Part shown: positions 1 through 64,000 of the stretch, piece after piece | Layout of the letters: each line of letters starts with the position of its first letter | Numbering within the stretch: position 1 is the first letter of the stretch | Source: a bacterium | GTDB lineage: Bacteria > Actinomycetota > Acidimicrobiia > Spongiisociales > Spongiisociaceae | Reading direction: 5' to 3' | Length of the DNA stretch: 64,000 nucleotides | Assembly (NCBI GenBank): GCA_028820935.1 | Contig: JAPPHZ010000029.1 | Location: forward strand, 62,001 to 126,000 | The notes under the pieces: model-generated | Seen by the model: only the letters and a program-made list of their open reading frames with translations | Told to the model about the DNA's origin: nothing | Database searches by the model: none | Translations under genes and position numbers: made by a program

Positions 1-49
1 CGCCAGACAGGTTCAAAATCCGGTGTATATCCCACGCATCGGCTCCTAT

Positions 50-706
50 TCAGTAACGGATGCGCTTTTCGAGGGTCCGGAAGATGCGCCCCAACCCGAC
101 TCCGACCGCGACGTACAGCACCGCGGCCGTGGTGAAGAACTCGAAGGGCAACTGGTAGAACTGCACGAGTTGCTGGCTGGTGCGCATCAGTTCAGCGACG
201 CCGAGGACTGAGACCAGGGCCGACCCCTTCACAAGGCCTATGTACTCGTTGCCTATCGCGGGCAGCACGATCCTGACGGCCTGCGGGAATTGCACGTCCG
301 TGAAAACCCGCACCGGACTGAGGCCGAGAGCAACTGCCGCCTGGCGCTGTGTGTGCGGGATTGCCTCCATGCCGGAGCGATAGATCTCCGCCAGGTAGGC
401 CGACGACTGAATGGTCATCACCACGATGCCAGCTGTGATCGGCGACAGCTGGATGTTGAATGCCACGGTGACGCCGAAGTACAGCCAGATCAGGAAGGCG
501 ATAAGCGGCAGTCCACGAAAAATACTGATATAAGTGACGGCCAGCAGCCGGAACGGCTGGAACCGCGAGCCGCGGAACAGCGATACAACGAGGCCCACTG
601 CGAGGCCGGACAACATAGACACCGTGGAGATATAGATGGTCAGCGCCAGCGCCGTCATGATTCGCGGACCGCTGGCCACGACCGTCTCTAGTTGGAACTC
701 CAGCAT
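50..706 (-). CDS. Polar amino acid ABC transporter permease (HisM/GlnP type)
   Basis: This 218-residue protein is an inner-membrane permease of a polar amino acid ABC importer. It has about five hydrophobic segments, and the cytoplasmic EAA-type loop that contacts the ATPase is visible around residues 120-150 (QAAVALGLSP followed by FPQAVRIVLPAIGNEYIGL). Its length is normal for HisM/GlnP-type permeases. It is the third gene of a minus-strand set with the ATPase at 833-1600 and the binding lipoprotein at 1635-2525. A 107-bp inverted-repeat element (730-836) fills the gap to the ATPase gene and may affect coupling of expression. Only one permease is present, so a homodimer is likely. The transported amino acid cannot be read from sequence. 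Confidence 0.9.
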   Translation of the reverse strand: MLEFQLETVVASGPRIMTALALTIYISTVSMLSGLAVGLVVSLFRGSRFQPFRLLAVTYISIFRGLPLIAFLIWLYFGVTVAFNIQLSPITAGIVVMTIQSSAYLAEIYRSGMEAIPHTQRQAAVALGLSPVRVFTDVQFPQAVRIVLPAIGNEYIGLVKGSALVSVLGVAELMRTSQQLVQFYQLPFEFFTTAAVLYVAVGVGLGRIFRTLEKRIRY

Positions 707-729
707 TTACACGCGCCTTGGGGGACTCC

Positions 730-836
730 CTAGGAGGGTGCTGAAATAGACGGGGATGGGTTGGCCCGCGATGCCTTGAGCTCGGGTCTCATTTCCGGAA
801 AACGGGCCAACTGGACATTTTTCAGTACCCTCCTAG
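730..836. mobile_element. MITE-like element, family A, copy 1 (107 bp)
   Basis: The element has imperfect terminal inverted repeats: left CTAGGAGGGTGCTGAAA and right TTTCAGTACCCTCCTAG, which are complementary except for one base. It is bounded by CTAG on both sides and encodes nothing. A second copy of identical length lies at 25538-25644 and a truncated copy at 31877-31953. The stop codon of the ATPase gene (minus strand, 833-835) lies inside the right-hand CTAG. The size, inverted ends and several copies suggest a non-autonomous IS derivative; no matching transposase was found in the window. Confidence 0.75.
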
Positions 837-1600
837 TTAAGGAGGTGGGCCAGAAACTCCTGTGTGCGAGGCTCCTTGGGGTTGTTGAAAAGAGTGTCCG
901 GTCCGCCCTCCTCCACGATGTCCCCCTCGTCGACGAAGAGGATGCGGTCGCTGGAGTGCCGGGCGAAGCTCATGTGGTGCGTCACGACGACCATCGTCAT
1001 GCCGCCTTCCGCCAGCCGCTGCATCTCTTGCACGACCTCACCGACGAGTTCAGGATCGAGAGCCGCCGTGATCTCGTCGAACAGCATCAGACGCGGCTCC
1101 ATTACCAGCGCCCTTGCAATCGCCACTCGCTGCTGCTGGCCGCCCGACAGCGTATGGGGGTGGTTGTCGACCTTGTCCTTGAGCCCCACGTGCTCGAGTT
1201 GCTCGAGGCTGCGCTCACGCGCTTCGTCCTTCGACATCCCAAGCACCCGCATCGGCGCGAGCATCACGTTCTCGACTGCGGTCTTGTGCGGGAAGAGGTT
1301 GAACTGCTGGAACACGATCCCGATATGCGTGCGCAGTTGCCGCAGTTGGGGGTTGCCCCGCAGGCGCAGGCCACGACGCCGCGCGATGGGGACGTAGTCC
1401 GTTCCCTCGAAGATGACCTGCCCCTCGTCAGGTTGCTCGAGCAAGTTGATGCACCGCAGGAGCGTACTCTTACCCTTCCCGCTCGGACCGATCACAGCCA
1501 CGGCCTCACCGCGCCGGACCGTGAGGTTGAGTCCCCGGAGGACATGCAGGCTCCCGAAAGACTTATGGAGGTTATTCACCTCCAGAACGACATCGCTCAT
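833..1600 (-). CDS. Polar amino acid ABC transporter ATP-binding protein (GlnQ/HisP type)
   Basis: This 255-residue cytoplasmic ATPase energises the amino acid importer. The Walker A motif is GPSGKGKST near residue 40, the Q-loop is in GIVFQQFNLFPH, the signature is LSGGQQQR, and Walker B runs into FDEITAALDPE. The variant K in Walker A and I after DE are mild departures from the usual GPSGSGKST and DEPT/DEVT. The length is typical for GlnQ. It starts at ATG 1600, 34 bp after the binding-protein gene. Its TAG stop lies in the terminal CTAG of the repeat element at 730-836. Confidence 0.92.
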   Translation of the reverse strand: MSDVVLEVNNLHKSFGSLHVLRGLNLTVRRGEAVAVIGPSGKGKSTLLRCINLLEQPDEGQVIFEGTDYVPIARRRGLRLRGNPQLRQLRTHIGIVFQQFNLFPHKTAVENVMLAPMRVLGMSKDEARERSLEQLEHVGLKDKVDNHPHTLSGGQQQRVAIARALVMEPRLMLFDEITAALDPELVGEVVQEMQRLAEGGMTMVVVTHHMSFARHSSDRILFVDEGDIVEEGGPDTLFNNPKEPRTQEFLAHLLN

Positions 1601-1634
1601 GGTCCTTCGATCGCCTGGCGCCCCCTACTGGCTA

Positions 1635-2525
1635 CTAGCCAGCGCCCGCGGCGGGCAACCCGGCGAGGTCTGCGGGGATGCCGCGCTCCTGGTTCCAGGC
1701 CAGCTTGAGGTTGCGAAGAGTGCCGTTGGCGGTGTAATAGGCGACCCAGTTGTTCAGCCAGGTGAGGAACTCGATGTCGCCGTAGCGGACCACGAACGAC
1801 CCCTGGTGGGTGCTTATCGCTCGCATCTGCCAAATAGTCGCCCGGGGATTGTTCTGCATATAGTCCCACGCGTCGCCCGTATCGGCGATCATGGCGTCGG
1901 CGCGGCCGGTCGCAACCTCCTCGAACGCCTGCGCTGACTCGAGCCCGCGATGCTGTGCCCGGGGGAAGCTGTTCTCCACGATGATCTGGTGGGCGCCGCC
2001 CAGAAGGAACGTGATGGTCCTATCGGGCTGGTTGAGGGCCACTATGACTTCGTCGAGGTTCTCTACTTCAAGCAGTTCGCTCTCGGCGTTGAGGACCAGG
2101 GCCTGGGGGTAGTACTCCATGGGATCTGTGAAGGTGACCGCAAACGCGCGCTCGGGCGTTCGAGTCATACCCTGGGTGATCATGTCGACCTGCCCGGTCT
2201 GGATTGCCGGTATGAGGGCGGTCCATTCCATGTCAACCCACTCAACGTCAACCCCGAGGTCTGCGGCGAGGATGTTGGTGACGTCTACGCCGTAGCCCAG
2301 TCGCTCCCCGGTATCGGGGTCGAGGAAGCACGTTCCCTTGTAGAGGCACTCGGCACCGACGCGCAGGGTGCCGCGATCCCTGATCCGATCGAGTGTGCTT
2401 TGCTCGGTGGCGCTACCTTCGTCGGTCGAAGCAGTATCTCCCTCCGCGCAGGCGGCGAGGATGACGGCCATAGCCACGACCAGCGGGATCAGCCGAACAG
2501 TTCGAAACCAGTTCGCAAACACCAT
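1635..2525 (-). CDS. Amino acid ABC transporter substrate-binding lipoprotein (family 3)
   Basis: This protein of about 296 residues captures a polar amino acid outside the membrane for the adjacent transporter. The N-terminus is a lipoprotein signal peptide with lipobox ILAAC, followed by a short acidic/Thr linker and a family 3 solute-binding domain (TLRVGAECLYKG, then GYGVDVTNILAADLGV and QVDMITQGMTRTPERA). I chose ATG 2525 because GAGGAGG lies about 6 nt upstream and the signal peptide follows directly; an upstream in-frame start at 2573 would add 16 residues without purpose. It is probably the first gene of the set that continues with the ATPase and permease. Confidence 0.9.
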   Translation of the reverse strand: MVFANWFRTVRLIPLVVAMAVILAACAEGDTASTDEGSATEQSTLDRIRDRGTLRVGAECLYKGTCFLDPDTGERLGYGVDVTNILAADLGVDVEWVDMEWTALIPAIQTGQVDMITQGMTRTPERAFAVTFTDPMEYYPQALVLNAESELLEVENLDEVIVALNQPDRTITFLLGGAHQIIVENSFPRAQHRGLESAQAFEEVATGRADAMIADTGDAWDYMQNNPRATIWQMRAISTHQGSFVVRYGDIEFLTWLNNWVAYYTANGTLRNLKLAWNQERGIPADLAGLPAAGAG

Positions 2526-2539
2526 CTCGGACCTCCTCA

Positions 2540-3039
<500 letters not shown>

Positions 3040-3393
3040 TACTCCTTTATCTCCCAACTAATCGAGTCTCCGGGGTAACCGGGGCGGTTCAGGCTTCGAT
3101 TTGACTTGCGGTTGTGTCAGCGGCAGGGCTCCGCCGAACCCGCCGCGCGTTGGGTAAGTACGGCGTTGCTTTGTTGGCAATGTCCGTGGTGATCTGGCCA
3201 ACTCATCGCCGAAGAAAGTGCCTAAGTCAAACCATAGGAGTTAGGCCATACCATTGGAGCTCGAAGGATGCTAGTCATCGAAGGTCAGGGTGATCCGCTC
3301 GTCAGGGCAATGTGAGTTGGCACAACTGAGGGGATCGTGGGTTGAGAAAGCCGTTCATGATGGTTCTCTCGAGGAGGCTATGCTCACGGCGAC
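3040..3393. other. Intergenic region without recognised gene
   Basis: I see no coding sequence, RNA gene or clear inverted repeat here. It separates the IS3 remnant from the ornithine-cyclodeaminase-like gene and has lower GC than the window average. It may hold the promoter of the gene at 3394 and further IS remains, but no motif is convincing. Confidence 0.4.
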
Positions 3394-4407
3394 ATGAGCG
3401 GCGGCGGTCGGGCCCCTCACGCAGAAGGGGACCAAGAGCAACCACATGATGTCGTCCGAGGATTGTTGGTTGCGTCGGCCGAGGAGATGGCCTCAGTCGT
3501 TTCGTTGGCGGACGCCGTCGAAATCCAGCGTCGGGCGTTCGTCGAATACTCCAGCGACCTCATCAGCAACCCTGCTCACACGGTCTTGGCGATTCCACAG
3601 GGTACAGCTGTGATTACGCCGGCGTGGCTACGCCGGACTGGAGATCTGGGACTCAAAGCCCTAACGGCCTATCCCGAGAACCCCAGGGGGGATCGACCGG
3701 CGAACCAGGCTGTCGTGGTGATGTTCGATGAGAGGACTGGCGCACCCGCGGCCGTTCTTGATGGCACCTGGATCACTGCAGTGCGAACGGGTGTTGCCGC
3801 TGCGCTTGGAGTGAGCGCCCTAGCACGAACCGATACAAGCTCTTTGGCGATGCTGGGGAGTGGTCCAGTGGCCTATTGGGCTGTGTTAGCGACGTGCCGG
3901 GTAAGGCCTATCGAGGCTATCCGCATCTGGAGTCGTGACATCACGAACGCAGAGAAACTGGCTGCCAGGCTCTCGCACGTCATCACGCAACAACGAATTG
4001 AGCCAGTCTCGACGATAGACAAGGCGGTTCGCGGCGCTGAAGCTGTCGTAACAGCTACGCCCGCGACTACAACCCTCATTGATGCCGAACATATCCATCC
4101 TGGTTCACACGTTTCGTCTCTTGGAGATTACGAACTTGGTTTGGGTTTGCTCGTTCGTGCTCGCGTTATTGTCGACTCCCTCGAAACGTGTTGGACTGAG
4201 GCACCAGAACTCGCCTCTGCTCAGAATGACTGCCATGCCGGTGAGGTTCACGTCGCTGGAGAATTGGGAGATGTGCTATCCGGACGGCGTGTTGGCCGGC
4301 GCACCCCAGAGGACATTACGGTCTTCAAGTCGACGGGGTTGGGATTCCAGGATGTCGCACTCGGGGGCGAGATCGTCCGACGAGTTCGTCAGGCCCGATC
4401 ACCATAG
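3394..4407 (+). CDS. Ornithine cyclodeaminase / mu-crystallin family protein
   Basis: This 337-residue cytoplasmic protein belongs to the ornithine cyclodeaminase/mu-crystallin family, whose members are NAD(P)-dependent cyclodeaminases, ketimine reductases or amino acid dehydrogenases. The family pattern is visible: a substrate region with GLKALTAYPENP and AAVLDGTWITAVRTGVAAALG (residues about 90-140), a Rossmann segment LAMLGSGPVAYWAV, then AVVTATPATTTLI and HVSSLGDYELGLG. The first about 25 residues look non-homologous, so an internal start is possible. The GC content is visibly lower than in neighbouring genes and an IS3 remnant lies just upstream, which suggests horizontal acquisition. 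The exact substrate is unknown. Confidence 0.8.
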   Translation: MSGGGRAPHAEGDQEQPHDVVRGLLVASAEEMASVVSLADAVEIQRRAFVEYSSDLISNPAHTVLAIPQGTAVITPAWLRRTGDLGLKALTAYPENPRGDRPANQAVVVMFDERTGAPAAVLDGTWITAVRTGVAAALGVSALARTDTSSLAMLGSGPVAYWAVLATCRVRPIEAIRIWSRDITNAEKLAARLSHVITQQRIEPVSTIDKAVRGAEAVVTATPATTTLIDAEHIHPGSHVSSLGDYELGLGLLVRARVIVDSLETCWTEAPELASAQNDCHAGEVHVAGELGDVLSGRRVGRRTPEDITVFKSTGLGFQDVALGGEIVRRVRQARSP

Positions 4408-4567
4408 TGCTGTTCCACACGTCACCATATCTCATTCTCGAGCTTCGGCTGGGTCGCTTGGTGTAGCAGGGTCCGCCCGAGGACCTGATTCCGCAGGCCG
4501 CGGAAACAAGAGCCTGAAGAGGTTCCTCGGCTCCATGCCTACCCCGTGACAGCGCAAAACCACTAGG

Positions 4568-5617
4568 ATGCCTGCCCGAGTAGCGGTAACGGCTACTCCA
4601 TCCCTGGACCAAGGTTGGCGGTATCGCATGATTCCCATAGCCCAGCAAGCCGGTAGTTCATCGGCCGCGTGCGCTGACAGTACGAGCTTCGTTTGCGACA
4701 CCGTTTACCAGTGGACCGGCAACGAGGCGGTGGCCGGGATAGCGGCGTGGCTCTTTGGACGCGGGTTGGTCCTCGCCCTGATCCTGGTGGGTGGGTGGTT
4801 GGTCTCCAGGGCCGTCAAGCGGGCGATCGAGCACTTCACGGAACGGATAGGCAGACCGGATCTGCGGGATGTGGGTCGTGATCCGGCTGCCAACGAGGAA
4901 GCGGAGACGGTCCGGGCAAAGGCCCGGGCCGAGACGCTGGCGGTGGTTCTCCGCAGCGTGGCCCAGACCACCATATGGGCGCTGACGGCGCTGCTGGCTC
5001 TCGGCCAACTCAATATCAACCTCGGGCCCCTGCTCGCCGGCGCCGGTGTGGTCGGTATAGCGATAGGTTTCGGTGCTCAGTCGGTGGTCAGAGACTTCTT
5101 GGCTGGGATCTTCCTGATGGTCGAGGATATCTACAGCGTGGGAGATGACATAGACTTCGGGCGGGGCCGGGGAACCGTGGAGAAGATAAGTTTGCGGTCC
5201 ACCTCGATCCGTACCCGTCAGGGCACCGTCTGGAATGTTCCCAACGGCAAGCTCGACTTCGTGGCCAACTACTCGCAGCTATGGGCCCGGGCGCAGATCG
5301 ATGTGGAGGTCCCGTACGACTGCGACCTCCGCGAGGCCATGGAGGTAATCCGCCGAGCCGGTCAGGAGATGTGGGAAGACCCGGAGTGGGGCGAGGACGA
5401 GCTCTCGGAGCCCCCCGAGGTCAAGGGCGTCCAGAACCTCGCCGAGTCCGGCATCTTCATCCGGGTCAGGGCCAAGACCCGGCCTTCCGTGCAGTGGAGG
5501 ACCGAACGGGAGTTGCGCCTACGCATCAAGGAAGGCCTCGATGCCGCCGGCATAGAGATGCCCTTCCCCCACCGGACCGTCATAATCCGCGGCGGGGATC
5601 CCGAGGGACGGGCCTGA
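4568..5617 (+). CDS. Mechanosensitive ion channel protein (MscS family)
   Basis: This protein of up to 349 residues is a small-conductance mechanosensitive channel that relieves turgor on osmotic down-shock. It has a hydrophobic helix near residues 60-80, a second near 135-150, and the pore-lining TM3 signature (LLAGAGVVGIAIGFGAQSVVRDFLAG). A beta domain follows (VGDDIDFGRGRGTVEKISLRSTSIRT, NVPNGKLD) and then the cytoplasmic alpha/beta vestibule. The alternative start ATG 4628 would give a shorter N-terminus; neither has a strong ribosome site. It appears to be a single-gene unit. Confidence 0.9.
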   Translation: MPARVAVTATPSLDQGWRYRMIPIAQQAGSSSAACADSTSFVCDTVYQWTGNEAVAGIAAWLFGRGLVLALILVGGWLVSRAVKRAIEHFTERIGRPDLRDVGRDPAANEEAETVRAKARAETLAVVLRSVAQTTIWALTALLALGQLNINLGPLLAGAGVVGIAIGFGAQSVVRDFLAGIFLMVEDIYSVGDDIDFGRGRGTVEKISLRSTSIRTRQGTVWNVPNGKLDFVANYSQLWARAQIDVEVPYDCDLREAMEVIRRAGQEMWEDPEWGEDELSEPPEVKGVQNLAESGIFIRVRAKTRPSVQWRTERELRLRIKEGLDAAGIEMPFPHRTVIIRGGDPEGRA

Positions 5618-5733
5618 GACCCCACCATCCTCGAGGGTGACCGGGAGAGAACGTCCCCCTTGCCCGAGCGGCGCCTGCCGCTGGTACCCGCACCTGCTGA
5701 TGGAGTTCGCCCGGTTCGGGCTGGGGGCCTGTT

Positions 5734-7086
5734 TCAGGAACGGGCCAGTAGCGAGTGTTGACCGAGCCGCGCGCGGCGGGCCAGCCGGCGGGCCGGCGAG
5801 CGGGACTGTTCGGCTACCTCGGTCGGGTCGACGTGGACCACCTCGCCTCCGGCTACGGACCTCGATCCGGCAACCCACACCTCGGCCACCTCGCGGGGGC
5901 CTGCGCAATAGACGACCGCCTGGAACGGATCGTGGATGTTGGCCAGGGTGGGGGATCGGCCGTCGAACACCACCAGGTCGGCCTGCTTGCCGGGTTCGAG
6001 GGAGCCGAGTTCGCCATCGAGGCGCAGGGCTCGGGCGCCCTCTATGGTCGCCATCACCAGCGCGTCCCGGGCGGAGAGAGCGGTCGCCTGGAGCCGGTCG
6101 ACCCGCTGGAGGAGGACGGCTAGCTTGATCGCCTCGAGCATGTCCTGGCGGTCGTTGCTGGCAGGACCGTCCACCCCGATACCGACCGGCACACCGCGCC
6201 GACGCAGGGCGGAGACCGGGCACACTCCGGACGCGAGGATCATGTTCGAGACCGGGTTGTGAGCCACCCCAACCTCGTGCTCGGCCAGCAGGTCCCGATC
6301 GCTCTCGTCCAACCACACGCAGTGGGCGGCGATGGTCGGACCGTCGAACAGGCCCAGACGGGCGCACTGCTCGATGGGTGACCGGCCCGTGGCGGCCCTC
6401 ACCGCGGTCACCTCCTCGCGGACCTCGTGGAGATGTATGTGGCTTCCGTGGTCGGCGGCCAGCATCACGGACTGCTCGAAGAGCCCCTCCGACTGCGCGC
6501 CCAGGAGCGCGATCCCGACCCGGAAGCGGGACAGGCGGCTACTCTCGCACGCTTCCCGGAGGGCGGCATGCTCCTCGAGGATGGCCGACACAGCGGCGCC
6601 TCTCCGATCCGCGGCGCCGAACGTGACCACGCCGCGCAGTCCCAGTTCATCCAAGGCCCGGACGACCCCGGGGGTGACGGGTTGGTCGGCCGGGTCGCAC
6701 ACGAACATGTCGCTGGCCAGCGTTATCCCGGTCCGTAGCATCTGTATCCCGGCCATGAGCGTGCCTACGTAGGCCGTCTCGTCGTCGTGATGGGGCGCGG
6801 TGGGGTTGACCACCGCCTCTATCCATTCCCAGAGCGTGTAGTCCTCGGCGATGCCTGTGAAGAGGGCCTCCGAGAAGTGTCCGTGGGTGTTGATGAAGCC
6901 GGGCGTGATGATGGAGTGGCGGTCTCCGTGGACCTTGTCGTCAGGATGGCGGCGCCGGAGTTCGTTCCAAGGCCCTACCTCGTCGATCAGGTCGTCGGAG
7001 ATGCGCACCGCCCCGTCCTCGATCATCTCCGGGGTCGACGAAGTGAGGATATAGCCCCCGCGGACCAGGATCCCCCGTTGGCTCAT
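5734..7086 (-). CDS. Amidohydrolase superfamily deaminase (cytosine/guanine deaminase-like)
   Basis: This 450-residue metal-dependent hydrolase of the amidohydrolase superfamily most resembles the SsnA/TrzN/AtzB/guanine deaminase group, which removes amino groups or chlorine from N-heterocycles. Metal ligands are visible: HxH at residues 68 and 70 (INTHGHFSEA), HLHEVREE, HCVWLDESD, and the Asp in GVDGPASND. Its start overlaps the stop of the nitrilase-fold gene by 4 bp, so the two are co-translated. Downstream of an NMT1-type ABC transporter, it probably works on the imported heterocycle. Creatinine, cytosine or a pyrimidine are possible substrates, but sequence alone does not decide. Confidence 0.85.
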   Translation of the reverse strand: MSQRGILVRGGYILTSSTPEMIEDGAVRISDDLIDEVGPWNELRRRHPDDKVHGDRHSIITPGFINTHGHFSEALFTGIAEDYTLWEWIEAVVNPTAPHHDDETAYVGTLMAGIQMLRTGITLASDMFVCDPADQPVTPGVVRALDELGLRGVVTFGAADRRGAAVSAILEEHAALREACESSRLSRFRVGIALLGAQSEGLFEQSVMLAADHGSHIHLHEVREEVTAVRAATGRSPIEQCARLGLFDGPTIAAHCVWLDESDRDLLAEHEVGVAHNPVSNMILASGVCPVSALRRRGVPVGIGVDGPASNDRQDMLEAIKLAVLLQRVDRLQATALSARDALVMATIEGARALRLDGELGSLEPGKQADLVVFDGRSPTLANIHDPFQAVVYCAGPREVAEVWVAGSRSVAGGEVVHVDPTEVAEQSRSPARRLARRARLGQHSLLARS

Positions 7087-7949
7087 CCGGACTCGCGAGG
7101 TGTATGAAAGTCGTAGAGGTCGGGTCCGGGCTTTACCAGGTCCTCGTACAGTTCCGGTCTGCGGGCCCGGAGCAGGCCGGGTATGGAGGAGAATGCCTTC
7201 GGCTCGACCATCGAGTCATCCTGCGCCCTCAGCCACTCCACCCGGTCGAGGTCCAGATTGGCCAGCAGCAACTCCTCGGTACCGGAGTTGACCAGCACGT
7301 ACTCGGGACCGGCGATCATGGCGGCGCCGACCTCGTCGCGCCAGATGTTGTTGGTCATGGCCACGTAGCAGAGGTTCTCTATGGCCCTTGCGCGGACGAT
7401 GGTCTGCCAGTTGTCAGTGAGCGAGGTGAAGCCGCCTCCCGCCGGGGACAGGATCACTTGGGCGCCTCGTAGCGCGAGCACCCGCGTGGGCTCGGGTATC
7501 CAAAGCTCCGAGCACACCACGATCCCCATGCGGACCCCGTCCATCTCGAACAGGGCCAGATCGGGGCCGGGCGCCACCCAGACCCTCGCTTCGTCGGGCG
7601 GGAGGGTGGCCGGATGCGCCCGCTCGTAGCGGAGCAACTGCCGCCCCCCGCGGTCCACTGCGTAGACCACGAGGCGGAAGTTCCCGTCGGCGCACCGCTC
7701 CATGCGGCTCCAGCACACGGAGATGTGGTGGTCCGCCGCCGCGGCCGCCATGGCCTCCGCCGCCTCGTACGTGTCCCGGGGCTTACCGAGCACCGGGCCC
7801 GGGTATCCCTCGGGGAAAAGGATCACGTCGGCCCCGAGATCGGCTGCCCGGGCGGCCAGCTCCACCGCCCGGGCAACGTTCACTTCTGCGTCGGGATTCA
7901 CCACCGTGCGCGGCTGCGCAACGGCGAGCCGGAGAGATCCCGCCGCCAT
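7083..7949 (-). CDS. Carbon-nitrogen hydrolase (nitrilase superfamily) with altered catalytic Lys
   Basis: This 288-residue protein has the nitrilase alpha-beta-beta-alpha fold, usual for amidases, carbamoylases and beta-ureidopropionases. The catalytic Glu47 (ILFPEGYPGP) and Cys146 (GIVVCSELWIPE) are present. The catalytic Lys, normally in a YxKxH motif, aligns with Arg110 in LLRYERAHPAT; the codon is CGG, so this is not a one-base misreading of an AAG codon. Activity may be changed or lost. It lies between the transporter and deaminase genes, 4 bp from the former and overlapping the latter. A role in opening or trimming the deaminated compound is inferred. Confidence 0.85.
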   Translation of the reverse strand: MAAGSLRLAVAQPRTVVNPDAEVNVARAVELAARAADLGADVILFPEGYPGPVLGKPRDTYEAAEAMAAAAADHHISVCWSRMERCADGNFRLVVYAVDRGGRQLLRYERAHPATLPPDEARVWVAPGPDLALFEMDGVRMGIVVCSELWIPEPTRVLALRGAQVILSPAGGGFTSLTDNWQTIVRARAIENLCYVAMTNNIWRDEVGAAMIAGPEYVLVNSGTEELLLANLDLDRVEWLRAQDDSMVEPKAFSSIPGLLRARRPELYEDLVKPGPDLYDFHTPRESG

Positions 7950-7953
7950 GTCC

Positions 7954-9156
7954 TTACAGCCCGATGGAGAAGTCGATGAACTCGTTGGTGACGAGGTCTT
8001 CCGGAGCGAGCCCGCTGACGTCCGCCTCGGTCACCTGGTCGATGATCGCCAGGAGCCCGACGACTCTGTCCATGTCGAAGTCGCCGAGGGTGTCGTTGTC
8101 ACCATTGCCCATGATGCCGAGTTCCAGCATCGTGGACACCGCGAAGTCAGCCACGCCTTGGGTGTAGATCCATCCGGTGTCGTAGACGTCCACCAACTCC
8201 AGGATCAACTGGTTGGTCGGATCCGGGTTGTTCAGGAAGTCCACGTGGGCCTGCTGGATGATGGGCACCACTTCCCGGAGGCAGTCAGCCCGGTCGGTGG
8301 CATCGGCAGCCCGGACACCGAGCGCCTGGAAGTACTCCTCGAAGCCGGTGTCGTGGATCAGTTGGGTCCGGACCGGCTTGCCCCACTCGGGCACCTCCAC
8401 CTCGTAGATGTAGGGCTCGGCGGTGGCGAACCCGGCCTCGGCGACCTCGCCGCCGGCGCCGATGAACGCGGCCGGCTTGGGCGCGTCGGTCAGGTCCATC
8501 TGGGACTCGTCCATGATCCCCTCGGCGATCCACCAGTCCTGGAACACGTCTGGGCGTCCGAGCAGGATGATCGCCCCTTCGTCCTTGAGATCGGCGATCT
8601 TGTCGACGTTCGGGTAGGTCTCCGGGTCCCAGTAGACCGCGAAAGCGCTCTTCTCGAACGTCGCCATCACGCTCACGACCGGGACGTCCGCATAGGTCGA
8701 CATGGCTTCGGTCGCCCGGACGAAGCCCATGAAGATGTCCTGGTCCTGGTACAGCAGCGACTGCACCGGCTGGAAGCCGACCGCGAAGCCGCCGATACGC
8801 ACCTCGATGTCGATGCCGGTGTCCTCGCCGCCCGCGACCAGCGGACCGCGGACGCTCTTGGCGTCGTTGTTGATCTCGTAACCGGGACCGACCAACTGGT
8901 AGATGCCGCCGTGCTCCGACTCGGGTTCCCAGTCGAGCTGGATCACGAGCGGGTCGGGGCAGACATCCGCCAGCGTCATCGCCGCAGCCTCTGTCGTAGC
9001 AGGCGCTGCGGTGGTGGCCGGCGCTGCGGTGGTAGCCGGGGCCGCCGTGGTGGCGGGGGCTTCCTCTTCGCCGCCGCACGCCGCTGCCACCAGCGACAGA
9101 GCGGCGATCAGGGCCAGCGTGGTAGCTGCCCTTCCTCCTATCCGATGTCTTCTCAT
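7954..9156 (-). CDS. ABC transporter substrate-binding lipoprotein (NMT1/THI5-like)
   Basis: This 400-residue secreted lipoprotein has lipobox VAAAC, then a low-complexity linker of repeated APATTA units (residues about 33-58), then an NMT1/THI5-type binding domain starting LVIQLDWEPESEHGGIY. Relatives bind thiamine pyrimidines, riboflavin, sulfonates or other aromatic ligands. AGGAGG lies about 6 nt before ATG 9156. It is followed at 9236-10824 by genes for a matching permease and ATPase, which lie upstream in transcription order. The neighbouring deaminase and nitrilase-fold genes suggest that the ligand is a nitrogen heterocycle. Confidence 0.87.
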   Translation of the reverse strand: MRRHRIGGRAATTLALIAALSLVAAACGGEEEAPATTAAPATTAAPATTAAPATTEAAAMTLADVCPDPLVIQLDWEPESEHGGIYQLVGPGYEINNDAKSVRGPLVAGGEDTGIDIEVRIGGFAVGFQPVQSLLYQDQDIFMGFVRATEAMSTYADVPVVSVMATFEKSAFAVYWDPETYPNVDKIADLKDEGAIILLGRPDVFQDWWIAEGIMDESQMDLTDAPKPAAFIGAGGEVAEAGFATAEPYIYEVEVPEWGKPVRTQLIHDTGFEEYFQALGVRAADATDRADCLREVVPIIQQAHVDFLNNPDPTNQLILELVDVYDTGWIYTQGVADFAVSTMLELGIMGNGDNDTLGDFDMDRVVGLLAIIDQVTEADVSGLAPEDLVTNEFIDFSIGL

Positions 9157-9235
9157 GTCGGCCTCCTTTCCGATCTTCCGTTGCTGCCTGTTCTATGGCT
9201 CCTGACCGCGCCCGATTCCGGTCGGATCCGCACGT

Positions 9236-10093
9236 CTAAGTGTCCTTGTTCCGCTCGTCAGCCCACGACGGATCCCAATGGCCGACGGCCCGGCGGCCGA
9301 TCACGCCGAATATCCAGAAAGCCACCACGCCGAGCAGGCAGGCGGCGATGACCGCGGCCAGCAGTTCCTCGCTTCTGAGACGGCGGCTGTATCGGTCGAG
9401 CAGGATGCCCAAGCCGGGCTGGCCCCGACCGAAGAAGAAGTCGCCCACGATCGCTCCGATCACCGACAAGCCGGCCGAGGTGCGGAGCCCGGTGAAGATG
9501 AGCGGGCGGGCGGCAGGGACCTGGAGCTTCAGAGCCCGGGTCCACCGGCCGGCGTTGTGGAGCGTGAGCAGGTCATGCAGTCTGGGGTCGGCACCCTGCA
9601 AGCCGGTCAGGGAGTTGATGACGATCGGGAATAGAGCGATGATCACGCAAACCGTTACCCGAGACATCAACCCGAAGCCGAACCAGAAGCCGAGGAGCGG
9701 GACCAAGGCCAGGATCGGCACCGTCTGGCACACGACGGCCCAGGGGTAGAGCGAGCGCTCGATCCACTTGGCCTGGCTCATCACCAAGGCCATCGAGAAC
9801 CCCAACGCGAAGCCGATTAGCAGCCCGAGGCCGGCGACCATGGCGGTCCGGTACAGGCCGCCCATGATCTCCCCTAGCACCTCTCCGTCGAGAATCCCCT
9901 CCTCGATCACGCCGTGGGGCGGCGGGAGGAGAAAGCGCCGGTCGGGCTCGAGCACGAAGAAGGTGATTCCGTACCAGAGGAGGATTATGGCCAGGGCGAC
10001 CAGAGCGGGTGGTATGGCAACGCCGAGCAGTTCCCGGATGCGGGCGGGGCGGGCGCGGGAGGCGTTAGTGGATGCGCCGGTCCGGTTGCTCAT
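9236..10093 (-). CDS. ABC transporter permease (SsuC/ThiX/TauC type)
   Basis: This 285-residue integral membrane protein has about six hydrophobic segments and the permease EAA-type loop in the C-terminal half (LTLHNAGRWTRALKLQVPAARPLIFTGL is split by the loop region). The N-terminus carries a basic cytoplasmic tail. The family transports sulfonates, thiamine precursors or other small aromatic compounds with NMT1-like binding proteins, which fits the gene at 7954. It overlaps the ATPase gene stop by 4 bp. Confidence 0.88.
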   Translation of the reverse strand: MSNRTGASTNASRARPARIRELLGVAIPPALVALAIILLWYGITFFVLEPDRRFLLPPPHGVIEEGILDGEVLGEIMGGLYRTAMVAGLGLLIGFALGFSMALVMSQAKWIERSLYPWAVVCQTVPILALVPLLGFWFGFGLMSRVTVCVIIALFPIVINSLTGLQGADPRLHDLLTLHNAGRWTRALKLQVPAARPLIFTGLRTSAGLSVIGAIVGDFFFGRGQPGLGILLDRYSRRLRSEELLAAVIAACLLGVVAFWIFGVIGRRAVGHWDPSWADERNKDT

Positions 10094-10824
10094 GATGCCT
10101 CTGCCAGTGCGGCGGCGACCTGGCCGGCCAGCACCGCAAACTCCGGCTCGTAGCGGATTTCGGGCTGGCGAGGGAACTCGTAAGGGATTTCGAACTCGGC
10201 CACGAGCCTTCCCGGCCGTTTGCTCATCACGAGCAGGCGAGATGCCAGGAATACGGCCTCGTCAACCGAATGCGTGACGAACAGGGCCGCGAAGCGTCGC
10301 TCGGAGAACAGGGCGCACAGCTCTGCGTTGAGCCGTGCCCGGCTGATCTGGTCCAGCGCACCGAACGGCTCGTCGAACAGGAACAGGTCGGGATCGAGCA
10401 GCAACGACCTGGCGATACTGGTGCGCATCTTCATCCCGCCCGACAGGGCCAGGGGATAGTGGTCGCGGAACTCCTCGAGCCCGACCAGCGAGAGCACCTC
10501 GTCGGCGCGCCGCCTGGCCTCCTGGCGTCCCAACCCGTCCAGTTCGCCTAGGAAGGTCACGTTCTGTTCCACCGTACGCCACGGCATCAGCGTGGGCTCC
10601 TGGAAGATGTAGCCGACGTTGTCCGAAGACCGGCTCACTGTGCCTTTCGTGGGCTCGATTAGTCCCGAGCCGAGCCTTAGAACGGTTGACTTCCCGCACC
10701 CGGACGGTCCCACTAGGGATACGAACTCGCCCTTGCGGATGGTGAGGCCGATGGGATCCAGGGCATCGATGGACCCGAAGGACTTGGTTACTTCGGCGAA
10801 GGCGATTACCGGATCCAAGGCCAA
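10090..10824 (-). CDS. ABC transporter ATP-binding protein (SsuB/TauB type)
   Basis: This cytoplasmic ATPase of about 244 residues has Walker A GPSGCGKST, Q-loop IFQEPTLMPW, signature LSGGMKMR, Walker B LFLFDEPFGALD and H-loop FVTHSVDEA. I place the start at TTG 10824 because GGAAGG lies 5 nt upstream and the protein then begins just before the first strand (DPVIAFAEVTKSFG). The open frame continues far upstream but with no family similarity. It is the first gene of the five-gene minus-strand operon ATPase, permease, binding protein, nitrilase-fold protein, amidohydrolase. Confidence 0.88.
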   Translation of the reverse strand: MALDPVIAFAEVTKSFGSIDALDPIGLTIRKGEFVSLVGPSGCGKSTVLRLGSGLIEPTKGTVSRSSDNVGYIFQEPTLMPWRTVEQNVTFLGELDGLGRQEARRRADEVLSLVGLEEFRDHYPLALSGGMKMRTSIARSLLLDPDLFLFDEPFGALDQISRARLNAELCALFSERRFAALFVTHSVDEAVFLASRLLVMSKRPGRLVAEFEIPYEFPRQPEIRYEPEFAVLAGQVAAALAEAS

Positions 10825-11033
10825 CGATTCCTTCCTTACCTCTCGCGCCGCGCATATGAGGAACACGCAAGCGATTAGCAGTTGACCAACCCTAGCAATT
10901 TGGCCAATGGAGGCCGGGAAGACGTCCCGGTCGACCCGGCCGTCGGAATGTGATCCCGGCTTGGCGGACAGTGGCCAAGCGACTCCGCCAACTCCTATGA
11001 TTCTCTGGCCAGCCAGCTTGCTTCGGAGGGTCC

Positions 11034-12053
11034 GTGCTCGTCTACGTCCACCCAGACCACCGCCTCCATGATCCCTCGGAGCCCCACCGATTCGGGGGAG
11101 TCCTCTTGCCTCCGGCAGAGACCGCGGCGCGAGCCGACCGCATTCTCTCCGCCCTGGCACAGCTCGAAGAAGTCGACGTGGTTTGCCCCCCTCCTGTTGA
11201 CGAGCAGGACTTGCTCCTCGTACACGAGCCCGAGTACCTGGAGTTCCTGCACATGGCGCACGACCGCTGGCGGGCCGCCACCGGCGCCCCGGCCGACGGC
11301 GAAGCGGTGGCCTACATCCGTCCCATTCCCGGATTGCCGGGCCGGCCCCCTTCCCATGTCGACGCGCAACTCGGCATCTATTCCAACGATGTCGACCCGA
11401 TCCTGGAGGGAACCTGGCCGGCAGCGCTCTCGGCGGCGGCGAGCGCCGTCGCCGCGGCCGGGGCCGTCCATGACGGGGGGAAGGCCGCCTATGCCATCTG
11501 CCGACCGCCCGGCCACCACGCCGCTCCGGCGACCTTCGGCGGCTACTGCTACCTGAACAACACCGCCCTCGCGGCGGCGTGGCTGGCGTCACGGGGGGCC
11601 AGCGTGGCGATCGTGGATGTCGACACCCACCACGGCAACGGCACCCAGGCGGTGTTCTGGGACCGTGGGGACGTACTGACCATTTCGATCCACGGTGATC
11701 CCGAGGTGCACTTCCCGTTCTTCTCCGGCTTCCCCGAGGAGCGGGGCGAGGGGGCCGGGCGCGGTGCCAACCTCAACCTTCCCCTCCCGAGCGGGTCGGG
11801 CTGGCCCGCCTATCGCCCCGCCCTGGAGGAAGCCATCGAAGCCGTCCACTCCTTCGGAGCCGACTTCCTGGTGGTGGCTCTGGGGGTGGACACCCATGTC
11901 ACCGACGGGGTGCTGGCCCTGACCGACGAGGACTATCCATTGCTCGGGCAAACGCTGCGCACCGGCCTGCCCGCTGTGATCATCCAGGAGGGAGGCTACG
12001 GTCCCGGCGTTCTCGAGTCGGCCGTACCGGCGGTGTTGTCCGCCTTCGAGTAG
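11034..12053 (+). CDS. Histone deacetylase family / acetylpolyamine amidohydrolase
   Basis: This 339-residue zinc hydrolase of the arginase/deacetylase fold removes acetyl groups from amines such as acetylpolyamines. The catalytic pattern is intact: ICRPPGHHA with the His pair, GGYCYLNN, the zinc-binding DVDTHHGNGTQ, a later GVDTHVTD in place of the usual second zinc Asp region, and the Tyr in QEGGYGPG. It starts at GTG 11034. It is divergent from the ABC operon at 10824, with a gap of about 210 bp that must hold two promoters. AcuC-like or acetylpolyamine hydrolase activity cannot be separated by eye. Confidence 0.88.
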   Translation: MLVYVHPDHRLHDPSEPHRFGGVLLPPAETAARADRILSALAQLEEVDVVCPPPVDEQDLLLVHEPEYLEFLHMAHDRWRAATGAPADGEAVAYIRPIPGLPGRPPSHVDAQLGIYSNDVDPILEGTWPAALSAAASAVAAAGAVHDGGKAAYAICRPPGHHAAPATFGGYCYLNNTALAAAWLASRGASVAIVDVDTHHGNGTQAVFWDRGDVLTISIHGDPEVHFPFFSGFPEERGEGAGRGANLNLPLPSGSGWPAYRPALEEAIEAVHSFGADFLVVALGVDTHVTDGVLALTDEDYPLLGQTLRTGLPAVIIQEGGYGPGVLESAVPAVLSAFE

Positions 12054-12091
12054 GGGAGCCCTCGCTACCGAGTTCTCACTATTGTTCTCAT

Positions 12092-12925
12092 GTGGCTGCA
12101 CGCATCCCGTCCCATGGATTGTCCGACGATTTCGTCCCGCCGTCCCGACCGAAGCTGAAGCGCAAGTTCTACGAATCCGAACTGGCTGATCTCCAGGAGG
12201 AGCTGGTCCGGTTACAGCGCTGGATCAAGCACCGGGGTCTCAAGGTGGTGGTCATCTTCGAGGGCCGCGACGCTGCCGGAAAGGGCGGCGTCATCAAACG
12301 GATCACCGAACGTCTCAATCCCCGTGTGGTGCGGGTGGTGGCCCTGGGCACACCGAGCGATCGCGAGAAGACCCAGTGGTGGTTCCAGCGCTATGTGGCC
12401 GAGTTGCCCGCCGCCGGTGAGATGGTCCTGTTCGACCGTAGTTGGTACAACCGCGGGGTGGTGGAGCCGGTGATGGGCTTTTGCACCCAGGAGGAGTATC
12501 GGGAGTTCCTGCGTTCCTGCCCCGAGTTCGAGCGGATGCTGATCAGGTCGGGCATCATCCTCATCAAGTACTGGTTCTCCGTGAGCGATACCGAACAGGA
12601 GCGCCGGTTCCAGGCCCGTATCAACGATCCGACGAAGCGATGGAAGCTATCAACGGTGGACGTGGAGGGCAGGTCTAGGTGGGTGGAGTTCTCCAAGGCG
12701 AAGGACATCCTGTTCGCCCACACCGACATCAAGCAGGCCCCTTGGTACGTGGTCAACGCCGACAACAAGAAGCGTGCCCGCCTGAACTGCATCGCCCACC
12801 TGCTGGACCAGATTCCCTACGAGGATGTTCCATGGGACGACATAGAGCTACCCGAACGCCAGTCGGGGGTCGGCTACGTCCGCCCGCCCATCACGGACCA
12901 GACCTTCGTCGAGGAGAGGTTCTGA
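12092..12925 (+). CDS. ppk2: Polyphosphate kinase 2
   Basis: This 277-residue P-loop kinase transfers phosphate between polyphosphate and nucleoside di- or monophosphates. Walker A is GRDAAGKGG near residue 60, the lid region contains GTPSDREKTQWWFQRY, and Walker B is in VLFDRSWYNRGVVEPVMGF. The C-terminal DIKQAPWYVVNADNKKRARLN stretch is typical of the family. The length fits single-domain class I PPK2. The start is GTG 12092, 38 bp after the deacetylase-like gene. It would support phosphate and energy storage. Confidence 0.95.
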   Translation: MAARIPSHGLSDDFVPPSRPKLKRKFYESELADLQEELVRLQRWIKHRGLKVVVIFEGRDAAGKGGVIKRITERLNPRVVRVVALGTPSDREKTQWWFQRYVAELPAAGEMVLFDRSWYNRGVVEPVMGFCTQEEYREFLRSCPEFERMLIRSGIILIKYWFSVSDTEQERRFQARINDPTKRWKLSTVDVEGRSRWVEFSKAKDILFAHTDIKQAPWYVVNADNKKRARLNCIAHLLDQIPYEDVPWDDIELPERQSGVGYVRPPITDQTFVEERF

Positions 12926-12961
12926 GTCCGGGGTCGGTCACTTCCCGATCGCGGCGTCCCG

Positions 12962-13819
12962 GTGCGGGGTCCCCGGTCCACGCCTGCCACCGTGCATAGG
13001 CCGGTGATCGAGGACGTGCCACGCCACACCGCCGAGCCACGGTTCGCTCGCCCTCTCGAGGGGAAGGTCGCTGTGGTGACCGGCGCAAGTTCCGGGATCG
13101 GCCGGGCCGTCGCCCGCCGGCTGGCGGTGGAGGGCGCCCGGATACTGGTGGCGGACCTCCGCCCGCATCCCCGTGACGGGTCTCACGAGGACGGAGGCCA
13201 CGCATCGACCGTGGATCTGATCCGGGCCGCCGGGGGAGAGGCGGTCTTCTTGGAGACCGACGTAAGCCGGTCGTCGGACATGAAGGCCGCGGCAGCTGCC
13301 GCGGAGAGCGAGTTGGGCGGGCTGGACATCATGGTCAACAACGCGGGGATTTGGCACGGCCACCGGACGATCCTCGATGAGACCGAAGCCGAGTTCGACT
13401 CGACCATCGCCATCAACCTCAAAGGAGTCTGGCTCGGATGCAAGGTGGCGATCAGCCACATGGTGCGGACGGGATCGGGCGGGAGCATTGTCAACATCGC
13501 ATCGATCGCCGGGATGGTCGGGTTGGCCGCGGAGCCTGCCTACTCCGCCTCCAAGGGAGCGGTGATCGGACTCACCCGCCAGTTGGCCATCGACTACGCG
13601 GACGAGCGGATCCGGATCAACGCGGTCGCTCCCGGCTTCGTGGAGACCTCCCTGTCCCGGTCGGTCATGGGTAACAATCCAGAACACGATCTGACCCCGT
13701 GGCCCCGGCTCGGAACGGTCTCCGACGTCGCCTCGGCCGTGGCCTTCCTGGCTTCGGACGAGAGCGAATGGATGACGGGCACGGTGCTTGCCATCGACGG
13801 CGGCTACACAGCCAGGTAG
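12962..13819 (+). CDS. SDR family NAD(P)-dependent oxidoreductase
   Basis: This short-chain dehydrogenase of up to 285 residues has the cofactor motif TGASSGIGRAVARRL near residue 40, the structural NNAGIW, the catalytic Ser region IVNIASIAG, and the YSASK catalytic pair. The C-terminus (NAVAPGFVETSLS, VAFLASDESEWMTGTVLAIDGGYTA) is classical. An acidic residue after the second strand (VADLRP) suggests NAD preference. The start GTG 12962 gives a long N-terminus; GTG 13004 is an alternative. The substrate is unknown. Confidence 0.9.
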   Translation: MRGPRSTPATVHRPVIEDVPRHTAEPRFARPLEGKVAVVTGASSGIGRAVARRLAVEGARILVADLRPHPRDGSHEDGGHASTVDLIRAAGGEAVFLETDVSRSSDMKAAAAAAESELGGLDIMVNNAGIWHGHRTILDETEAEFDSTIAINLKGVWLGCKVAISHMVRTGSGGSIVNIASIAGMVGLAAEPAYSASKGAVIGLTRQLAIDYADERIRINAVAPGFVETSLSRSVMGNNPEHDLTPWPRLGTVSDVASAVAFLASDESEWMTGTVLAIDGGYTAR

Positions 13820-14032
13820 GGCATCCCGCGTTGCGACGCCGGGCGCAGGTTCGTCGAGGTGGACGGGACACGCGCTTGTACCCGGCGTGGTCCTTGCCTT
13901 GATCTGACTCCCCGCTTCCTGCTGGTCTGATGCCGGGCCGGCCCGCGCGGCGCCTAACATGACCGCCACCCACCTGATCTCCGGTCAGAGGCGCCTGGCG
14001 GCGGGCGGGATGTTGCCGAAGAACTTCGAGGT

Positions 14033-14839
14033 ATGGCCGAACACCTGGGTCTCAGCGAAGCCATTTCAAGATACGTGCAGGACGGGGACACCGTCGCCCT
14101 TGAAGGTTTCACCCATCTGATCCCGTTTGCCGCCGGGCACGAGATCATCCGCCAGGGGAAACGAAACCTAACCGTGTCGAGGTTGACCCCTGATCTCATC
14201 TACGACCAGTTGATCGGGGCCGGATGCGTGCGCAAGCTGCTCTTCTCGTGGGGCGGGAACCCCGGTGTGGGTTCTCTGTACCGCTTCCGGGATGCGGTGG
14301 AGAATGGCTGGCCGGCGCCAATCGAGTTGGAGGAACACAGCCACGCCGGGTTGACCAACCGGTATGTGGCCGGCGCCTCGGGCATGCCGTTCACCGTGAT
14401 GAGGGGCTACGCAGGGAACTCTCTGGGCGAGATTGCCCCGCATGTCCGGTTCCTGGAGTGCCCGTTCACGGCTGAGCGGGTGGCGGCGGTGCGTGCTCTC
14501 AACCCCGACACGGGGATCCTCCACGCCCAGCGGGCCGACCGGGCCGGCAACGTACAGGTGTGGGGTATATCCGGGGTGTTCCGGGAGGTGGTCATGGCGT
14601 CCCGGTATGCCGTCGTCACGGTGGAGGAGGTGGTAGAAGTCCTGGATCGCCGACCCGGCGATTTCGTCATCCCGTCGATGGCTATCACCGCGGTGTGCGA
14701 GGTACCCGGGGGCGCCCGGCCCTCCTACGTGCAGGGCTACTACGAACGTGACAGTACCTGGTACCGGAAGTGGCCTGACGTGAGCCGGGATCGGGAGGCG
14801 TTCCTTGCCTGGCAGGACGAATACGTCATGGGAGCTTGA
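14033..14839 (+). CDS. CoA-transferase family I, subunit A (GctA/IpdA-like)
   Basis: This 268-residue protein is the alpha subunit of a two-subunit family I CoA-transferase such as glutaconate, 3-oxoacid or steroid-ring (IpdAB) CoA-transferases. The N-terminus QDGDTVALEGFTHLIPFAAGHEIIRQ matches the glycine-rich loop of the family, and the later ILHAQRADRAGNVQVWGISG is a hallmark of GctA/IpdA proteins. The beta subunit gene follows after 3 bp. Together they would activate a dicarboxylic or oxo-acid by CoA exchange. IpdAB relatives often lack the original substrate, so glutaconate is not assigned. Confidence 0.88.
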   Translation: MAEHLGLSEAISRYVQDGDTVALEGFTHLIPFAAGHEIIRQGKRNLTVSRLTPDLIYDQLIGAGCVRKLLFSWGGNPGVGSLYRFRDAVENGWPAPIELEEHSHAGLTNRYVAGASGMPFTVMRGYAGNSLGEIAPHVRFLECPFTAERVAAVRALNPDTGILHAQRADRAGNVQVWGISGVFREVVMASRYAVVTVEEVVEVLDRRPGDFVIPSMAITAVCEVPGGARPSYVQGYYERDSTWYRKWPDVSRDREAFLAWQDEYVMGA

Positions 14840-14842
14840 ACA

Positions 14843-15607
14843 GTGGCGGACCGCACGCCGGCGTGGACCGCCGCCGAGATCATGTCCGTGGTGGCGTCCC
14901 GTCTTCTCCGCGACGGAATGTCCTGCTTCGTGGGCATCGGAATCCCCAGCACGGTTGCGAACCTGGCCCGCAACACCCATGCGCCGAACCTGTTCCTCAT
15001 CTATGAAGCAGGGGCGCTCGGCGCCAAGCCCTACCGCTTACCGCTCTCGATCGGCGATGGTGAGTTGGCGGAGACGGCCGACTCGGTGGTTTCCGTGCCC
15101 GAGATATTCAACTACTGGCTGCAGGGCGGACACATCGATGTCGGATACCTGTCCGCTGCCCAAATCGACCGGTTCGGCAACCTGAACACCACCGTGATAG
15201 GTCCCGACTACCACCAGCCGAAGGTGCGCCTCCCCGGGGCGGGAGGTGCTCCCGAGATCGCCGCCCACTGCCGCGAGGTGACGGTGATCATGCGCCATGC
15301 CCGGCGGGCCTTCGTGCCCAGGGTCGACTTCGTGACCTCGGTCGGCTTGGGTCCGGCGCCCGAAACCAGATCCCGACTCGGTTTCCGGGGGGCAGGGCCG
15401 ATCAACGTCATCACCGATCTGGGGATACTGAGGCCCGATCCGCAGGACAACGAATTGACCCTGGTGGCGGTACATCCGGGTGTCGATGTTCGAGATGTCC
15501 AGGATCAGACCCAGTGGCCGCTCCGGGTGGCGTCGCCCCTCGGAGTGACGGACGCCCCGACCAGCAAGGAGTTGGCGGCGCTCCGAGACCTCATCAGCCG
15601 GTCCTAG
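14843..15607 (+). CDS. CoA-transferase family I, subunit B (GctB/IpdB-like)
   Basis: This 254-residue beta subunit pairs with the preceding gene. It shows CFVGIGIPSTVANLARNTHAPN, then LIYEAGALGAKP, where the Glu is in the position of the catalytic glutamate that forms the enzyme-CoA thioester, and DRFGNLNTTVIG. It begins at GTG 14843. The TAG stop lies in a CTAG that forms the left end of the 18-bp inverted repeat at 15604-15621. The downstream FAD oxidoreductase starts 21 bp later, so the three genes probably form one unit. Confidence 0.88.
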   Translation: MADRTPAWTAAEIMSVVASRLLRDGMSCFVGIGIPSTVANLARNTHAPNLFLIYEAGALGAKPYRLPLSIGDGELAETADSVVSVPEIFNYWLQGGHIDVGYLSAAQIDRFGNLNTTVIGPDYHQPKVRLPGAGGAPEIAAHCREVTVIMRHARRAFVPRVDFVTSVGLGPAPETRSRLGFRGAGPINVITDLGILRPDPQDNELTLVAVHPGVDVRDVQDQTQWPLRVASPLGVTDAPTSKELAALRDLISRS

Positions 15608-15621
15608 TGACCGACCACTAG
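15604..15621. repeat. 18-bp inverted repeat with CTAG at both ends
   Basis: The sequence CTAGTGACCGACCACTAG has CTAGTG and CACTAG arms around a 6-nt centre. Its right half GACCACTAG equals the end of the 167-bp family B elements, and its left half begins CTAGTG as they do. It overlaps the TAG stop of the CoA-transferase subunit B gene. It could be an excision scar or extreme internal deletion of a family B element, or simply a small hairpin; the first reading is inference. Confidence 0.5.
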
Positions 15622-15628
15622 GGGCAAC

Positions 15629-16771
15629 ATGGCAGGCCGAACCTGGGATGTTCTCATCGTCGGCGGGGGAGTAACGGGCTGCTCGGCGGCCTGGCACCTG
15701 GCCGGCTACGGGGCCGAGGTCCTGCTGCTCGAGGAGTACGACCTCAACACCCAGGCCTCCGGCAGGAACGCCGGAAGCTTGCACGGTCAGATCCAGCACG
15801 GCTCCTTCCTGGAGTTCGGGGACGATTGGGGGCGGGCCTTCCTTCCGGCCCTGCTGTTCCTGCACCGTTCCCTGGCGATCTGGAGAGACCTCGGAGAACA
15901 GCTATCCGCCGATCTCGAGGTCACTTTGAACGGGGGGCTCCTGATAGCCGAAACGGACGATCAGATGCGGGACATCGAGCGCAAGGTGGCCATCGAGCGG
16001 TCCGCCGGGGTCGAGTCCGACCTGCTCGGGCGCCAGGATCTGGCAACGGTCGCCCCCTACGTGTCATCCACAATGGTCGGCGCCCAACTCTCCCACGTGG
16101 AGGGAAAGGCCAACCCCATGCTGGCCGGCCCCGCGCTCGCCAGGGCGGCCGGCAGGCGAGGCGCGACCATTCAGGTCAATACCAAGGTCCACGGGCTCGA
16201 ACCTGACGGCGACGTCTTCACGGTCTCGACCAGCGCCGGGATCGTCACCGCCCGGCGCGTGGTGCTGGCGGCGGGCAACACCATGAACCGGTTCGCACCG
16301 TTGTGGGGTCCGCCCCTCGCGATCTTCGACGATCCTGCCCAGGTCGGGGCCACCGAACCTATTGCGCCCATGGTTCACCACCTGGTCTACTTCGCCGGCG
16401 GCCAGCTGACCTTCAAGCAGGCCAAGGCAGGCACGCTGCTGATCGGTGGCGGTTGGTCATCCGATATCGACCCCGCCACAGGCGTCACCCGGGTCAACCC
16501 GGCCAACCTGATCGCCAACATGAGGATCGCGTTGCGGGTGGTCCCGTCACTGGCCGGAGTCCAGCTGATCCGCACCTGGTCAGGGGCCGGTCTGGCCACT
16601 CCCGACCTGTCCCCGATCATCGGACCCCTGGGCCCACCCGGTCTGGTGGTGGGGGTGTATCCCCACATGGGCCTGACAGCGGGCCCGCTCATGGGCCGGG
16701 TACTGGCGCAGCTGGCGCTCGACCGCACCCCCGAGGTCGATCTGACCCCCTTCGCCCCCGACCGCTTCTAG
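15629..16771 (+). CDS. FAD-dependent oxidoreductase (DAO/sarcosine oxidase beta-like)
   Basis: This 380-residue protein belongs to the D-amino acid oxidase/glycine-sarcosine oxidase family. The FAD-binding GGGVTGCSAAWHLA lies at residues about 11-25, followed by LLLEEYDLNTQASGRNAGSLH, where SGRNAG is the usual flavin contact. The C-terminus has a family-like IGPLGPPGLVVGVYPHMGLTAGP. It may oxidise an amino or imino acid as a beta-type subunit paired with a [2Fe-2S]/FAD alpha subunit; the candidate partner in the window is at 30144-31871, but it is 14 kb away. Substrate unknown. Confidence 0.85.
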   Translation: MAGRTWDVLIVGGGVTGCSAAWHLAGYGAEVLLLEEYDLNTQASGRNAGSLHGQIQHGSFLEFGDDWGRAFLPALLFLHRSLAIWRDLGEQLSADLEVTLNGGLLIAETDDQMRDIERKVAIERSAGVESDLLGRQDLATVAPYVSSTMVGAQLSHVEGKANPMLAGPALARAAGRRGATIQVNTKVHGLEPDGDVFTVSTSAGIVTARRVVLAAGNTMNRFAPLWGPPLAIFDDPAQVGATEPIAPMVHHLVYFAGGQLTFKQAKAGTLLIGGGWSSDIDPATGVTRVNPANLIANMRIALRVVPSLAGVQLIRTWSGAGLATPDLSPIIGPLGPPGLVVGVYPHMGLTAGPLMGRVLAQLALDRTPEVDLTPFAPDRF

Positions 16772-16869
16772 GCATTTTGCCAGCATCCCCAAGGGATTCG
16801 ACATCGCCGGACGAACCCGTTGCGAGCTGTCCGGCTGGAGACACTTCGCGGCCGGTAGGGTGTGCGCCC

Positions 16870-17547
16870 ATGCTCGGAACGGTCACGATCGTGAACCCGA
16901 ACAGCTCGGCGACCATCTCCATGCAGATCGATGACGCCGTGAGTTCCCTCGCGGGCGACCTGGGAGTCGGGATAGAGGTGGTCACCTGTGCTGAGGGTCC
17001 TCCGGCCATAGAAACCGATGAGGACGTCGCCGCCGCGGTCGGCCCCATGGTCGAGACCGCTCTGGCCCATCCCGCCGATGCCTACGTGGTGGCGTGCTTC
17101 TCGGATCCAGGGATAACCGAGTTGAGGAACGCGCTGGATGAGCCGGTGTTCGGAATTGCCGAGTCGGCGGTGTTGGCGGCCATGTCTCGAGGACGCACGG
17201 TCGGAATCATCTCCGCCCTCGATGTCGCCATACCGCGCCACTACCGCTACTGGGACCGCATCGGTGTGTCGGCGAGGATCGTGGCGGACATCGCCACAGG
17301 CAGGGGAGTGCTGGATCTCGAGAGCGAGGACGCCTACCGGGACGTGCTCGGAACCGGGCGGAAACTGGCCGGAGCCGGTGCCGAGGCGGTGGTACTGGGC
17401 TGCACCGGCATGACCCACCTCCGCGCCCGGCTCCAGGCCGACCTCGGGATGCCGGTAATCGAGCCATGCCGGGCGGCGCTGACACTCGCCGCCTCAGCTC
17501 TCCGGGACGCATCCCCGGTGACCGGAGCGGATTCGCCACTCGGCTAG
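16870..17547 (+). CDS. Aspartate/glutamate/hydantoin racemase family protein
   Basis: This protein of about 225 residues is a cofactor-independent racemase of the Asp/Glu/hydantoin racemase family. It begins with TVTIVNPNSSATISMQIDD, typical of hydantoin racemases. The two catalytic cysteines appear in VVACFSDPG (first half) and LGCTGMTHL (second half). The start at ATG 16870 is chosen because the open frame extends upstream only as a shadow of the preceding gene. The family racemises hydantoins or amino acids; the HyuA/HyuB genes at 44758-50067 make a hydantoin link plausible but unproven. Confidence 0.85.
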   Translation: MLGTVTIVNPNSSATISMQIDDAVSSLAGDLGVGIEVVTCAEGPPAIETDEDVAAAVGPMVETALAHPADAYVVACFSDPGITELRNALDEPVFGIAESAVLAAMSRGRTVGIISALDVAIPRHYRYWDRIGVSARIVADIATGRGVLDLESEDAYRDVLGTGRKLAGAGAEAVVLGCTGMTHLRARLQADLGMPVIEPCRAALTLAASALRDASPVTGADSPLG

Positions 17548-17715
17548 AGAGCACGGGCGGCTGCCCGAGCTTCCAGCACCCCGGCCGCCAGGTCTCCGTA
17601 GGACGTCTGCCAGCCGTTCGGCACACTGGTCCGCCCTCCCTACAACTCGACCGGCTTCGGGGTCTCCGAGCCCTAACCGGTGCGCCCCCTTCTCCTAACG
17701 ATGGGATCCAGATAA

Positions 17716-17740
17716 TTAGTAAAGTAACTTGACAAACTAA
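17716..17740. promoter_or_regulatory. Inverted-repeat operator for the ROK regulator
   Basis: TTAGT at 17716-17720 and ACTAA at 17736-17740 form a symmetric pair with 15 nt between, in a locally AT-rich patch. The pattern resembles the TTAGT...ACTAA operators known for ROK/XylR/NagC-type repressors. It overlaps the -35 box at 17729, so binding would block RNA polymerase. Autoregulation by the product of 17935-19125 is inferred. Confidence 0.6.
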
Positions 17741-17758
17741 CTAGGAAGGGGGGACAAT
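17729..17758 (+). promoter_or_regulatory. Sigma70-type promoter of the ROK/NagB operon
   Basis: A perfect -35 box TTGACA (17729-17734) is followed after 18 nt by GACAAT (17753-17758), which matches TATAAT at four of six positions. It lies within the operator and upstream of the whole operon from 17935 to 25507. Such a good -35 box is unusual in this GC-rich window. Confidence 0.6.
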
Positions 17759-17934
17759 ACGGCTCGAGTCGGCGAGATCCACCCGGTTGTCAGGCCGTAT
17801 GGATCGCCGTCAACGGATCACGAGGATGGGATGGCGTCCGGCACCTGCGTCTACCGGTGTGAATCGGGTTTCCGGGACAGACGGTTACCGGCGCGGCGTG
17901 ACGCCCTCCTCCAACACCGCGAAGAGCGCGAGAC

Positions 17935-19125
17935 ATGATCGACGGGTCCGGCTCCTGGGCACTTCGCCTCCGTAACGGCCAGGCGGTCTTCGACGAGTTC
18001 ATGGAGGCCGCGCCGTTCCCGATCTCACGCGCCACGCTGGCCCGCCGGACAGGCCTGTCGAAGCCGACCGTGTCCGCGCTGGTTTCTGACCTCGAGGACG
18101 CCGGCGTGGTGAGCCTCATCCCTCCCGAGGCCTCCCAGGGCCGGATCGGGCGCCCGGCCGCGCCCTATGCGCTGGTTCCGGACGCCGCGCTGGTCGTGGG
18201 AGTGGACATGGGGGCCACCAAGGTCATCGTGGGTGTCGCCGACCTGCTGGGGCGGGTACTGGCAGAGGACCGTATCGAGACCGCCTCCAATGCCCGGGCA
18301 GCGGTGGACGCGGTTGTGGGGTCCACGACCCGGCTGCTCACCAACCTCGGCAAGAGCCACCTCCTCGAATCCGGCTGCGTGGGCGTGCCCGGCGTGTACC
18401 GGCCGCGGCCGGACCGGGTGGAGATGTCTCCCAACCTCGCAGGATTCTCCGATCTCCCGATCCGCGCGGAACTCTCTGAACGGCTCGGCGTGCCGGTCAC
18501 CATCGAGAACGACGTGAACCTGGCTGCGGTGGCAGAGGCGGAGGCGATGGACGACCGTGGTGGGCTCGATTTCGTCGCCATCTCCGTCGGCACCGGAATA
18601 GGCGCCGGTCTGGTGATGGACGGGAGGCTGTACCGGGGAGGACACGGAGCCGCCGGAGAGCTCGGGTCGATCGACATGTCCGGTGTGGCTGACGACCGGG
18701 CGGGACGTCTTACGCTGGAGGATCTGGCCTCCGCTCCAGCCATTCGCAGGCGGTTCCGCCAAGCAGTAGATACCGACTTTCCCTCCCGCCTCGAGCGCGA
18801 TGCCGAGGTCTCGGAGATCCTCCTCGCGGCGTCATCGGGTGACGAAGCCGCGTCCGAGGCTCTCGGCATCGCCGCCGAGGCGATGGCATCGGCGGTGGCC
18901 TGGCTCTGCTGGTTCGGAGATCCGGCCCGGATCGTCTTCGGGGGAGGGGTCGGGTCCAATCCCATCTTCGTGGATGCGGTGCGCTCCAAGCTGGACCGTT
19001 GCCTTGACGAGACGCCTGAACTGGTCGCTTCGGCATTGGGGAGCCGGGCTGCCTTCATGGGAGCGATCTCAACCGCTCGGGCCTCGGTGAGGACCACCTT
19101 CGTACGGGGCCGGTTGGGCAGATGA
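17935..19125 (+). CDS. ROK family transcriptional regulator
   Basis: This 396-residue repressor has an N-terminal helix-turn-helix (ISRATLARRTGLSKPTVSALVSDLEDAG, residues about 29-58) and a ROK sugar-kinase-like domain with VGVDMGATKVIVGVADLLG and IENDVNLAAVAEA. The usual zinc motif CxCGxxGC and the GExGH motif are missing; the protein has HGAAGELGSIDMSG instead. It may still sense a sugar but its zinc site is lost, so it is unlikely to be a kinase. It starts the operon and overlaps the M20 gene by ATGA. An amino sugar or its phosphate is the probable effector, given the terminal nagB. Confidence 0.9.
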   Translation: MIDGSGSWALRLRNGQAVFDEFMEAAPFPISRATLARRTGLSKPTVSALVSDLEDAGVVSLIPPEASQGRIGRPAAPYALVPDAALVVGVDMGATKVIVGVADLLGRVLAEDRIETASNARAAVDAVVGSTTRLLTNLGKSHLLESGCVGVPGVYRPRPDRVEMSPNLAGFSDLPIRAELSERLGVPVTIENDVNLAAVAEAEAMDDRGGLDFVAISVGTGIGAGLVMDGRLYRGGHGAAGELGSIDMSGVADDRAGRLTLEDLASAPAIRRRFRQAVDTDFPSRLERDAEVSEILLAASSGDEAASEALGIAAEAMASAVAWLCWFGDPARIVFGGGVGSNPIFVDAVRSKLDRCLDETPELVASALGSRAAFMGAISTARASVRTTFVRGRLGR

Positions 19126-20408
19126 CCCCGAACCTGAAGTCACCGGCCGATGAGATCGCCGCCGCCGTCAACGAGGAGGATCTGGTCGGGCTGGTTCTGG
19201 AGGCGGTGAGGATCCCGAGCGTCACTCCCGAAGAGAAGGCCTTCGCCGAATGGGCCGGTAGCCGGATGGAGGAAGGACCCTGGGACCGGGTGCGTCTGGT
19301 GGAGGCGGAACCGGGACGGCCCAACGTCTACGCGGAGACGGGCCGGGCACGAGGACGGTCCCTGGTCCTGGCGGGGCATCTCGACACTGTTCACGCGGAC
19401 GACTGGGTGCGGGAGTGGGGCGGGACAGACCGTGCCGACCCTTTCAGGGGATGCATCGTCGAAGGGGAGATTTGGGCCCGCGGCGTGACCGACCAGAAGG
19501 CGGGGGTCTGCTCGATCATCGAGGCGGTTAGAGCAGTCGACCGGGCCGGCTACCGCTTGGCCGGCAACCTCACCGGACTGCTCGTCTGTGATGAGGAGTC
19601 CGGTCAGCCCGGCAGCGGGCTCTCGGCGGGGATGCGCGCCGCCGTCTCGCACCTTTTCGACGGTCCCGGTCACGCGCCGGACTTCGCCATCTACACCGAG
19701 CCGACCACGGGGGCGATCTACACCGCCCAGATGGGTTTCCTGATCGCCGACGTGACCCTGACCGGTCGCTCGGCCTACTTCGGAACCCCCGAACTCGGAG
19801 TGGATGCGCTGCGGGCCGGCCACGCGCTGCTGAGCGAGCTTTGGGACCGGAACGAGACCCTGAGGGCTGGGGAGGCCCATGACCTCCTCGGCGAGCGCTT
19901 CCTGCTGGTCACCCACGTCGAGTCCGGAGGCAACATCGCGGTTCCTGGCGACTTCCGGTTGTCCCTCATCCAGAAACTGCTCCCCGGCGACGACCTCGAT
20001 TGCCAGGCTGACGCGTTGCGAGACATAGCGGCGAGGGTTGCGGACGGCCACGGCGCGTCGGCCGAGGTGGTCTTCTCCGCCCCCCGGGATCACCGGGTGG
20101 GCGGAACGCCCGACGAGGTTTCCCCGGACCATCCGGGCGTCCGCTCGCTGATGGAATCGATCGAACACACGACCGGTGGGGGGGCCCGGATCGAGGGTGC
20201 TCCCTACTGGTCGGAGAAGCCACTGCTCCGGGGCGCCGGGATCCCCGGCGTGTACTTCGCTCCCGGAGACATAGCGACCTGTCACACCCCATTCGAACGG
20301 CTCCCGATCCAGGAGTTGATCTCCACTACCCGCACCCTCGCCCACTTCGTGGCGTCGTGGTGCGGCGTGGAGCAAGCAGGGAACGGGCGGCCAGAGGAGG
20401 AACAATGA
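19122..20408 (+). CDS. M20 family metallohydrolase (ArgE/DapE-like)
   Basis: This 428-residue di-zinc hydrolase removes acyl groups or cleaves dipeptide-like amide bonds. Metal-site motifs are visible: LAGHLDTVHADDW, ARGVTDQKAG, the Glu pair in CDEESGQPGSG, the later YTEPTTG and the last His in TCHTPFERLP. The family includes N-acetylornithine deacetylase, DapE and amino-acylases. In this operon with a sugar-type importer and NagB, deacylation of an imported N-acyl amino sugar or amino-acid conjugate is plausible. No signal peptide is seen, so it acts in the cytoplasm. Confidence 0.88.
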   Translation: MTPNLKSPADEIAAAVNEEDLVGLVLEAVRIPSVTPEEKAFAEWAGSRMEEGPWDRVRLVEAEPGRPNVYAETGRARGRSLVLAGHLDTVHADDWVREWGGTDRADPFRGCIVEGEIWARGVTDQKAGVCSIIEAVRAVDRAGYRLAGNLTGLLVCDEESGQPGSGLSAGMRAAVSHLFDGPGHAPDFAIYTEPTTGAIYTAQMGFLIADVTLTGRSAYFGTPELGVDALRAGHALLSELWDRNETLRAGEAHDLLGERFLLVTHVESGGNIAVPGDFRLSLIQKLLPGDDLDCQADALRDIAARVADGHGASAEVVFSAPRDHRVGGTPDEVSPDHPGVRSLMESIEHTTGGGARIEGAPYWSEKPLLRGAGIPGVYFAPGDIATCHTPFERLPIQELISTTRTLAHFVASWCGVEQAGNGRPEEEQ

Positions 20409-21598
20409 AGACAAGAACAAGGACATCGAGGCGGCGGATGTTCATTGCCACCATGGCGGTGCTCGGCTTGCTGGCTGCGGCCTGCGGCGGTGATGACGTT
20501 GCCGAGGAAACGACGACTACCAGGGCAGCGACCACGACCCAGGCCCCCGCCACCACCGAGGCCCCCGCCACCACCGAGGCGCCTGCGGCGCCGGTGGCGC
20601 CTGTGACTCGGGGGCCGGGGGGTGAGGCGGCTACTCCGTCGGGTGAGATTGTGCTTTCGGCTGATGAGATCGCTGAGGTGAAGGCGGGTGGTTTTACGGC
20701 TGCGTTGTTGTGGCATACCGCGGGTGCGTTCACTGATGCGGTGAGCCAGGGCGCTCGGGACGCGTTCGCCGAGTTGGGTATCGAGGTTATTGCTGAGACC
20801 AACGCGCAGTTCGACGCGGCGCAGCAGGCGAACGACGTCGAGACGGTGATGGCTCAGAACCCTGACATCATTATCAGTCTGGTTCTCGATCCGGTGTCGG
20901 GTGCGGAGGCGTTCCGCCCGGCTGTGGATGCGGGCGTGCAGTTGGTGTTCTTGAGCAATGTGCCTGAGGGATACGTTCATGGGACTGACTATGTCGGGGT
21001 GGTGACCGACGACCTGGCGGCGATGGGTATTGCTGCTGCTGATCTGTTGGCTGACGCGCTGGGGGGTCAGGGCAAGGTGGGGTTCATCTTCCACGATGCT
21101 GCCTATTACGTGACGAACCAGCGGGATCAGGCGTTCAAGGCCTGGATCGAGGCTGCTTATCCCGGCATCGAGATCGTCGACGAGCAGGGGTTGGCGGACC
21201 CGGCGGCTGCCGAGCAGATCGCGGCGTCGTTGTTGACTCGCAATCCTGACCTCAACGGCATCTACGCGCCGTGGTCGGCTGGTCCCGCTGATGGGGTCTT
21301 GGCGGCTCTGCGAGCGGCCGGCGCTTCCGACGTGGCGGTGGTGACCCTCGATTTGGACACGAACGTGTCGTTGGATCTGGTTGAGGGCGGCAACATTGTC
21401 GGGATCGCCGCTGATGAGGCCTATGCCCTGGGCCGGACCATGGCTCTCGAGGGCGCCTACGGTCTGGTCGGCAAGCCGGCGCCTCCTTTCGTGGTGGTTC
21501 CCGCCATCAAGGTCACCGCTGACAACATCGTCGACGCCTACCGCCAATCTTTGGCGACCGACCCACCAACCGAAGTCATGCAAGCCCTCGGCGGATAG
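20405..21598 (+). CDS. Sugar-type ABC transporter substrate-binding lipoprotein (RbsB family)
   Basis: This 397-residue lipoprotein has a basic N-terminus, lipobox LLAAAC, a Thr/Ala/Pro linker with repeated ATTEAP units and a periplasmic-binding-protein type 1 domain (AFTDAVSQGARDAFAELGIEVIAETNAQFDAAQQANDVE region in two parts). The start ATG 20405 has GGAGGAAC just upstream and overlaps the M20 stop by 4 bp. From about 20590 onward the gene uses many T-ending codons and TTG for Leu, unlike its neighbours, which may mean different origin or strong expression. Family ligands are sugars and sugar derivatives. Confidence 0.9.
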   Translation: MKTRTRTSRRRMFIATMAVLGLLAAACGGDDVAEETTTTRAATTTQAPATTEAPATTEAPAAPVAPVTRGPGGEAATPSGEIVLSADEIAEVKAGGFTAALLWHTAGAFTDAVSQGARDAFAELGIEVIAETNAQFDAAQQANDVETVMAQNPDIIISLVLDPVSGAEAFRPAVDAGVQLVFLSNVPEGYVHGTDYVGVVTDDLAAMGIAAADLLADALGGQGKVGFIFHDAAYYVTNQRDQAFKAWIEAAYPGIEIVDEQGLADPAAAEQIAASLLTRNPDLNGIYAPWSAGPADGVLAALRAAGASDVAVVTLDLDTNVSLDLVEGGNIVGIAADEAYALGRTMALEGAYGLVGKPAPPFVVVPAIKVTADNIVDAYRQSLATDPPTEVMQALGG

Positions 21599-21634
21599 GC
21601 TGTAGCGTCCGAGTGTCCGAAGGAACTGCCCGAA

Positions 21635-22633
21635 GTGAAGGCGGTACGTAGACCGCTTAGAGCCGTCGCCGGCTCGATACGGTCACGGGCGCGCCAAGGC
21701 GACGATGGCGGGTTTCGACAGTACGTCGTGTACCTGGCCTTCGTCTCGATCCTCGCCGTCTTCGCTCTGTTCCTTTGGGACGACGGGTTTCTCAGCACTT
21801 CCAACCTGCTGAACATCGGCCGCCAGGCTGCGCCCATCGCGGTGATGGCGGTGGGGATGGCCTTCGCCCTTGCGTCCGCGGAGATCGACCTGTCCGTGGG
21901 GTCCACGGTGGCCCTCTCGTCGCTGGTGGCTGCGGTGGTGGTCGGCGATCACGGGTTCCTGGCGGGCGCCACCGCGGCGGTGGCCACCGGGGTTGTGGTC
22001 GGCCTCTTCAACGGTCTGATCACCGTCAAGGTCCGGATTCCCTCATTCCTGGTCACCCTGGGCACGCTGGGCATCATCAGCGGGATCGCCCGCAATGTGA
22101 ACAACCTCCAGTCGATGCCGATCCGGGACGACACCTTTGCGGCTCTGTTCGGCGCCGGATCGCTGGGTCCGGTCTCGTCCCTCGTCGTCTGGACGATCAT
22201 CGTGTTCGCGCTGGGCCACTTCGCGCTACACCACCTGCGCTGGGGCCGCCACGTCCTGGCCACGGGGGCGGACCGGGAGTCGGCGAACGCGTCCGGACTC
22301 AACACGGACCGCATCCGGGTCAGCGCCCTCGTGGCGAGCGCCACCGCCGCCGCCTTCGCGGGGGTGCTGCTGGCCGGCCGGCTGGCCATCGGTCGCCACG
22401 ACCTCGGCGAGAACGACCTGCTGACAGTGATAGCGGCGGTCGTTATAGGGGGCACCAGCCTGTTCGGGGGGCGCGCCTCGATCGCGGGGGCGGTGACCGG
22501 AGCGGTCATCATGGCGATGCTCAACAACGGGCTGATCCTGATGGGGCTGGAGGTGGCGGACCAACTGATCGCCCGCGGGGTGATCATCATCCTCGCCGTG
22601 GCACTCAGCATGCGAGCACCGCAAGAAAGTTGA
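21635..22633 (+). CDS. Sugar-type ABC transporter permease (RbsC family)
   Basis: This 332-residue membrane protein has eight or more hydrophobic segments and the RbsC/XylH-type patterns AVGMAFALASAEIDLSVGST and VVIGGTSLFGGRASIAGAV. It follows the binding-protein gene by 36 bp and starts at GTG 21635. Its ATPase is encoded at 23842-24609, after the PLP-protein gene. Confidence 0.9.
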   Translation: MKAVRRPLRAVAGSIRSRARQGDDGGFRQYVVYLAFVSILAVFALFLWDDGFLSTSNLLNIGRQAAPIAVMAVGMAFALASAEIDLSVGSTVALSSLVAAVVVGDHGFLAGATAAVATGVVVGLFNGLITVKVRIPSFLVTLGTLGIISGIARNVNNLQSMPIRDDTFAALFGAGSLGPVSSLVVWTIIVFALGHFALHHLRWGRHVLATGADRESANASGLNTDRIRVSALVASATAAAFAGVLLAGRLAIGRHDLGENDLLTVIAAVVIGGTSLFGGRASIAGAVTGAVIMAMLNNGLILMGLEVADQLIARGVIIILAVALSMRAPQES

Positions 22634-22639
22634 GCCACG

Positions 22640-23839
22640 ATGTTCCTGAAGACACTGCTGACCCGTAACAGGCCCTTCGTAGAGGCGGCCATCCGGCTCC
22701 ACCAGGAGGGGAGCATCCCCGCCAACAGCTACGTCCTGGATCTCGACACGATCGAGGCCAACACCCGCCACTTCTCGAACGAGGCCCACCGCCGGGGGCT
22801 CACGGTGTATGCGATGAGCAAGCAGTTGGGCCGCGCCGGGGGTGCGCTGGATGCGATAACCCGGGGCGGCGCCGACGGTTACGTAGCGGTCGACATGGCC
22901 TGTGCCCGGCCCATCGTGGCCGGTGGGCACAGGCTGGGCAATCTGGGGCATCTTGTCCAGATGGCGCGCGGAGAGACCCGTGAGGCGGCAGGCATGGCCC
23001 CCGAATACTGGACCATCTTCTCCCGCACCAAGGCTTCGGAGGCCTCCCGGGCGGTGGCGAGGCTCGGGCGCACCCAGGACGTGCTCCTCCGGATATGGAA
23101 CGAGGGCGACGTCTTCTACCCCGGGCACGAAGGGGGGTTTCACATCGACGAGCTGCCGTCCGCCATCGCCTTCGTGAACAGAACCGCCGGGCTGCGGTTC
23201 GCAGGTCTCACCACCTTCCCCGCGCTCCTCTACGACAAGGAGACCAGGAAGGTGGCCGCCACGCCCAACGTGGAGACCCTCGCCCGGGGGGTGGAGGTGG
23301 CCGCCGGCGCGCTCGGAGACGGCGCCCGTATCGAGGTCAACGCACCCGGAACGACCTCCACAGCGGTCCTCGATCTGCTGGCGGACATCGGGGCCACCCA
23401 GGTCGAGCCCGGCCACGGCCTTACCGGCTCGACGCCACTGCACGCGGTGGATGAGCTACCCGAGCAGCCCGCCGCTCTATACCTCACCGAGGTAGCCCAC
23501 CTGCACCAGGGCGTTCCGCTGTGCTTCGGCGGTGGCTTCTATGTCGACCCCGTCTTCGACCCGTACGGCACGCGGGCACTGGTAGCGGCCGCCCCGGAGG
23601 ATGCGTCCACCGAGCCGGTGCCGCTCGACATGCCCGACCCGGCCGGCATCGATTACTACGCAAGGCTCCATCCACCGGCCTCGCGCAAGGTCGAGGAGGG
23701 GGACACCGTGATCTGCGGGTTCCGCGTTCAAGCCTTCGTGACCCGGGCTTGCGTGGTGGGAGTGGCGGGGGCCCGGACGGCTGCCCCGGCGGTGGCCGGC
23801 GTCTGGAACACCCTGGGCGATCCGATACCGGCGAGGTGA
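22640..23839 (+). CDS. PLP-dependent alanine-racemase-fold protein (YhfX-like)
   Basis: This 399-residue protein resembles E. coli YhfX, a predicted PLP-dependent amino acid racemase or epimerase of the alanine racemase N-domain fold. The PLP lysine candidate is in LTVYAMSKQLGR near residue 58, following SYVLDLDTIEANTRHF. A conserved-looking barrel follows (VQMARG, FAGLTTFPALL, VNAPGTTSTAVLDLLADIGATQVEPGHGLTGSTP). No function of YhfX is established to my knowledge. Insertion between the permease and ATPase genes of a sugar-type importer ties it to the imported compound. Confidence 0.8.
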   Translation: MFLKTLLTRNRPFVEAAIRLHQEGSIPANSYVLDLDTIEANTRHFSNEAHRRGLTVYAMSKQLGRAGGALDAITRGGADGYVAVDMACARPIVAGGHRLGNLGHLVQMARGETREAAGMAPEYWTIFSRTKASEASRAVARLGRTQDVLLRIWNEGDVFYPGHEGGFHIDELPSAIAFVNRTAGLRFAGLTTFPALLYDKETRKVAATPNVETLARGVEVAAGALGDGARIEVNAPGTTSTAVLDLLADIGATQVEPGHGLTGSTPLHAVDELPEQPAALYLTEVAHLHQGVPLCFGGGFYVDPVFDPYGTRALVAAAPEDASTEPVPLDMPDPAGIDYYARLHPPASRKVEEGDTVICGFRVQAFVTRACVVGVAGARTAAPAVAGVWNTLGDPIPAR

Positions 23840-23841
23840 GG

Positions 23842-24609
23842 ATGACAGCTCCCGCCCTCGAGGTCCGGAACCTGTCGAAGGCGTTCCGCGCCGTGCAGGC
23901 CCTGGACGGCGTCTCTCTCGATCTTCACCGGGGGCGGGTGACGGCGCTGCTGGGCGACAACGGGGCCGGTAAGTCGACGCTCGTGAAGTGCCTGGCCGGG
24001 ATCTACCAGCCGGACTCGGGCAGCATACGCATCGACGGGGCCGAGCATCGGATCTCCTCTCCGGATGTGGCCCGCTCGCTGGGCGTCGAGTCCGTCCACC
24101 AGGATCTGTCGCTCATCGACACGCTGAACGTGGCCGAGAACCTGTTCCTGAACCGGGAGTACACACAAGGCGGGTGGTTCGGGTCACGGTTGGGGCTGTT
24201 GAACAAGAGGCGTATGCACGAGGAGTGCGGCGAGACCCTGGCCCGTCTCGGGATAGCCATCCCGTCGTTGCGCAAGCCGGTCGGGCTGCTGTCAGGTGGT
24301 CAGCGGCAGGCCATCGCCATCGGGAGGGCGGTTGCCTGGGGCCAGCGGATCGTTCTCCTGGACGAGCCCGCCGCGGCGCTGGGTGTCGAGCAGGCCCGCC
24401 GGGTCCTGGACCTGATCCGTACGCTCCGGGACGCGAACGTGGCGGTGCTGCTCATAACACACAACATGGACCGGGTCACGGCGGTGTGCGACACGGCCGT
24501 GGTGCTACGACGGGGGCGCAAGACGGCCGAAGCCGACGTCAGCCAGGTGACCCAGGACGACTTGGTGGCTTTCATCACCGGCGCGAGGACCACCGAGTCC
24601 CCGGAGTGA
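23842..24609 (+). CDS. Sugar-type ABC transporter ATP-binding protein (single domain)
   Basis: This protein of about 255 residues carries one ATPase domain, unlike RbsA which has two. Walker A is GDNGAGKSTLVKC, the Q-loop region is GVESVHQDLSLID, the signature is LLSGGQRQA, Walker B runs VLLDEPAAALG and the H-loop is LLITHNMD. It begins at ATG 23842, preceded by GAGG. One-domain ATPases are known for FrcA-type sugar importers and must form a homodimer with the RbsC-like permease. Confidence 0.9.
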   Translation: MTAPALEVRNLSKAFRAVQALDGVSLDLHRGRVTALLGDNGAGKSTLVKCLAGIYQPDSGSIRIDGAEHRISSPDVARSLGVESVHQDLSLIDTLNVAENLFLNREYTQGGWFGSRLGLLNKRRMHEECGETLARLGIAIPSLRKPVGLLSGGQRQAIAIGRAVAWGQRIVLLDEPAAALGVEQARRVLDLIRTLRDANVAVLLITHNMDRVTAVCDTAVVLRRGRKTAEADVSQVTQDDLVAFITGARTTESPE

Positions 24610-24745
24610 GGGTCTCGGGGAGATTGCCGTCCATGAAGGCAGGCAGGGGCCGGTCCTCCCTCAGCACGTCCGCGGGGAGCCCGCGCGTCCGGTCCGGGCG
24701 CGTTCCCCGGGTCGGGTAATCCGTTCGCGAGGGACGGCGCAGCAA

Positions 24746-25507
24746 GTGGAGGTTGTCGTCGCCTCGAGCGCCGAGGAGATGGCCGCCCGAGCGGCCGGCA
24801 TCGTCGGTACCTTCCTTCGTTCCGTTCCATCGCCGGTGCTCGGCCTGGCGACCGGCGCGTCGGTGCAGCCCCTCTACCGGGAGTTGGTCCGCCGCCACCG
24901 GGAGGAATCCCTCTCGTTCGCAGCCGCCCGGGCCTTCCTGCTGGACGAGTACGTGGGGCTGGACCATGACCATCCGCAGCTGTATCGCAATGTTGTCCGC
25001 GCCGAGTTGACCGGACTGGTCGACCTCCGACCCGCCCGCCTGTTCTCTCCCGACGTGCATGCGGCCGACATGGAGGAGGAGTGCGCCCGCTACGACCGCC
25101 GGGTCCGGCGGGCACGGATCGGGCTCCAGATCCTGGGGATCGGGCGCAACGGCCATCTCGCCTTCAACGAGCCCGGCTCGGCCTTCGACTCCCGTACCAG
25201 GGTCGTGAGCCTCACCGCGACGACCCGGGCTGACAACGCCCGCTTCTTCGGCAACCCGGATGAGATGCCGCGCTGCGCGGTGACACAGGGTCTCGGCACG
25301 ATCATGGGGGCCGGTCATCTGATGGTGATGGCGTCGGGCGCCGCCAAGGCCGTTGCCGTACAGGGTGCGCTGCTCGGTCCGGTGGCTGAAGCCCTGCCGG
25401 CCTCGATCCTCCGGACTCACCCCCGCGTCACCCTTGTCGTCGATCGCCGGGCCGTGAACCCAGCGGTTGCCGGTGAAGCAGCCCGGATGCGTATCCCGAT
25501 CCGGTAG
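24746..25507 (+). CDS. nagB: Glucosamine-6-phosphate deaminase/isomerase
   Basis: This 253-residue protein converts glucosamine-6-phosphate to fructose-6-phosphate and ammonium. Motifs: phosphate loop LGLATGASVQPLY, catalytic loop FLLDEYVGL, and GIGRNGHLAFNEPGSAF, where the catalytic His and Glu are present. The residue before GH is Asn, as in many Gram-positive NagB proteins. It ends the ROK operon after a 136-bp gap and starts at GTG 24746. The related GalNAc-type deaminase AgaS has a different fold, so an amino-sugar phosphate route is well supported, but another amino sugar cannot be excluded. Confidence 0.9.
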   Translation: MEVVVASSAEEMAARAAGIVGTFLRSVPSPVLGLATGASVQPLYRELVRRHREESLSFAAARAFLLDEYVGLDHDHPQLYRNVVRAELTGLVDLRPARLFSPDVHAADMEEECARYDRRVRRARIGLQILGIGRNGHLAFNEPGSAFDSRTRVVSLTATTRADNARFFGNPDEMPRCAVTQGLGTIMGAGHLMVMASGAAKAVAVQGALLGPVAEALPASILRTHPRVTLVVDRRAVNPAVAGEAARMRIPIR

Positions 25508-25537
25508 CCGTCGCCGGCCGGGCCGGTTGTGTGCGGT

Positions 25538-25644
25538 TCAGGAGGGTGCTGAAAAAGATAGGGATGGCTTGGCCCGCGATTGCGTTGACCTGGGGTCTCA
25601 TCGCCGGACAACGGGCAACCGGACGTTTTTTAGTACCCTCCTAG
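25538..25644. mobile_element. MITE-like element, family A, copy 2 (107 bp)
   Basis: The length is the same as copy 1 at 730-836, and most of the sequence matches, including the inner GGCTTGGCCCGCGATT block. The left end is TCAGGAGGGTGCTGAAAAAG (TCAG in place of CTAG) and the right end TTAGTACCCTCCTAG. The TAG stop of the AcoX-like gene (minus strand, 25641-25643) is in the right CTAG. It separates nagB from the convergent AcoX-like gene. Confidence 0.75.
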
Positions 25645-26753
25645 GTGACCACTTTCATTACGGTGCTGCGGCCGGGGGAAGTGTGGACCCTCCTGTATCC
25701 CAGCATGACCGGCCGGGCTGACTCGACGCCGGTGTCCACCCGGAGGACGGGCGGGTCCAGGAGGCGTACCTTCTCCTCCCCGGCCAGGATGATCACGTTC
25801 TCCTCGCCGACCCGGCTGATGACTTCGGGGCTGATCTGCTGGTTGCCCCGGCCGAGCAGGAAACCCTGGCCGCCGATCACCCCCAGGTAGATCGTGGCCG
25901 GAACGCCTGGCTCCAGCAGGGCGACCAGCTCGGCGGCGGTGACGTTGGTGGCGACCATCCGGCGGTTGCGAACCACGTCCACGCCGGCCAGTGTTCCCTC
26001 CAGTTCCAGGTGATCGAGAATTCGAGCCACCGTGGTACCGGGTCCGAGCACGTAGAGATGATCGGGCGCCATCCCGCCGGCAAGCTTGCTGCACAGCCGG
26101 TCCAGGCTGGCATCGTCCCCCAGCGCGGTAGTGGCCTTGCCCGGCTGGAGAAGGTCACGGACGAAGGGGACGGATGCGACCGAGAAGCCGGCCACGTGGC
26201 CCGGGTCGTCCCCAGCGTCCAACACCTCTCGCCTGGTCAGAGGAACCTTGTCAGGCGTCGCCAGGTAGCGGGCCGCCATGGCGCCGGCCGCCTCCGGCGT
26301 GTTCCCGAACACGGCGGAATGCATCTTGACACCGGTGGGGATGCCCACCACCGGAACCTCGGTACCGACCACCGCCACGATGTCGCGGGCGGTCCCGTCC
26401 CCTCCGGCGAAGGCGATCAGGCCGACACCTTCCTCCAGCATCCTGGCGGCTACCTCACGGGTGTCGGCCGAGGTGGTCGGGTCCGACCTCACCGGTACTA
26501 CGACAGGCGAGAGCCCGGCTTCCCGGGCTGTCTTCTCTCCCATTGTGCCGGAGCCTGTTATCACCTGCAGGTCGGGAACGGCGTCCGCCAGCAACCTGAC
26601 GGCCCGGCCCGCCCGGCGGTGGGCGATGGGGACCGCTCCGAGGGCGGCGGCCTGCCGGTAGGTGTCACCGTCGGTGCCGTGGAGACCCACCGATCCCCCC
26701 ATTCCCGCGATCGGGTTGACGATCAAGCCCAACCGGATCGGGTTTCGGTTCAT
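25641..26753 (-). CDS. ATP-NAD kinase-like protein (AcoX family)
   Basis: This 370-residue protein has the NAD kinase/diacylglycerol kinase fold, with GLIVNPIAGMGGSVGL at the N-terminus and the phosphate-donor motif AFAGGDGTARDIV near residue 118, followed by VVGIPTGVKMHSAVF. This arrangement defines the AcoX group found near acetoin and other 2-oxo acid catabolic genes. The true substrate of AcoX proteins is not well established. Family B repeats begin 12 bp upstream of its ATG, so its promoter must be in or beyond them. The stop codon lies in the edge of the family A element. Confidence 0.87.
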   Translation of the reverse strand: MNRNPIRLGLIVNPIAGMGGSVGLHGTDGDTYRQAAALGAVPIAHRRAGRAVRLLADAVPDLQVITGSGTMGEKTAREAGLSPVVVPVRSDPTTSADTREVAARMLEEGVGLIAFAGGDGTARDIVAVVGTEVPVVGIPTGVKMHSAVFGNTPEAAGAMAARYLATPDKVPLTRREVLDAGDDPGHVAGFSVASVPFVRDLLQPGKATTALGDDASLDRLCSKLAGGMAPDHLYVLGPGTTVARILDHLELEGTLAGVDVVRNRRMVATNVTAAELVALLEPGVPATIYLGVIGGQGFLLGRGNQQISPEVISRVGEENVIILAGEEKVRLLDPPVLRVDTGVESARPVMLGYRRVHTSPGRSTVMKVVT

Positions 26754-26764
26754 GAGCCGGAAAG

Positions 26765-26931
26765 CTAGTGGTCTGTCCCCGAAACGACCAGGCGTGTCTG
26801 GCGGTCATCGGTGTCCCGTCGCTGTGTTCCGCTTCCTTGACGTGCCGCTGCGGGCACGCCTTCGTCAGCGGGCCTTGTGAGGAACACCGCTGCCGGCGCC
26901 ATACCACTCCGCCATTCCGCAGACAGACGCG
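26765..26931. mobile_element. MITE-like element, family B, copy 1
   Basis: The left end is CTAGTGGTCTGTCC and the body matches the other family B copies at 26932, 32911 and 37626 (the latter two in reverse orientation). The right end is degenerate (CAGACAGACGCGAG). An inner hairpin CGTGCC-GCTGCG-GGCACG lies at 26841-26858. It abuts copy 2, making a tandem pair that fills the gap between the divergent AcoX-like and gcvPA genes. Confidence 0.75.
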
Positions 26932-27112
26932 AGAGTGGTCTGTCTGCGAAACAGCCAGGCGTGTCTGGCGGTCATCGGTGTCCCGTCGCTGTGTTCCGCT
27001 TCCTTGACGTGCCGCTGCGGGCACGCCTTCGTCAGCGGGCCTTGTGAGGAACACCGCTGCCGGCGCCACACGACACCGCCATTCCGCAGACCGAGCACTG
27101 GCAGACCGCTAG
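26932..27112. mobile_element. MITE-like element, family B, copy 2
   Basis: This is nearly identical to copy 1 over about 140 bp, in the same orientation. The left end reads GAGAGTGGTCTGTCTGCGAA and the right end is altered and somewhat longer (CAGACCG...CAGACCGCTAG), closing at CTAG 27109-27112. Tandem near-identity suggests local duplication after insertion. It lies 73 bp upstream of gcvPA and is likely to influence that promoter. Confidence 0.7.
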
Positions 27113-27185
27113 TGGACGCGCCGCAGCCTCCCATCGGTAGAGTTAGAGGTCAGCAAGATCAGCGCGAGACCGAAGGTGTGATGGA

Positions 27186-28583
27186 GTGAACAGAGCCCAC
27201 CCCTACATGGCCAACTCTACGGAGGAGACCAAGAAGCACATGCTCAACGCGATCGGCGCGGCCACCGTCGATGAACTGTTCGAGCAGATACCCGACGAAC
27301 ATGTAACCACCCGGCGGTTCGAACTGCCCGAGCCCCTCGTCTCGGAGGTGGAACTGAAGCGACACATGACAGGGGTGCTCGGGAAGAACGAGCACTGCGA
27401 GGACAACCTGAGCTTCCTGGGAGGCGGCACGTGGCAGCACCATGTGCCGGCCATATGCGACGAGATCTGGACCCGCAGCGAGTTCCTGACCTCGGTATGG
27501 GGTACGGGATCATCCGACTTGGGCCGCAACCAGGCCTGGTTCGAGTTCGCCAGCCAGCTGGGGGAGTTGGTGGGGATGGAATTCGTGGGCCTGCCCGTAT
27601 ACAGCTGGGGCGCCGCGGTGGGCCACTCGATGCGGATGGCGACCCGGATGACGGGACGCGGCCGGGTCCTGGTTCCCGCCCTGATGGATCCGCAGCGTCT
27701 GGACGTGGCGCGCACCTACGCCGGGTTCCCGGAGCAGGAGGGCCACATTGAGATCGCCTATGTGGGTTACGACCCGGCCACCGGACGCCTCGACCTGGCC
27801 GACCTCGACAGCCGTCTTGACGACGGAGTTGCCGCGGTCTATTTCGAGAACCCCGCCTACCTCGGTGTGATCGAGGACCGGGCCGCCGAGATCGCGCGGA
27901 TGGCCAGAGCCGCGGGCGCCGAGACCATCGTCGGCGTCGATCCGACCTCGCTCGGCGTGATCGTCCCGCCCTCCGATTACGGTGCCGACATCGCGGTTGG
28001 GACCACCCAGCCGCTCGGTATCCACATGAACGGCGGGGGCGGGGTTGGGGGCTTTATCGCCACCCGGGACGAGGAGCGCTACGCCCGGGAGTACCCCACC
28101 CTCCAGGTCAGCCTCACCGACACCACCCACGAGGGGGAGCGGGCCTTCGGACTCGCCCTCTTCCAGCAGAGTTCATACGGCTCCCGGGAGGACGGCAAGG
28201 ACTGGACCGGGAACTCGGTCTATCTGTGGGCGATCGCCAACGCCGCCTACATGTCGGTGCTGGGACCGGCCGGCTTCGAGGAGTTGGGCGGAGCGATCCT
28301 CCGGCGGAGCCACTATGCCGCCAGCCGGCTGGCAGGCGTGCCGGGCGTGTCGCTGCCATGGCCGACCGGCTTCTTCAAGGAGTTCGTGGTCGGTTTCGAC
28401 GGCACGGGCATCCCGGTGGCCGAGATCAACCGACGACTCAGGGACCACGGCATCTTCGGTGGCCGCGACCTGAGCAGCGACTTCCCCGATCTGGGCCAGA
28501 GCGCCCTGTACTGCGTGACCGAGGTGCATAGCCGGGCCGACATCGACCGCCTGACCGCTGCGCTGGAGGAGGTGACCCGATGA
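27186..28583 (+). CDS. gcvPA: Glycine dehydrogenase (decarboxylating) subunit 1
   Basis: This 465-residue protein is the N-terminal half of the glycine cleavage P-protein in the split two-subunit form. It shows FLGGGTWQHHVPAICDEI, SVWGTGSSDLGRNQAWFEF and GTTQPLGIHMNGGGGVGGFIA, recognisable family patterns. It starts at GTG 27186 and overlaps gcvPB by ATGA. With GcvPB it decarboxylates glycine using PLP and passes the aminomethyl group to GcvH. The gcvH, gcvT and lpd genes are not in the window. Confidence 0.9.
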   Translation: MNRAHPYMANSTEETKKHMLNAIGAATVDELFEQIPDEHVTTRRFELPEPLVSEVELKRHMTGVLGKNEHCEDNLSFLGGGTWQHHVPAICDEIWTRSEFLTSVWGTGSSDLGRNQAWFEFASQLGELVGMEFVGLPVYSWGAAVGHSMRMATRMTGRGRVLVPALMDPQRLDVARTYAGFPEQEGHIEIAYVGYDPATGRLDLADLDSRLDDGVAAVYFENPAYLGVIEDRAAEIARMARAAGAETIVGVDPTSLGVIVPPSDYGADIAVGTTQPLGIHMNGGGGVGGFIATRDEERYAREYPTLQVSLTDTTHEGERAFGLALFQQSSYGSREDGKDWTGNSVYLWAIANAAYMSVLGPAGFEELGGAILRRSHYAASRLAGVPGVSLPWPTGFFKEFVVGFDGTGIPVAEINRRLRDHGIFGGRDLSSDFPDLGQSALYCVTEVHSRADIDRLTAALEEVTR

Positions 28584-30136
28584 CCACCAACGGATTGAGG
28601 AAGTACCACGCCGCGGTCTGGGATGAGCCGCTGGTGATGGAGATGGGCGCCCCGGGTCGCAGGGGGCAGCTCTTCCCCGTGGACGAACCCGATCTCGACG
28701 CGGTGGTGGGTGACACCTCCGACCTGATTCCCGAGTCCCTGCGCCGGGGCCGCCCGGCCGACCTGCCCGAGCTCTCGGAGCCCGAGGTGCTGCGTCACTA
28801 CCTGCATCTCAGCCAGGAGGTGCTGGGGATGATGGGCATCAGCCTGTTCGGCACCTGCACCATGAAGTACAACCCGCGGGTCACCGAGGCGCTCACCCGG
28901 CAGCCTTTCGTGGCCGAGACCCATCCCGATCAGGACGTCGAGACCCTCCAGGGCACTCTGGAGGTCATCCATGGGCTCGACCGGATGCTTCGGGATCTGA
29001 CCGGCATGGACCAGTTCGTGTTCCAGCCGGGAGGAGGCGCCGACGCCGCCTTCCTCCACGCCACGGTGACCAGGGCCTACCACGAGGCCCGCGGAGACCT
29101 GGCCCAGCGGCGGGAGATCATCACCACCGTCCAGGCCCATCCATGCAATCCCGCCACCGCCGCGGCGGCCGGATTCGACGTGATCAACCTTCCCCTCGAG
29201 GAGAAGGGCTACGCGTCGGTGGAGGCGCTCCGGGCGGCGGCATCCGAGCGGACAGCGGCCCTGATGGTCAACAACCCGGACGACATCGGCATCTACAACC
29301 CCCACATCAAGGAGTGGGTGGACATCGTTCACTCCGTGGGCGGGCTCTGCTTCTACGACACCGCCAACTTCAACGGCGTGATGGGCCGGATCCGGGCCCG
29401 GGAGCTGGGCTTCGATGCCTGCATGATGATGCTTCACAAGACCTTCGGCGCTCCCAAGGCGGGCGGCGGACCGGCGGTGGGCGCCTACGGGTGTTCGGAA
29501 GAGCTGGCCCCTTACCTGACCGCGCCGGTGGTGGTCAAGGGAGACGACGGAGCGTTCGCCATCAGGGTGCCCGAGCACGCCGGCAGTACGCAGGTACGGG
29601 AGTACCTGGGCAACATCCCCGTGATCATCAAGGCCTACTCATGGCTCCGGGCGCTGGGAGCGGCGGGGGTCAAAGAGGCGGCCGACCTGTCGCTGCTGGC
29701 CAACAACTACATGGAGACCCGCCTGCTCCAGATCCCCGGTGTGACCAAGGGCCTTCCCCATCTGGACGAGTACCGCATGGAGATGACCCGTTACAGCCTG
29801 GGCGAGCTCACCGAAGAGACCGGGGTCACCACCGTCGATGTGGCCAACCGGATGGTCGACTACGGCGTGGATGCCTTCTGGATGAGCCACGAGCCCTGGT
29901 TCATCCCGGAGCCGTTCACACCCGAGGCGGGGGAGATGTGGTCTGTCGAGGACCTTGACTACTGGATCGATGTCATAGCGGCCATCTGCGAGGAGGCCCG
30001 CACCGATCCCGAGCTGGTCAAGACCGCCCCCCACAACCAGCCCATCCACCGGGTGGTTGGGAGCGGGCTGGACGACCCTGACCGGTGGGCGACCACCTGG
30101 CGAGCGTACCGCCGCAAGAACGGGCTCGAAGGCTGA
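28580..30136 (+). CDS. gcvPB: Glycine dehydrogenase (decarboxylating) subunit 2
   Basis: This 518-residue C-terminal subunit carries the PLP lysine in MMMLHKTFGAPKAGGGPAVG. Other family signatures are SLFGTCTMKYNPRV, FQPGGGADAAFLHA and NFNGVMGRIRARELGFD. It completes the split P-protein with GcvPA. The usual HKTFS motif has Gly after Phe here, a small variation. The next gene starts 7 bp later, suggesting that a dehydrogenase feeding glycine or a related amino acid is co-expressed. Confidence 0.92.
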   Translation: MTTNGLRKYHAAVWDEPLVMEMGAPGRRGQLFPVDEPDLDAVVGDTSDLIPESLRRGRPADLPELSEPEVLRHYLHLSQEVLGMMGISLFGTCTMKYNPRVTEALTRQPFVAETHPDQDVETLQGTLEVIHGLDRMLRDLTGMDQFVFQPGGGADAAFLHATVTRAYHEARGDLAQRREIITTVQAHPCNPATAAAAGFDVINLPLEEKGYASVEALRAAASERTAALMVNNPDDIGIYNPHIKEWVDIVHSVGGLCFYDTANFNGVMGRIRARELGFDACMMMLHKTFGAPKAGGGPAVGAYGCSEELAPYLTAPVVVKGDDGAFAIRVPEHAGSTQVREYLGNIPVIIKAYSWLRALGAAGVKEAADLSLLANNYMETRLLQIPGVTKGLPHLDEYRMEMTRYSLGELTEETGVTTVDVANRMVDYGVDAFWMSHEPWFIPEPFTPEAGEMWSVEDLDYWIDVIAAICEEARTDPELVKTAPHNQPIHRVVGSGLDDPDRWATTWRAYRRKNGLEG

Positions 30137-30143
30137 TCCGAGG

Positions 30144-31871
30144 GTGCGCGTCGGCGTACCGGGGGTCGGTCTGCCCACCGAATCGGTCGGGCTGACTTTC
30201 GAGGGCCATCCCGTGGAGGGGTTGGCGGGTGACACGCTGGCGTCGGCGCTGGTCGCGTCCGGAGAGATGGGTCTGCGCGATGCGGTGGACGGTGGGCGCC
30301 GGGGTGTCTTCTGCGGGATGGGCGCTTGCCACGAGTGCGCGGTGGTGGTCGATGATCGGCCGGGAACGCTGGCATGCATGACCGGCGTGGCCGAGGGACA
30401 GGTGGTGCGGAGGCAGCCGGCGGCTCCCGGACCTCCGGACAATCCTTCCGGCAGCCGGCCGAGGCGTGAACTCTCGCCTACCGTCCTGGTGGTGGGTGGC
30501 GGGCCCGGAGGCCTCTCGGTGGCCTCGGTCATCGCCGAGCACGGCGTGGACGTGGTCGTGATAGACGAGCGGTCCAAGCTGGGTGGCCAGTTCTACAAGC
30601 AGCCGCCGCCGGAGCGGGCCATCGACGACTCCCGGATCGACTCCCAGTACCGAGCCGGACGCAAGTTGATTGCCCGGGCCCAGGACGCCGGGGTCCGGTT
30701 CCTCAACGATGTCACCCTCTGGGGGGCCTTCGCGCCGGACTCCCTGGCTGCCCGGAGCCAGGACTGCGACTGGGTATTCCGCCCCGGGCGCCTGGTGCTG
30801 GCTACCGGAGCCCACGAGCGACCGGTCCCCATTCCGGGCTGGACCCTGCCGGGCGTGATGACGACCGGCGCGGCCCAAACCTTGCTCAGATCCGGCCAGG
30901 TCGCGCCTGGGCAACGGGTGATGCTCTCCGGCAACGGTCCGCTCAACATGCAGGTGGCGGCGGAACTGGTCAGAGCCGGCGTAGAGGTGGTGGCGCTGGC
31001 CGAGCAGGCGGATCTCCGGTGGTGGCGCAACCTCGGCGCAGGCGCCGGAATGCTCGCGGCCGCGCCGGAGCTGGTCGCCAAGGGGTTCTCCTACCGCACC
31101 ACCCTGGCCCGGGCCGGGGTTCCGGTGATCGACCGCGCCTCGGTGGTCGAGATACGAGGCAATCAGCGGGCGGCGGTGGCGGTAGTGGCCCGCCTGGACC
31201 CTTCCGGGAGCCCGCTACCTGGCTCGGAACGGGAGTTCGCCGCCGACGCGGTCTGCCTCGGCTACGGGTTCATCCCGGCCAACGAGATCTCCCGCGCCCT
31301 CGGATGCGATCATCGTTACGACCCGGTGACCGGCACGCTCGTGGCGGTTCGTACTGCCACCGGGCGGACCTCGCTCGACTCGGTCTGGGTGGTGGGAGAC
31401 GCCGGTGGGATCAACGGCGCCTACGTGGCGACCGCCCTCGGCGCCATCGCCGGCGCCGACGTGCTGGGCGACCTCGGGCTTGCGTCGTCCGACCTCTCTG
31501 CCCGAGCCGGGTCCCGCGCCGGCAAGACCCTCCGCCGGCACCGCCGCTTCCAAACCCACCTCCGCGGCCTCTATCGCACGGAGCCCCTTACAACCGAGTT
31601 GGCCCGCGACACGACCCTGGTCTGCCGGTGCGAATCGGTCACCCTCGGCGAGCTGAGGGAAGCATTTGCCGGGGGTGCCAAGTCCGCGGGTGCGGCGAAG
31701 CGCCTGACCCGGGCCGGGATGGGCAAGTGCCAGGGCCGCTACTGCAGTCCGTCGGTGCTCGCTATGGCTGCGGGAGCATGCGGTGTGGCGCCCGGAGAGT
31801 TCTCCGGCTTTGCCCCCCAGGCCCCGATCCGCCCAGTTGCTATCGGTGAGGTCGCCGGGACTGCTACCTGA
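30144..31871 (+). CDS. [2Fe-2S]-FAD dehydrogenase subunit (HcnA-HcnB / sarcosine oxidase alpha-like fusion)
   Basis: This protein of about 575 residues fuses three parts. An N-terminal [2Fe-2S] ferredoxin-like domain has Cys57, 62, 65 and 78 (FCGMGACHEC, LACMT). A pyridine-nucleotide-disulfide-oxidoreductase-like FAD domain follows (VLVVGGGPGGLSVASVIAEHG, KLGGQFYKQ, VLATGAHERPVPIPGWTLPGV). A C-terminal BFD-like [2Fe-2S] domain has CRCES and GKCQGRYC. This layout is that of hydrogen cyanide synthase HcnA+HcnB, opine oxidase and D-hydroxyproline dehydrogenase alpha subunits. The DAO-type beta subunit is not adjacent. The start GTG 30144 lies 7 bp after gcvPB. Confidence 0.87.
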   Translation: MRVGVPGVGLPTESVGLTFEGHPVEGLAGDTLASALVASGEMGLRDAVDGGRRGVFCGMGACHECAVVVDDRPGTLACMTGVAEGQVVRRQPAAPGPPDNPSGSRPRRELSPTVLVVGGGPGGLSVASVIAEHGVDVVVIDERSKLGGQFYKQPPPERAIDDSRIDSQYRAGRKLIARAQDAGVRFLNDVTLWGAFAPDSLAARSQDCDWVFRPGRLVLATGAHERPVPIPGWTLPGVMTTGAAQTLLRSGQVAPGQRVMLSGNGPLNMQVAAELVRAGVEVVALAEQADLRWWRNLGAGAGMLAAAPELVAKGFSYRTTLARAGVPVIDRASVVEIRGNQRAAVAVVARLDPSGSPLPGSEREFAADAVCLGYGFIPANEISRALGCDHRYDPVTGTLVAVRTATGRTSLDSVWVVGDAGGINGAYVATALGAIAGADVLGDLGLASSDLSARAGSRAGKTLRRHRRFQTHLRGLYRTEPLTTELARDTTLVCRCESVTLGELREAFAGGAKSAGAAKRLTRAGMGKCQGRYCSPSVLAMAAGACGVAPGEFSGFAPQAPIRPVAIGEVAGTAT

Positions 31872-31876
31872 TCCCC

Positions 31877-31953
31877 GGCCCGCACGCGGTGCCTTGACAC
31901 GGGTTTGTCGCCGACAATCAGGCCAGCCTCGACATTTTTCGGTACTCTCCTAG
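31877..31953. mobile_element. MITE-like element, family A, copy 3 (truncated and degenerate)
   Basis: The right part aligns with family A copies: GGCCCGC, GGTGCCTTGA, then GACATTTTTCGGTACTCTCCTAG at the right end with CTAG at 31950-31953. The left end is lost near the stop of the dehydrogenase gene. It lies directly upstream of the DapA-family gene, so it is in that gene's leader. Confidence 0.6.
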
Positions 31954-31981
31954 AGTGGCAGGGCAGGCGACTGGAGGAATG

Positions 31982-32914
31982 ATGGCCAAAGAGTTTCGGG
32001 GTAGCTACACGGTATCTGTTACTCCCTTCACGGAGGACGGTTCGGGCATCGATTTCGGAGCGCTGAAGAACTTCCTGGACTGGCAGTTGGAGGTCGGCGT
32101 CCCGGGAATCATCGCGCTGGGCAGCACCGGGGAGTTCCTGACGGTGAGCGACGAGGAGCGCCGCCAGCTCGTGGAGACGTACGTCAACCACATCGACGGA
32201 CGCATGCCGGTGATCATCGGCACGATGAACGCGCACACCCCGAACGCCGTCCGCCACAGCCGCCAGGCGGAGGATCTGGGCGCCGACGGCGTGATGATCA
32301 TCCCGCCCTACTACTACACGCCCACCGACGACGAGATCTTCAGGTACTACGAGGCGATCGACGCGGCCATCTCGATCCCGATCATGCTCTACAACAACCC
32401 GGTCACCTCCAATGTGGACATGTCGGCCAAGCTCCAGGCCAAGCTGTGTTTGGAGTTGGAGTCGGTGCAGTACGTCAAGGAGTCGAGCTTGCATCTCTCC
32501 CGAGTGCCGGAAGTGATAGAAGCCTCCGGGGGCCGGATGAAGGTGTACGCCGGCGAGTGGGTTGTCGACTCCTACCTGCTGGGGGCGATCGGCTACGTCA
32601 ACCCGTTCGGCAACTACATGCCTAGGGCATCGGGCCGTATCTTCGAGCTGCTCGAGGCGGGGCGCATCGACGACGCCCGGGCCATCTGGCGCCCGATCGA
32701 CCGGATCGAGCACACCATCGCCGAGGGCCACCCGACCTACGGCCACCAGTGCTACTCCAAGGCGCTCGCGGCCGCGGTCGGTCACCCGATGGGTGACGTG
32801 AGGGCGCCGCTGACCACCTATGCGGAGTTAGGCGAGGAGGGCCGTGAGCGCATGGCGAGGCTGATGCCGCTGGTCGAGGAAGCCGATTCGCTGGCCGAGT
32901 CGTTCGGTCTCTAG
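31982..32914 (+). CDS. Dihydrodipicolinate synthase family protein (DapA-like aldolase/deaminase)
   Basis: This 310-residue TIM-barrel enzyme has the Schiff-base Lys166 (VQYVKESSLH), Tyr137 (IPIMLYNNPVT) and GSTGEF near residue 49. The family includes DapA, N-acetylneuraminate lyase, and 1-pyrroline-4-hydroxy-2-carboxylate deaminase of hydroxyproline catabolism. I prefer ATG 31982, with GGAGGA just upstream, over GTG 31955. Position next to a HcnAB/D-hydroxyproline-dehydrogenase-like gene makes a catabolic role more likely than lysine synthesis. The TAG stop lies in the left CTAG of a family B repeat. Confidence 0.88.
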   Translation: MAKEFRGSYTVSVTPFTEDGSGIDFGALKNFLDWQLEVGVPGIIALGSTGEFLTVSDEERRQLVETYVNHIDGRMPVIIGTMNAHTPNAVRHSRQAEDLGADGVMIIPPYYYTPTDDEIFRYYEAIDAAISIPIMLYNNPVTSNVDMSAKLQAKLCLELESVQYVKESSLHLSRVPEVIEASGGRMKVYAGEWVVDSYLLGAIGYVNPFGNYMPRASGRIFELLEAGRIDDARAIWRPIDRIEHTIAEGHPTYGHQCYSKALAAAVGHPMGDVRAPLTTYAELGEEGRERMARLMPLVEEADSLAESFGL

Positions 32915-33077
32915 TGGTCTGTTTGTGAATGGCGGTGTGGTATGGCGAGGCAGCGGTGTTCCTCGCAAGGCTCGCTGACGAAGGCGTACCCGCAGCGGTA
33001 CGTCGAGGAAGCGGAACGCAGCGACGGGACGCCGATGGCCGCCAGAGCACCCGGTTGTTTCGCAGACAGACCACTAC
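32911..33077. mobile_element. MITE-like element, family B, copy 3 (167 bp)
   Basis: The left end is CTAGTGGTCTGTTTG and the right end CGCAGACAGACCACTA, forming terminal inverted repeats. It is in opposite orientation to copies 1 and 2. An inner hairpin CGTACC-CGCAGC-GGTACG is at 32985-33002. The first CTAG carries the TAG stop of the DapA-like gene, showing insertion exactly at a stop codon. Confidence 0.8.
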
Positions 33078-33096
33078 CCCGCTCGCGCTCGAGTAA

Positions 33097-34068
33097 GTGG
33101 GAGGATCGGACTCCCCAGTTCGGCATGACCGTGGCCGCGGTCGAGTAGGTGTAGCGGGGGCAGGGTCGATCGGTGTCGGCTGGGCGATCGTCTTCGCTCG
33201 GGCCGGCCACATCACCACGGTGTTCGAACCGGAGGGGCGCCGCCGCGGGGTCCTGGTCGAAGAGGTGGAGGTTCGGCTGGGCGAGTTGGACGCCTTCGGT
33301 CTCCTGGACGAGGCACCTGCCGAGATCGTCGCCCGGCTGGCGGTCACCGGTGATCTGAGTGAGGCGCTGGACGGCGCCGTACATGTCCAAGAGTGCGCCC
33401 CGGAGTCCCTTTCCCTGAAGGTGGATCTGTTCGAGAGGATGGACGCGTTAGCGGATGCCTCCACCACGCTTGCCAGTTCCTCCTCCAGCATCACCGTCTC
33501 GCGCATAGCTGCCGGGCTTCCGGGCCGCGCTCGTTGCATCCTCGCCCATCCCGGGAACCCGCCCTACCTGATCCGGGTGGTCGAGTTGGCCCCCGCGCCA
33601 TTCACGGCCCAGGGAACGGTGGATTCGGCCCGGGAGTTGTTCTCCGGCGCCGGAATGCTGCCGATAAAGGTCCGTCAGGAGATCGATTGCCTGGTGTTCA
33701 ACCGGCTCCAGGGCGCGCTGCTCCGGGAAGCTCTGTTGCTGGTCAGGGACGGAGTGGTTGCGCCCGAAGATCTCGACCTGGTGGTTTCCGAGGGATTGGC
33801 CCGTCGGTGGTCGGTGATCGGTCCGCTTGCCGTCGCCGAGTTGAACACCCGTGGCGGCATCGTGGCCCACGCCGGGTTCATGGGACGCGCATACGGCCGG
33901 ATCGGGATGGAGCGCGGTCAGGAAGACCCATGGGCATCCGACGTGGTGCAGCGGGTCGCCGAGGACCTGGAGTCCAGATTCCCGTCGTCCCGCCGGGACG
34001 ACCAGGTGCTCTGGCGGGACCGGGAGTTGATGCGGCTGGAGTCGGAGCGGCGCCGTCGCTCAGACTGA
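33097..34068 (+). CDS. 3-hydroxyacyl-CoA dehydrogenase family protein (lambda-crystallin/gulonate dehydrogenase-like)
   Basis: This protein of about 320 residues has an N-terminal Rossmann motif VAGAGSIGVGWAIVFARAGH and the conserved His-Pro-x-Asn-Pro-Pro of the family (CILAHPGNPPYL) with a later Glu (VVELAP). The C-terminal helical domain follows. Relatives oxidise 3-hydroxyacyl-CoA, L-gulonate or carnitine. The 5' end is odd: an ATG at 33124 gives MTVAAVE in another frame and soon stops, while the frame used here can start only at GTG 33097 with an atypical leader. A small frameshift after the repeat insertion is possible, so the gene could be impaired. Confidence 0.75.
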   Translation: MGGSDSPVRHDRGRGRVGVAGAGSIGVGWAIVFARAGHITTVFEPEGRRRGVLVEEVEVRLGELDAFGLLDEAPAEIVARLAVTGDLSEALDGAVHVQECAPESLSLKVDLFERMDALADASTTLASSSSSITVSRIAAGLPGRARCILAHPGNPPYLIRVVELAPAPFTAQGTVDSARELFSGAGMLPIKVRQEIDCLVFNRLQGALLREALLLVRDGVVAPEDLDLVVSEGLARRWSVIGPLAVAELNTRGGIVAHAGFMGRAYGRIGMERGQEDPWASDVVQRVAEDLESRFPSSRRDDQVLWRDRELMRLESERRRRSD

Positions 34069-34186
34069 CTGCGTGCCTCCTAATGGCGGGCATCACCGGT
34101 TCCAGGTTGGCGCTTCCACACTCTCGCACCGATGAGATCGTGAGAACGCGAATAATAGGGGGTTCTAAAGCTGAGATTAGAATGAT

Positions 34187-34522
34187 ATGTTCATGGACAT
34201 GGACGCGGACGCCTTCACCAACCTCTTGATCTCGCTGGTCGGCGGGCTAGTCGGTGTGGTTTTCGTGCTCCTCCGCGCCGACATCAAGAACCTCCGGGCC
34301 GACCTCAACGGGTTGCGGGGTGAGTTCAACGAGTTCCGGTCAGACACGAATCGCAGGTTCGGCGAGGTACTAGCCACGCAGAAGGAGCATGGCGAGAGGC
34401 TGTCGGGGCTGGAGACTCTGGTTTCCATCCTCATGGGTCAATTCCGCTCCGGCGCCACCGATCCCGAGACCGGGGAGCAGGGGATGTTGGCGTACCGTGC
34501 GCGCGGCCCGGATGAGGCTTAG
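34187..34522 (+). CDS. Small membrane protein with coiled coil, function unknown
   Basis: This predicted 111-residue protein has one N-terminal hydrophobic helix (FTNLLISLVGGLVGVVFVLL, residues about 10-29) followed by a charged heptad-like stretch (IKNLRADLNGLRGEFNEFRSD) that should form a coiled coil. I do not recognise a family with a known function. The upstream 50 bp are AT-rich for this window. Start ATG 34187 or ATG 34193; ribosome site weak. Confidence 0.6.
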   Translation: MFMDMDADAFTNLLISLVGGLVGVVFVLLRADIKNLRADLNGLRGEFNEFRSDTNRRFGEVLATQKEHGERLSGLETLVSILMGQFRSGATDPETGEQGMLAYRARGPDEA

Positions 34523-34625
34523 CGGATACGAGCCTTCGCTGTTGATCCCAGGCCGTCCGTGACCGGGCCGGTATCCGGCGCCGTTGTCGGGAAGAGGGGA
34601 GTGTTGGGTCGCCCGACGGTAACGA

Positions 34626-35348
34626 TCAGGCCAGGTTGGTGATCCGGACCTGGGCCTCAGCCAGGTGGAGCGACGCCACCATCGGATCGATGACCACCGC
34701 GTCTATGAGGTGGGCCACCTCTCGGATCATGCCACCCCATATGGTGCAGCCGAAGAGGATGGCCTCCACGGGCCCCCGCTCCAGCATGGCCCGGGCGGCC
34801 GGTACCCCGTGCTCATGAAGCTGGCGGCGGAACCGATCCTGGACGATCTCGGCGGTGACCTCCAGGTTGCCGATCAGGCTGTCCTCGCCCTCCACGTGCA
34901 TCGGCACGAAGGCGATGTCGCTCACCGCGTCCGACAGTCCGTAGGCCCGGAGGTTGCGGCGCACCCAGTTGGCGGTGGTCTTCCAGTCGTGCTCGTCGGG
35001 GAACAGCATCCCGATGTTGAGGCCCCGCCCGGCCGCCAGCGCCGCGGCGGCCTGGAGAGGACCGATCACCGGTATCTTCACCGACCGCTGTGCCTCCATC
35101 AGGGCAGGGTCCGAACAGCACCCGATGATGGCGGCGTCGGCGCCCTCCTCCTCGGCGCGGAGAACCGTGGCGATCAGTTCGTTCATGTACAGCGGTACCG
35201 GGGAGAGCATCGGGCCGGTCAGTTCCGGCGGTAGGTCGAGGTGAACCACCTCGACGAAGACACCGCTCGAGGCGTGTTTCTCGAGCACCGAGACGGCCCG
35301 AGGGACGTGGATGTCGATCCCAATCGGTTCTATGAAGGTGATCTTCAT
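34626..35348 (-). CDS. Aspartate/glutamate racemase family protein
   Basis: This 240-residue protein belongs to the Asp/Glu/hydantoin racemase family. The two catalytic Cys positions are in AAIIGCCSDPAL and AILFGCTIWGGM. It starts at ATG 35348 and is convergent with the small membrane protein and divergent from the SDR at 35466. Possible activities include amino acid or hydantoin racemisation or maleate-type decarboxylation and isomerisation; sequence does not discriminate. Confidence 0.82.
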   Translation of the reverse strand: MKITFIEPIGIDIHVPRAVSVLEKHASSGVFVEVVHLDLPPELTGPMLSPVPLYMNELIATVLRAEEEGADAAIIGCCSDPALMEAQRSVKIPVIGPLQAAAALAAGRGLNIGMLFPDEHDWKTTANWVRRNLRAYGLSDAVSDIAFVPMHVEGEDSLIGNLEVTAEIVQDRFRRQLHEHGVPAARAMLERGPVEAILFGCTIWGGMIREVAHLIDAVVIDPMVASLHLAEAQVRITNLA

Positions 35349-35465
35349 TCCTGCCTCCTGAGGTTGCCGGACTACGGGAGCATTACCCCGCTTGGATACA
35401 GTGGGACTCGAATCTTATCGTTCGGCCCCGCCACGCGCGGCACGAAACCACCCGGGAGGTGAAGT

Positions 35466-36230
35466 ATGGGACAACCGCTCGAGGGCAAGGTGATCCTGGT
35501 GACCGGCGCCTCGAGGGGCATCGGTTTCGAGATCGCTCGGGAGGTCGGACGGGCCGGCGCATCGGTGGTGGCCCATTACGCGCAAACGAAGCACGGGGCC
35601 GAGGAGGCAACCGCCGAGTTGCCACCCGACCGCAAGCTCCTGGTGCGCGCCGACTTCGCCGAGCACGGGTCGGGGAATACGGTGTGGGATCAGGCGGTCG
35701 GATGGAAGGGCCGGGTTGACGTGCTGGTCAACAACGCCGCCATCCTGACCGATCTCGATTGGGACGGTCCCGAGGACGAGTGGGATCGGATCTGGCAGGC
35801 CACGTGGCAGGTCAACGTCATCGAGCCGGCCCGCATCACCCGTTCAGCGGTGCGCCATTTCGTCGCGAACGGCGAGGGCACCGTCATCAGCCTGTCCAGC
35901 TGGCTGGCCTACCGGGCCGGTCGTGCCGCCTCGGCTGCCTACAGCGCCTCCAAGGGAGCGCTCACCGCCCTCACCAAATCGGTGGCCGGCGACTACGCCC
36001 GCCAGGGTGTGGTGGCGTTCAACATCGCTCCGGGAATGGTGCGCACCGACATGTCCATCGACGCCGCCGAGCAATTCGGGGGTGAGGAGGGCACCGCCCC
36101 CCAACTTGTCATGGGGGAGTGGATTCCGCCGGTGGAGATCGCCCGCATCGTGGTGTTCCTTTCGAGAGGTGACTGCCGCCACCTGTCCGGCGCCACCATC
36201 GACATCAACGGCGCCAGCTACATGCGCTGA
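35466..36230 (+). CDS. SDR family oxidoreductase
   Basis: This 254-residue classical short-chain dehydrogenase has TGASRGIGFEIAREVG at residues about 14-29, NNAAIL, VISLSSW and the YSASKGA catalytic motif, followed by NIAPGMVRTDMS. It starts at ATG 35466 with GGGAGGTGAAGT just upstream. The substrate is unknown. It is divergent from the racemase-like gene, and the two could share a control region of 117 bp. Confidence 0.9.
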   Translation: MGQPLEGKVILVTGASRGIGFEIAREVGRAGASVVAHYAQTKHGAEEATAELPPDRKLLVRADFAEHGSGNTVWDQAVGWKGRVDVLVNNAAILTDLDWDGPEDEWDRIWQATWQVNVIEPARITRSAVRHFVANGEGTVISLSSWLAYRAGRAASAAYSASKGALTALTKSVAGDYARQGVVAFNIAPGMVRTDMSIDAAEQFGGEEGTAPQLVMGEWIPPVEIARIVVFLSRGDCRHLSGATIDINGASYMR

Positions 36231-36258
36231 GCTCCCTGCTAGCGGTCCCGCTAGATGG

Positions 36259-37365
36259 TCATGGTGTCGATGGGCGGGTGGCTTGCCATCCCAGGTTGCC
36301 GAGTAGAACAACCCCGGTGCCGATCAGTAGGGCCTGGGGATTGGCGATCGACACGTCGGCGAAGGTCCACAGCCAGAACATCTGGAGGGCGGGGGAGAGG
36401 AACATGACGCGTTGAACGCTCAGGCTGGATGTGGTGTACAGAGAGTACCGGTGGGCCAGGGAGCCGACCGCGTCGAAACCGCCGGCCAGTGCTAGGAGGC
36501 CGGCGGTAGTCCAGGCGAGTCCGAAGCCGTTGCCTGACGGAAAGAACAGGGCACTACCCAGCAGGGTCAGGGGGAGGGCGCCGAGCCTTCCTGCGACTGC
36601 CGCGAAAGTCGCGTTCCAGACCAGTTCGTGCGGGTCGTCGGAGGGCCAGGCCATCAGGCGTCCCGTGGATACCGTTGTCCAGAGGCCTCCGCTGGCGGCG
36701 GCAGTACCTGCCAACGCCACGAGTATTCCTGTCCAGTTCAAGGTCGCGACCGCGCCGGTCTCTGACCAGATGACCAGGGCGGCGCCCGCGAAGGAGAGGA
36801 TCATCAGCATCCAGTGCATCCTGCCCATGACATGCGGGGAGGTTTGTTCTGCGTTGGCGAGCTTCCGGCCCATCCGGGCGGCCAGCCACACCATCCCGAT
36901 CAGCATCAGCTGGAAGATGATGGTCACCACCAGCGGGTCGATCAGGGTGGCTGCCCACACCCAGAAGGCGAGGTCTACGGCCAGGGAGACCGCCATCCAG
37001 ACGGCCGGGGTTCGCAACAGGTCCAAAGGGGTCCGGATACGGACCGGTTCTCCGCCGGCTCCCCAATAGGACAGCAGGCGGTGGGCACTCTCTCGCCATT
37101 GTTTATTCCGGCTCGGCACCACGAAGAAAATCGGAAGCATGGTCAGGACCTGGAAGACCAGTAGCCACGAGCGCCACGCGAAAGGGTCGGCGCTTCTGTG
37201 GGTATAGACGAACAAGAGGGGCAAGCCGGAACTGGTCGTGACCGCGGCCAGGGCCCATAGTGTCCCCTTGGTGGTCGGGTTCATGGGTAGAACGGTCCTG
37301 AATCTTTCGGCTGGTGTCATGGGATCGCCGACGGAGTGTGACCAAGGGGTGGCCGCCGCCCGCAC
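36259..37365 (-). CDS. DMT/EamA-like multi-pass membrane protein
   Basis: This protein of up to 368 residues has about ten hydrophobic segments in two similar halves, the layout of drug/metabolite transporters. No family-specific motif is clear, and a loop of about 50 residues after the second helix is longer than usual. The N-terminus is uncertain; internal ATG codons (MTPAERF or MNPTTKG) give better membrane starts. A role in export or uptake of a small metabolite is inferred only from the fold. Confidence 0.65.
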   Translation of the reverse strand: MRAAATPWSHSVGDPMTPAERFRTVLPMNPTTKGTLWALAAVTTSSGLPLLFVYTHRSADPFAWRSWLLVFQVLTMLPIFFVVPSRNKQWRESAHRLLSYWGAGGEPVRIRTPLDLLRTPAVWMAVSLAVDLAFWVWAATLIDPLVVTIIFQLMLIGMVWLAARMGRKLANAEQTSPHVMGRMHWMLMILSFAGAALVIWSETGAVATLNWTGILVALAGTAAASGGLWTTVSTGRLMAWPSDDPHELVWNATFAAVAGRLGALPLTLLGSALFFPSGNGFGLAWTTAGLLALAGGFDAVGSLAHRYSLYTTSSLSVQRVMFLSPALQMFWLWTFADVSIANPQALLIGTGVVLLGNLGWQATRPSTP

Positions 37366-37625
37366 CCGTCCCTTGAGAGGCTGCCTACTCAGCCCTCAGG
37401 CGGGGTCGCACTCTCGGGATCCGTTTGACTTCTCCATCACGGTCGTGTTCTGTCCGAGGCCTATCTGGGCGCTGTCCGGTACACCGACCGGTCTTATCAC
37501 AGGTATCGGGCCTCCACCCGTTGCGAGCTCGTGGCAGATCGTACATGCGGCCCATGGGAGGTCGGGCTAGCGCTCGCAAGAGTACCGTGCTCACGACTCG
37601 GGTCCGGCGTGGCAGTGGAGGCCGT
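37366..37625. other. Intergenic region without recognised gene
   Basis: This stretch upstream of the membrane protein gene contains no open frame with family similarity on either strand. It continues into the family B repeat at 37626, making 481 bp without a gene. Promoters for the divergent genes should be here, but none is obvious. Confidence 0.4.
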
Positions 37626-37792
37626 CTAGTGGTCTGTCTGTGTAATGGCGGTGTGGTATGGCGAGGCAGCGGTGTTCCTCGCAAGGCCCGCTGACGAAGG
37701 CGTACCCGCAGGGTACGTTGAGGAAGCGGAACGAAGCGACGGGGCGCCGATGGCCGCCAGAGCACCCGTTTGTTTCGCAGACAGACCACTAG
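37626..37792. mobile_element. MITE-like element, family B, copy 4 (167 bp)
   Basis: This is the best-preserved copy, with CTAGTGGTCTGTCTG at the left and CAGACAGACCACTAG at the right, each containing CTAG. The inner hairpin is a perfect CGTACCC-GCA-GGGTACG at 37701-37717. It has the same orientation as copy 3. It ends 54 bp before the start of the solute-binding-fold gene at 37847. Confidence 0.85.
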
Positions 37793-37846
37793 GGTGTTGG
37801 TCGAGTGCGGAGGGCCTCCGCCGGGTGCGCTGCAGGAGGAACACCA

Positions 37847-38602
37847 ATGCCTGTCGGGTGGGATTCGACGCTGGACGAGATTCTGGACCGTGGCTCCCTG
37901 AGGCTTCCGATCGAGTTCCTGGGCCATCCCGACACCGGAGATCCACCGGAGATGTACCGCGACCCCGAGACCGGTGAACCGGCCGGTCTGGCTCCCAAGG
38001 TTGGGGCGATGATCGCGTCAGACCTCGGGGTCGAACTCGAGATCGTCGAGATGATCTGGCCGGACCAGATTCCGGCACTGTTAGACCGCAAGGTGGATCT
38101 TCTCCCGAAGCACACCCTGTTTCCCCGGCGCGCCCTGCAGGTGGAGTTCGCCATGGGTCGTCTCATGCAGATTCGGGTCACGTGTCAGGTACCGGCCGAA
38201 AAAGCCGGCGAAGGGATCGAGTCACTGAATCGAGAGGGTCTCCGGATCGGGGTATGGCATGGTTCGAGCAATAGGGACGTTGCCGAGCGCTTCTTCCCGG
38301 CGGCGACCGTGGTGGATACTCCAGATCCGACCGGGTTCCTGCTGGACGGGCGGGTAGATGCCGTCGTCGGGGACGCGGTCACCCGGCGATACCTTGAACT
38401 CAATCCGGAACTAGGGCTTTTGCGGGAGCTGGACGGCGCGCTGGTGATCCTGGCGCGGGGATACAACAAGATCTCGATCCGCCCCGGGGACCAGAGGTTC
38501 CTCAACTGGTTGAACAGTTGGTACGACTACCGGGCCGCGGAGGGGGACATCGAGGATCTCTGCGTGACGTGGTGGGAGAGCTTCATGGCGGACCGGGAAT
38601 AG
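37847..38602 (+). CDS. Family 3 solute-binding-fold protein without signal peptide
   Basis: This protein of about 251 residues has the bilobal amino-acid-binding fold (LDEILDRGSLRLPIEFLGHP at the start, GLAPKVGAMIASDLGVELEIVEMIW, then GLRIGVWHGSSNRDVAERFF and LLDGRVDAVVGDAV). Unlike the lipoprotein at 1635, it starts directly at the domain; the ATG at 37847 has an ideal AGGAGGA upstream. It may be cytoplasmic, as in cyclohexadienyl-dehydratase-like or sensory relatives, or may have lost its signal. No permease of the amino acid type is adjacent. Confidence 0.75.
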   Translation: MPVGWDSTLDEILDRGSLRLPIEFLGHPDTGDPPEMYRDPETGEPAGLAPKVGAMIASDLGVELEIVEMIWPDQIPALLDRKVDLLPKHTLFPRRALQVEFAMGRLMQIRVTCQVPAEKAGEGIESLNREGLRIGVWHGSSNRDVAERFFPAATVVDTPDPTGFLLDGRVDAVVGDAVTRRYLELNPELGLLRELDGALVILARGYNKISIRPGDQRFLNWLNSWYDYRAAEGDIEDLCVTWWESFMADRE

Positions 38603-38692
38603 CACGAGGCTCCGACTCTCTGGAGAGGTGTGACTCGGTACTCAGACCGACCACCACCTCCCGTTCTTCCCCTTACACGGGATGCAATCAAG

Positions 38693-38722
38693 TTGCGGAT
38701 CACTGGGTGCGGCAAATATGAT
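38693..38722 (+). promoter_or_regulatory. Possible promoter of the peptide ABC transporter operon
   Basis: TTGCGG (38693-38698) is followed after 18 nt by TATGAT (38717-38722), a fair sigma70-type match, 35 bp before the start of the binding lipoprotein gene. No operator-like repeat is visible around it. Confidence 0.4.
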
Positions 38723-38756
38723 GGCAGCTTGTTCACCAGCCTCGAGGAGGGCGAGT

Positions 38757-40571
38757 ATGAAGATGCTTTGGAAACGGATGCCACCTGTCATGGCGATTGT
38801 GGCTGCCTTGGCGATGGTCGCAGTTGCTTGTGGTGGTACCGAGACCGTCACGGTGACCGAGGAAGTGGTGGTCACATCCATTGTTACTGAGGTCGTGACC
38901 GAGGAAGTCGTTGTCACAGAGACCGAGACGGTGACCGAGGAAGTGGTGGTCACATCCATTGTTACTGAGGTCGTGACCGAGGAAGTCGTTGTCACCGAGA
39001 CTGAGACCGTCGAGGTCGAGGTGATGGTCGACGATACCGAGGCGCGGACCCTCCGTATTGCCATTGCCGATGACGTGGAGCAACTCGACCCCGCCTTGGG
39101 CTCGGCACAGCTCACCAACCTGGTGCTGAAGAACGTCTACATGCAGCCGGTTCAGTACCGTCCCGGTCCTGATGTGGGTGGCTTCTCGTACGCCGACACG
39201 ACCTCCTTCGAGGGTCAGTGGATCGAGTCGTGGGACTTCAGCGATGACTTCCGGACCATCACCCTCCGGCTCCGCCAGAATCTGACGTTCCCGACCAGTG
39301 GAAACCCGGTTACGGCTGACGACGCCATCTACACGATCAACCGGGCGCTTGCCACCGGACCGGCCGGACCGGCCTGGGTCTGGGGCAACATCGGTGTGAC
39401 ATCGATCGACCAGATCGAGCGGGTTGATGACCGGACGCTCATCGTCCACAACGCTCGTCCGTCCACGATCGTGCTGCCGCTCATGAGAGACCAGACCATG
39501 GGCATCATGGACAGCGTGACCATCCAGGCGAATTCCACCGAGGACGATCCTTGGGGCCGGGATTGGCTCAAGCAGAACTACGCCGGCAACGGCCGGTACG
39601 TGGTGGACAGCTGGGAGCGCGGATCGCGCATGGTTCTGAAGCGCAACCCCACGTGGACGGGTTTCCAGCCCTATTTCGAGACGGTGGAGTTGCTGACGGT
39701 GCCCGAGGCGGCCAACCGTCTCGCCCTGCTCCAGAGTGGTGATGTGGATATCGCCCTCGATCTATCCGTACAGCAGTTGGCTACCGCAGCAACTTCGGAC
39801 GGTGTGAAGGTTCTGTCGGTTCCCGACCGGAACGGGATCAACGTCCTGTTGAACAACCAGGCTCCGCCGTTCGACAACGTGACCCTGCGGAAGGCGATGT
39901 CCTACGCGGTCGACTACAACGCGATCGTCAACGGCGTCCTCAATGGCCAGGCAGTCCCGAGCCAAGGACCTATCTCGGTGAATTCCAGGTTCTTCGACCT
40001 ATACAACCTGGAGGACGCGTGGATCTACGAGCACGATCCCGACAGGGCTCGGCAGCTCATGGCGGAAGCCGGCTATCCCGACGGGTTCGAGTTCGAGATG
40101 GTCATCCGCCAGAACGTCCCGCTCGATGAGGCGGTCGCTACGAACCTTAAGGCGCAATTCGCCGACCTCGGGATTGACATGAGCATCCGTCCTGTTACCG
40201 GGGCCGAGATGTTCGATCACTTGTTCGGTCTCACCTACGGAGGTATGGCCTTCCGGGGCGGTCTCCTCGACTACGTCGATGACCCCTACTACCAGTTCTT
40301 CCTGTGGTGGGATTCGCAGGACGCAGCGATCAACTGGACCGGTTTCGTGGACCCGCGGATCGATGAGATCCTCGACGAAACGGCTTCGGTCGTTTCGGAT
40401 CCGGGACGGCGCGAGCCCTACCGGGAGGCAGTGACCCGATTGGTCGACGCAGCTCCGATGCTGTGGCTTGCCAATGCCAACTACACGCTGGCGATGCGCG
40501 AAGACATCGGCGGGTTCACGCTCCATCCCGACGGGCTTCTCTGGTTCGCGACCTTGAATAGGTCCGGCTAG
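38757..40571 (+). CDS. Peptide-type ABC transporter substrate-binding lipoprotein (family 5)
   Basis: This protein of about 604 residues is the extracellular receptor of a Dpp/Opp-type importer. The signal peptide ends in a lipobox (MVAVAC), then comes an unusual Val/Thr/Glu-rich stalk of about 65 residues containing two nearly identical 26-residue repeats, then a family 5 binding domain (LRIAIADDVEQLDPALGSA; LTFPTSGNPVTADDAIYTINRAL; WGRDWLKQNYAGNGRYVVDSWE region in parts). ATG 38757 has GGAGGG upstream. It is followed by a strong hairpin and by two permease and two ATPase genes. Ligand may be a peptide, opine or similar. Confidence 0.92.
   Translation: MKMLWKRMPPVMAIVAALAMVAVACGGTETVTVTEEVVVTSIVTEVVTEEVVVTETETVTEEVVVTSIVTEVVTEEVVVTETETVEVEVMVDDTEARTLRIAIADDVEQLDPALGSAQLTNLVLKNVYMQPVQYRPGPDVGGFSYADTTSFEGQWIESWDFSDDFRTITLRLRQNLTFPTSGNPVTADDAIYTINRALATGPAGPAWVWGNIGVTSIDQIERVDDRTLIVHNARPSTIVLPLMRDQTMGIMDSVTIQANSTEDDPWGRDWLKQNYAGNGRYVVDSWERGSRMVLKRNPTWTGFQPYFETVELLTVPEAANRLALLQSGDVDIALDLSVQQLATAATSDGVKVLSVPDRNGINVLLNNQAPPFDNVTLRKAMSYAVDYNAIVNGVLNGQAVPSQGPISVNSRFFDLYNLEDAWIYEHDPDRARQLMAEAGYPDGFEFEMVIRQNVPLDEAVATNLKAQFADLGIDMSIRPVTGAEMFDHLFGLTYGGMAFRGGLLDYVDDPYYQFFLWWDSQDAAINWTGFVDPRIDEILDETASVVSDPGRREPYREAVTRLVDAAPMLWLANANYTLAMREDIGGFTLHPDGLLWFATLNRSG
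38853..39008 (+). repeat. Two 78-bp in-frame tandem repeats in the lipoprotein stalk
   Basis: The units 38853-38930 and 38931-39008 differ at only two positions by eye and encode residues 33-58 and 59-84 of the lipoprotein. Each unit gives alternating Val/Thr/Glu such as TEEVVVTSIVTEVVTEEVVV. Within a unit there is a shorter internal repetition of TEEVVVT. Near-identity at DNA level suggests recent slippage, so the stalk length may vary among strains. Confidence 0.9.
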
Positions 40572-40592
40572 TCCATCGGTAGTAACTACGTA

Positions 40593-40632
40593 GATCGGGA
40601 GGGCGCCGCCTAGGGCGGTCGCCCTCCCGATC
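40593..40632 (+). terminator. Strong intercistronic hairpin
   Basis: The arms GATCGGGAGGGCG (40593-40605) and CGCCCTCCCGATC (40620-40632) are a perfect 13-bp inverted repeat, and the loop itself can pair CCGCC with GGCGG. No run of T follows directly. It lies between the binding-protein gene and the permease genes, so it may act as a partial terminator or protect the upstream mRNA, giving more receptor than permease. Confidence 0.6.
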
Positions 40633-40655
40633 GTTCTACCTTCCTGGAGCCACGC

Positions 40656-41759
40656 ATAGAAGCGATACAGGCAACTAGTCAGGAGCGGGAGACCCGCGAT
40701 CGGCTCTCCGGACTTCGCCGATGGGCCCTGTTCCTGGCCAATCGCGTCGTGATTCTCGCCGTCGTCCTCCTGGCGGTGGTCATAATCGGCTTCACGATCA
40801 CCCGGTCCACGGGGACCCCTCTTTACGCCTCGCTCGGAGTGGCGGTGAGCGAGGCGATAATCGAGCAGCGAGCCGAGGAGATGGGCCTCAACGAGCCCAT
40901 CGTCGTACAGTTCTGGACCTATCTCACTCACCTTCTCCAGGGAGACCTGGGTGTGTCCCGTATCAGCCGCATACCGGTTGCCGAGGACATTGCCATCAAG
41001 CTTCCCGCCACCGCCGAGATGGTCTTCTTCACGCTGATGGTCAGTTTCATCTGGGCCATCCCACTCGGTGTACGGGCAGGACTCAGACCCGACGGAAAGC
41101 TGGCCAGGCTCGGGGAAGGCATGGCGCAGTTCGGGGTCAGCGTTCCGGCCTTCTGGCTCGGCCTGCTGTTCATCTTCCTCCTCTACTTCCTGCCTCCCAG
41201 GCTCCCTGACCCTCTAGGTCCTCTCCCCTCGCTCTTCCCGCCTCCCTTGGGCCGCGTGGGCAGTGGCGTTACTCCCCCGGAAATGGTGACCGGTCTCTAC
41301 ACGCTGGATGCCCTGATCGCCGGGGACTTCCGTCTGGCTTGGCATGCCCTGTGGCATCTGATTCTCCCCGCGGTGACCCTCTCGTTGACCAGCGGGCCCC
41401 CGCTATTCCGTGTCACCCGCTCCGCAGTTAGCGAGGCCGTGTCCAGCCCGTTCGTCGAGGCCGCCTACAGCTACGGACTGGGCCGGCGAACCGTTCTTGT
41501 CAGGGACGTTCTCCGCAACGCCTCCCCGCCGGTGCTCAATCTGGCCGCCATGACGTTCGGCTACCTGATCGGAGGCGGGGTGCTGGTGGAGGTGGTGTTC
41601 TCCTGGCCTGGGATCGGTTCGTTCGCGGTATGGGGCATGGACAACTCCGATTATGACGTGGTGCTAGCAGTGGTAATCATCGCCGCGGTCATCTACGTGA
41701 TCCTGTACTTCATAGTCGATCTGATCCAGTTCGCCATGGATCCCCGGCTCCGTGACTGA
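40656..41759 (+). CDS. Peptide-type ABC transporter permease (DppB family), possible ATA start
   Basis: This is the first of two permeases of the Dpp/Opp-type importer. It has about six hydrophobic segments and the family loop (AAYSYGLGRRTVLVRDVLRNASPPVLN) with GGVLVEVVFSWPGIG after it. No ATG, GTG or TTG precedes the first membrane helix properly. GTG 40749 would cut into it. The frame is open upstream to ATA 40656, which has GGAG 6 nt before it and gives a normal basic cytoplasmic tail (RLSGLRRWALFLANRVV). Either a rare ATA start or a base change from ATG is possible; minimum safe extent is 40749-41759. Confidence 0.82.
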   Translation: MEAIQATSQERETRDRLSGLRRWALFLANRVVILAVVLLAVVIIGFTITRSTGTPLYASLGVAVSEAIIEQRAEEMGLNEPIVVQFWTYLTHLLQGDLGVSRISRIPVAEDIAIKLPATAEMVFFTLMVSFIWAIPLGVRAGLRPDGKLARLGEGMAQFGVSVPAFWLGLLFIFLLYFLPPRLPDPLGPLPSLFPPPLGRVGSGVTPPEMVTGLYTLDALIAGDFRLAWHALWHLILPAVTLSLTSGPPLFRVTRSAVSEAVSSPFVEAAYSYGLGRRTVLVRDVLRNASPPVLNLAAMTFGYLIGGGVLVEVVFSWPGIGSFAVWGMDNSDYDVVLAVVIIAAVIYVILYFIVDLIQFAMDPRLRD

Positions 41760-41765
41760 GCAGCG

Positions 41766-42686
41766 ATGACCACCATCTCCCCCAAGAGGGAACGCCGGCT
41801 TCTGGCCCGCGTCTTTGTCGGCGCGACGCTCGGTATCACCATCCGGCGTTCACTGTTCTTCTTCATGCTGTTCCTGGCCGTGATCGGTCCGTGGATCGAA
41901 ACGATCGGCCAATGGATACCCATGCCCGTCTACGACCCTCTCCGGCCCGATCCGTTCAATCCGGTGTCCCCGCCCTCGGCGGAGCACTGGTTCGGTACGG
42001 ACACCCTGGGCCTCGACATCTTCACAAGGGTGATAGTGGCCACCCGGGTCGACTTCACCCTGGCGCTCATCGGGGTCATGCTTGGCGGCGGCCTGGGATG
42101 CCTGGCCGGCGCCTGGGCCGCCTACCGCCGCGGGTGGGTGGACATGATTGCCCTGAGGATTGTCGAGGTGGTCCAGTCGTTCCCCGTCCTTCTCCTCGGG
42201 ATCGCCCTGTTCGCCGCGCTGGGACCCCTCGAGATCTTCGGCCCTGTGGACAACGGCATGGCGGTCCTCGTCATAGCCATCGCCATGGTCAATTTCCCGC
42301 TGTACCTGCGCCAGGTACGCAGCGTGCTGCTGCCGCTTACCGAAGCGGAGTTCGTGCAGGCGGCCAAGTGCGCCGGCCTGGGAGCATGGGGCATCGTGGT
42401 GCATCACTTCATTCCCAACGCCCGGGGCCAGATCCTGGCCTTGTTCCCACTGACCTGTGCCTACGCCATCCAGATCATCGCCGGGCTCAGCTTCATCGGT
42501 CTCGGCATCGAACCGCCAAACCCCGAGTGGGGATCCATGATCAAGACCGGGGCCACGCTGATCGTCCAGGGCCACTGGTGGGTCTCCGTCTTCCCCGGCG
42601 CCTTCATCGTCCTGTCTGTGTACTCGTTGACCGGCTTTTCCGCCCGCTCCGAAACGTTGGTCGGTCCGGGAGGGACGTCCGCATGA
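41766..42686 (+). CDS. Peptide-type ABC transporter permease (DppC family)
   Basis: This 306-residue protein is the second permease of the importer. The N-terminal helix is followed by PSAEHWFGTDTLGLDIFTRVI, the classical DppC/OppC segment, and by the EAA loop (FVQAAKCAGLGAWGIVVHHFIPNARG). About six hydrophobic segments are seen. It starts 6 bp after DppB and overlaps the ATPase gene by ATGA. Confidence 0.92.
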   Translation: MTTISPKRERRLLARVFVGATLGITIRRSLFFFMLFLAVIGPWIETIGQWIPMPVYDPLRPDPFNPVSPPSAEHWFGTDTLGLDIFTRVIVATRVDFTLALIGVMLGGGLGCLAGAWAAYRRGWVDMIALRIVEVVQSFPVLLLGIALFAALGPLEIFGPVDNGMAVLVIAIAMVNFPLYLRQVRSVLLPLTEAEFVQAAKCAGLGAWGIVVHHFIPNARGQILALFPLTCAYAIQIIAGLSFIGLGIEPPNPEWGSMIKTGATLIVQGHWWVSVFPGAFIVLSVYSLTGFSARSETLVGPGGTSA

Positions 42687-43666
42687 ACTCCGGTCCGGCC
42701 AACGGGGCGCTGCTGACGCTCTCGGGGGTGGAGGTCACCATCAACACCCTCTCGGGCCCGGTCCATCCTCTTCAGGGCGTGGATCTCCAGGTGTTCCCCG
42801 GTGAGACGGTCGGGTTGGTGGGGGAGAGCGGTTCCGGGAAGTCGATGACCCTGCGGTCGATCCTGCGGCTGATGCCCCCGGGCGGGGCGATCACCGGCGG
42901 TGCGGTCGAGTGGCAGGGCCGCTCGGTGCTCGACCTGGACACCGACGAAATCCAAACCTATCGGGGCTCGGATGTTGCCATGATCTACCAGAACCCGGTC
43001 ACGGCCCTTGACCCGATGCTCAGCGTGGAGCGCCAGATCGTGGACGCGTTCAAGGCCAACCGCGAGGTCCTGGACGGCGCTCCGGAGGAGTTTGCCCGCG
43101 AGGCCCTGCGGGACCTCGAGTTCGGCAACCCCGACGCCATCCTGAAACGCTACCCGCACCAACTGAGCGGGGGAATGGCGCAGCGGGTCAACATCGCACT
43201 GGCCTTGGCGTGCGGCCCTTCCCTCATACTGGCCGATGAGCCCACCACCGGACTCGACATGACCACCCAGGTGAGGGTGCTCGATCTCCTGGAGCAGCAG
43301 GTCAGTGCCCGTAATGCCGCTCTGCTCTTCATCTCCCACGACCTGCGGGCCGTGGCGAGGGTGGCCCGGAACATCGGGATCATGTATGCCGGACGGGTGG
43401 TGGAGTTCGGCCCTCGGGAGCGGATCCTCACCGAGCCCTCCCATCCGTACGCCAGGGCACTTCTGGATTGCGTGGACCTGCGCACCGATGAGCGTCCTCG
43501 TTCCATACCAGGCCTGGTTCCCCGGATGACCGAGGTTTACCAATTCTGCGCCTTCCGCGACAGGTGTGTGTACCGGATGGCCGTGTGCGATGAGGAGCCC
43601 CTACCCGTGCACGACTTGGGCGGGCGCCGCCGGTTGCTGTGCCACTTGGGCCCCGACCATGACTGA
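42683..43666 (+). CDS. Peptide-type ABC transporter ATP-binding protein (DppD family)
   Basis: This protein of about 327 residues has Walker A GESGSGKSMTLRSI, Q-loop MIYQNPVTALDP, signature LSGGMAQR, Walker B LILADEPTTGLD and H-loop LLFISHDLRAVA. The C-terminal oligopeptide-ATPase extension has cysteines in FCAFRDRCVYRMAVCDEE, as in family members where this region may bind an iron-sulfur cluster. It starts at ATG 42683 and overlaps the next gene by 8 bp. Confidence 0.92.
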   Translation: MNSGPANGALLTLSGVEVTINTLSGPVHPLQGVDLQVFPGETVGLVGESGSGKSMTLRSILRLMPPGGAITGGAVEWQGRSVLDLDTDEIQTYRGSDVAMIYQNPVTALDPMLSVERQIVDAFKANREVLDGAPEEFAREALRDLEFGNPDAILKRYPHQLSGGMAQRVNIALALACGPSLILADEPTTGLDMTTQVRVLDLLEQQVSARNAALLFISHDLRAVARVARNIGIMYAGRVVEFGPRERILTEPSHPYARALLDCVDLRTDERPRSIPGLVPRMTEVYQFCAFRDRCVYRMAVCDEEPLPVHDLGGRRRLLCHLGPDHD

Positions 43667-44636
43667 GGCCACCATCCTCGAGGTCCGCAACCTGTCGAAG
43701 ACCTATCGGGTGCGTCGTTCTATCGGTCTGGTTGAGACGATCAAGGCTGCCCAGCGTGTCTCGTTTGCGGTGGAGCGGGGCCGGACCCTGGGGATAGTCG
43801 GGGAGAGCGGATCCGGCAAGTCGACCGTGGCTCGTTGCCTCCTCGGCCTGACACCGCTCACGGAGGGGGAAGTCCTACTGGAAGGGACCCAACTCGGCGA
43901 TCTAGGCGTCCGGAAGATGCGATCGCACCGCCGCATGATGCAAATGGTCTTCCAGATGCCGCAGGCATCCTTCGACCCGACCCGGACCGTGCGCAGTTCG
44001 GTGGAGCAGCCCCTGCGCCGCCTCCGACCGGACATGTCGAAATCGCAACAGGAGGAACGCCTCCGGCACGTATTGACCGCTGTCAGCCTCGGTGAGGAGT
44101 TGTGGGACCGCAAGCCGAGGGCGCTGAGTGGAGGACAGCTCCAGCGCGCGGCTATCGCCCGGGCGCTGGCGCCCGACCCCGAACTCGTGGTGCTGGACGA
44201 GCCGACCTCCTCGCTCGACCTGAGCGTGCGCGGGGACATCCTGTCGCTGCTGCAAGAACTCCAGGAGGAGTTTCACGTCGCCTTCGTCTTCATCTCCCAC
44301 GACCTCGAGGCGGTGCGCGTATGCGCGCACGAGGTGATCGTCATGTACCTGGGCCAGATCGTGGAGCAGGGTACGGCAGAACAGGTCTTCGGCTCACCTG
44401 CCCATCCCTACACGCAAGCCCTGATGGCGGCGAGCAGGTTCGAGACCGACAGTTTCGAGCTGGGCCCGAAGGGCGAGACCGACCCGGCCACCGGGTGCCG
44501 CCTGATGCCGAGGTGTCCGCTGGCCGAGGACGCCTGTTCGGCCGAACAGGACCTGGTTCCGAGCGGCACCACCGGGCGAATGGTTCGGTGCTGGAAGGTG
44601 GTTGAGTTGCCGGCTGCCGGCGTCAAACGGACCTGA
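43659..44636 (+). CDS. Peptide-type ABC transporter ATP-binding protein (DppF family)
   Basis: This protein of about 325 residues pairs with DppD as the second ATPase. Walker A is GESGSGKSTVARCL, signature ALSGGQLQR, Walker B LVVLDEPTSSLDLSV and H-loop VFISHDLEAVR. The C-terminal extension has cysteines in GCRLMPRCPLAEDACSAEQ. It begins at ATG 43659 and closes the transporter operon 121 bp before hyuA, so the hydantoinase genes could be co-transcribed. Confidence 0.92.
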   Translation: MTEATILEVRNLSKTYRVRRSIGLVETIKAAQRVSFAVERGRTLGIVGESGSGKSTVARCLLGLTPLTEGEVLLEGTQLGDLGVRKMRSHRRMMQMVFQMPQASFDPTRTVRSSVEQPLRRLRPDMSKSQQEERLRHVLTAVSLGEELWDRKPRALSGGQLQRAAIARALAPDPELVVLDEPTSSLDLSVRGDILSLLQELQEEFHVAFVFISHDLEAVRVCAHEVIVMYLGQIVEQGTAEQVFGSPAHPYTQALMAASRFETDSFELGPKGETDPATGCRLMPRCPLAEDACSAEQDLVPSGTTGRMVRCWKVVELPAAGVKRT

Positions 44637-44757
44637 CGGCGAGCCGGCCAACGGCACCCAGCGCGCCTAGCCACGGGCAACCTGACCACAGACCGGGGGC
44701 GTCCGGTGACTGGTACCCTGTCGGTCGCGTCTTTCAACCTGAAGGGATCAATACGTA

Positions 44758-46755
44758 ATGGGAACGAGGATTGCGGTGGACATCGGTGGGACGTTCACCG
44801 ATCTGGTCATGGAGTCGGACGCCGGAACCCAGGTCTCCAAGGTTCTGAGCACCCCCGAGGATCTGGTCGAGGGTGTACTGCATGCGGTGGCGGAGGCCGG
44901 CGCCGACCTCGAGGACGTATCGCTCTTCATCCACGGGACCACGGTGGGGCTGAACACCTTCCTCGAGCGCTCCGGCGGCAAGGTGGCCCTGGTCACCACC
45001 AGGGGTTACCGCGACGCATACATCATCGGCCGCGGCCACAGGCCCGACATGTACGACCTGAAATATCACAAGCCTACCCCTCTGGTCGAGCGTGACTCCA
45101 TCCTCGAAATCGATGAGCGGATCAGCGCATCCGGTGAGGAACTGCTCCCGCTCGACGCCAATTCGGTCGAGGTAGCGGCCAAGGCCATCGCCGAGGCCGA
45201 GTACGAGGCGGTGGCGGTGTCCCTCATCCATTCCTATGTCGACCCCTTGCATGAGCTCGAGACGAGAGAACTTCTCCGCAGGACCCTCCCCGACATCCCC
45301 ATCGTGCTCAGCCACGAGGTGGCGCCCGAGTGGCGGGAGTACGAGCGCACCTCCTCTACCGTCACCTCCGTCTACATCACCCCCCGGGTTCGTGACTACC
45401 TGTCCCGGCTGTCCGAGGCTCTACGCGGCAGAGGCCTGTCGGTGCCGCTCCATGTAACGCAGTCCAACGGCGGGGCGATGATTGCCGACTCGGCGGCCGA
45501 CCGGGCGGTGCTCACCCTCTACTCGGGACCGGTGGGTGGCGTGATCGGAGGTCGCGAGGTGGGCCGGCGGACCGACCAACCCGACCTCATCTGCATCGAC
45601 ATGGGCGGCACCTCTTTCGATGTCTCGATCGTGCGCGGTGGTCAGGTGGGCATGCAATCCGAGTTCGAGCTCCAGGGCCTTCCGATCCTGGCGCCGGCGG
45701 TGGAGTTGGTGAGCATCGGCGCCGGCGGGGGGAGCCTGATCTACGAACGCCACGGCGGACTCCGGGTGGGTCCCGAGTCTGCGGGTTCGTTCCCGGGCCC
45801 GGCCAGCTACGGGCGGGGCGGCGTCCGCCCCACCGTTTCGGATGCCAACGTGGTGCTGGGCCGCATTCCACGAGCCCAGAAGCTGGCCGGTTCCTTCACG
45901 CTGGATCGCCAGGCCGCCGAGGATGCCCTGGCCTCCGTGGCCGGGTTCTTCGACCTGACGGCGACGGAGCTGGCCGAGCAGGCGCTCGACGTCACCCATT
46001 TCGTCATGGCCGAGGCGATCCGCGAGTTGACCGTGGAACGGGGCCTCCATCCCAAGGACTTCGCCATCGTGGCCTTCGGCGGGGCAGGTCCCCTCCACGC
46101 CGCGTTCCTGGCGGAGGAACTCGAGGTGGAGCGGGTGCTGATACCCGCCGATCCGGGCGTCTTCTCGGCCTGGGGAATGCTCCAGGGCGACGTTCGTCAC
46201 GACGCCGTCACCACCCATTACCGGAGGCTGGACCGGCCCATCGTCGACCTGACCGAGCCGATCGAGCGGCTCAAGGACAAGGTGTGCCGCGAGATGGAGG
46301 TGGATGACGAGCAGCGAGCGGGGATGCGCTTCGAGACCCACATCGAGTTGCGGTACGTGGGTCAGGAGTACTCCCTGCCCATCCCGCTAGTGGGCGCGGA
46401 GGCCGACGAAGAGTTCAAGGCAAGCTTCCACGCCCGGTACGAGGAGCGCTACGGCCATGCCAACCCGGAGGCTCCCATCGAGATGGTGGCTATCCGCTTG
46501 ACGGGCATCCGCGAGTTCGAGCGCGGCCCGTCCGGCAACGGCAACGGGCAGGCCGCAGGGGTGGATGGCACCAGCGAGCAGGTCATCTTCAGCGGGCGGT
46601 CCACGGACGTCCCGATCGTGGACCGAGGCAATCTCTCCGGTCAGCTGGTGGGCCCGGCCATCGTCATGGAGCCGTCCACGACCACGGTGGTTCCTCCCGG
46701 CTGGGAGTTGCGGGTGGGATCCCAGGGCCATCTGATCATGGAAAGGGGAGGCTGA
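44758..46755 (+). CDS. hyuA: Hydantoinase/oxoprolinase subunit A (HyuA family)
   Basis: This 665-residue protein is the ATP-dependent subunit of a hydantoinase, N-methylhydantoinase or 5-oxoprolinase. It belongs to the ASKHA fold: N-terminal DIGGTFTDLVMESD, then HGTTVGLNTFLER, LSHEVAPEWREYERTSST, and a second phosphate loop CIDMGGTSFDVSIV. The length is typical for HyuA. With HyuB it hydrolyses cyclic amides at the cost of ATP. The gene lies between a peptide importer and two hyuB copies, 2 bp from the first. Substrate unassigned. Confidence 0.92.
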   Translation: MGTRIAVDIGGTFTDLVMESDAGTQVSKVLSTPEDLVEGVLHAVAEAGADLEDVSLFIHGTTVGLNTFLERSGGKVALVTTRGYRDAYIIGRGHRPDMYDLKYHKPTPLVERDSILEIDERISASGEELLPLDANSVEVAAKAIAEAEYEAVAVSLIHSYVDPLHELETRELLRRTLPDIPIVLSHEVAPEWREYERTSSTVTSVYITPRVRDYLSRLSEALRGRGLSVPLHVTQSNGGAMIADSAADRAVLTLYSGPVGGVIGGREVGRRTDQPDLICIDMGGTSFDVSIVRGGQVGMQSEFELQGLPILAPAVELVSIGAGGGSLIYERHGGLRVGPESAGSFPGPASYGRGGVRPTVSDANVVLGRIPRAQKLAGSFTLDRQAAEDALASVAGFFDLTATELAEQALDVTHFVMAEAIRELTVERGLHPKDFAIVAFGGAGPLHAAFLAEELEVERVLIPADPGVFSAWGMLQGDVRHDAVTTHYRRLDRPIVDLTEPIERLKDKVCREMEVDDEQRAGMRFETHIELRYVGQEYSLPIPLVGAEADEEFKASFHARYEERYGHANPEAPIEMVAIRLTGIREFERGPSGNGNGQAAGVDGTSEQVIFSGRSTDVPIVDRGNLSGQLVGPAIVMEPSTTTVVPPGWELRVGSQGHLIMERGG

Positions 46756-46757
46756 TC

Positions 46758-48413
46758 ATGAGCGACACCACCGTCAGCGGCGAAAACCGGAACATGCCCT
46801 CCCCGGCCACGGTCGAGGTGGTCCGGAACGCGTTCATCTCCGGGGCGGAGCAGATGCGGAGAAACCTGTATCGCAGCGCTCACAGCCCGGTCATCTACGA
46901 GATGAAGGACTGCTCCGTGGGGATCTTCGACGCCGAGGGTCACCTGCTCGGCCAGGCGCCCGGCCTACCGTTCTTCCTCGGCAGCCTGGGGGGGACGCTC
47001 CGAGAGGTGGTCAGGATCAAGGGTTACGAGGTGTTCCGGGAGGGGGATGTCTGGATCGTCAACGATTCGACTATCGCAGGCAGCCACCTCAACGATGTGA
47101 CCGTATACGCTCCGATCTTCGTGGAGGGAAGCCTGCGGGGGTTCACGGCTGCCAAGGCCCACTGGAACGACATCGGGGCCAAGGATGCCGGGTTCTGCGG
47201 TGACACCACGGACATCTTCCAGGAGGGTCTGCGCATCGGACCGACCTGCATCTTCCGGGACGGCCGCCTCGATCAGCAGATCGTGGACCTGATCGCCCTG
47301 AACTCCCGTTTCCCGACCGCGCTGGTGGGTGATCTGATGGCCGAGATCAGTGCCTGCCGGACCGGAGTGGAGCGGTTCCGTTCCATCGTGCAGCGGTTCG
47401 GATGGGATCAGGTGGAGAAATCCATCCACTCCGTGTTCGAGCAGGCCGAGGCCGAGGACCGGCGCTCGGTGGCGGAGATCCCCGACGGCGTCTATGTCGA
47501 GGACGCCTACCTGGATAACGATGGCGTGACCGAGGATCCCGTCCACGTGAAGGTCGCCGTCACCGTCGAGGGTGACAGTATGACTGTCGACCTGACCGGC
47601 TCCAACCGCCAGAACGTGGGCAGCGTCAACAGCGGCATCGTGCAGACCCGCTCGGGCATCGAGCAAGGCTTCAAGTTCCTGGTCAACCCGCACTCCCCGG
47701 TGTCCGGAGGGAACTTCCGGAACCTAGAGGTGATCGCTCCGGAGGGGACTTGTTTCAACCCGAGCGAGACCGCCGCCTGCCTCAAGTACGGACCCCATCT
47801 GATGCTGGCGCTGGACCTGATGATCAAGGCCCTGAGCCGGGTCGTGCCGGAGCGGGCCGCGGCGGGGCACGTGGGCGACTCGTGGAACGTGATCATCGTA
47901 GGGGAGGACGAGTTCGGCCTGTTCCTGTCGGGGGAGGCACTGACCGGGGGATGGGGCGCCTTCGAAGGGGGCGACGGCGAGTCGGCTCTTATCCACTCGG
48001 CGGCGGGCGACTTCAAGAACTTCCCGATCGAGACCATGGAGCACCGCTACCCGCTGATCATGCGGCGCCACAGCCTGCGCGAGGGTTCGGGCGGTGACGG
48101 GAAGTGGCGGGGCGGAATGGGGATCGTTCGGGAGTACGAGATCCTTGCCCCGGTCACGATCCAGCTCTGGTTCGAGCGGGCCGTCCAGCAGCCTTCATGG
48201 GGCCTCTTCGGCGGCCAGGACGGCGCGGGGCCGGAGGTGTGGGTGCACCGTCCCGGCGAGGCGCCCGAGAAGATGTTCAAGGCCAACGATCTGAAGGTCG
48301 AGGCCGGTACCCGGCTGGTGGTGAAGACCGGGGGAGGGGGAGGCTGGGGCGACCCGGCGGAGCGTGCCGCCGAGGACCGAGCTACGGACCGGCGCCTGGA
48401 GTTGGTCCCCTGA
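46758..48413 (+). CDS. hyuB: Hydantoinase/oxoprolinase subunit B, copy 1 (HyuB family)
   Basis: This 551-residue protein is the B subunit partner of HyuA. Family patterns include FLGSLGGTLREVVRIKG, DVWIVNDSTIAGSHLNDVTVYAPIF, HWNDIGAK, and the glycine-rich C-terminal VVKTGGGGGWGDP. ATG 46758 has GGGGAGG upstream. The following gene is a close tandem duplicate. HyuB carries metal-binding and ring-opening residues in characterised systems, but these are not assigned here. Confidence 0.92.
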   Translation: MSDTTVSGENRNMPSPATVEVVRNAFISGAEQMRRNLYRSAHSPVIYEMKDCSVGIFDAEGHLLGQAPGLPFFLGSLGGTLREVVRIKGYEVFREGDVWIVNDSTIAGSHLNDVTVYAPIFVEGSLRGFTAAKAHWNDIGAKDAGFCGDTTDIFQEGLRIGPTCIFRDGRLDQQIVDLIALNSRFPTALVGDLMAEISACRTGVERFRSIVQRFGWDQVEKSIHSVFEQAEAEDRRSVAEIPDGVYVEDAYLDNDGVTEDPVHVKVAVTVEGDSMTVDLTGSNRQNVGSVNSGIVQTRSGIEQGFKFLVNPHSPVSGGNFRNLEVIAPEGTCFNPSETAACLKYGPHLMLALDLMIKALSRVVPERAAAGHVGDSWNVIIVGEDEFGLFLSGEALTGGWGAFEGGDGESALIHSAAGDFKNFPIETMEHRYPLIMRRHSLREGSGGDGKWRGGMGIVREYEILAPVTIQLWFERAVQQPSWGLFGGQDGAGPEVWVHRPGEAPEKMFKANDLKVEAGTRLVVKTGGGGGWGDPAERAAEDRATDRRLELVP

Positions 48414-50067
48414 GTCCCGGGTAGCCGAAATCAGGACCTCTGACCTGTCCGCTCCGTCGCCCGCGACGGTCGAGGTAGTGCGGAACGCGTTCATCTCCGG
48501 GGCGGAGCAGATGCGGAGGAACCTGTACCGGAGTGCCTATAGCCCGGTCATCTACGAGGCCAAGGACTGTTCGGTGGGGATCTTTAACGCCGAGGGACGC
48601 CTGCTCGGCCAGGCGCCGGGCCTTCCGTTCTTCCTGGGAAGCCTGGGCGGGACGCTCCGGGCGGTAATCAGGATCAAGGGTTACGAGGTCTTCCGGGAGG
48701 GAGATGTCTGGATCGTCAACGACTCGAGCATCGCCGGGAGCCACCTCAACGACGTGACCGTATACGCTCCGATCTTCGTTGACGGATTGTTGCGCGGGTT
48801 CTCGGCGGCCAAGGCCCATTGGAACGACATCGGAGCCAAGCGGGCCGGCTACGTGGGTGACAGCACGGACATCTTTCAGGAGGGTCTGCGGATAGGCCCC
48901 ACGTGCATCTTCCGGGACGGACGGCTTGATCAGCAGATCGTGGATCTGATCGCTCTGAATTCCCGTTTCCCGATCGCGTTGACGGGTGACCTGATGGCCG
49001 AGATCAGTGCCTGCCGCACCGGGGTGGAGCGGTTCCGTTCGATCGTGCAGCGGTTCGGCTGGGATCAGGTCGAGACCTCCTTACGGCTGGTGTTCGACCA
49101 GGCGGAGGTCGAGGACCGCGCCTCGGTGGCGGAGATACCGGATGGCGTCTACGTGGCTGACGGCTACCTCGATGACGACGGTGTGACCGAGGAACCCGTC
49201 TACGTGAAGGTCACCGTCACCGTGGACGGTGACAGCATGACGGTGGACCTTTCCGGCTCCAACCGCGAGTGTGTCGGCAGCATCAACAGCGGTTTGGTCC
49301 AGACCCGCTCGGCTATCGAGCAGGGTTTCAAGTTCCTGGTCAATCCCCATGCTCCGGTGTCCGGAGGCAACTTCCGCAACCTCGAGGTGATCGCCCCCAG
49401 AGGAACCTGTTTCAACCCGGGCGAGACCGCCCCGTGCCTCCACTACGGACCCCACCTGATGCTGGCCATCGACCTCATGATCAAGGCCTTGAGCGCGGTG
49501 ATTCCCGAGCGTACCGCGGCGGGACATGTGGGCGACTCGTGGAATGTCAGCATCGTGGGCGAGAACGAGTTCGGCCTCTTCCTGTCGGGGGAGTCGCTGA
49601 CCGGGGGTTGGGGCGCTTACGAGGGCGGGGACGGTGAATCGGCTCTCACGCACTCGGCGGCCGGGGAATACAGGAACCAACCGATCGAGGCGTTGGAGAA
49701 CCGGTATCCGTTCCTTATGCGCCGTCACGCCCTGCGCGACGGGTCGGGCGGTGATGGCAAGTGGCGCGGTGGCCTGGGGATCATCCGGGAGTACGAACTC
49801 CTGGCGCCCTGCACGGTCAATCTCTGGTTCGAGCGCACCAAGCAGCCGTCGTGGGGTCTCTTCGGCGGTGGGGACGGTGCGTCGCCCGAGGTGTGGGTGC
49901 ACCGTCCAGGCCAGGCTCCCACCCGCATGCTCAAGGCCAACGGCCTCAAGGTCGAGGCCGGAACCCGGCTCCTCGTGAAGACCGGTGGGGGCGGCGGCTG
50001 GGGAGACCCGGCGGAGCGCACCGAAGCCGACCGCGAACGGGACCGCCGCCTCGAGATGGTCATCTGA
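48364..50067 (+). CDS. Hydantoinase/oxoprolinase subunit B, copy 2
   Basis: This protein of up to 567 residues is very similar to copy 1 from PSPATVEVVRNAFISGAEQM to the C-terminus, about four in five residues the same by eye. Differences are spread evenly with clusters such as RAGYVGDST for DAGFCGDTT. No conventional start exists near the expected N-terminus, where ATG should match copy 1; the only in-frame start is GTG 48364, which overlaps copy 1 by 50 bp. It may be translated by coupling. The pair could form alternative HyuA partners with different substrate ranges. Confidence 0.88.
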   Translation: MPPRTELRTGAWSWSPESRVAEIRTSDLSAPSPATVEVVRNAFISGAEQMRRNLYRSAYSPVIYEAKDCSVGIFNAEGRLLGQAPGLPFFLGSLGGTLRAVIRIKGYEVFREGDVWIVNDSSIAGSHLNDVTVYAPIFVDGLLRGFSAAKAHWNDIGAKRAGYVGDSTDIFQEGLRIGPTCIFRDGRLDQQIVDLIALNSRFPIALTGDLMAEISACRTGVERFRSIVQRFGWDQVETSLRLVFDQAEVEDRASVAEIPDGVYVADGYLDDDGVTEEPVYVKVTVTVDGDSMTVDLSGSNRECVGSINSGLVQTRSAIEQGFKFLVNPHAPVSGGNFRNLEVIAPRGTCFNPGETAPCLHYGPHLMLAIDLMIKALSAVIPERTAAGHVGDSWNVSIVGENEFGLFLSGESLTGGWGAYEGGDGESALTHSAAGEYRNQPIEALENRYPFLMRRHALRDGSGGDGKWRGGLGIIREYELLAPCTVNLWFERTKQPSWGLFGGGDGASPEVWVHRPGQAPTRMLKANGLKVEAGTRLLVKTGGGGGWGDPAERTEADRERDRRLEMVI

Positions 50068-50201
50068 CGTCGGGATGCATGCCGCCAGTGGTAGGTCGAG
50101 TCGGGTCTAACCTCAGACAAGTTGCAATATGTTCGCTAACAGCCACGCCGGAATGACGGGCTGGTCTATTCGGAGACACACGGATCCGGAAGGGGAACCA
50201 C

Positions 50202-51836
50202 ATGAGTGATAAGAACCAGGCGGTGCAGGATCTGGGGGCCGAGTTCTGGGACTGGAGAGTCGTCTCCGGATACCGGAGCCCCGACGATGTTCCGCGCCTG
50301 GAGCTGGTGCCCGACTGGATCCCGCAGTTCGATGAGGATGCGGCCCGCCACCGGCTGGACAAGGCCGCCGAATTCCGGCAGCGATGGGAGGACCTCGACG
50401 TGTCGGGCGAGCCGGTTCCCACCCAGGTCGACTACCGGCTCATCGGTTCCGCCATCTCCCGGGTGGAGTGGGAGACCAGGATCCTGCGCTCCTGGGAACG
50501 GGATGCGGTCATGCAGGTCCACCAGGCGCTCGGCACCTATTACGACTCGCTACTCTGCCCGCCGCCGTTCGACAGCGACCGCCAGGAAGGCATTATCCAC
50601 AAACTCCACATGGTGGGTCCCCAGCTCGAAGTCGCTCTCGAGAACCTGGCCCGAGCGGGCACTTCTGCTCTGGCCGGGTCGGCCGTCCGCCTGCTTCGAG
50701 CGATCGATACCGCCCTGCCCAAGTCGATCGAAGAGGTGAGCGGGTTCTTCGATGCATCCCGTCGGAGCTCCCTCGCCGAGGCCGGCGCCCAGGCCACCGG
50801 GCACCTGGTGTCGTTCCGCGAGTGGCTGCGGGAGCATCAGGACGGGATGGCTGCCCCGGAGCCCGTGGGGCGCGACCACTTCATGTGGTACCTGCGCAAC
50901 GTGGCGCTCCTCCCCCTCCAGCCCGAGGAGATGGTGCTGCTGGCCCAGCGGGAGCTCTACTACAACTACGCCTGGGAGGAGGTGGAACGCAACCGCTACG
51001 GCGACACGCCGGTGCCTGACCGTTTCCCGACCGCCGAGGCCCAGTGCGAGCAACAGGCCCGGGATGAGCAGGCGGTCCGGGAGTTCTACGAGAACGAGAA
51101 CCTCCTGACCCAGCCCGATTCGCTCCGCCGCTACCTCACCGCGCCCTTGCCGGAGTACGTGCAGCCTCTCAACTGGCTGGGTGTGGCCAACGACCTCACC
51201 TCGGACAGACGCCTTGACGAGGATGCGTACACCTACGTATGGGACCCCAACCGGCCCCTGTCGTACTTCTACGAGGCCAACGCCCGGGACCCCCGGTTGG
51301 GCATCATGCATGAGGGCGTCCACTACAAGCAGCTGGCCTTATCGTGGGCTAACCCCAATCCCATGCGCCGGCGTTACTACGACTCGATCAGCAATGAGGG
51401 CCTGGCCCACTACAACGAGGCGTTGATGCTCCAGGCCGGCCTGTTTGACGACGCTCCCTGGTCGAGGCTGGTGACCCAGAACTTCAAGCGACTCCGTAGC
51501 TTGCGGACGGTGGTGGACGTGAGTCTGGCCACCGGGGCCATCACCCTCGAGGAGGGGATGAAGATGTTCGAGGAGCTGATCCCGGTCGATCCCCAGACCG
51601 CTCTAGAGGAGACGTCGATGTACGTCTCCAACCCGGGGCTGGCGATGGCCTACATGGTCGGCAAGCTCGAGATAATCCGCCTGCTGGGCGATGCCAAGAA
51701 GAAACTGGGGGCCGAGTTCAGCCTGCGATGGTTCCACGACCACCTGTGGAGCAACGGCAACGTTCCCATCTCGCTGCTCCGCTGGGAGATGCTGGACGAC
51801 CCGAGCGACATCGAGGCCATCGACCGGGCCGGATGA
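50202..51836 (+). CDS. DUF885 family metallopeptidase-like protein
   Basis: This 544-residue protein belongs to the DUF885 group, helical proteins related to M2/M3/M32-type peptidases. The zinc motif HEGVH is visible in GIMHEGVHYKQLALSW near residue 370, with a Glu-rich helix afterwards (SNEGLAHYNEALML) that could give the third ligand. No signal peptide is seen. ATG 50202 is preceded by GGAAGGGG. Next to a peptide importer and hydantoinase genes, a role in cleaving imported peptides is likely. Confidence 0.82.
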   Translation: MSDKNQAVQDLGAEFWDWRVVSGYRSPDDVPRLELVPDWIPQFDEDAARHRLDKAAEFRQRWEDLDVSGEPVPTQVDYRLIGSAISRVEWETRILRSWERDAVMQVHQALGTYYDSLLCPPPFDSDRQEGIIHKLHMVGPQLEVALENLARAGTSALAGSAVRLLRAIDTALPKSIEEVSGFFDASRRSSLAEAGAQATGHLVSFREWLREHQDGMAAPEPVGRDHFMWYLRNVALLPLQPEEMVLLAQRELYYNYAWEEVERNRYGDTPVPDRFPTAEAQCEQQARDEQAVREFYENENLLTQPDSLRRYLTAPLPEYVQPLNWLGVANDLTSDRRLDEDAYTYVWDPNRPLSYFYEANARDPRLGIMHEGVHYKQLALSWANPNPMRRRYYDSISNEGLAHYNEALMLQAGLFDDAPWSRLVTQNFKRLRSLRTVVDVSLATGAITLEEGMKMFEELIPVDPQTALEETSMYVSNPGLAMAYMVGKLEIIRLLGDAKKKLGAEFSLRWFHDHLWSNGNVPISLLRWEMLDDPSDIEAIDRAG

Positions 51837-51894
51837 TGGGTGCCCTGTCAGGTGCCGGTAGCCACCCATTGTCACAACGGTCGATGAATCGGAG

Positions 51895-52449
51895 TTAGGG
51901 GCCGACGCGGTTCCGGATGCCGGTTCTGGCGCGGTTGTAGGCGTTGTGATCGCCTAGCACGCCGAAGGTCCAGTTTGCCTCCTGCACCAGCCCGTGAACC
52001 TCGAAGGCGACCTGGTGCGGATCCGTTCCGGGCGGCAGGTCCCTCTGTTCCACCGCCAGGCGCGCATGCTCGGCCAGCGTCTCGATCCATGATCGGGCGA
52101 TCTCGGCGATCAGGTCCCTGATGTGATCCGGCAGGCCGGCGGCCCCGCCGACGAAACCGCCCCGGTAGGCGTCGCTCTCCGCGTAGTCGACCCAGTGGGA
52201 GAGAAGGGCCCTGAGCCGTTCGATTCCCGGGGGAGCGGCCTCCGCCGGCTCGGACACGGCTCTCTTGAACACGTCGGCGCCCGCCCAGACGATCGACTGC
52301 TGGATTAGCTCGTCGGTAGGGAAGTGCTCGGCGACCGCAGTCGCAGGAACCTCCAGTTCCTCCGCGAGCCGCTCCACCGTCACCGCCTCGAATCCTTCAG
52401 CAGCCGACAACTCCGCCGCCGCGCCGACTACTTTGCCTCTGTTGATCAT
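51895..52449 (-). CDS. TetR family transcriptional regulator
   Basis: This 184-residue protein has an N-terminal TetR-type helix-turn-helix (VVGAAAELSAAEGFEAVTVERLAEELEV is the region, in residues about 8-35, followed by AVAEHFPTDELI) and a helical C-terminal ligand domain. It is transcribed away from arsM at 52593, with a 143-bp shared gap. Regulation of arsM or of itself is possible, although ArsR would be the usual arsenic regulator. Confidence 0.82.
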   Translation of the reverse strand: MINRGKVVGAAAELSAAEGFEAVTVERLAEELEVPATAVAEHFPTDELIQQSIVWAGADVFKRAVSEPAEAAPPGIERLRALLSHWVDYAESDAYRGGFVGGAAGLPDHIRDLIAEIARSWIETLAEHARLAVEQRDLPPGTDPHQVAFEVHGLVQEANWTFGVLGDHNAYNRARTGIRNRVGP

Positions 52450-52592
52450 TGGTCAGAAGATAGCTGTGTAGTCGCCCCGGCCCGGTCCGATGATCCGATG
52501 CAGGCATCCACGGGCGGCGGGAGAGAAGGGTCCGCAGACTGTGTGTCTCGGTCGAAGCAGGTACCGTAGGTTGCCGGCTCGGGAGGAACATC

Positions 52593-53336
52593 ATGACCGA
52601 GAGCATCCGCGAACAGGTACGGCAGAGCTACGCCAACGCCGCCCGGGCCACCATGACCCGGGTGGCCGAGACCGAGCCGGAGTTCGAACTCGCGTCCAGC
52701 CTCTACGCGCCTTCCGACATCGACGAGCTTCCGGTGGCCGCGGCCGAAGGATCCCTCGGTTGCGGAAACCCGGTGGCGGTGGCCGAACTAAACCCTGGCG
52801 AGGTCGTGCTGGACCTCGGATCGGGCGGAGGCATCGACGTGCTCCTGTCGGCCCGGAGGGTAGGTCCGGCCGGGTTCGCCTACGGATTGGACATGACCGA
52901 TGAGATGCTGGACCTGGCGCGAGCCAATGCCGCAGAGGCGGGGGTGAGCAACGTTGCGTTTCTCAAGGGCTACATGGAGGAAATCCCGCTGCCCGACGCA
53001 TCCGTCGATGTGGTCATCTCCAACTGCGTGATCAACCTGTCCGAAGACAAGAGGGCCGTATTCGCGGAGATAGCCAGAGTGCTCCGTCCCGGCGGGCGGG
53101 TAGGTGTGACCGACGTGGTGGCCGACGATGCCCTGACTCCAGAGCAGCGTCAGGAGCGGGGCTCATGGGTCGGCTGTATCGCCGGGGCGCCCTCATTCAC
53201 CGAGTACCGGCAGGGTTTGGAGTCGGCAGGCCTGATCGACGTAGAAATCACATCCACCCACCAGATGGCGGACACAGCGAACTCCATAGCCGTCGTGGGG
53301 GTCCACTCCGCCATGATCCGGGCCCGTCTTCCCTGA
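52593..53336 (+). CDS. arsM: Arsenite S-adenosylmethionine methyltransferase
   Basis: This 247-residue methyltransferase has the SAM motif [20 protein letters not shown] and the ArsM-like [14 protein letters not shown] to GSLGCGNP region. Three cysteines expected to bind As(III) are visible: Cys57 (GSLGCGNP), one in [13 protein letters not shown] and one in WVGCIAGAP. The product would methylate arsenite to volatile or less retained forms. No arsR, arsB or arsC is nearby; a CDF-type transporter follows on the other strand. Confidence 0.88.
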
Positions 53337-53585
53337 ACCGCAGACTCGCGCAACACAATCCTTTCCACCTCGACCAACGACTCGTAACGGCCTTCACAGG
53401 AGGTGTCATTGGGAAGGAGTCATCCTATCGCTGTCATGTGACGTTAGGTGCCACAGCTAGCGGTGGAGCCGGGGGGCGGGATACGTTCGTGACCGCCGTG
53501 AAGAGAACTCTTCTCCGAGTCCCTGTTGCCTACCTCTCGTGATCCACGTCCTGGCGGTCTTACCACAGGAGTTGGATGGGCCGGG
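53337..53585. other. Intergenic region between convergent arsM and CDF genes
   Basis: This 249-bp stretch has no recognised gene. Both flanking genes end here, so terminators are expected. I found no clear hairpin with a T-tract and no riboswitch core. Confidence 0.4.
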
Positions 53586-54221
53586 TCAACAGCACGCTAA
53601 TCCGATCCTCCAGGTCCGCTTGGCCTCGATGCCTATCAGCCCGGCCAGGCCGAAGGCCGCCAGCGGATCGGCCCACCACCAGCCGAGCACGGCGTTGGCG
53701 ACCAGTCCGATCAGTGCCACAACCGACAGCTTCCAGCAGAAGTCGGTCTGGGCGGCGTCGGCCTCCATGGCGTGGCTGTGCAGGGCAAGAGCTACGGCTC
53801 GTTTGGCGTTGGCCAACCACTTCATCACGGCGATCGACAGCACGAGCAAAGCCACACCGACAACCGAGGAGGAGGGTCGTTCTCCGGAGGCTAGGGCAAC
53901 GGTGGCGTCCGCAGCCACGTAGAGGGCCAGCAACCAGAGGCTGAGGGCCACCCCTCTGCGGGCGATACCTTCGACCCGGTCGATGCGTGCTGCATCCTTG
54001 GCGCGCCGCTCGGCGCCGAGTCGCCAGAGGATCACCACTCCGGAGACGGTCTCGACGAAGCTGTCGATCCCGAATCCGAGCAGAGCCACGCTGCCGGCGG
54101 CCAGTGCCGCCGCCACGGCGATGACCCCTTCCACCGCGTTCCAGCCCACGGTCAGCCATTCGAGCCGCACGGCTCGCCCGAGCAGGCTCTTGCGTTCGCC
54201 GTTCAGCCGCTCGGCGGTCAT
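53586..54221 (-). CDS. Cation diffusion facilitator-like membrane protein
   Basis: This 211-residue protein has about five to six hydrophobic helices and CDF-like motifs: LLGFGIDSFVETVSGVVILWR (the Asp usually binds the metal) and a later HSHAMEADAAQTDFCWKLSVV helix with His and Asp residues. The cytoplasmic C-terminal domain is missing, as in short CDF proteins. The ion is uncertain. It is convergent with arsM, so a joint metal/metalloid role is only suggested. Confidence 0.78.
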   Translation of the reverse strand: MTAERLNGERKSLLGRAVRLEWLTVGWNAVEGVIAVAAALAAGSVALLGFGIDSFVETVSGVVILWRLGAERRAKDAARIDRVEGIARRGVALSLWLLALYVAADATVALASGERPSSSVVGVALLVLSIAVMKWLANAKRAVALALHSHAMEADAAQTDFCWKLSVVALIGLVANAVLGWWWADPLAAFGLAGLIGIEAKRTWRIGLACC

Positions 54222-54339
54222 GTCACCCCGTCCGTGATCGACCTGGCCCCAAGTCTATGCGGACCAGCCAAGCCTGACCGGCCGCCTTTGAGTGTCGAGT
54301 GCGGCCCCGGTTGGTGACCAGTCGTGATCAGTAAGTGTG

Positions 54340-54420
54340 ACAGCATTTACATTAACAACTAACAACGAACAAACAATAACTAGCAACCGGCAACTAGCGA
54401 CTAGAAACCAATCATCTAGC
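54340..54420 (+). promoter_or_regulatory. A/C-rich, G-poor leader with four CTAG sites
   Basis: Upstream of the Mo-hydroxylase operon lies a stretch very different from the surrounding GC-rich DNA, composed mostly of A and C with repeated AACAA- and ACTAGC-like words. CTAG occurs at 54380, 54394, 54401 and 54416. The transcript would be almost unstructured. It may be a translation-enhancing leader, a slippage-generated repeat or an insertion hotspot for CTAG-targeting elements. Confidence 0.5.
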
Positions 54421-54449
54421 ATCGGTGGCTGCCGCGAGAGAAACCGGGA

Positions 54450-55331
54450 GTGGATTACCTTCGACCCCGCACCTGGCAGGATGCGATAGCGCTGAAGACG
54501 GAGAACCCCGCCGCGGTTCCGATCAACGGCGGCACCGATCTCATGGTCGAGATCAAATTCGCGGGTCGGCGGCCGTCATGCCTGCTGGACCTTTCCCATC
54601 TCGAGGTGCTCAAGGGATGGAGCTGGAGCAACGGTACGGTCGAACTCGGCGCAAGCGTCACCTACACGGATGTGCTGGAGCACCTGGGTGGTGATCTTCC
54701 CGCCCTGGCCATTGCCTCCCGGACGGTCGGTTCGCCCCAGATCCGCAACCGCGGGACCATCGCGGGGAACCTGGCCACCGCCTCTCCCGCCGGGGATGCC
54801 CACCCGCCGTTGCTGGCCACGGGCGCGACGGTCCGGGTCGAGTCGATACGGGGGATCCGAGATGTCCCGGTCGGGCGGTTCTTCACCGGTCCCAAGCAGA
54901 ACGTGCTGGAGCCGGACGAGCTGATCAGGGCCGTCCTGGTGCCGAGGGCCCGAGGCCCTCAGCAGTTCTCCAAGGTGGGAACCCGCAACGCGATGGTGAT
55001 CGCGGTGGTCTCCTTCGCCCTCGCGTTCGACGTGCCGGGCCGCCATGTCGGGACCGGGATCGGTTCAGCGGCCCCCACCCCGATCGAGGCCGTAGATGCC
55101 GGGGCCTACCTGGATCGGGAACTCGCTCTTGGGGGGTATTGGGAGGACCATCGCAAGCTTCCCGACAGGATCGTGGACGGCTTCGCGGAGCGGGCGGCGG
55201 CCGCCGCCCGGCCGATCGACGACGTGCGCGGCCCGGCCGGGTACCGCGTTCACGCACTGCGTGTCATGGCAGGGCGGACCCTCCGCTGGGCCTGGTCGGC
55301 CCTGGCGACGGGTGGAACCCGTGCTCATTGA
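54450..55331 (+). CDS. Molybdenum hydroxylase FAD-binding subunit (CoxM/XdhB type)
   Basis: This 293-residue protein carries the FAD of a three-subunit xanthine-dehydrogenase-type enzyme. FAD motifs are visible: AVPINGGTDLMVEIKF near residue 30 and SPQIRNRGTIAGNLATASPAGD near residue 95. It starts at GTG 54450 and overlaps the [2Fe-2S] subunit gene by 11 bp. The order FAD, [2Fe-2S], large subunit is that of Cox/Xdh operons, here with a GTPase gene inserted before the large subunit. Confidence 0.92.
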   Translation: MDYLRPRTWQDAIALKTENPAAVPINGGTDLMVEIKFAGRRPSCLLDLSHLEVLKGWSWSNGTVELGASVTYTDVLEHLGGDLPALAIASRTVGSPQIRNRGTIAGNLATASPAGDAHPPLLATGATVRVESIRGIRDVPVGRFFTGPKQNVLEPDELIRAVLVPRARGPQQFSKVGTRNAMVIAVVSFALAFDVPGRHVGTGIGSAAPTPIEAVDAGAYLDRELALGGYWEDHRKLPDRIVDGFAERAAAAARPIDDVRGPAGYRVHALRVMAGRTLRWAWSALATGGTRAH

Positions 55332-55791
55332 GCTGACGGTGAACGGCAGGAGCCGCACGGCCGAGAACGTCCGGGCCGGGGAGAGCCTGCTGTACGTCCT
55401 GAGGGAGCACCTCGGTCTGAGGGGTTCCAAGGACGCTTGCGAGCAGGGTGAGTGCGGCTCATGTTCTGTATACCTGAACGGTGACCTCGTCTGCGCGTGC
55501 CTGGTGTCGGCCGGCCAGGCGGATGGCGCGGAGGTGGTGACGGTGGAGGGTCTATCGGACGGGGAGACGCTCCATCCAATCCAGCAGGCATACGTGTCCG
55601 AGGGAGCGGTCCAGTGCGGCTTCTGCACGCCCGGGCTGGTCGTCGCCACCCACTGCCTGCTCGATGCCAACTCCGATCCCTCCGACGACGAGATACGTGA
55701 GGCCCTGGCCGGCAACCTCTGCCGGTGCACCGGCTACGAGAAGATCGTCTCCGCCGTCCGGCTGGCTGCGACGGAGACGGCGGCCGGATGA
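55321..55791 (+). CDS. Molybdenum hydroxylase [2Fe-2S] subunit (CoxS/XdhC type)
   Basis: This protein of about 156 residues has two [2Fe-2S] clusters. The plant-type cluster is at Cys40, 45, 48 and 60 (KDACEQGECGSCSV, CAC), and the second has VQCGFCTPG and LCRCTGY. The length is normal. GTG 55321 is chosen since it starts the domain (LIELTVNGRSR). Its TGA overlaps the start of the GTPase gene by 4 bp. Confidence 0.94.
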   Translation: MLIELTVNGRSRTAENVRAGESLLYVLREHLGLRGSKDACEQGECGSCSVYLNGDLVCACLVSAGQADGAEVVTVEGLSDGETLHPIQQAYVSEGAVQCGFCTPGLVVATHCLLDANSDPSDDEIREALAGNLCRCTGYEKIVSAVRLAATETAAG

Positions 55792-56783
55792 GTTCGGCGT
55801 CCGTCCAATCCCGGCCCGGCCCGAGCGTCACCGTCCTGACCGGCTTCCTGGGCGCCGGGAAGACCACCCTCGTCAACCACCTTCTCTCCACGGACCACGG
55901 TCGGCGCATCGCGGTGATAGTGAACGAGATGGGCGAGATCGGAATCGACGGAGATCTCATCGTCTCCTCCGAAGAGGAGATAATCGAGATGGCCAACGGG
56001 TGTGTCTGCTGCACGCTGTCGGTTCGCAACGATCTGGCCGCCATGATCCGTAAGCTGCTGGCCCGCCCCGAGCCGCCCGACTACGTGGTCATCGAGACCA
56101 GCGGCGTTGCCGATCCGGTGCCGGTCACCCAGGCGCTCTTCGTCGAAGGCCTGGCCGATCGCATAGGAGTCGACGGGATCGTGACCATGGTCGACGCCAA
56201 GCACGTGGACGCCCATCTGGACGCGTTCGGCCCGGACCGGCCCGACAGCCGGGTGGTGGACCAGATCCTGTGCGCCGACCGCATCGTGCTCAACAAGACG
56301 GATCTCGTCGGGCCCGATGCCCTGCGGAAGACGGAGGCTCGGATCAGCGGACTCAACAACACCGCCCCGGTTATCAGATCGTGCTACTCCAGGGTGGACC
56401 CGGATGAGATTCTCGGGATCGAGGCCTTCGGTGGATCGCCGGTGTCGACAGGCGGCGGGTTCCTCGAGGACACCTACGTCCACTCCCGGGATCCGGGCGT
56501 GGAGGCCATCAGTATCGAGGTCCACGGCGAGTTGGACGGGGCCAGGCTGAGGGAGTGGCTGGAGGCTCTCACCGGGGCGCGATCCGCCGACATCTACCGC
56601 ATCAAGGGCATCCTCGCCGTGGCTGGGCAGCCGCGCCAGACCATCCTCCAAGGGGTCCACCGGCTGTTCGAGATCTATCCGGGCGGGCGATGGTCGGGCA
56701 ACCGGAGCAGCCGGCTGGTCTTCATCGGCCGTGATCTCGATGGCCGGATGCTGCGGTCCGGGCTGGAGGGCTGCCGCGCGTGA
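55788..56783 (+). CDS. CobW/G3E family GTPase in the Mo-hydroxylase operon
   Basis: This protein of about 331 residues has Walker A GFLGAGKTT at residues 19-27, the metal motif CVCC at residues 72-75 (NGCVCCTLS), the switch region ETSGVADPVPV and the guanine motif NKTD. A C-terminal CobW-C-like domain follows. G3E GTPases are metallochaperones for Zn, Co or Ni proteins. It overlaps both neighbours by a few bases, so it is made together with the molybdenum enzyme. A link to Mo-cofactor or metal supply is inferred and unusual. Confidence 0.9.
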   Translation: MSSASVQSRPGPSVTVLTGFLGAGKTTLVNHLLSTDHGRRIAVIVNEMGEIGIDGDLIVSSEEEIIEMANGCVCCTLSVRNDLAAMIRKLLARPEPPDYVVIETSGVADPVPVTQALFVEGLADRIGVDGIVTMVDAKHVDAHLDAFGPDRPDSRVVDQILCADRIVLNKTDLVGPDALRKTEARISGLNNTAPVIRSCYSRVDPDEILGIEAFGGSPVSTGGGFLEDTYVHSRDPGVEAISIEVHGELDGARLREWLEALTGARSADIYRIKGILAVAGQPRQTILQGVHRLFEIYPGGRWSGNRSSRLVFIGRDLDGRMLRSGLEGCRA

Positions 56784-59131
56784 TGAGGCCCCACCAGCAA
56801 CTGGACACGAAGGTTCGTGACCGCAAGACCCACGCCCGCGGGGTCGGCGCGTCACCCCCGCGGCCCGACGCGCCGCTCAAGGTGCTGGGCCGCTTCGCCT
56901 ACGCCTCGGACCTCCACATCGACGGCATGCTGTGGGGCGCCACGGTGAGGAGTCCGCACCCGAGGGCCCGCATCATGGGTATCGATGTCTCCCAGGCCCT
57001 GACGATCCGGGGGGTTGCCACCGTGCTGACCGCCGAGGATGTTCCGGGGCACCGTTTCTACGGCATCAAGGTGGCGGACCAGCCTGTGCTGGCCGCCCAC
57101 GAAGTCCGGTATGTGGGCGAGCCGGTGGCGATCGTGGCCGCCGACCATCCCGAAACAGCCCGCCGGGCGGTCGAGGCCGTCCGCGTCGACTACGAGGTGC
57201 AGGCACCGCTGACCGACCCGGAGTCCGCGCTGTCGGGTGCCGGAGATCCGATCGACCCGGGCGGGAACGTGGCGCGCCATGTACGCATCCGCCACGGGGA
57301 CGTTGCCACCGCCAGGTCACGGGCGGAGGTGGTGGTGCGACGGGAGTACACCTCAGGGGTCCAGGATCCGGCCTTCCTGGGCCCGGAAGCCGGTCTGGCG
57401 GTGCCCGACGGCAGCGGCGGTATCGACCTGTACGTGGCGGCGCAGTGGATCCACGACGACCGGCGCCAGGTGGCAGCAGCTCTCGGGCTGGATCCGAGCC
57501 GGGTACGACTGACCCTGAGCGGGGTCGGCGGGGCCTTCGGAGGCAGGGAGGACCTGTCGGTGCATATCCATGCCTGCATGCTGGCGCTGCGGATGGGCCG
57601 CCCCGTCAAGATGTCCTATGACCGGGCGGAGTCGTTCGTCGGCCATGTCCATCGGCACCCCTCCCGTATCCGGGTCGAACTGGGCGCCCGCCGGGACGGA
57701 ACCCTGGTCTACTCCACAGTGAGGCTCCTGCTGGACGGCGGCGCCTACACGTCCACCTCGCAGATCGTCATAGCCAACGCCTCCTACTTCGCCGCCGGCG
57801 CCTACAAGGTCGACCATGTGGAGATCGACGGTTACGCCGTCTACACCAACAACCCTCCCCGGGGGGCCATGCGCGGCTTCGGGGCGGTGCAGGCCTGTTA
57901 CGCCATCGAATCGGCCATGGATCGCCTCGCCGGGGAACTGGACATGGATCCGGTCGACCTGAGGGTCCGCAATGCCATACAGGAGGGAGACCTCCTACCC
58001 ACCGGGCAGGAGGTTGACGGTCCCACCCCCACTCGCGAGCTCCTGGGACACCTGCGCCGCCTTCCGCTGCCCCCCGAGCGCCCTGCGGCAGGGGAGGACC
58101 TGAGGCGCCTGCCCGGCGGGGTGGGCAACACCACTCATGGGGAGGCGGTGGTCCGGGGGGTCGGCTACGCCCTCGGGATGAAGGCGATCGGCTTCTCCGG
58201 AGGCGTGGACGACATCTCCACCGCCCGGGTGTCGGTCTCGGTAGCGGGTGGCCGGCCGGTGGCGGAGGTCTACAGCGCCGCCTCTGAGTGCGGGCAGGGC
58301 ATCGTGGCGGTGCAGGCCCAGATCGTGCGGACCGAGTTGGGGATCGACTCGGTCACCGTCCGGCCCGCTGACACGGACATCGGGGACGCCGGCTCGTCGG
58401 CGGCCTCCCGCCAGACCTGGATGACCGGCGGAGCGGTCCAAGGTGCCTGTCACGGCGTGCGGGATCGGATCCTGGAACGGGCCGCCCGACGCCTCGGTTG
58501 CTCTCCGGGAGATCTTGCCCTCACACCCCATGGAATCACGGTTCCCGGCAAGGGGGAGGCCCTCGTCAGTCTCGCCGACCTCCTGGGCGATGACTCGATC
58601 GAGCACACCTTCGTGTACCACCACCGGCCTACCGAACCCATCGATGACGTGCGGGGCCAGGGCAATGCCCACATCGCCTTCGCCTACGCCGCCCACCGGG
58701 CGGTGGTCGATGTGGACACCGAGTTGGGTCTGGTCCGGTTGGTCGAGCTGGCCACCGCCCAGGATGTGGGGAAGGCCATCAACCCCCAGGCCGTCGAGGG
58801 ACAGATCGAAGGCGGTTCTGCCCAGGGTCTCGGCCTCGCCCTGCTGGAGGAGGTTCAGGTCGAGGACGGCCTCGTGAAGAACGCCTCGTTCACCGACTAC
58901 CTGATCCCCACCATCCTTGACATGCCTCCCATGAACGTCCGGCTCTTCGAGTTCCCCCATCCCGACTCCCCCTACGGGCTCAACGGGGTAGGGGAGCCCC
59001 CCACGCTGTCCTCCACCCCGGCCATCGTCAACGCCCTGCGCGACGCCACCGGCCTCGACCTCCCGCGAGTCCCCGTCCGGCCGACCGATCTGATCGCCTC
59101 TCTCCAAGGCGATGGCTCTCGGGGAGAATAG
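56780..59131 (+). CDS. Molybdenum hydroxylase large subunit (xanthine dehydrogenase type)
   Basis: This 783-residue protein holds the molybdopterin cofactor and active site. The N-terminal domain reads PDAPLKVLGRFAYASDLH; the Mo-binding region has GVGGAFGGRED, NPPRGAMRGFGAVQ, and ECGQGIVAVQAQ; the catalytic Glu is in NGVGEPPTLSSTP near the C-terminus. The active-site loop AMRGFG is that of xanthine-dehydrogenase-type enzymes, not the Cys-containing loop of CO dehydrogenase. Purines or other N-heterocycles are likely substrates. Start GTG 56780 or ATG 56783. Confidence 0.92.
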   Translation: MMRPHQQLDTKVRDRKTHARGVGASPPRPDAPLKVLGRFAYASDLHIDGMLWGATVRSPHPRARIMGIDVSQALTIRGVATVLTAEDVPGHRFYGIKVADQPVLAAHEVRYVGEPVAIVAADHPETARRAVEAVRVDYEVQAPLTDPESALSGAGDPIDPGGNVARHVRIRHGDVATARSRAEVVVRREYTSGVQDPAFLGPEAGLAVPDGSGGIDLYVAAQWIHDDRRQVAAALGLDPSRVRLTLSGVGGAFGGREDLSVHIHACMLALRMGRPVKMSYDRAESFVGHVHRHPSRIRVELGARRDGTLVYSTVRLLLDGGAYTSTSQIVIANASYFAAGAYKVDHVEIDGYAVYTNNPPRGAMRGFGAVQACYAIESAMDRLAGELDMDPVDLRVRNAIQEGDLLPTGQEVDGPTPTRELLGHLRRLPLPPERPAAGEDLRRLPGGVGNTTHGEAVVRGVGYALGMKAIGFSGGVDDISTARVSVSVAGGRPVAEVYSAASECGQGIVAVQAQIVRTELGIDSVTVRPADTDIGDAGSSAASRQTWMTGGAVQGACHGVRDRILERAARRLGCSPGDLALTPHGITVPGKGEALVSLADLLGDDSIEHTFVYHHRPTEPIDDVRGQGNAHIAFAYAAHRAVVDVDTELGLVRLVELATAQDVGKAINPQAVEGQIEGGSAQGLGLALLEEVQVEDGLVKNASFTDYLIPTILDMPPMNVRLFEFPHPDSPYGLNGVGEPPTLSSTPAIVNALRDATGLDLPRVPVRPTDLIASLQGDGSRGE

Positions 59132-59190
59132 GTCGATGCGACCTACGTTGTCGCGAGTCTCTACAAGCCCCTATCCGCGAAGAATTGGGG

Positions 59191-59628
59191 TTAGCCGACA
59201 TCTAGGAGCGGGTTGTGCCATCGCAGTCCTGGGAAGCGGGCGAAGTCACCGTCGTTGGAGTGGACCTGGGCTTGGTGTTCGATGGCCAGTGCGGCGATGT
59301 GGGCGTCGGTGACGAGGTTCCCGCCCACGCCGACGGCGGCCAGCAAGTTGCGGAAGATGGCGAGGTGCTGAGTGCCCGGATTCAACGGCGTGACGCTGGA
59401 TGAGCGGAACCACTCGGCCACGAGGTCGGCCGCGTGCTCTGGTGCCGCCGGGTCGCGCAGCACCGCGGGATGGGTAAGCAGCCGCACGAACCCTGTCGCC
59501 ACGAGCCAAGGAACCCCTACTCGCTCGGTTCCGTTCACCAAGTCCTCCCACCACCGGCGTGCCGGCTGGTGCAGCGGCGCGCCGGCGGCGTGGGCGTACA
59601 CGAGCAGGTTTAGGTCTGGGACGATCAC
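59191..59628 (-). CDS. vapC: PIN-domain toxin (VapC family)
   Basis: This 145-residue PIN-domain protein should be an RNase toxin. The acidic residues are visible: Asp5 (IVPDLNLLVYAH), a mid-domain acidic region, Asp in LVTDAHIAALA and Asp in VHSNDGDFARF. It overlaps the antitoxin gene by ATGA, the standard VapBC layout. The target RNA is unknown. Confidence 0.92.
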   Translation of the reverse strand: MIVPDLNLLVYAHAAGAPLHQPARRWWEDLVNGTERVGVPWLVATGFVRLLTHPAVLRDPAAPEHAADLVAEWFRSSSVTPLNPGTQHLAIFRNLLAAVGVGGNLVTDAHIAALAIEHQAQVHSNDGDFARFPGLRWHNPLLDVG

Positions 59629-59882
59629 TGCGCCTGCGGGCCGGGGAATCCGCCGACCTCGAGCGAGTCGTTGAGTTGGTTGAGTCGCATCGGATCGACG
59701 CCGGGCCTGAACCCGCTCGGGTGGGGATCGACAAGGTAGCGCGGCGCGGTCTCGACGAGCGCGGGGGACAGGCCCCGTCTCAAGGTGTCGTTGACCACCT
59801 TCTTGAACGGCTGGTCTGTGCGCTGGGCTTGTTCCTTGAGGGCATCAGCCAGATCGTCATCAAGAGTCAGAGTCGTACGCAT
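59625..59882 (-). CDS. vapB: Ribbon-helix-helix antitoxin (VapB family)
   Basis: This 85-residue protein has an N-terminal ribbon-helix-helix (MRTTLTLDDDLADALKEQA) that binds DNA, and a C-terminal tail (FRPGVDPMRLNQLNDSLE) expected to wrap around and inhibit the toxin. It starts at ATG 59882, 5 bp from a perfect 34-bp palindrome that is the probable operator for autoregulation. Confidence 0.9.
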   Translation of the reverse strand: MRTTLTLDDDLADALKEQAQRTDQPFKKVVNDTLRRGLSPALVETAPRYLVDPHPSGFRPGVDPMRLNQLNDSLEVGGFPGPQAQ

Positions 59883-59887
59883 GCAGA

Positions 59888-59921
59888 CATCATAGCATCA
59901 TTATCGAATGATGCTATGATG
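59888..59921. promoter_or_regulatory. Palindromic operator of the vapBC module
   Basis: Arms CATCATAGCATCATT (59888-59902) and AATGATGCTATGATG (59907-59921) are a perfect 15-bp inverted repeat with a 4-nt centre. The AT-rich palindrome lies just upstream of vapB. It contains repeated ATGATG half-units, which fits cooperative binding of several ribbon-helix-helix dimers, so VapB or VapBC would repress the operon. Confidence 0.85.
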
Positions 59922-60005
59922 TTAGATAGGGTGAAGCCGGATGCCCTCCATTCACCGCTAGACCCGGCTCCGGTTCGGGGACTTGGACTCTGAGTCCAGG
60001 CTTCT

Positions 60006-61160
60006 CTAGCGGCGGAGCAGTTGCTTGATCCGGCGGGCGGCCGGGGTCCATAGCCACTCGGGTTCGGTGAACCGGCGATGGTCCTCACCGGGCAAGCCCA
60101 TGGGGTCGTAGTAGCTCTTGCCGGAGTTCTTACGCAGGTAGCTCGTCCGCCTCAGCACCTTCAGGGAGGCATAGATCGTTCCCTTGTGGGTCCAGCCCTG
60201 CCGCAGGTAGTTCCAGTTGTCGGGCGCCAGATGCTGCGCCGCGGCGAAGTACCGCCAAGCACGCTGGCTGTCGCCCACCGACTCGAAGTGAAGCGCCAGC
60301 CTGAACGTCGCTTCTGCCAGGCGCAAGTTGTCGTCGACGGGCTTGAGCTGCTCGGCGAGTTCCTGGCTCGACCAGACGTGGCGGCTGTCGGCTCCCTTCT
60401 CGATCCAGTCGCGAGTCGCCTCGGCAAATGCGTCGTCGCCCACGCGAACCTTGCCGAGGCCGAATCTGATCGTCGTCTCGGCCGGGTACGTCCCTTCGTT
60501 GCTGCGAACGATGCGTCCCTCTTCGTCTATCCACGCGGCCGACGGCACGCTCACCCAGCCGAACAGCGAACTGATCTGGTGGGTCGGGTCGACGACGCAC
60601 CGGTAGGTCGGGGAGGCTCGTTCAAACCACTTGTCGACAGCTGTGGCGCCTCCGGAGTCCTGAGCCACGCTGATCAACTCGAACCGGTCCGACCCGATGG
60701 ATTCGTACAGATCCTGCCAGTCCGGCAGGCTGAAGCGGCACCCTCACCAGGATGACCAGGTGAACAGCACCACCTTGTGGCCGCGCAGGTCCGAGAGCCT
60801 TAACGTGTCGCCGTTCCGCTCGGTCACCTCGAAGTCGGGGGCGATAGCGCTCTCCAGCCCGGCGCGCCGGACCTCGGGCACCGAGCCGAGGCTCCACACG
60901 TCGCCGTCATGCGCGTACTTCTGGCCGATCATGTCCGCGAACTCCGAGTAGCAGAACCAGACCCAGTCGTCGGCGTCCGCGATCCACTCCTCGCGCTTGC
61001 CCGCCGGCAGCGGCACGCACAAATCGCCCAGGCAGGCGCCTTGAGGCTTCATCTGCCAGCCGGTGGCGCGAGGGAGTTCGTCCATCCGCACCCATAGGGC
61101 CCCAGCGGGATCGGTCCGCCGCGTGACCTGGTTCGTCTTGCCGTTTGCGAGGATGATCAT
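60006..61160 (-). CDS. Predicted selenoprotein: redoxin/TlpA-like protein with in-frame TGA (Sec139)
   Basis: Read through one TGA at 60744-60746, this is a single 384-residue protein. An N-terminal region has a Cys pair (GACLGDLCVPLP, Cys43 and Cys48). Residues about 105-235 are an AhpC/TlpA-type thioredoxin fold (APDFEVTERNGDTLRLSDLRGHKVVLF, then the active site WSSW-Sec-GCR, then FSLPDWQDLYESIG and FELISVAQD). A C-terminal helical, TPR-like part follows (LAEATFRLALHFESVGDSQRAW). Frame and homology are unbroken on both sides of TGA. The start ATG 61160 has GGAG 5 nt upstream. A SECIS-like hairpin follows the TGA. Without Sec machinery it would be a pseudogene or two fragments. Confidence 0.85.
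60708..60732 (-). promoter_or_regulatory. Bacterial SECIS-like stem-loop after the in-frame TGA
   Basis: On the minus strand CAG-CCTGCC and GGCAGG-AT-CTG pair around the apical loop GGACT, a 9-bp stem with a 2-nt bulge. Twenty nucleotides separate TGA from the loop, and G occupies the first two loop positions. Known bacterial SECIS elements lie within the coding region with the loop about 16-37 nt after UGA and a G at the loop start, and bind SelB. The match is by eye, not by a folding program. Confidence 0.7.
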
Positions 61161-61437
61161 GCTTGCTCCGCGAGAGCCGATTCGGCCGGCCAGGTGGGTG
61201 CTTCGCCGTGCGTCAGGCTCGAGTAGTACCTGACGGTAGTGCTCGCCGGCGACGAAGGCCATTGGGCCATGGCCGGCCATCACGAACCGCCACGGATTGG
61301 AGACGCGCCCTTCGTTCCCGACGGTGGGTGTGCCAGGGACGGACTGCGCCAGGTTGCGAGGGTGATCGGATGCCCTCCTATTCGGGTCGGGGCAGCCCCA
61401 TTGGTACCGTGCGGACCCGCTCGGGAGTGCCGAGGGG
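61161..61437. other. Gap between divergent selenoprotein and lipoprotein genes
   Basis: This 277-bp region must carry both divergent promoters. An open frame continues upstream of the selenoprotein start, but it shows no family similarity and I treat it as non-coding. No clear operator repeat is visible. Confidence 0.4.
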
Positions 61438-61455
61438 GTGACTCTCATAGAGGGG

Positions 61456-62874
61456 ATGAATCGTGCGGTCAGCAGGGAAGAGACGCGGTCGGTGAGGGTG
61501 GGTCGAGTCGGTCTGGGCTTGTTGGGCGCGGCCTTGGCGTCCGTATTCGTTGCGGCGTGTGGGCCAGGGGATGATCCGTCGACGTCGGGGGCTTCAGTCG
61601 AGTCGACCCTCGCCTCCGGGACCTCGGCCGGAACGACCGCGGTTTCGACCGCGCCGGCCCCGGTTGTCGAGACGGGTCTCGACAGCGTGTCGGCAAACGC
61701 GCGTTCCCTCGTCGACAGTTGGCTGTCCGCGGTGTCGGAGTCGGGTGGCGCGTGGCCGGGTTACGACCTTGGCGACATCCCGACCGTGTTGGTCTCGGTC
61801 GACGTCGGCGGGAGGATCGAGGCTGTGGTGGCTTTCAACCACCCGAGTCCGGACGCTCTGGGGGAGGCGATCCTCGATGTTGAGGTGGACGGCCACCGGG
61901 TGGCGGTCGTCGGGGAGCCGGCCGACCCGGAGAGGCTGCTCTCTCTGGCGCCGTTCGACTTCTTCGCGGACATAGGCGGCGTCCAGACGTACGTGTTGGT
62001 AGCCCAGCGGGGAGAGCCGGGCCGCGAGCCGGACGCGCCGGGGTTCGTGGCGATGGTCGCCCACGAGGGGTTCCACCGGTACCAGTTCGACAACTGGGCC
62101 CCCGGCGCAGCCGTCCAGGACGTCGAGGGATACGACTTCGGGGCGGAGAACCTCGAGTTGGTCCTGCTCGAGAACCGGATACTGGTCGCTGCCTACCAGG
62201 CACGCACGGTGGCGGAAACCGAGCGGCTGGGCCGCCAGTTCGCGGCGGTACGTGCCGCCCGGCACGAGCGGGATCCCAGGGTTGCACTCGATGAGGAGCA
62301 GGAACGTATGGAGGGGTCGGCCCGATGGATCGAGCACCGGATGGGCGACGCAATCGGGAACACCTACGCCTCCACCAACCACACCAGCGAACTCGGCTAC
62401 CTCGATGAGAGCATCGGCGACCCTGGGGCGGTGCTGGGCAACGTCAAGTCGTTCTTCGGGTTCGGACGTTTCTACAGCAGCGGCGCCACCGTGCTGGCTC
62501 TGCTCGAGCGCATCGGTGTGGCCGGCGCCGAGGTTGCTGAACGGCTCGGGGATGGTGATGCACCTGCCCAGTTGCTGGCACAGCGCATCGCTCCTCTAGG
62601 CGACCGCGACCACCTCGTAGCCGCGGCCTGGGCCGAGCACGATCCGGACGGCCGCCTAGGCGTGGCCGCGGCGGCTCTCGCCGAACTCGCGGCTGGCGAG
62701 GGGGAAACCGACTTCGGCGCCGGCGCCGTTCCTGAAGAGACACTCGGACCCGGTTTCGAGGTCAGCGAAGACCAGATTGCCTGCCTTCAGGACCATGGGC
62801 TCGACCTGAGCGCGGACAGCGTCACGATCTCCGACGATATCGCGAGTGCCTGTCTCGGCGACTCCGGATCCTGA
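61456..62874 (+). CDS. Secreted lipoprotein with HExxH motif (putative metallopeptidase)
   Basis: This protein of about 472 residues has a signal peptide with lipobox (VFVAAC), a Ser/Thr/Ala-rich linker, and a globular domain with HEGFH in MVAHEGFHRYQFDNW. A downstream Glu-containing helix (ENLELVLLENRILVAAY) could supply the third zinc ligand, as in gluzincins. The family is not recognised. Start ATG 61456 or GTG 61438. It is divergent from the selenoprotein gene. Extracytoplasmic proteolysis is inferred only from the motif. Confidence 0.75.
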   Translation: MNRAVSREETRSVRVGRVGLGLLGAALASVFVAACGPGDDPSTSGASVESTLASGTSAGTTAVSTAPAPVVETGLDSVSANARSLVDSWLSAVSESGGAWPGYDLGDIPTVLVSVDVGGRIEAVVAFNHPSPDALGEAILDVEVDGHRVAVVGEPADPERLLSLAPFDFFADIGGVQTYVLVAQRGEPGREPDAPGFVAMVAHEGFHRYQFDNWAPGAAVQDVEGYDFGAENLELVLLENRILVAAYQARTVAETERLGRQFAAVRAARHERDPRVALDEEQERMEGSARWIEHRMGDAIGNTYASTNHTSELGYLDESIGDPGAVLGNVKSFFGFGRFYSSGATVLALLERIGVAGAEVAERLGDGDAPAQLLAQRIAPLGDRDHLVAAAWAEHDPDGRLGVAAAALAELAAGEGETDFGAGAVPEETLGPGFEVSEDQIACLQDHGLDLSADSVTISDDIASACLGDSGS

Positions 62875-62949
62875 GCGGCCCGTTACCCGCGGCAGCCTCC
62901 CGGTCCGGGAGAAGCGGCCCTCCCGGCGAGCCGGCCGATCCTTCCTTGG

Positions 62950-62991
62950 GCCCAAAACTTTGGCGCGGCCCGCCGCAATGGGCTATTTTTT
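62950..62991 (+). terminator. Possible Rho-independent terminator
   Basis: GCCCA (62950-62954) can pair with TGGGC (62979-62983), enclosing an inner GCGG-cccg-CCGC hairpin, and six T residues follow (62986-62991). It lies 75 bp after the lipoprotein gene and before the next operon. The outer stem is short, so confidence is limited. Confidence 0.45.
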
Positions 62992-63043
62992 CTGAAGCGG
63001 GCAGAACGAGCTCGAAGCTTTGACCGATCGAAGGAGGTCGCTT

Positions 63044-64000
63044 TTGGTACCGAAGTCCAACCGCCCCCACGAATTCACCCGCCGCCAGTTTCTTGGCGGA
63101 GGCTCCGCGCTTATGGCCTTCGCCGCCATGGGAGGCCTGTCCGCGTTAGTGGCCGCCTGCGGTGGGGGTGATCCGATCGATGAGGGCGCCGAGCCCGGTA
63201 CCGACTTCACCGGCTCGTTGGGCGTCCTGATCGGAACCCACATGGATCCGGTCAAGGCTCTGCTCGAGCAGCACCAGGCTTCGGTGGGGTTCGCTCCCAC
63301 CATCGAGGAGGTCACCACACCCGACCTCCGGAGCAAGCTCACCACCTCCTTCCTGGCGCAGAGCTCCCCGTGGGACGCGGTCTTCGTCACCGCCGAGCTC
63401 GGAGCCGAGCTGGGCACGCGAGGCTGGCTGACCAACGCCAGCATCTTCATGGACGACAACGTCCGGACCGAGTCCGACCTCCTGACTCGGGGTCTGGGAG
63501 CGGTCGAACTGGGTGACAATACCCTGGCGGCGCCCTGGACCATGGGAAGCCAGCTCCTCCATTGGAACAAGCAGATGATGGAGCAGGCGGGTCTCGATCC
63601 GGATGCTCCGACCAACTGGCATGCCACTCCCAATTCCTGGGATACCTTCGTGGAGTACGCCAAGGCCATGACCGGCGAGCGGGACGGCACCCAGTACTAC
63701 GGCTACACGGACGCCTGGGCCGGTGCCCATGTCCTCTGGACGTGGGGTGGGATGCTCAACATGCATGGCGGTAGCTTCCTGGACGAGGAGCAACAGCCCA
63801 ACTGGAATTCCGAGGAAGGTGTGGAGGCTCTGCAGAAGCTCTACGACCTCTTGCATACCCACCAGGTGGTCGATCCGGCCGTCACCACCTATACGTGGGT
63901 GTTCGACGCCACTCCTGGGTTCTTCGAGGGCACTCGGGGCATGTTCATCTCCTGGCCGTTCGTGGCGGGAGTTGCGGCCATTCCGGAGGCCTCGCAGATC
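63044..64000 (+). CDS. Extracellular solute-binding protein family 1, Tat-type lipoprotein (partial)
   Basis: This gene runs off the window end; 319 codons are visible. The start is TTG 63044, with AAGGAGG 6 nt upstream. The N-terminus has a twin-arginine motif (FTRRQFLGGG), a hydrophobic stretch and a lipobox (LVAAC), so it is probably exported folded by Tat and lipidated. The domain that follows (GTDFTGSLGVLIGTHMDPVKAL, SQLLHWNKQMMEQAGLDPDAP) is a family 1 sugar-type binding protein. Transporter permeases should follow downstream of the window. Confidence 0.88.
   Translation, partial: MVPKSNRPHEFTRRQFLGGGSALMAFAAMGGLSALVAACGGGDPIDEGAEPGTDFTGSLGVLIGTHMDPVKALLEQHQASVGFAPTIEEVTTPDLRSKLTTSFLAQSSPWDAVFVTAELGAELGTRGWLTNASIFMDDNVRTESDLLTRGLGAVELGDNTLAAPWTMGSQLLHWNKQMMEQAGLDPDAPTNWHATPNSWDTFVEYAKAMTGERDGTQYYGYTDAWAGAHVLWTWGGMLNMHGGSFLDEEQQPNWNSEEGVEALQKLYDLLHTHQVVDPAVTTYTWVFDATPGFFEGTRGMFISWPFVAGVAAIPEASQI

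Follow-up and report, generated by a model that had tools for sequence, protein, structure and literature searches.

The minus-strand gene at positions 60006-61160 of the window (the whole 64-kb stretch of DNA analysed, to which all positions refer unless stated) encodes, with near certainty, a selenoprotein in which the TGA at codon 139 (60744-60746) is read as selenocysteine. Its product is very probably a redox protein of thioredoxin fold, and this fold and the motif around the TGA make a thiol or peroxide oxidoreductase activity likely. The protein belongs to a divergent acidimicrobial clade of an already recognized selenoprotein family.

A single conserved TGA at codon 139

The gene comprises 384 codons and ends in TAG. 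Its ATG at 61160 is preceded at a distance of 5 nt by GGAG (61166-61169), a probable Shine-Dalgarno sequence, in keeping with the ribosome site proposed in the initial annotation. That annotation had also described one in-frame TGA within a WSSW-U-GCR motif and a pair of N-terminal cysteines, Cys43 (61032-61034) and Cys48 (61017-61019), and each of these features was found as described. Codon 139 corresponds to the first residue of the CxxC motif in TlpA/ResA, and Cys141 (60738-60740) completes a Sec-Gly-Cys center.

A comparison with 98 relatives from within the order revealed full-length homologs in 12 (77-91% identity) and distant homologs in two (30-33%). The 12 full-length proteins align from residue 1 or 2 through to the end, so that similarity does continue on both sides of the TGA, and each of their genes contains exactly one internal stop, always TGA; the two distant homologs likewise have one internal TGA at the matching place. 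Within the same genus, selA is present in assemblies G004 and G009, where a full-length copy of the selenoprotein gene was not found, reflecting either gene loss or incomplete assemblies. Assembly G001 of this genus carries the TGA gene and gave no selA match, for which the same two explanations apply.

A wider set of 80 homologous loci (32-91% identity) was obtained by scanning named genomes, and codon 139 was mapped in each via tblastn. The set spans Actinomycetota, Pseudomonadota, Acidobacteriota, Chloroflexota, Planctomycetota and others, and its closest named members come from metagenome assemblies of Acidimicrobiia (L049, L051), which makes an acidimicrobial source of the window most likely. 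TGA stands at codon 139 in 73 of the 80 and TGC, encoding Cys, in the remaining seven; other codons were not seen (0/80). Every relative with at least 55% identity has TGA. A maximum-likelihood tree places 32 close rows in one clade with support of 100/100 and requires four changes to account for the Cys state. The Cys homologs retain the full length of the protein. Residues W135, S137, W138, G140, C141, C43 and C48 are invariant in all 81 sequences, window protein included, whereas position 136 is Ser in 42 of the 81, so that WSSW, as in the window protein, stands beside WASW and the family motif reads W[SA]SWUGC. Median dN/dS over 29 relatives is 0.25 upstream of the TGA and 0.25 downstream.

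Selenocysteine machinery of the host genome

The host assembly (3.3 Mb, 51 contigs, 97% complete) contains all four genes for which the initial annotation had suggested a search, selA, selB, selC and selD. On contig 10 selA (429 bits) adjoins selB (321 bits), a tRNA-Sec with anticodon UCA lies on contig 14 (77 bits) and selD lies on contig 36 (380 bits), all above the curated cut-offs. The selD gene (G000:C36:58143-59072) has an in-frame TGA after GGG near its N-terminus (positions 1531-1533 of locus L047) and is itself a probable selenoprotein gene. The formate dehydrogenase alpha subunit gene fdhA (G000:C11:43384-45237, contig 11) also has an in-frame TGA (1723-1725 of locus L132), followed by HAPSVAGLA, the usual selenocysteine context of FdhA. 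With in-frame TGA codons in selD and fdhA as well, the genome would hold at least three selenoprotein genes.

Elsewhere in the family, selA was detected in 11 of the 13 sampled TGA-form genomes and in three of six Cys-form genomes (G099, G100, G103). TGA-bearing assemblies that gave no selA match are G001, G115 and G117, and incomplete assembly is the simplest explanation for all three.

A putative SECIS hairpin downstream of the TGA

Bacterial SECIS elements are hairpins a short way downstream of the TGA whose small apical loop contains a conserved G (PMC1088965). The window gene has a small-loop hairpin of this kind, the putative SECIS CCUGCC-GGACU-GGCAGG at 60713-60729, with a 6-bp stem and a 5-nt loop (60719-60723). 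Counting the T of TGA as base 1, bases 18-23 pair with bases 29-34 and the loop starts at base 24. The initial annotation had cited a SECIS-like hairpin in favor of selenocysteine; the hairpin is there, but its presence by itself argues little, since a loosely defined SECIS-like hairpin follows 166 of 364 codons (46%) of the same gene. Its folding energy is unremarkable against shuffled sequences (z -0.8 to +0.1), and its stability does not exceed that of synonymous recodings (z -0.41). Compensatory changes did not exceed those in shuffles. The outer pairs are unpaired in many sequences, and gammaproteobacterial members do not preserve the outer two pairs of the stem. An Rfam gathering scan of the window gave no match.

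It is the comparative data that make the hairpin convincing, through conservation of its core, its loop G and the synonymous codons beneath it, and through nearly the same loop in host fdhA and selD. All 74 TGA genes (window gene included) retain the core pairs 20-32 to 23-29, compared with three of seven Cys genes, and loop base 25 is G in 74/74 compared with 4/7, counts drawn from sequences related by descent and not independent; a test corrected for phylogeny, asking whether the hairpin is lost with the change to Cys, has only four changes to draw on, too few for a sign test. Codon 145, encoding Leu or Val, ends in G in all 74 TGA genes where 55% would be expected, and the Ser-Leu-Pro codons 144-146 are fixed in the close clade, where they show the strongest synonymous constraint of 105 triples. 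A conserved L-P-x-W-Q peptide accounts for some of the hairpin conservation, though not for the third base of codon 145 or for codons 144-146. All Sec forms have Val, Gly or Asp at residue 147; in the Cys forms Leu, Ile or Ala occur there as well.

A GGUCU loop on a 6-bp stem is shared by host fdhA (GUCGCC-GGUCU-GGCGGC), host selD (GGCGCA-GGUCU-UGCGCC) and 29 family members, including most close relatives; the window gene has GGACU in place of GGUCU, as do four near relatives. The loop motif was chosen after the family had been inspected, but fdhA and selD encode proteins that bear no relation to the window protein. What the three genes have in common is an in-frame TGA followed by such a hairpin, with the loop starting at base 22 in fdhA, 36 in selD and 24 in the window gene. 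For GG-N-CT hairpins with a 6-bp stem, 0.0016 would be expected per 25-position stretch, and a GGTCT hairpin with a 6-bp stem was absent from both strands of the window. The E. coli-type SECIS ggttgcaggtctgcacc likewise has a GGUCU loop (PMC3834832).

Domain organization and predicted location

A structure model built from 54 diverse sequences reached a pLDDT of 89.7; an earlier model from 15 close sequences was of low quality (pLDDT 64.6) and its matches served only as a check. The central part, residues about 101-260 (60381-60860), is a thioredoxin-fold domain of the AhpC-TSA/ResA type, matched by Pfam AhpC-TSA (PF00578) over residues 106-218 (E 5.9e-17) and also by Redoxin. The best solved structures for this domain, matched over residues about 101-255, are a DsbE-like protein (3gl3, Z 17.1) and ResA (Z 16.4), in a PDB comparison dominated by the thioredoxin domain in which residues 1-97 and 261-384 are barely covered.

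The N-terminal domain (residues 1-100, 60861-61160) carries Cys43 and Cys48, and searched on its own against Pfam at E up to 5 it yielded no credible family. Its strand pattern raises the suspicion of a fold like that of the copper-amine-oxidase N domain. The C-terminal region (residues about 265-345, 60126-60368) is helical and TPR-like, as the initial annotation had suggested: it forms helices in the model and Pfam TPR_2 matches 39 of 54 relatives, although not, at a significant level, the window protein itself. Hydropathy gave no membrane segment or signal peptide (maximum 19-residue value 0.69), and this lack of a membrane-type hydrophobic segment points to a cytoplasmic location.

Relationship to known families

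The window protein matches the NCBIfam model NF041054 (WAxxUGC_long, “ResA-like WAxxUGC motif-containing protein”) with E 4.5e-75 and 253 bits, below the cut-off of 300. Residues 24-328 align to model positions 8-322 of 354; the Sec-Gly-Cys motif is common to both, and the match does not extend to the C-terminal ~55 residues of the window protein. All sequences of the first alignment matched this model. Across 138 genomes of the order no match exceeded the cut-off, and 19 TGA-containing matches scored 175-258 bits, well above ordinary TlpA proteins at 57 bits or less. A single family tree holds both members that pass the cut-off (L110, L114, L117, L118) and the acidimicrobial clade that fails it. 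Because the score falls short of the cut-off while passing and failing members share one tree, we file the window protein as part of a divergent acidimicrobial clade within a known selenoprotein family and not as an equivalog of NF041054.

The novelty implied by the initial annotation was therefore overstated. Prx-like (UGC-containing) proteins were reported among the selenoproteins of the Global Ocean Sampling project in 2008 (PMC2398784), a “UGC-containing TlpA disulfide reductase family protein” has also been described (PMC13188914), and an NCBI model exists. These published families likewise combine an AhpC-TSA/TlpA-type domain with a UGC motif, and NF041054 and the window family are, judging by motif and domain, apparently the Prx-like (UGC-containing) family of 2008. 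No function was found assigned to the UGC family in the literature located.

The fold and the position of the nucleophile are those of ResA, TlpA and DsbE, and the window protein may work in the manner of ResA. These proteins, however, have CxxC and are generally membrane-anchored or exported, whereas the window protein has U-G-C and no signal peptide; its N-terminal CxxxxC part and its TPR-like part have no counterpart in them. The thioredoxin fold is present but CxxC is replaced by UGC, and the protein is therefore not filed as ResA.

Gene neighborhood

No neighbor genes conserved across the family were found, and a plasmid search gave no match. On the plus strand at 54450-59131 lie genes for the FAD-binding, 2Fe-2S and molybdopterin subunits of a molybdenum hydroxylase, with a CobW-type GTPase gene between those for the small and large subunits. 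Molybdenum hydroxylase genes also adjoin the selenoprotein gene in the near relatives L049-L051, the large subunit in L057 as well, and in the Chloroflexi loci L110 and L112 a related frame for the large subunit is found close to the selenoprotein gene. A minus-strand PIN-domain gene (59191-59882) overlaps a small upstream gene resembling its antitoxin, in a VapBC-type arrangement. The divergent neighbor (61438-62874, plus strand) encodes a 478-residue lipoprotein-like protein with no Pfam match, in which a HEGFHRYQ stretch is reminiscent of a metallopeptidase.

Alternative explanations and proposed mechanism

Could the TGA be a defect in a Cys protein? A single change converts TGC to TGA, and TGC is the codon in the seven Cys homologs, so a pseudogene produced by nonsense mutation or by a sequencing error in TGC or TGT is conceivable. 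It is refuted to the point of being highly improbable by conservation of the TGA in many species under selection: all close relatives have it, purifying selection is equal on both sides, and the host has a complete Sec system. Sequencing error in particular is excluded in practice because 31 close named loci share the identical TGA. TGA is reassigned in some bacteria, and decoding as Trp, or as Cys by recoding, is only slightly less improbable; Cys is the sole replacement in homologs, and the genome holds tRNA-Sec, SelA, SelB and further TGA-bearing Sec genes. A regulated truncation, in which low selenium would lead to the 138 N-terminal residues with their CxxxxC pair being made as a separate protein, draws on the folded N-terminal domain of the model and its two invariant cysteines, but no stand-alone form is in evidence and the Cys homologs keep their full length, making this improbable as well.

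The remaining alternative accepts the selenoprotein and assigns it chiefly to thiol-dependent peroxidases of the Prx type instead of disulfide oxidoreductases. It has an appreciable, if lesser, chance of being correct: the AhpC-TSA and Redoxin matches and the published name Prx-like (PMC2398784) speak for it, while the nearest solved folds are ResA, DsbE and TlpA, the nearest NCBIfam model apart from NF041054 is ResA, and Sec occupies the place of the first Cys in the TlpA CxxC.

For a selenoprotein of thioredoxin fold the following course may be envisaged. SelA, SelB, tRNA-Sec and SelD would decode TGA 139 as Sec, directed by the hairpin 18-34 nt downstream, to give a cytoplasmic product of 384 residues in which a CxxxxC N-terminal domain precedes a ResA/TlpA-type thioredoxin domain and a TPR-like tail. 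Sec139, a selenolate at neutral pH, would be the nucleophile that attacks a disulfide or peroxide, and Cys141, two residues further on, would resolve the resulting intermediate as a selenenylsulfide. Electron exchange with Cys43/Cys48 and with a thiol donor of the cell would follow, and the TPR-like part would select the protein partner. The initial annotation had singled out the N-terminal Cys pair, which is invariant in 81/81, and an intramolecular electron relay through it is put forward tentatively. More speculative still is the joint reading, a two-center selenoenzyme of undescribed type in which the N-terminal CxxxxC domain communicates with the Sec-Gly-Cys center in one polypeptide, the TPR-like tail docks a client and the SECIS loop G dictates residue 147.

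Implications

The cut-off of NF041054 leaves out an entire Acidimicrobiia selenoprotein clade. Since its members score below that cut-off, annotation pipelines probably truncate them, so that the proteins would appear either to end at residue 138 or to consist of two fragments. The host genome also offers a comparative SECIS case, in which three Sec genes with no relation to one another have a nearly identical loop, and within the family some lineages that changed from Sec to Cys show a looser RNA element. For the protein itself, the invariant Cys43/Cys48 pair provides a concrete, testable relay hypothesis.
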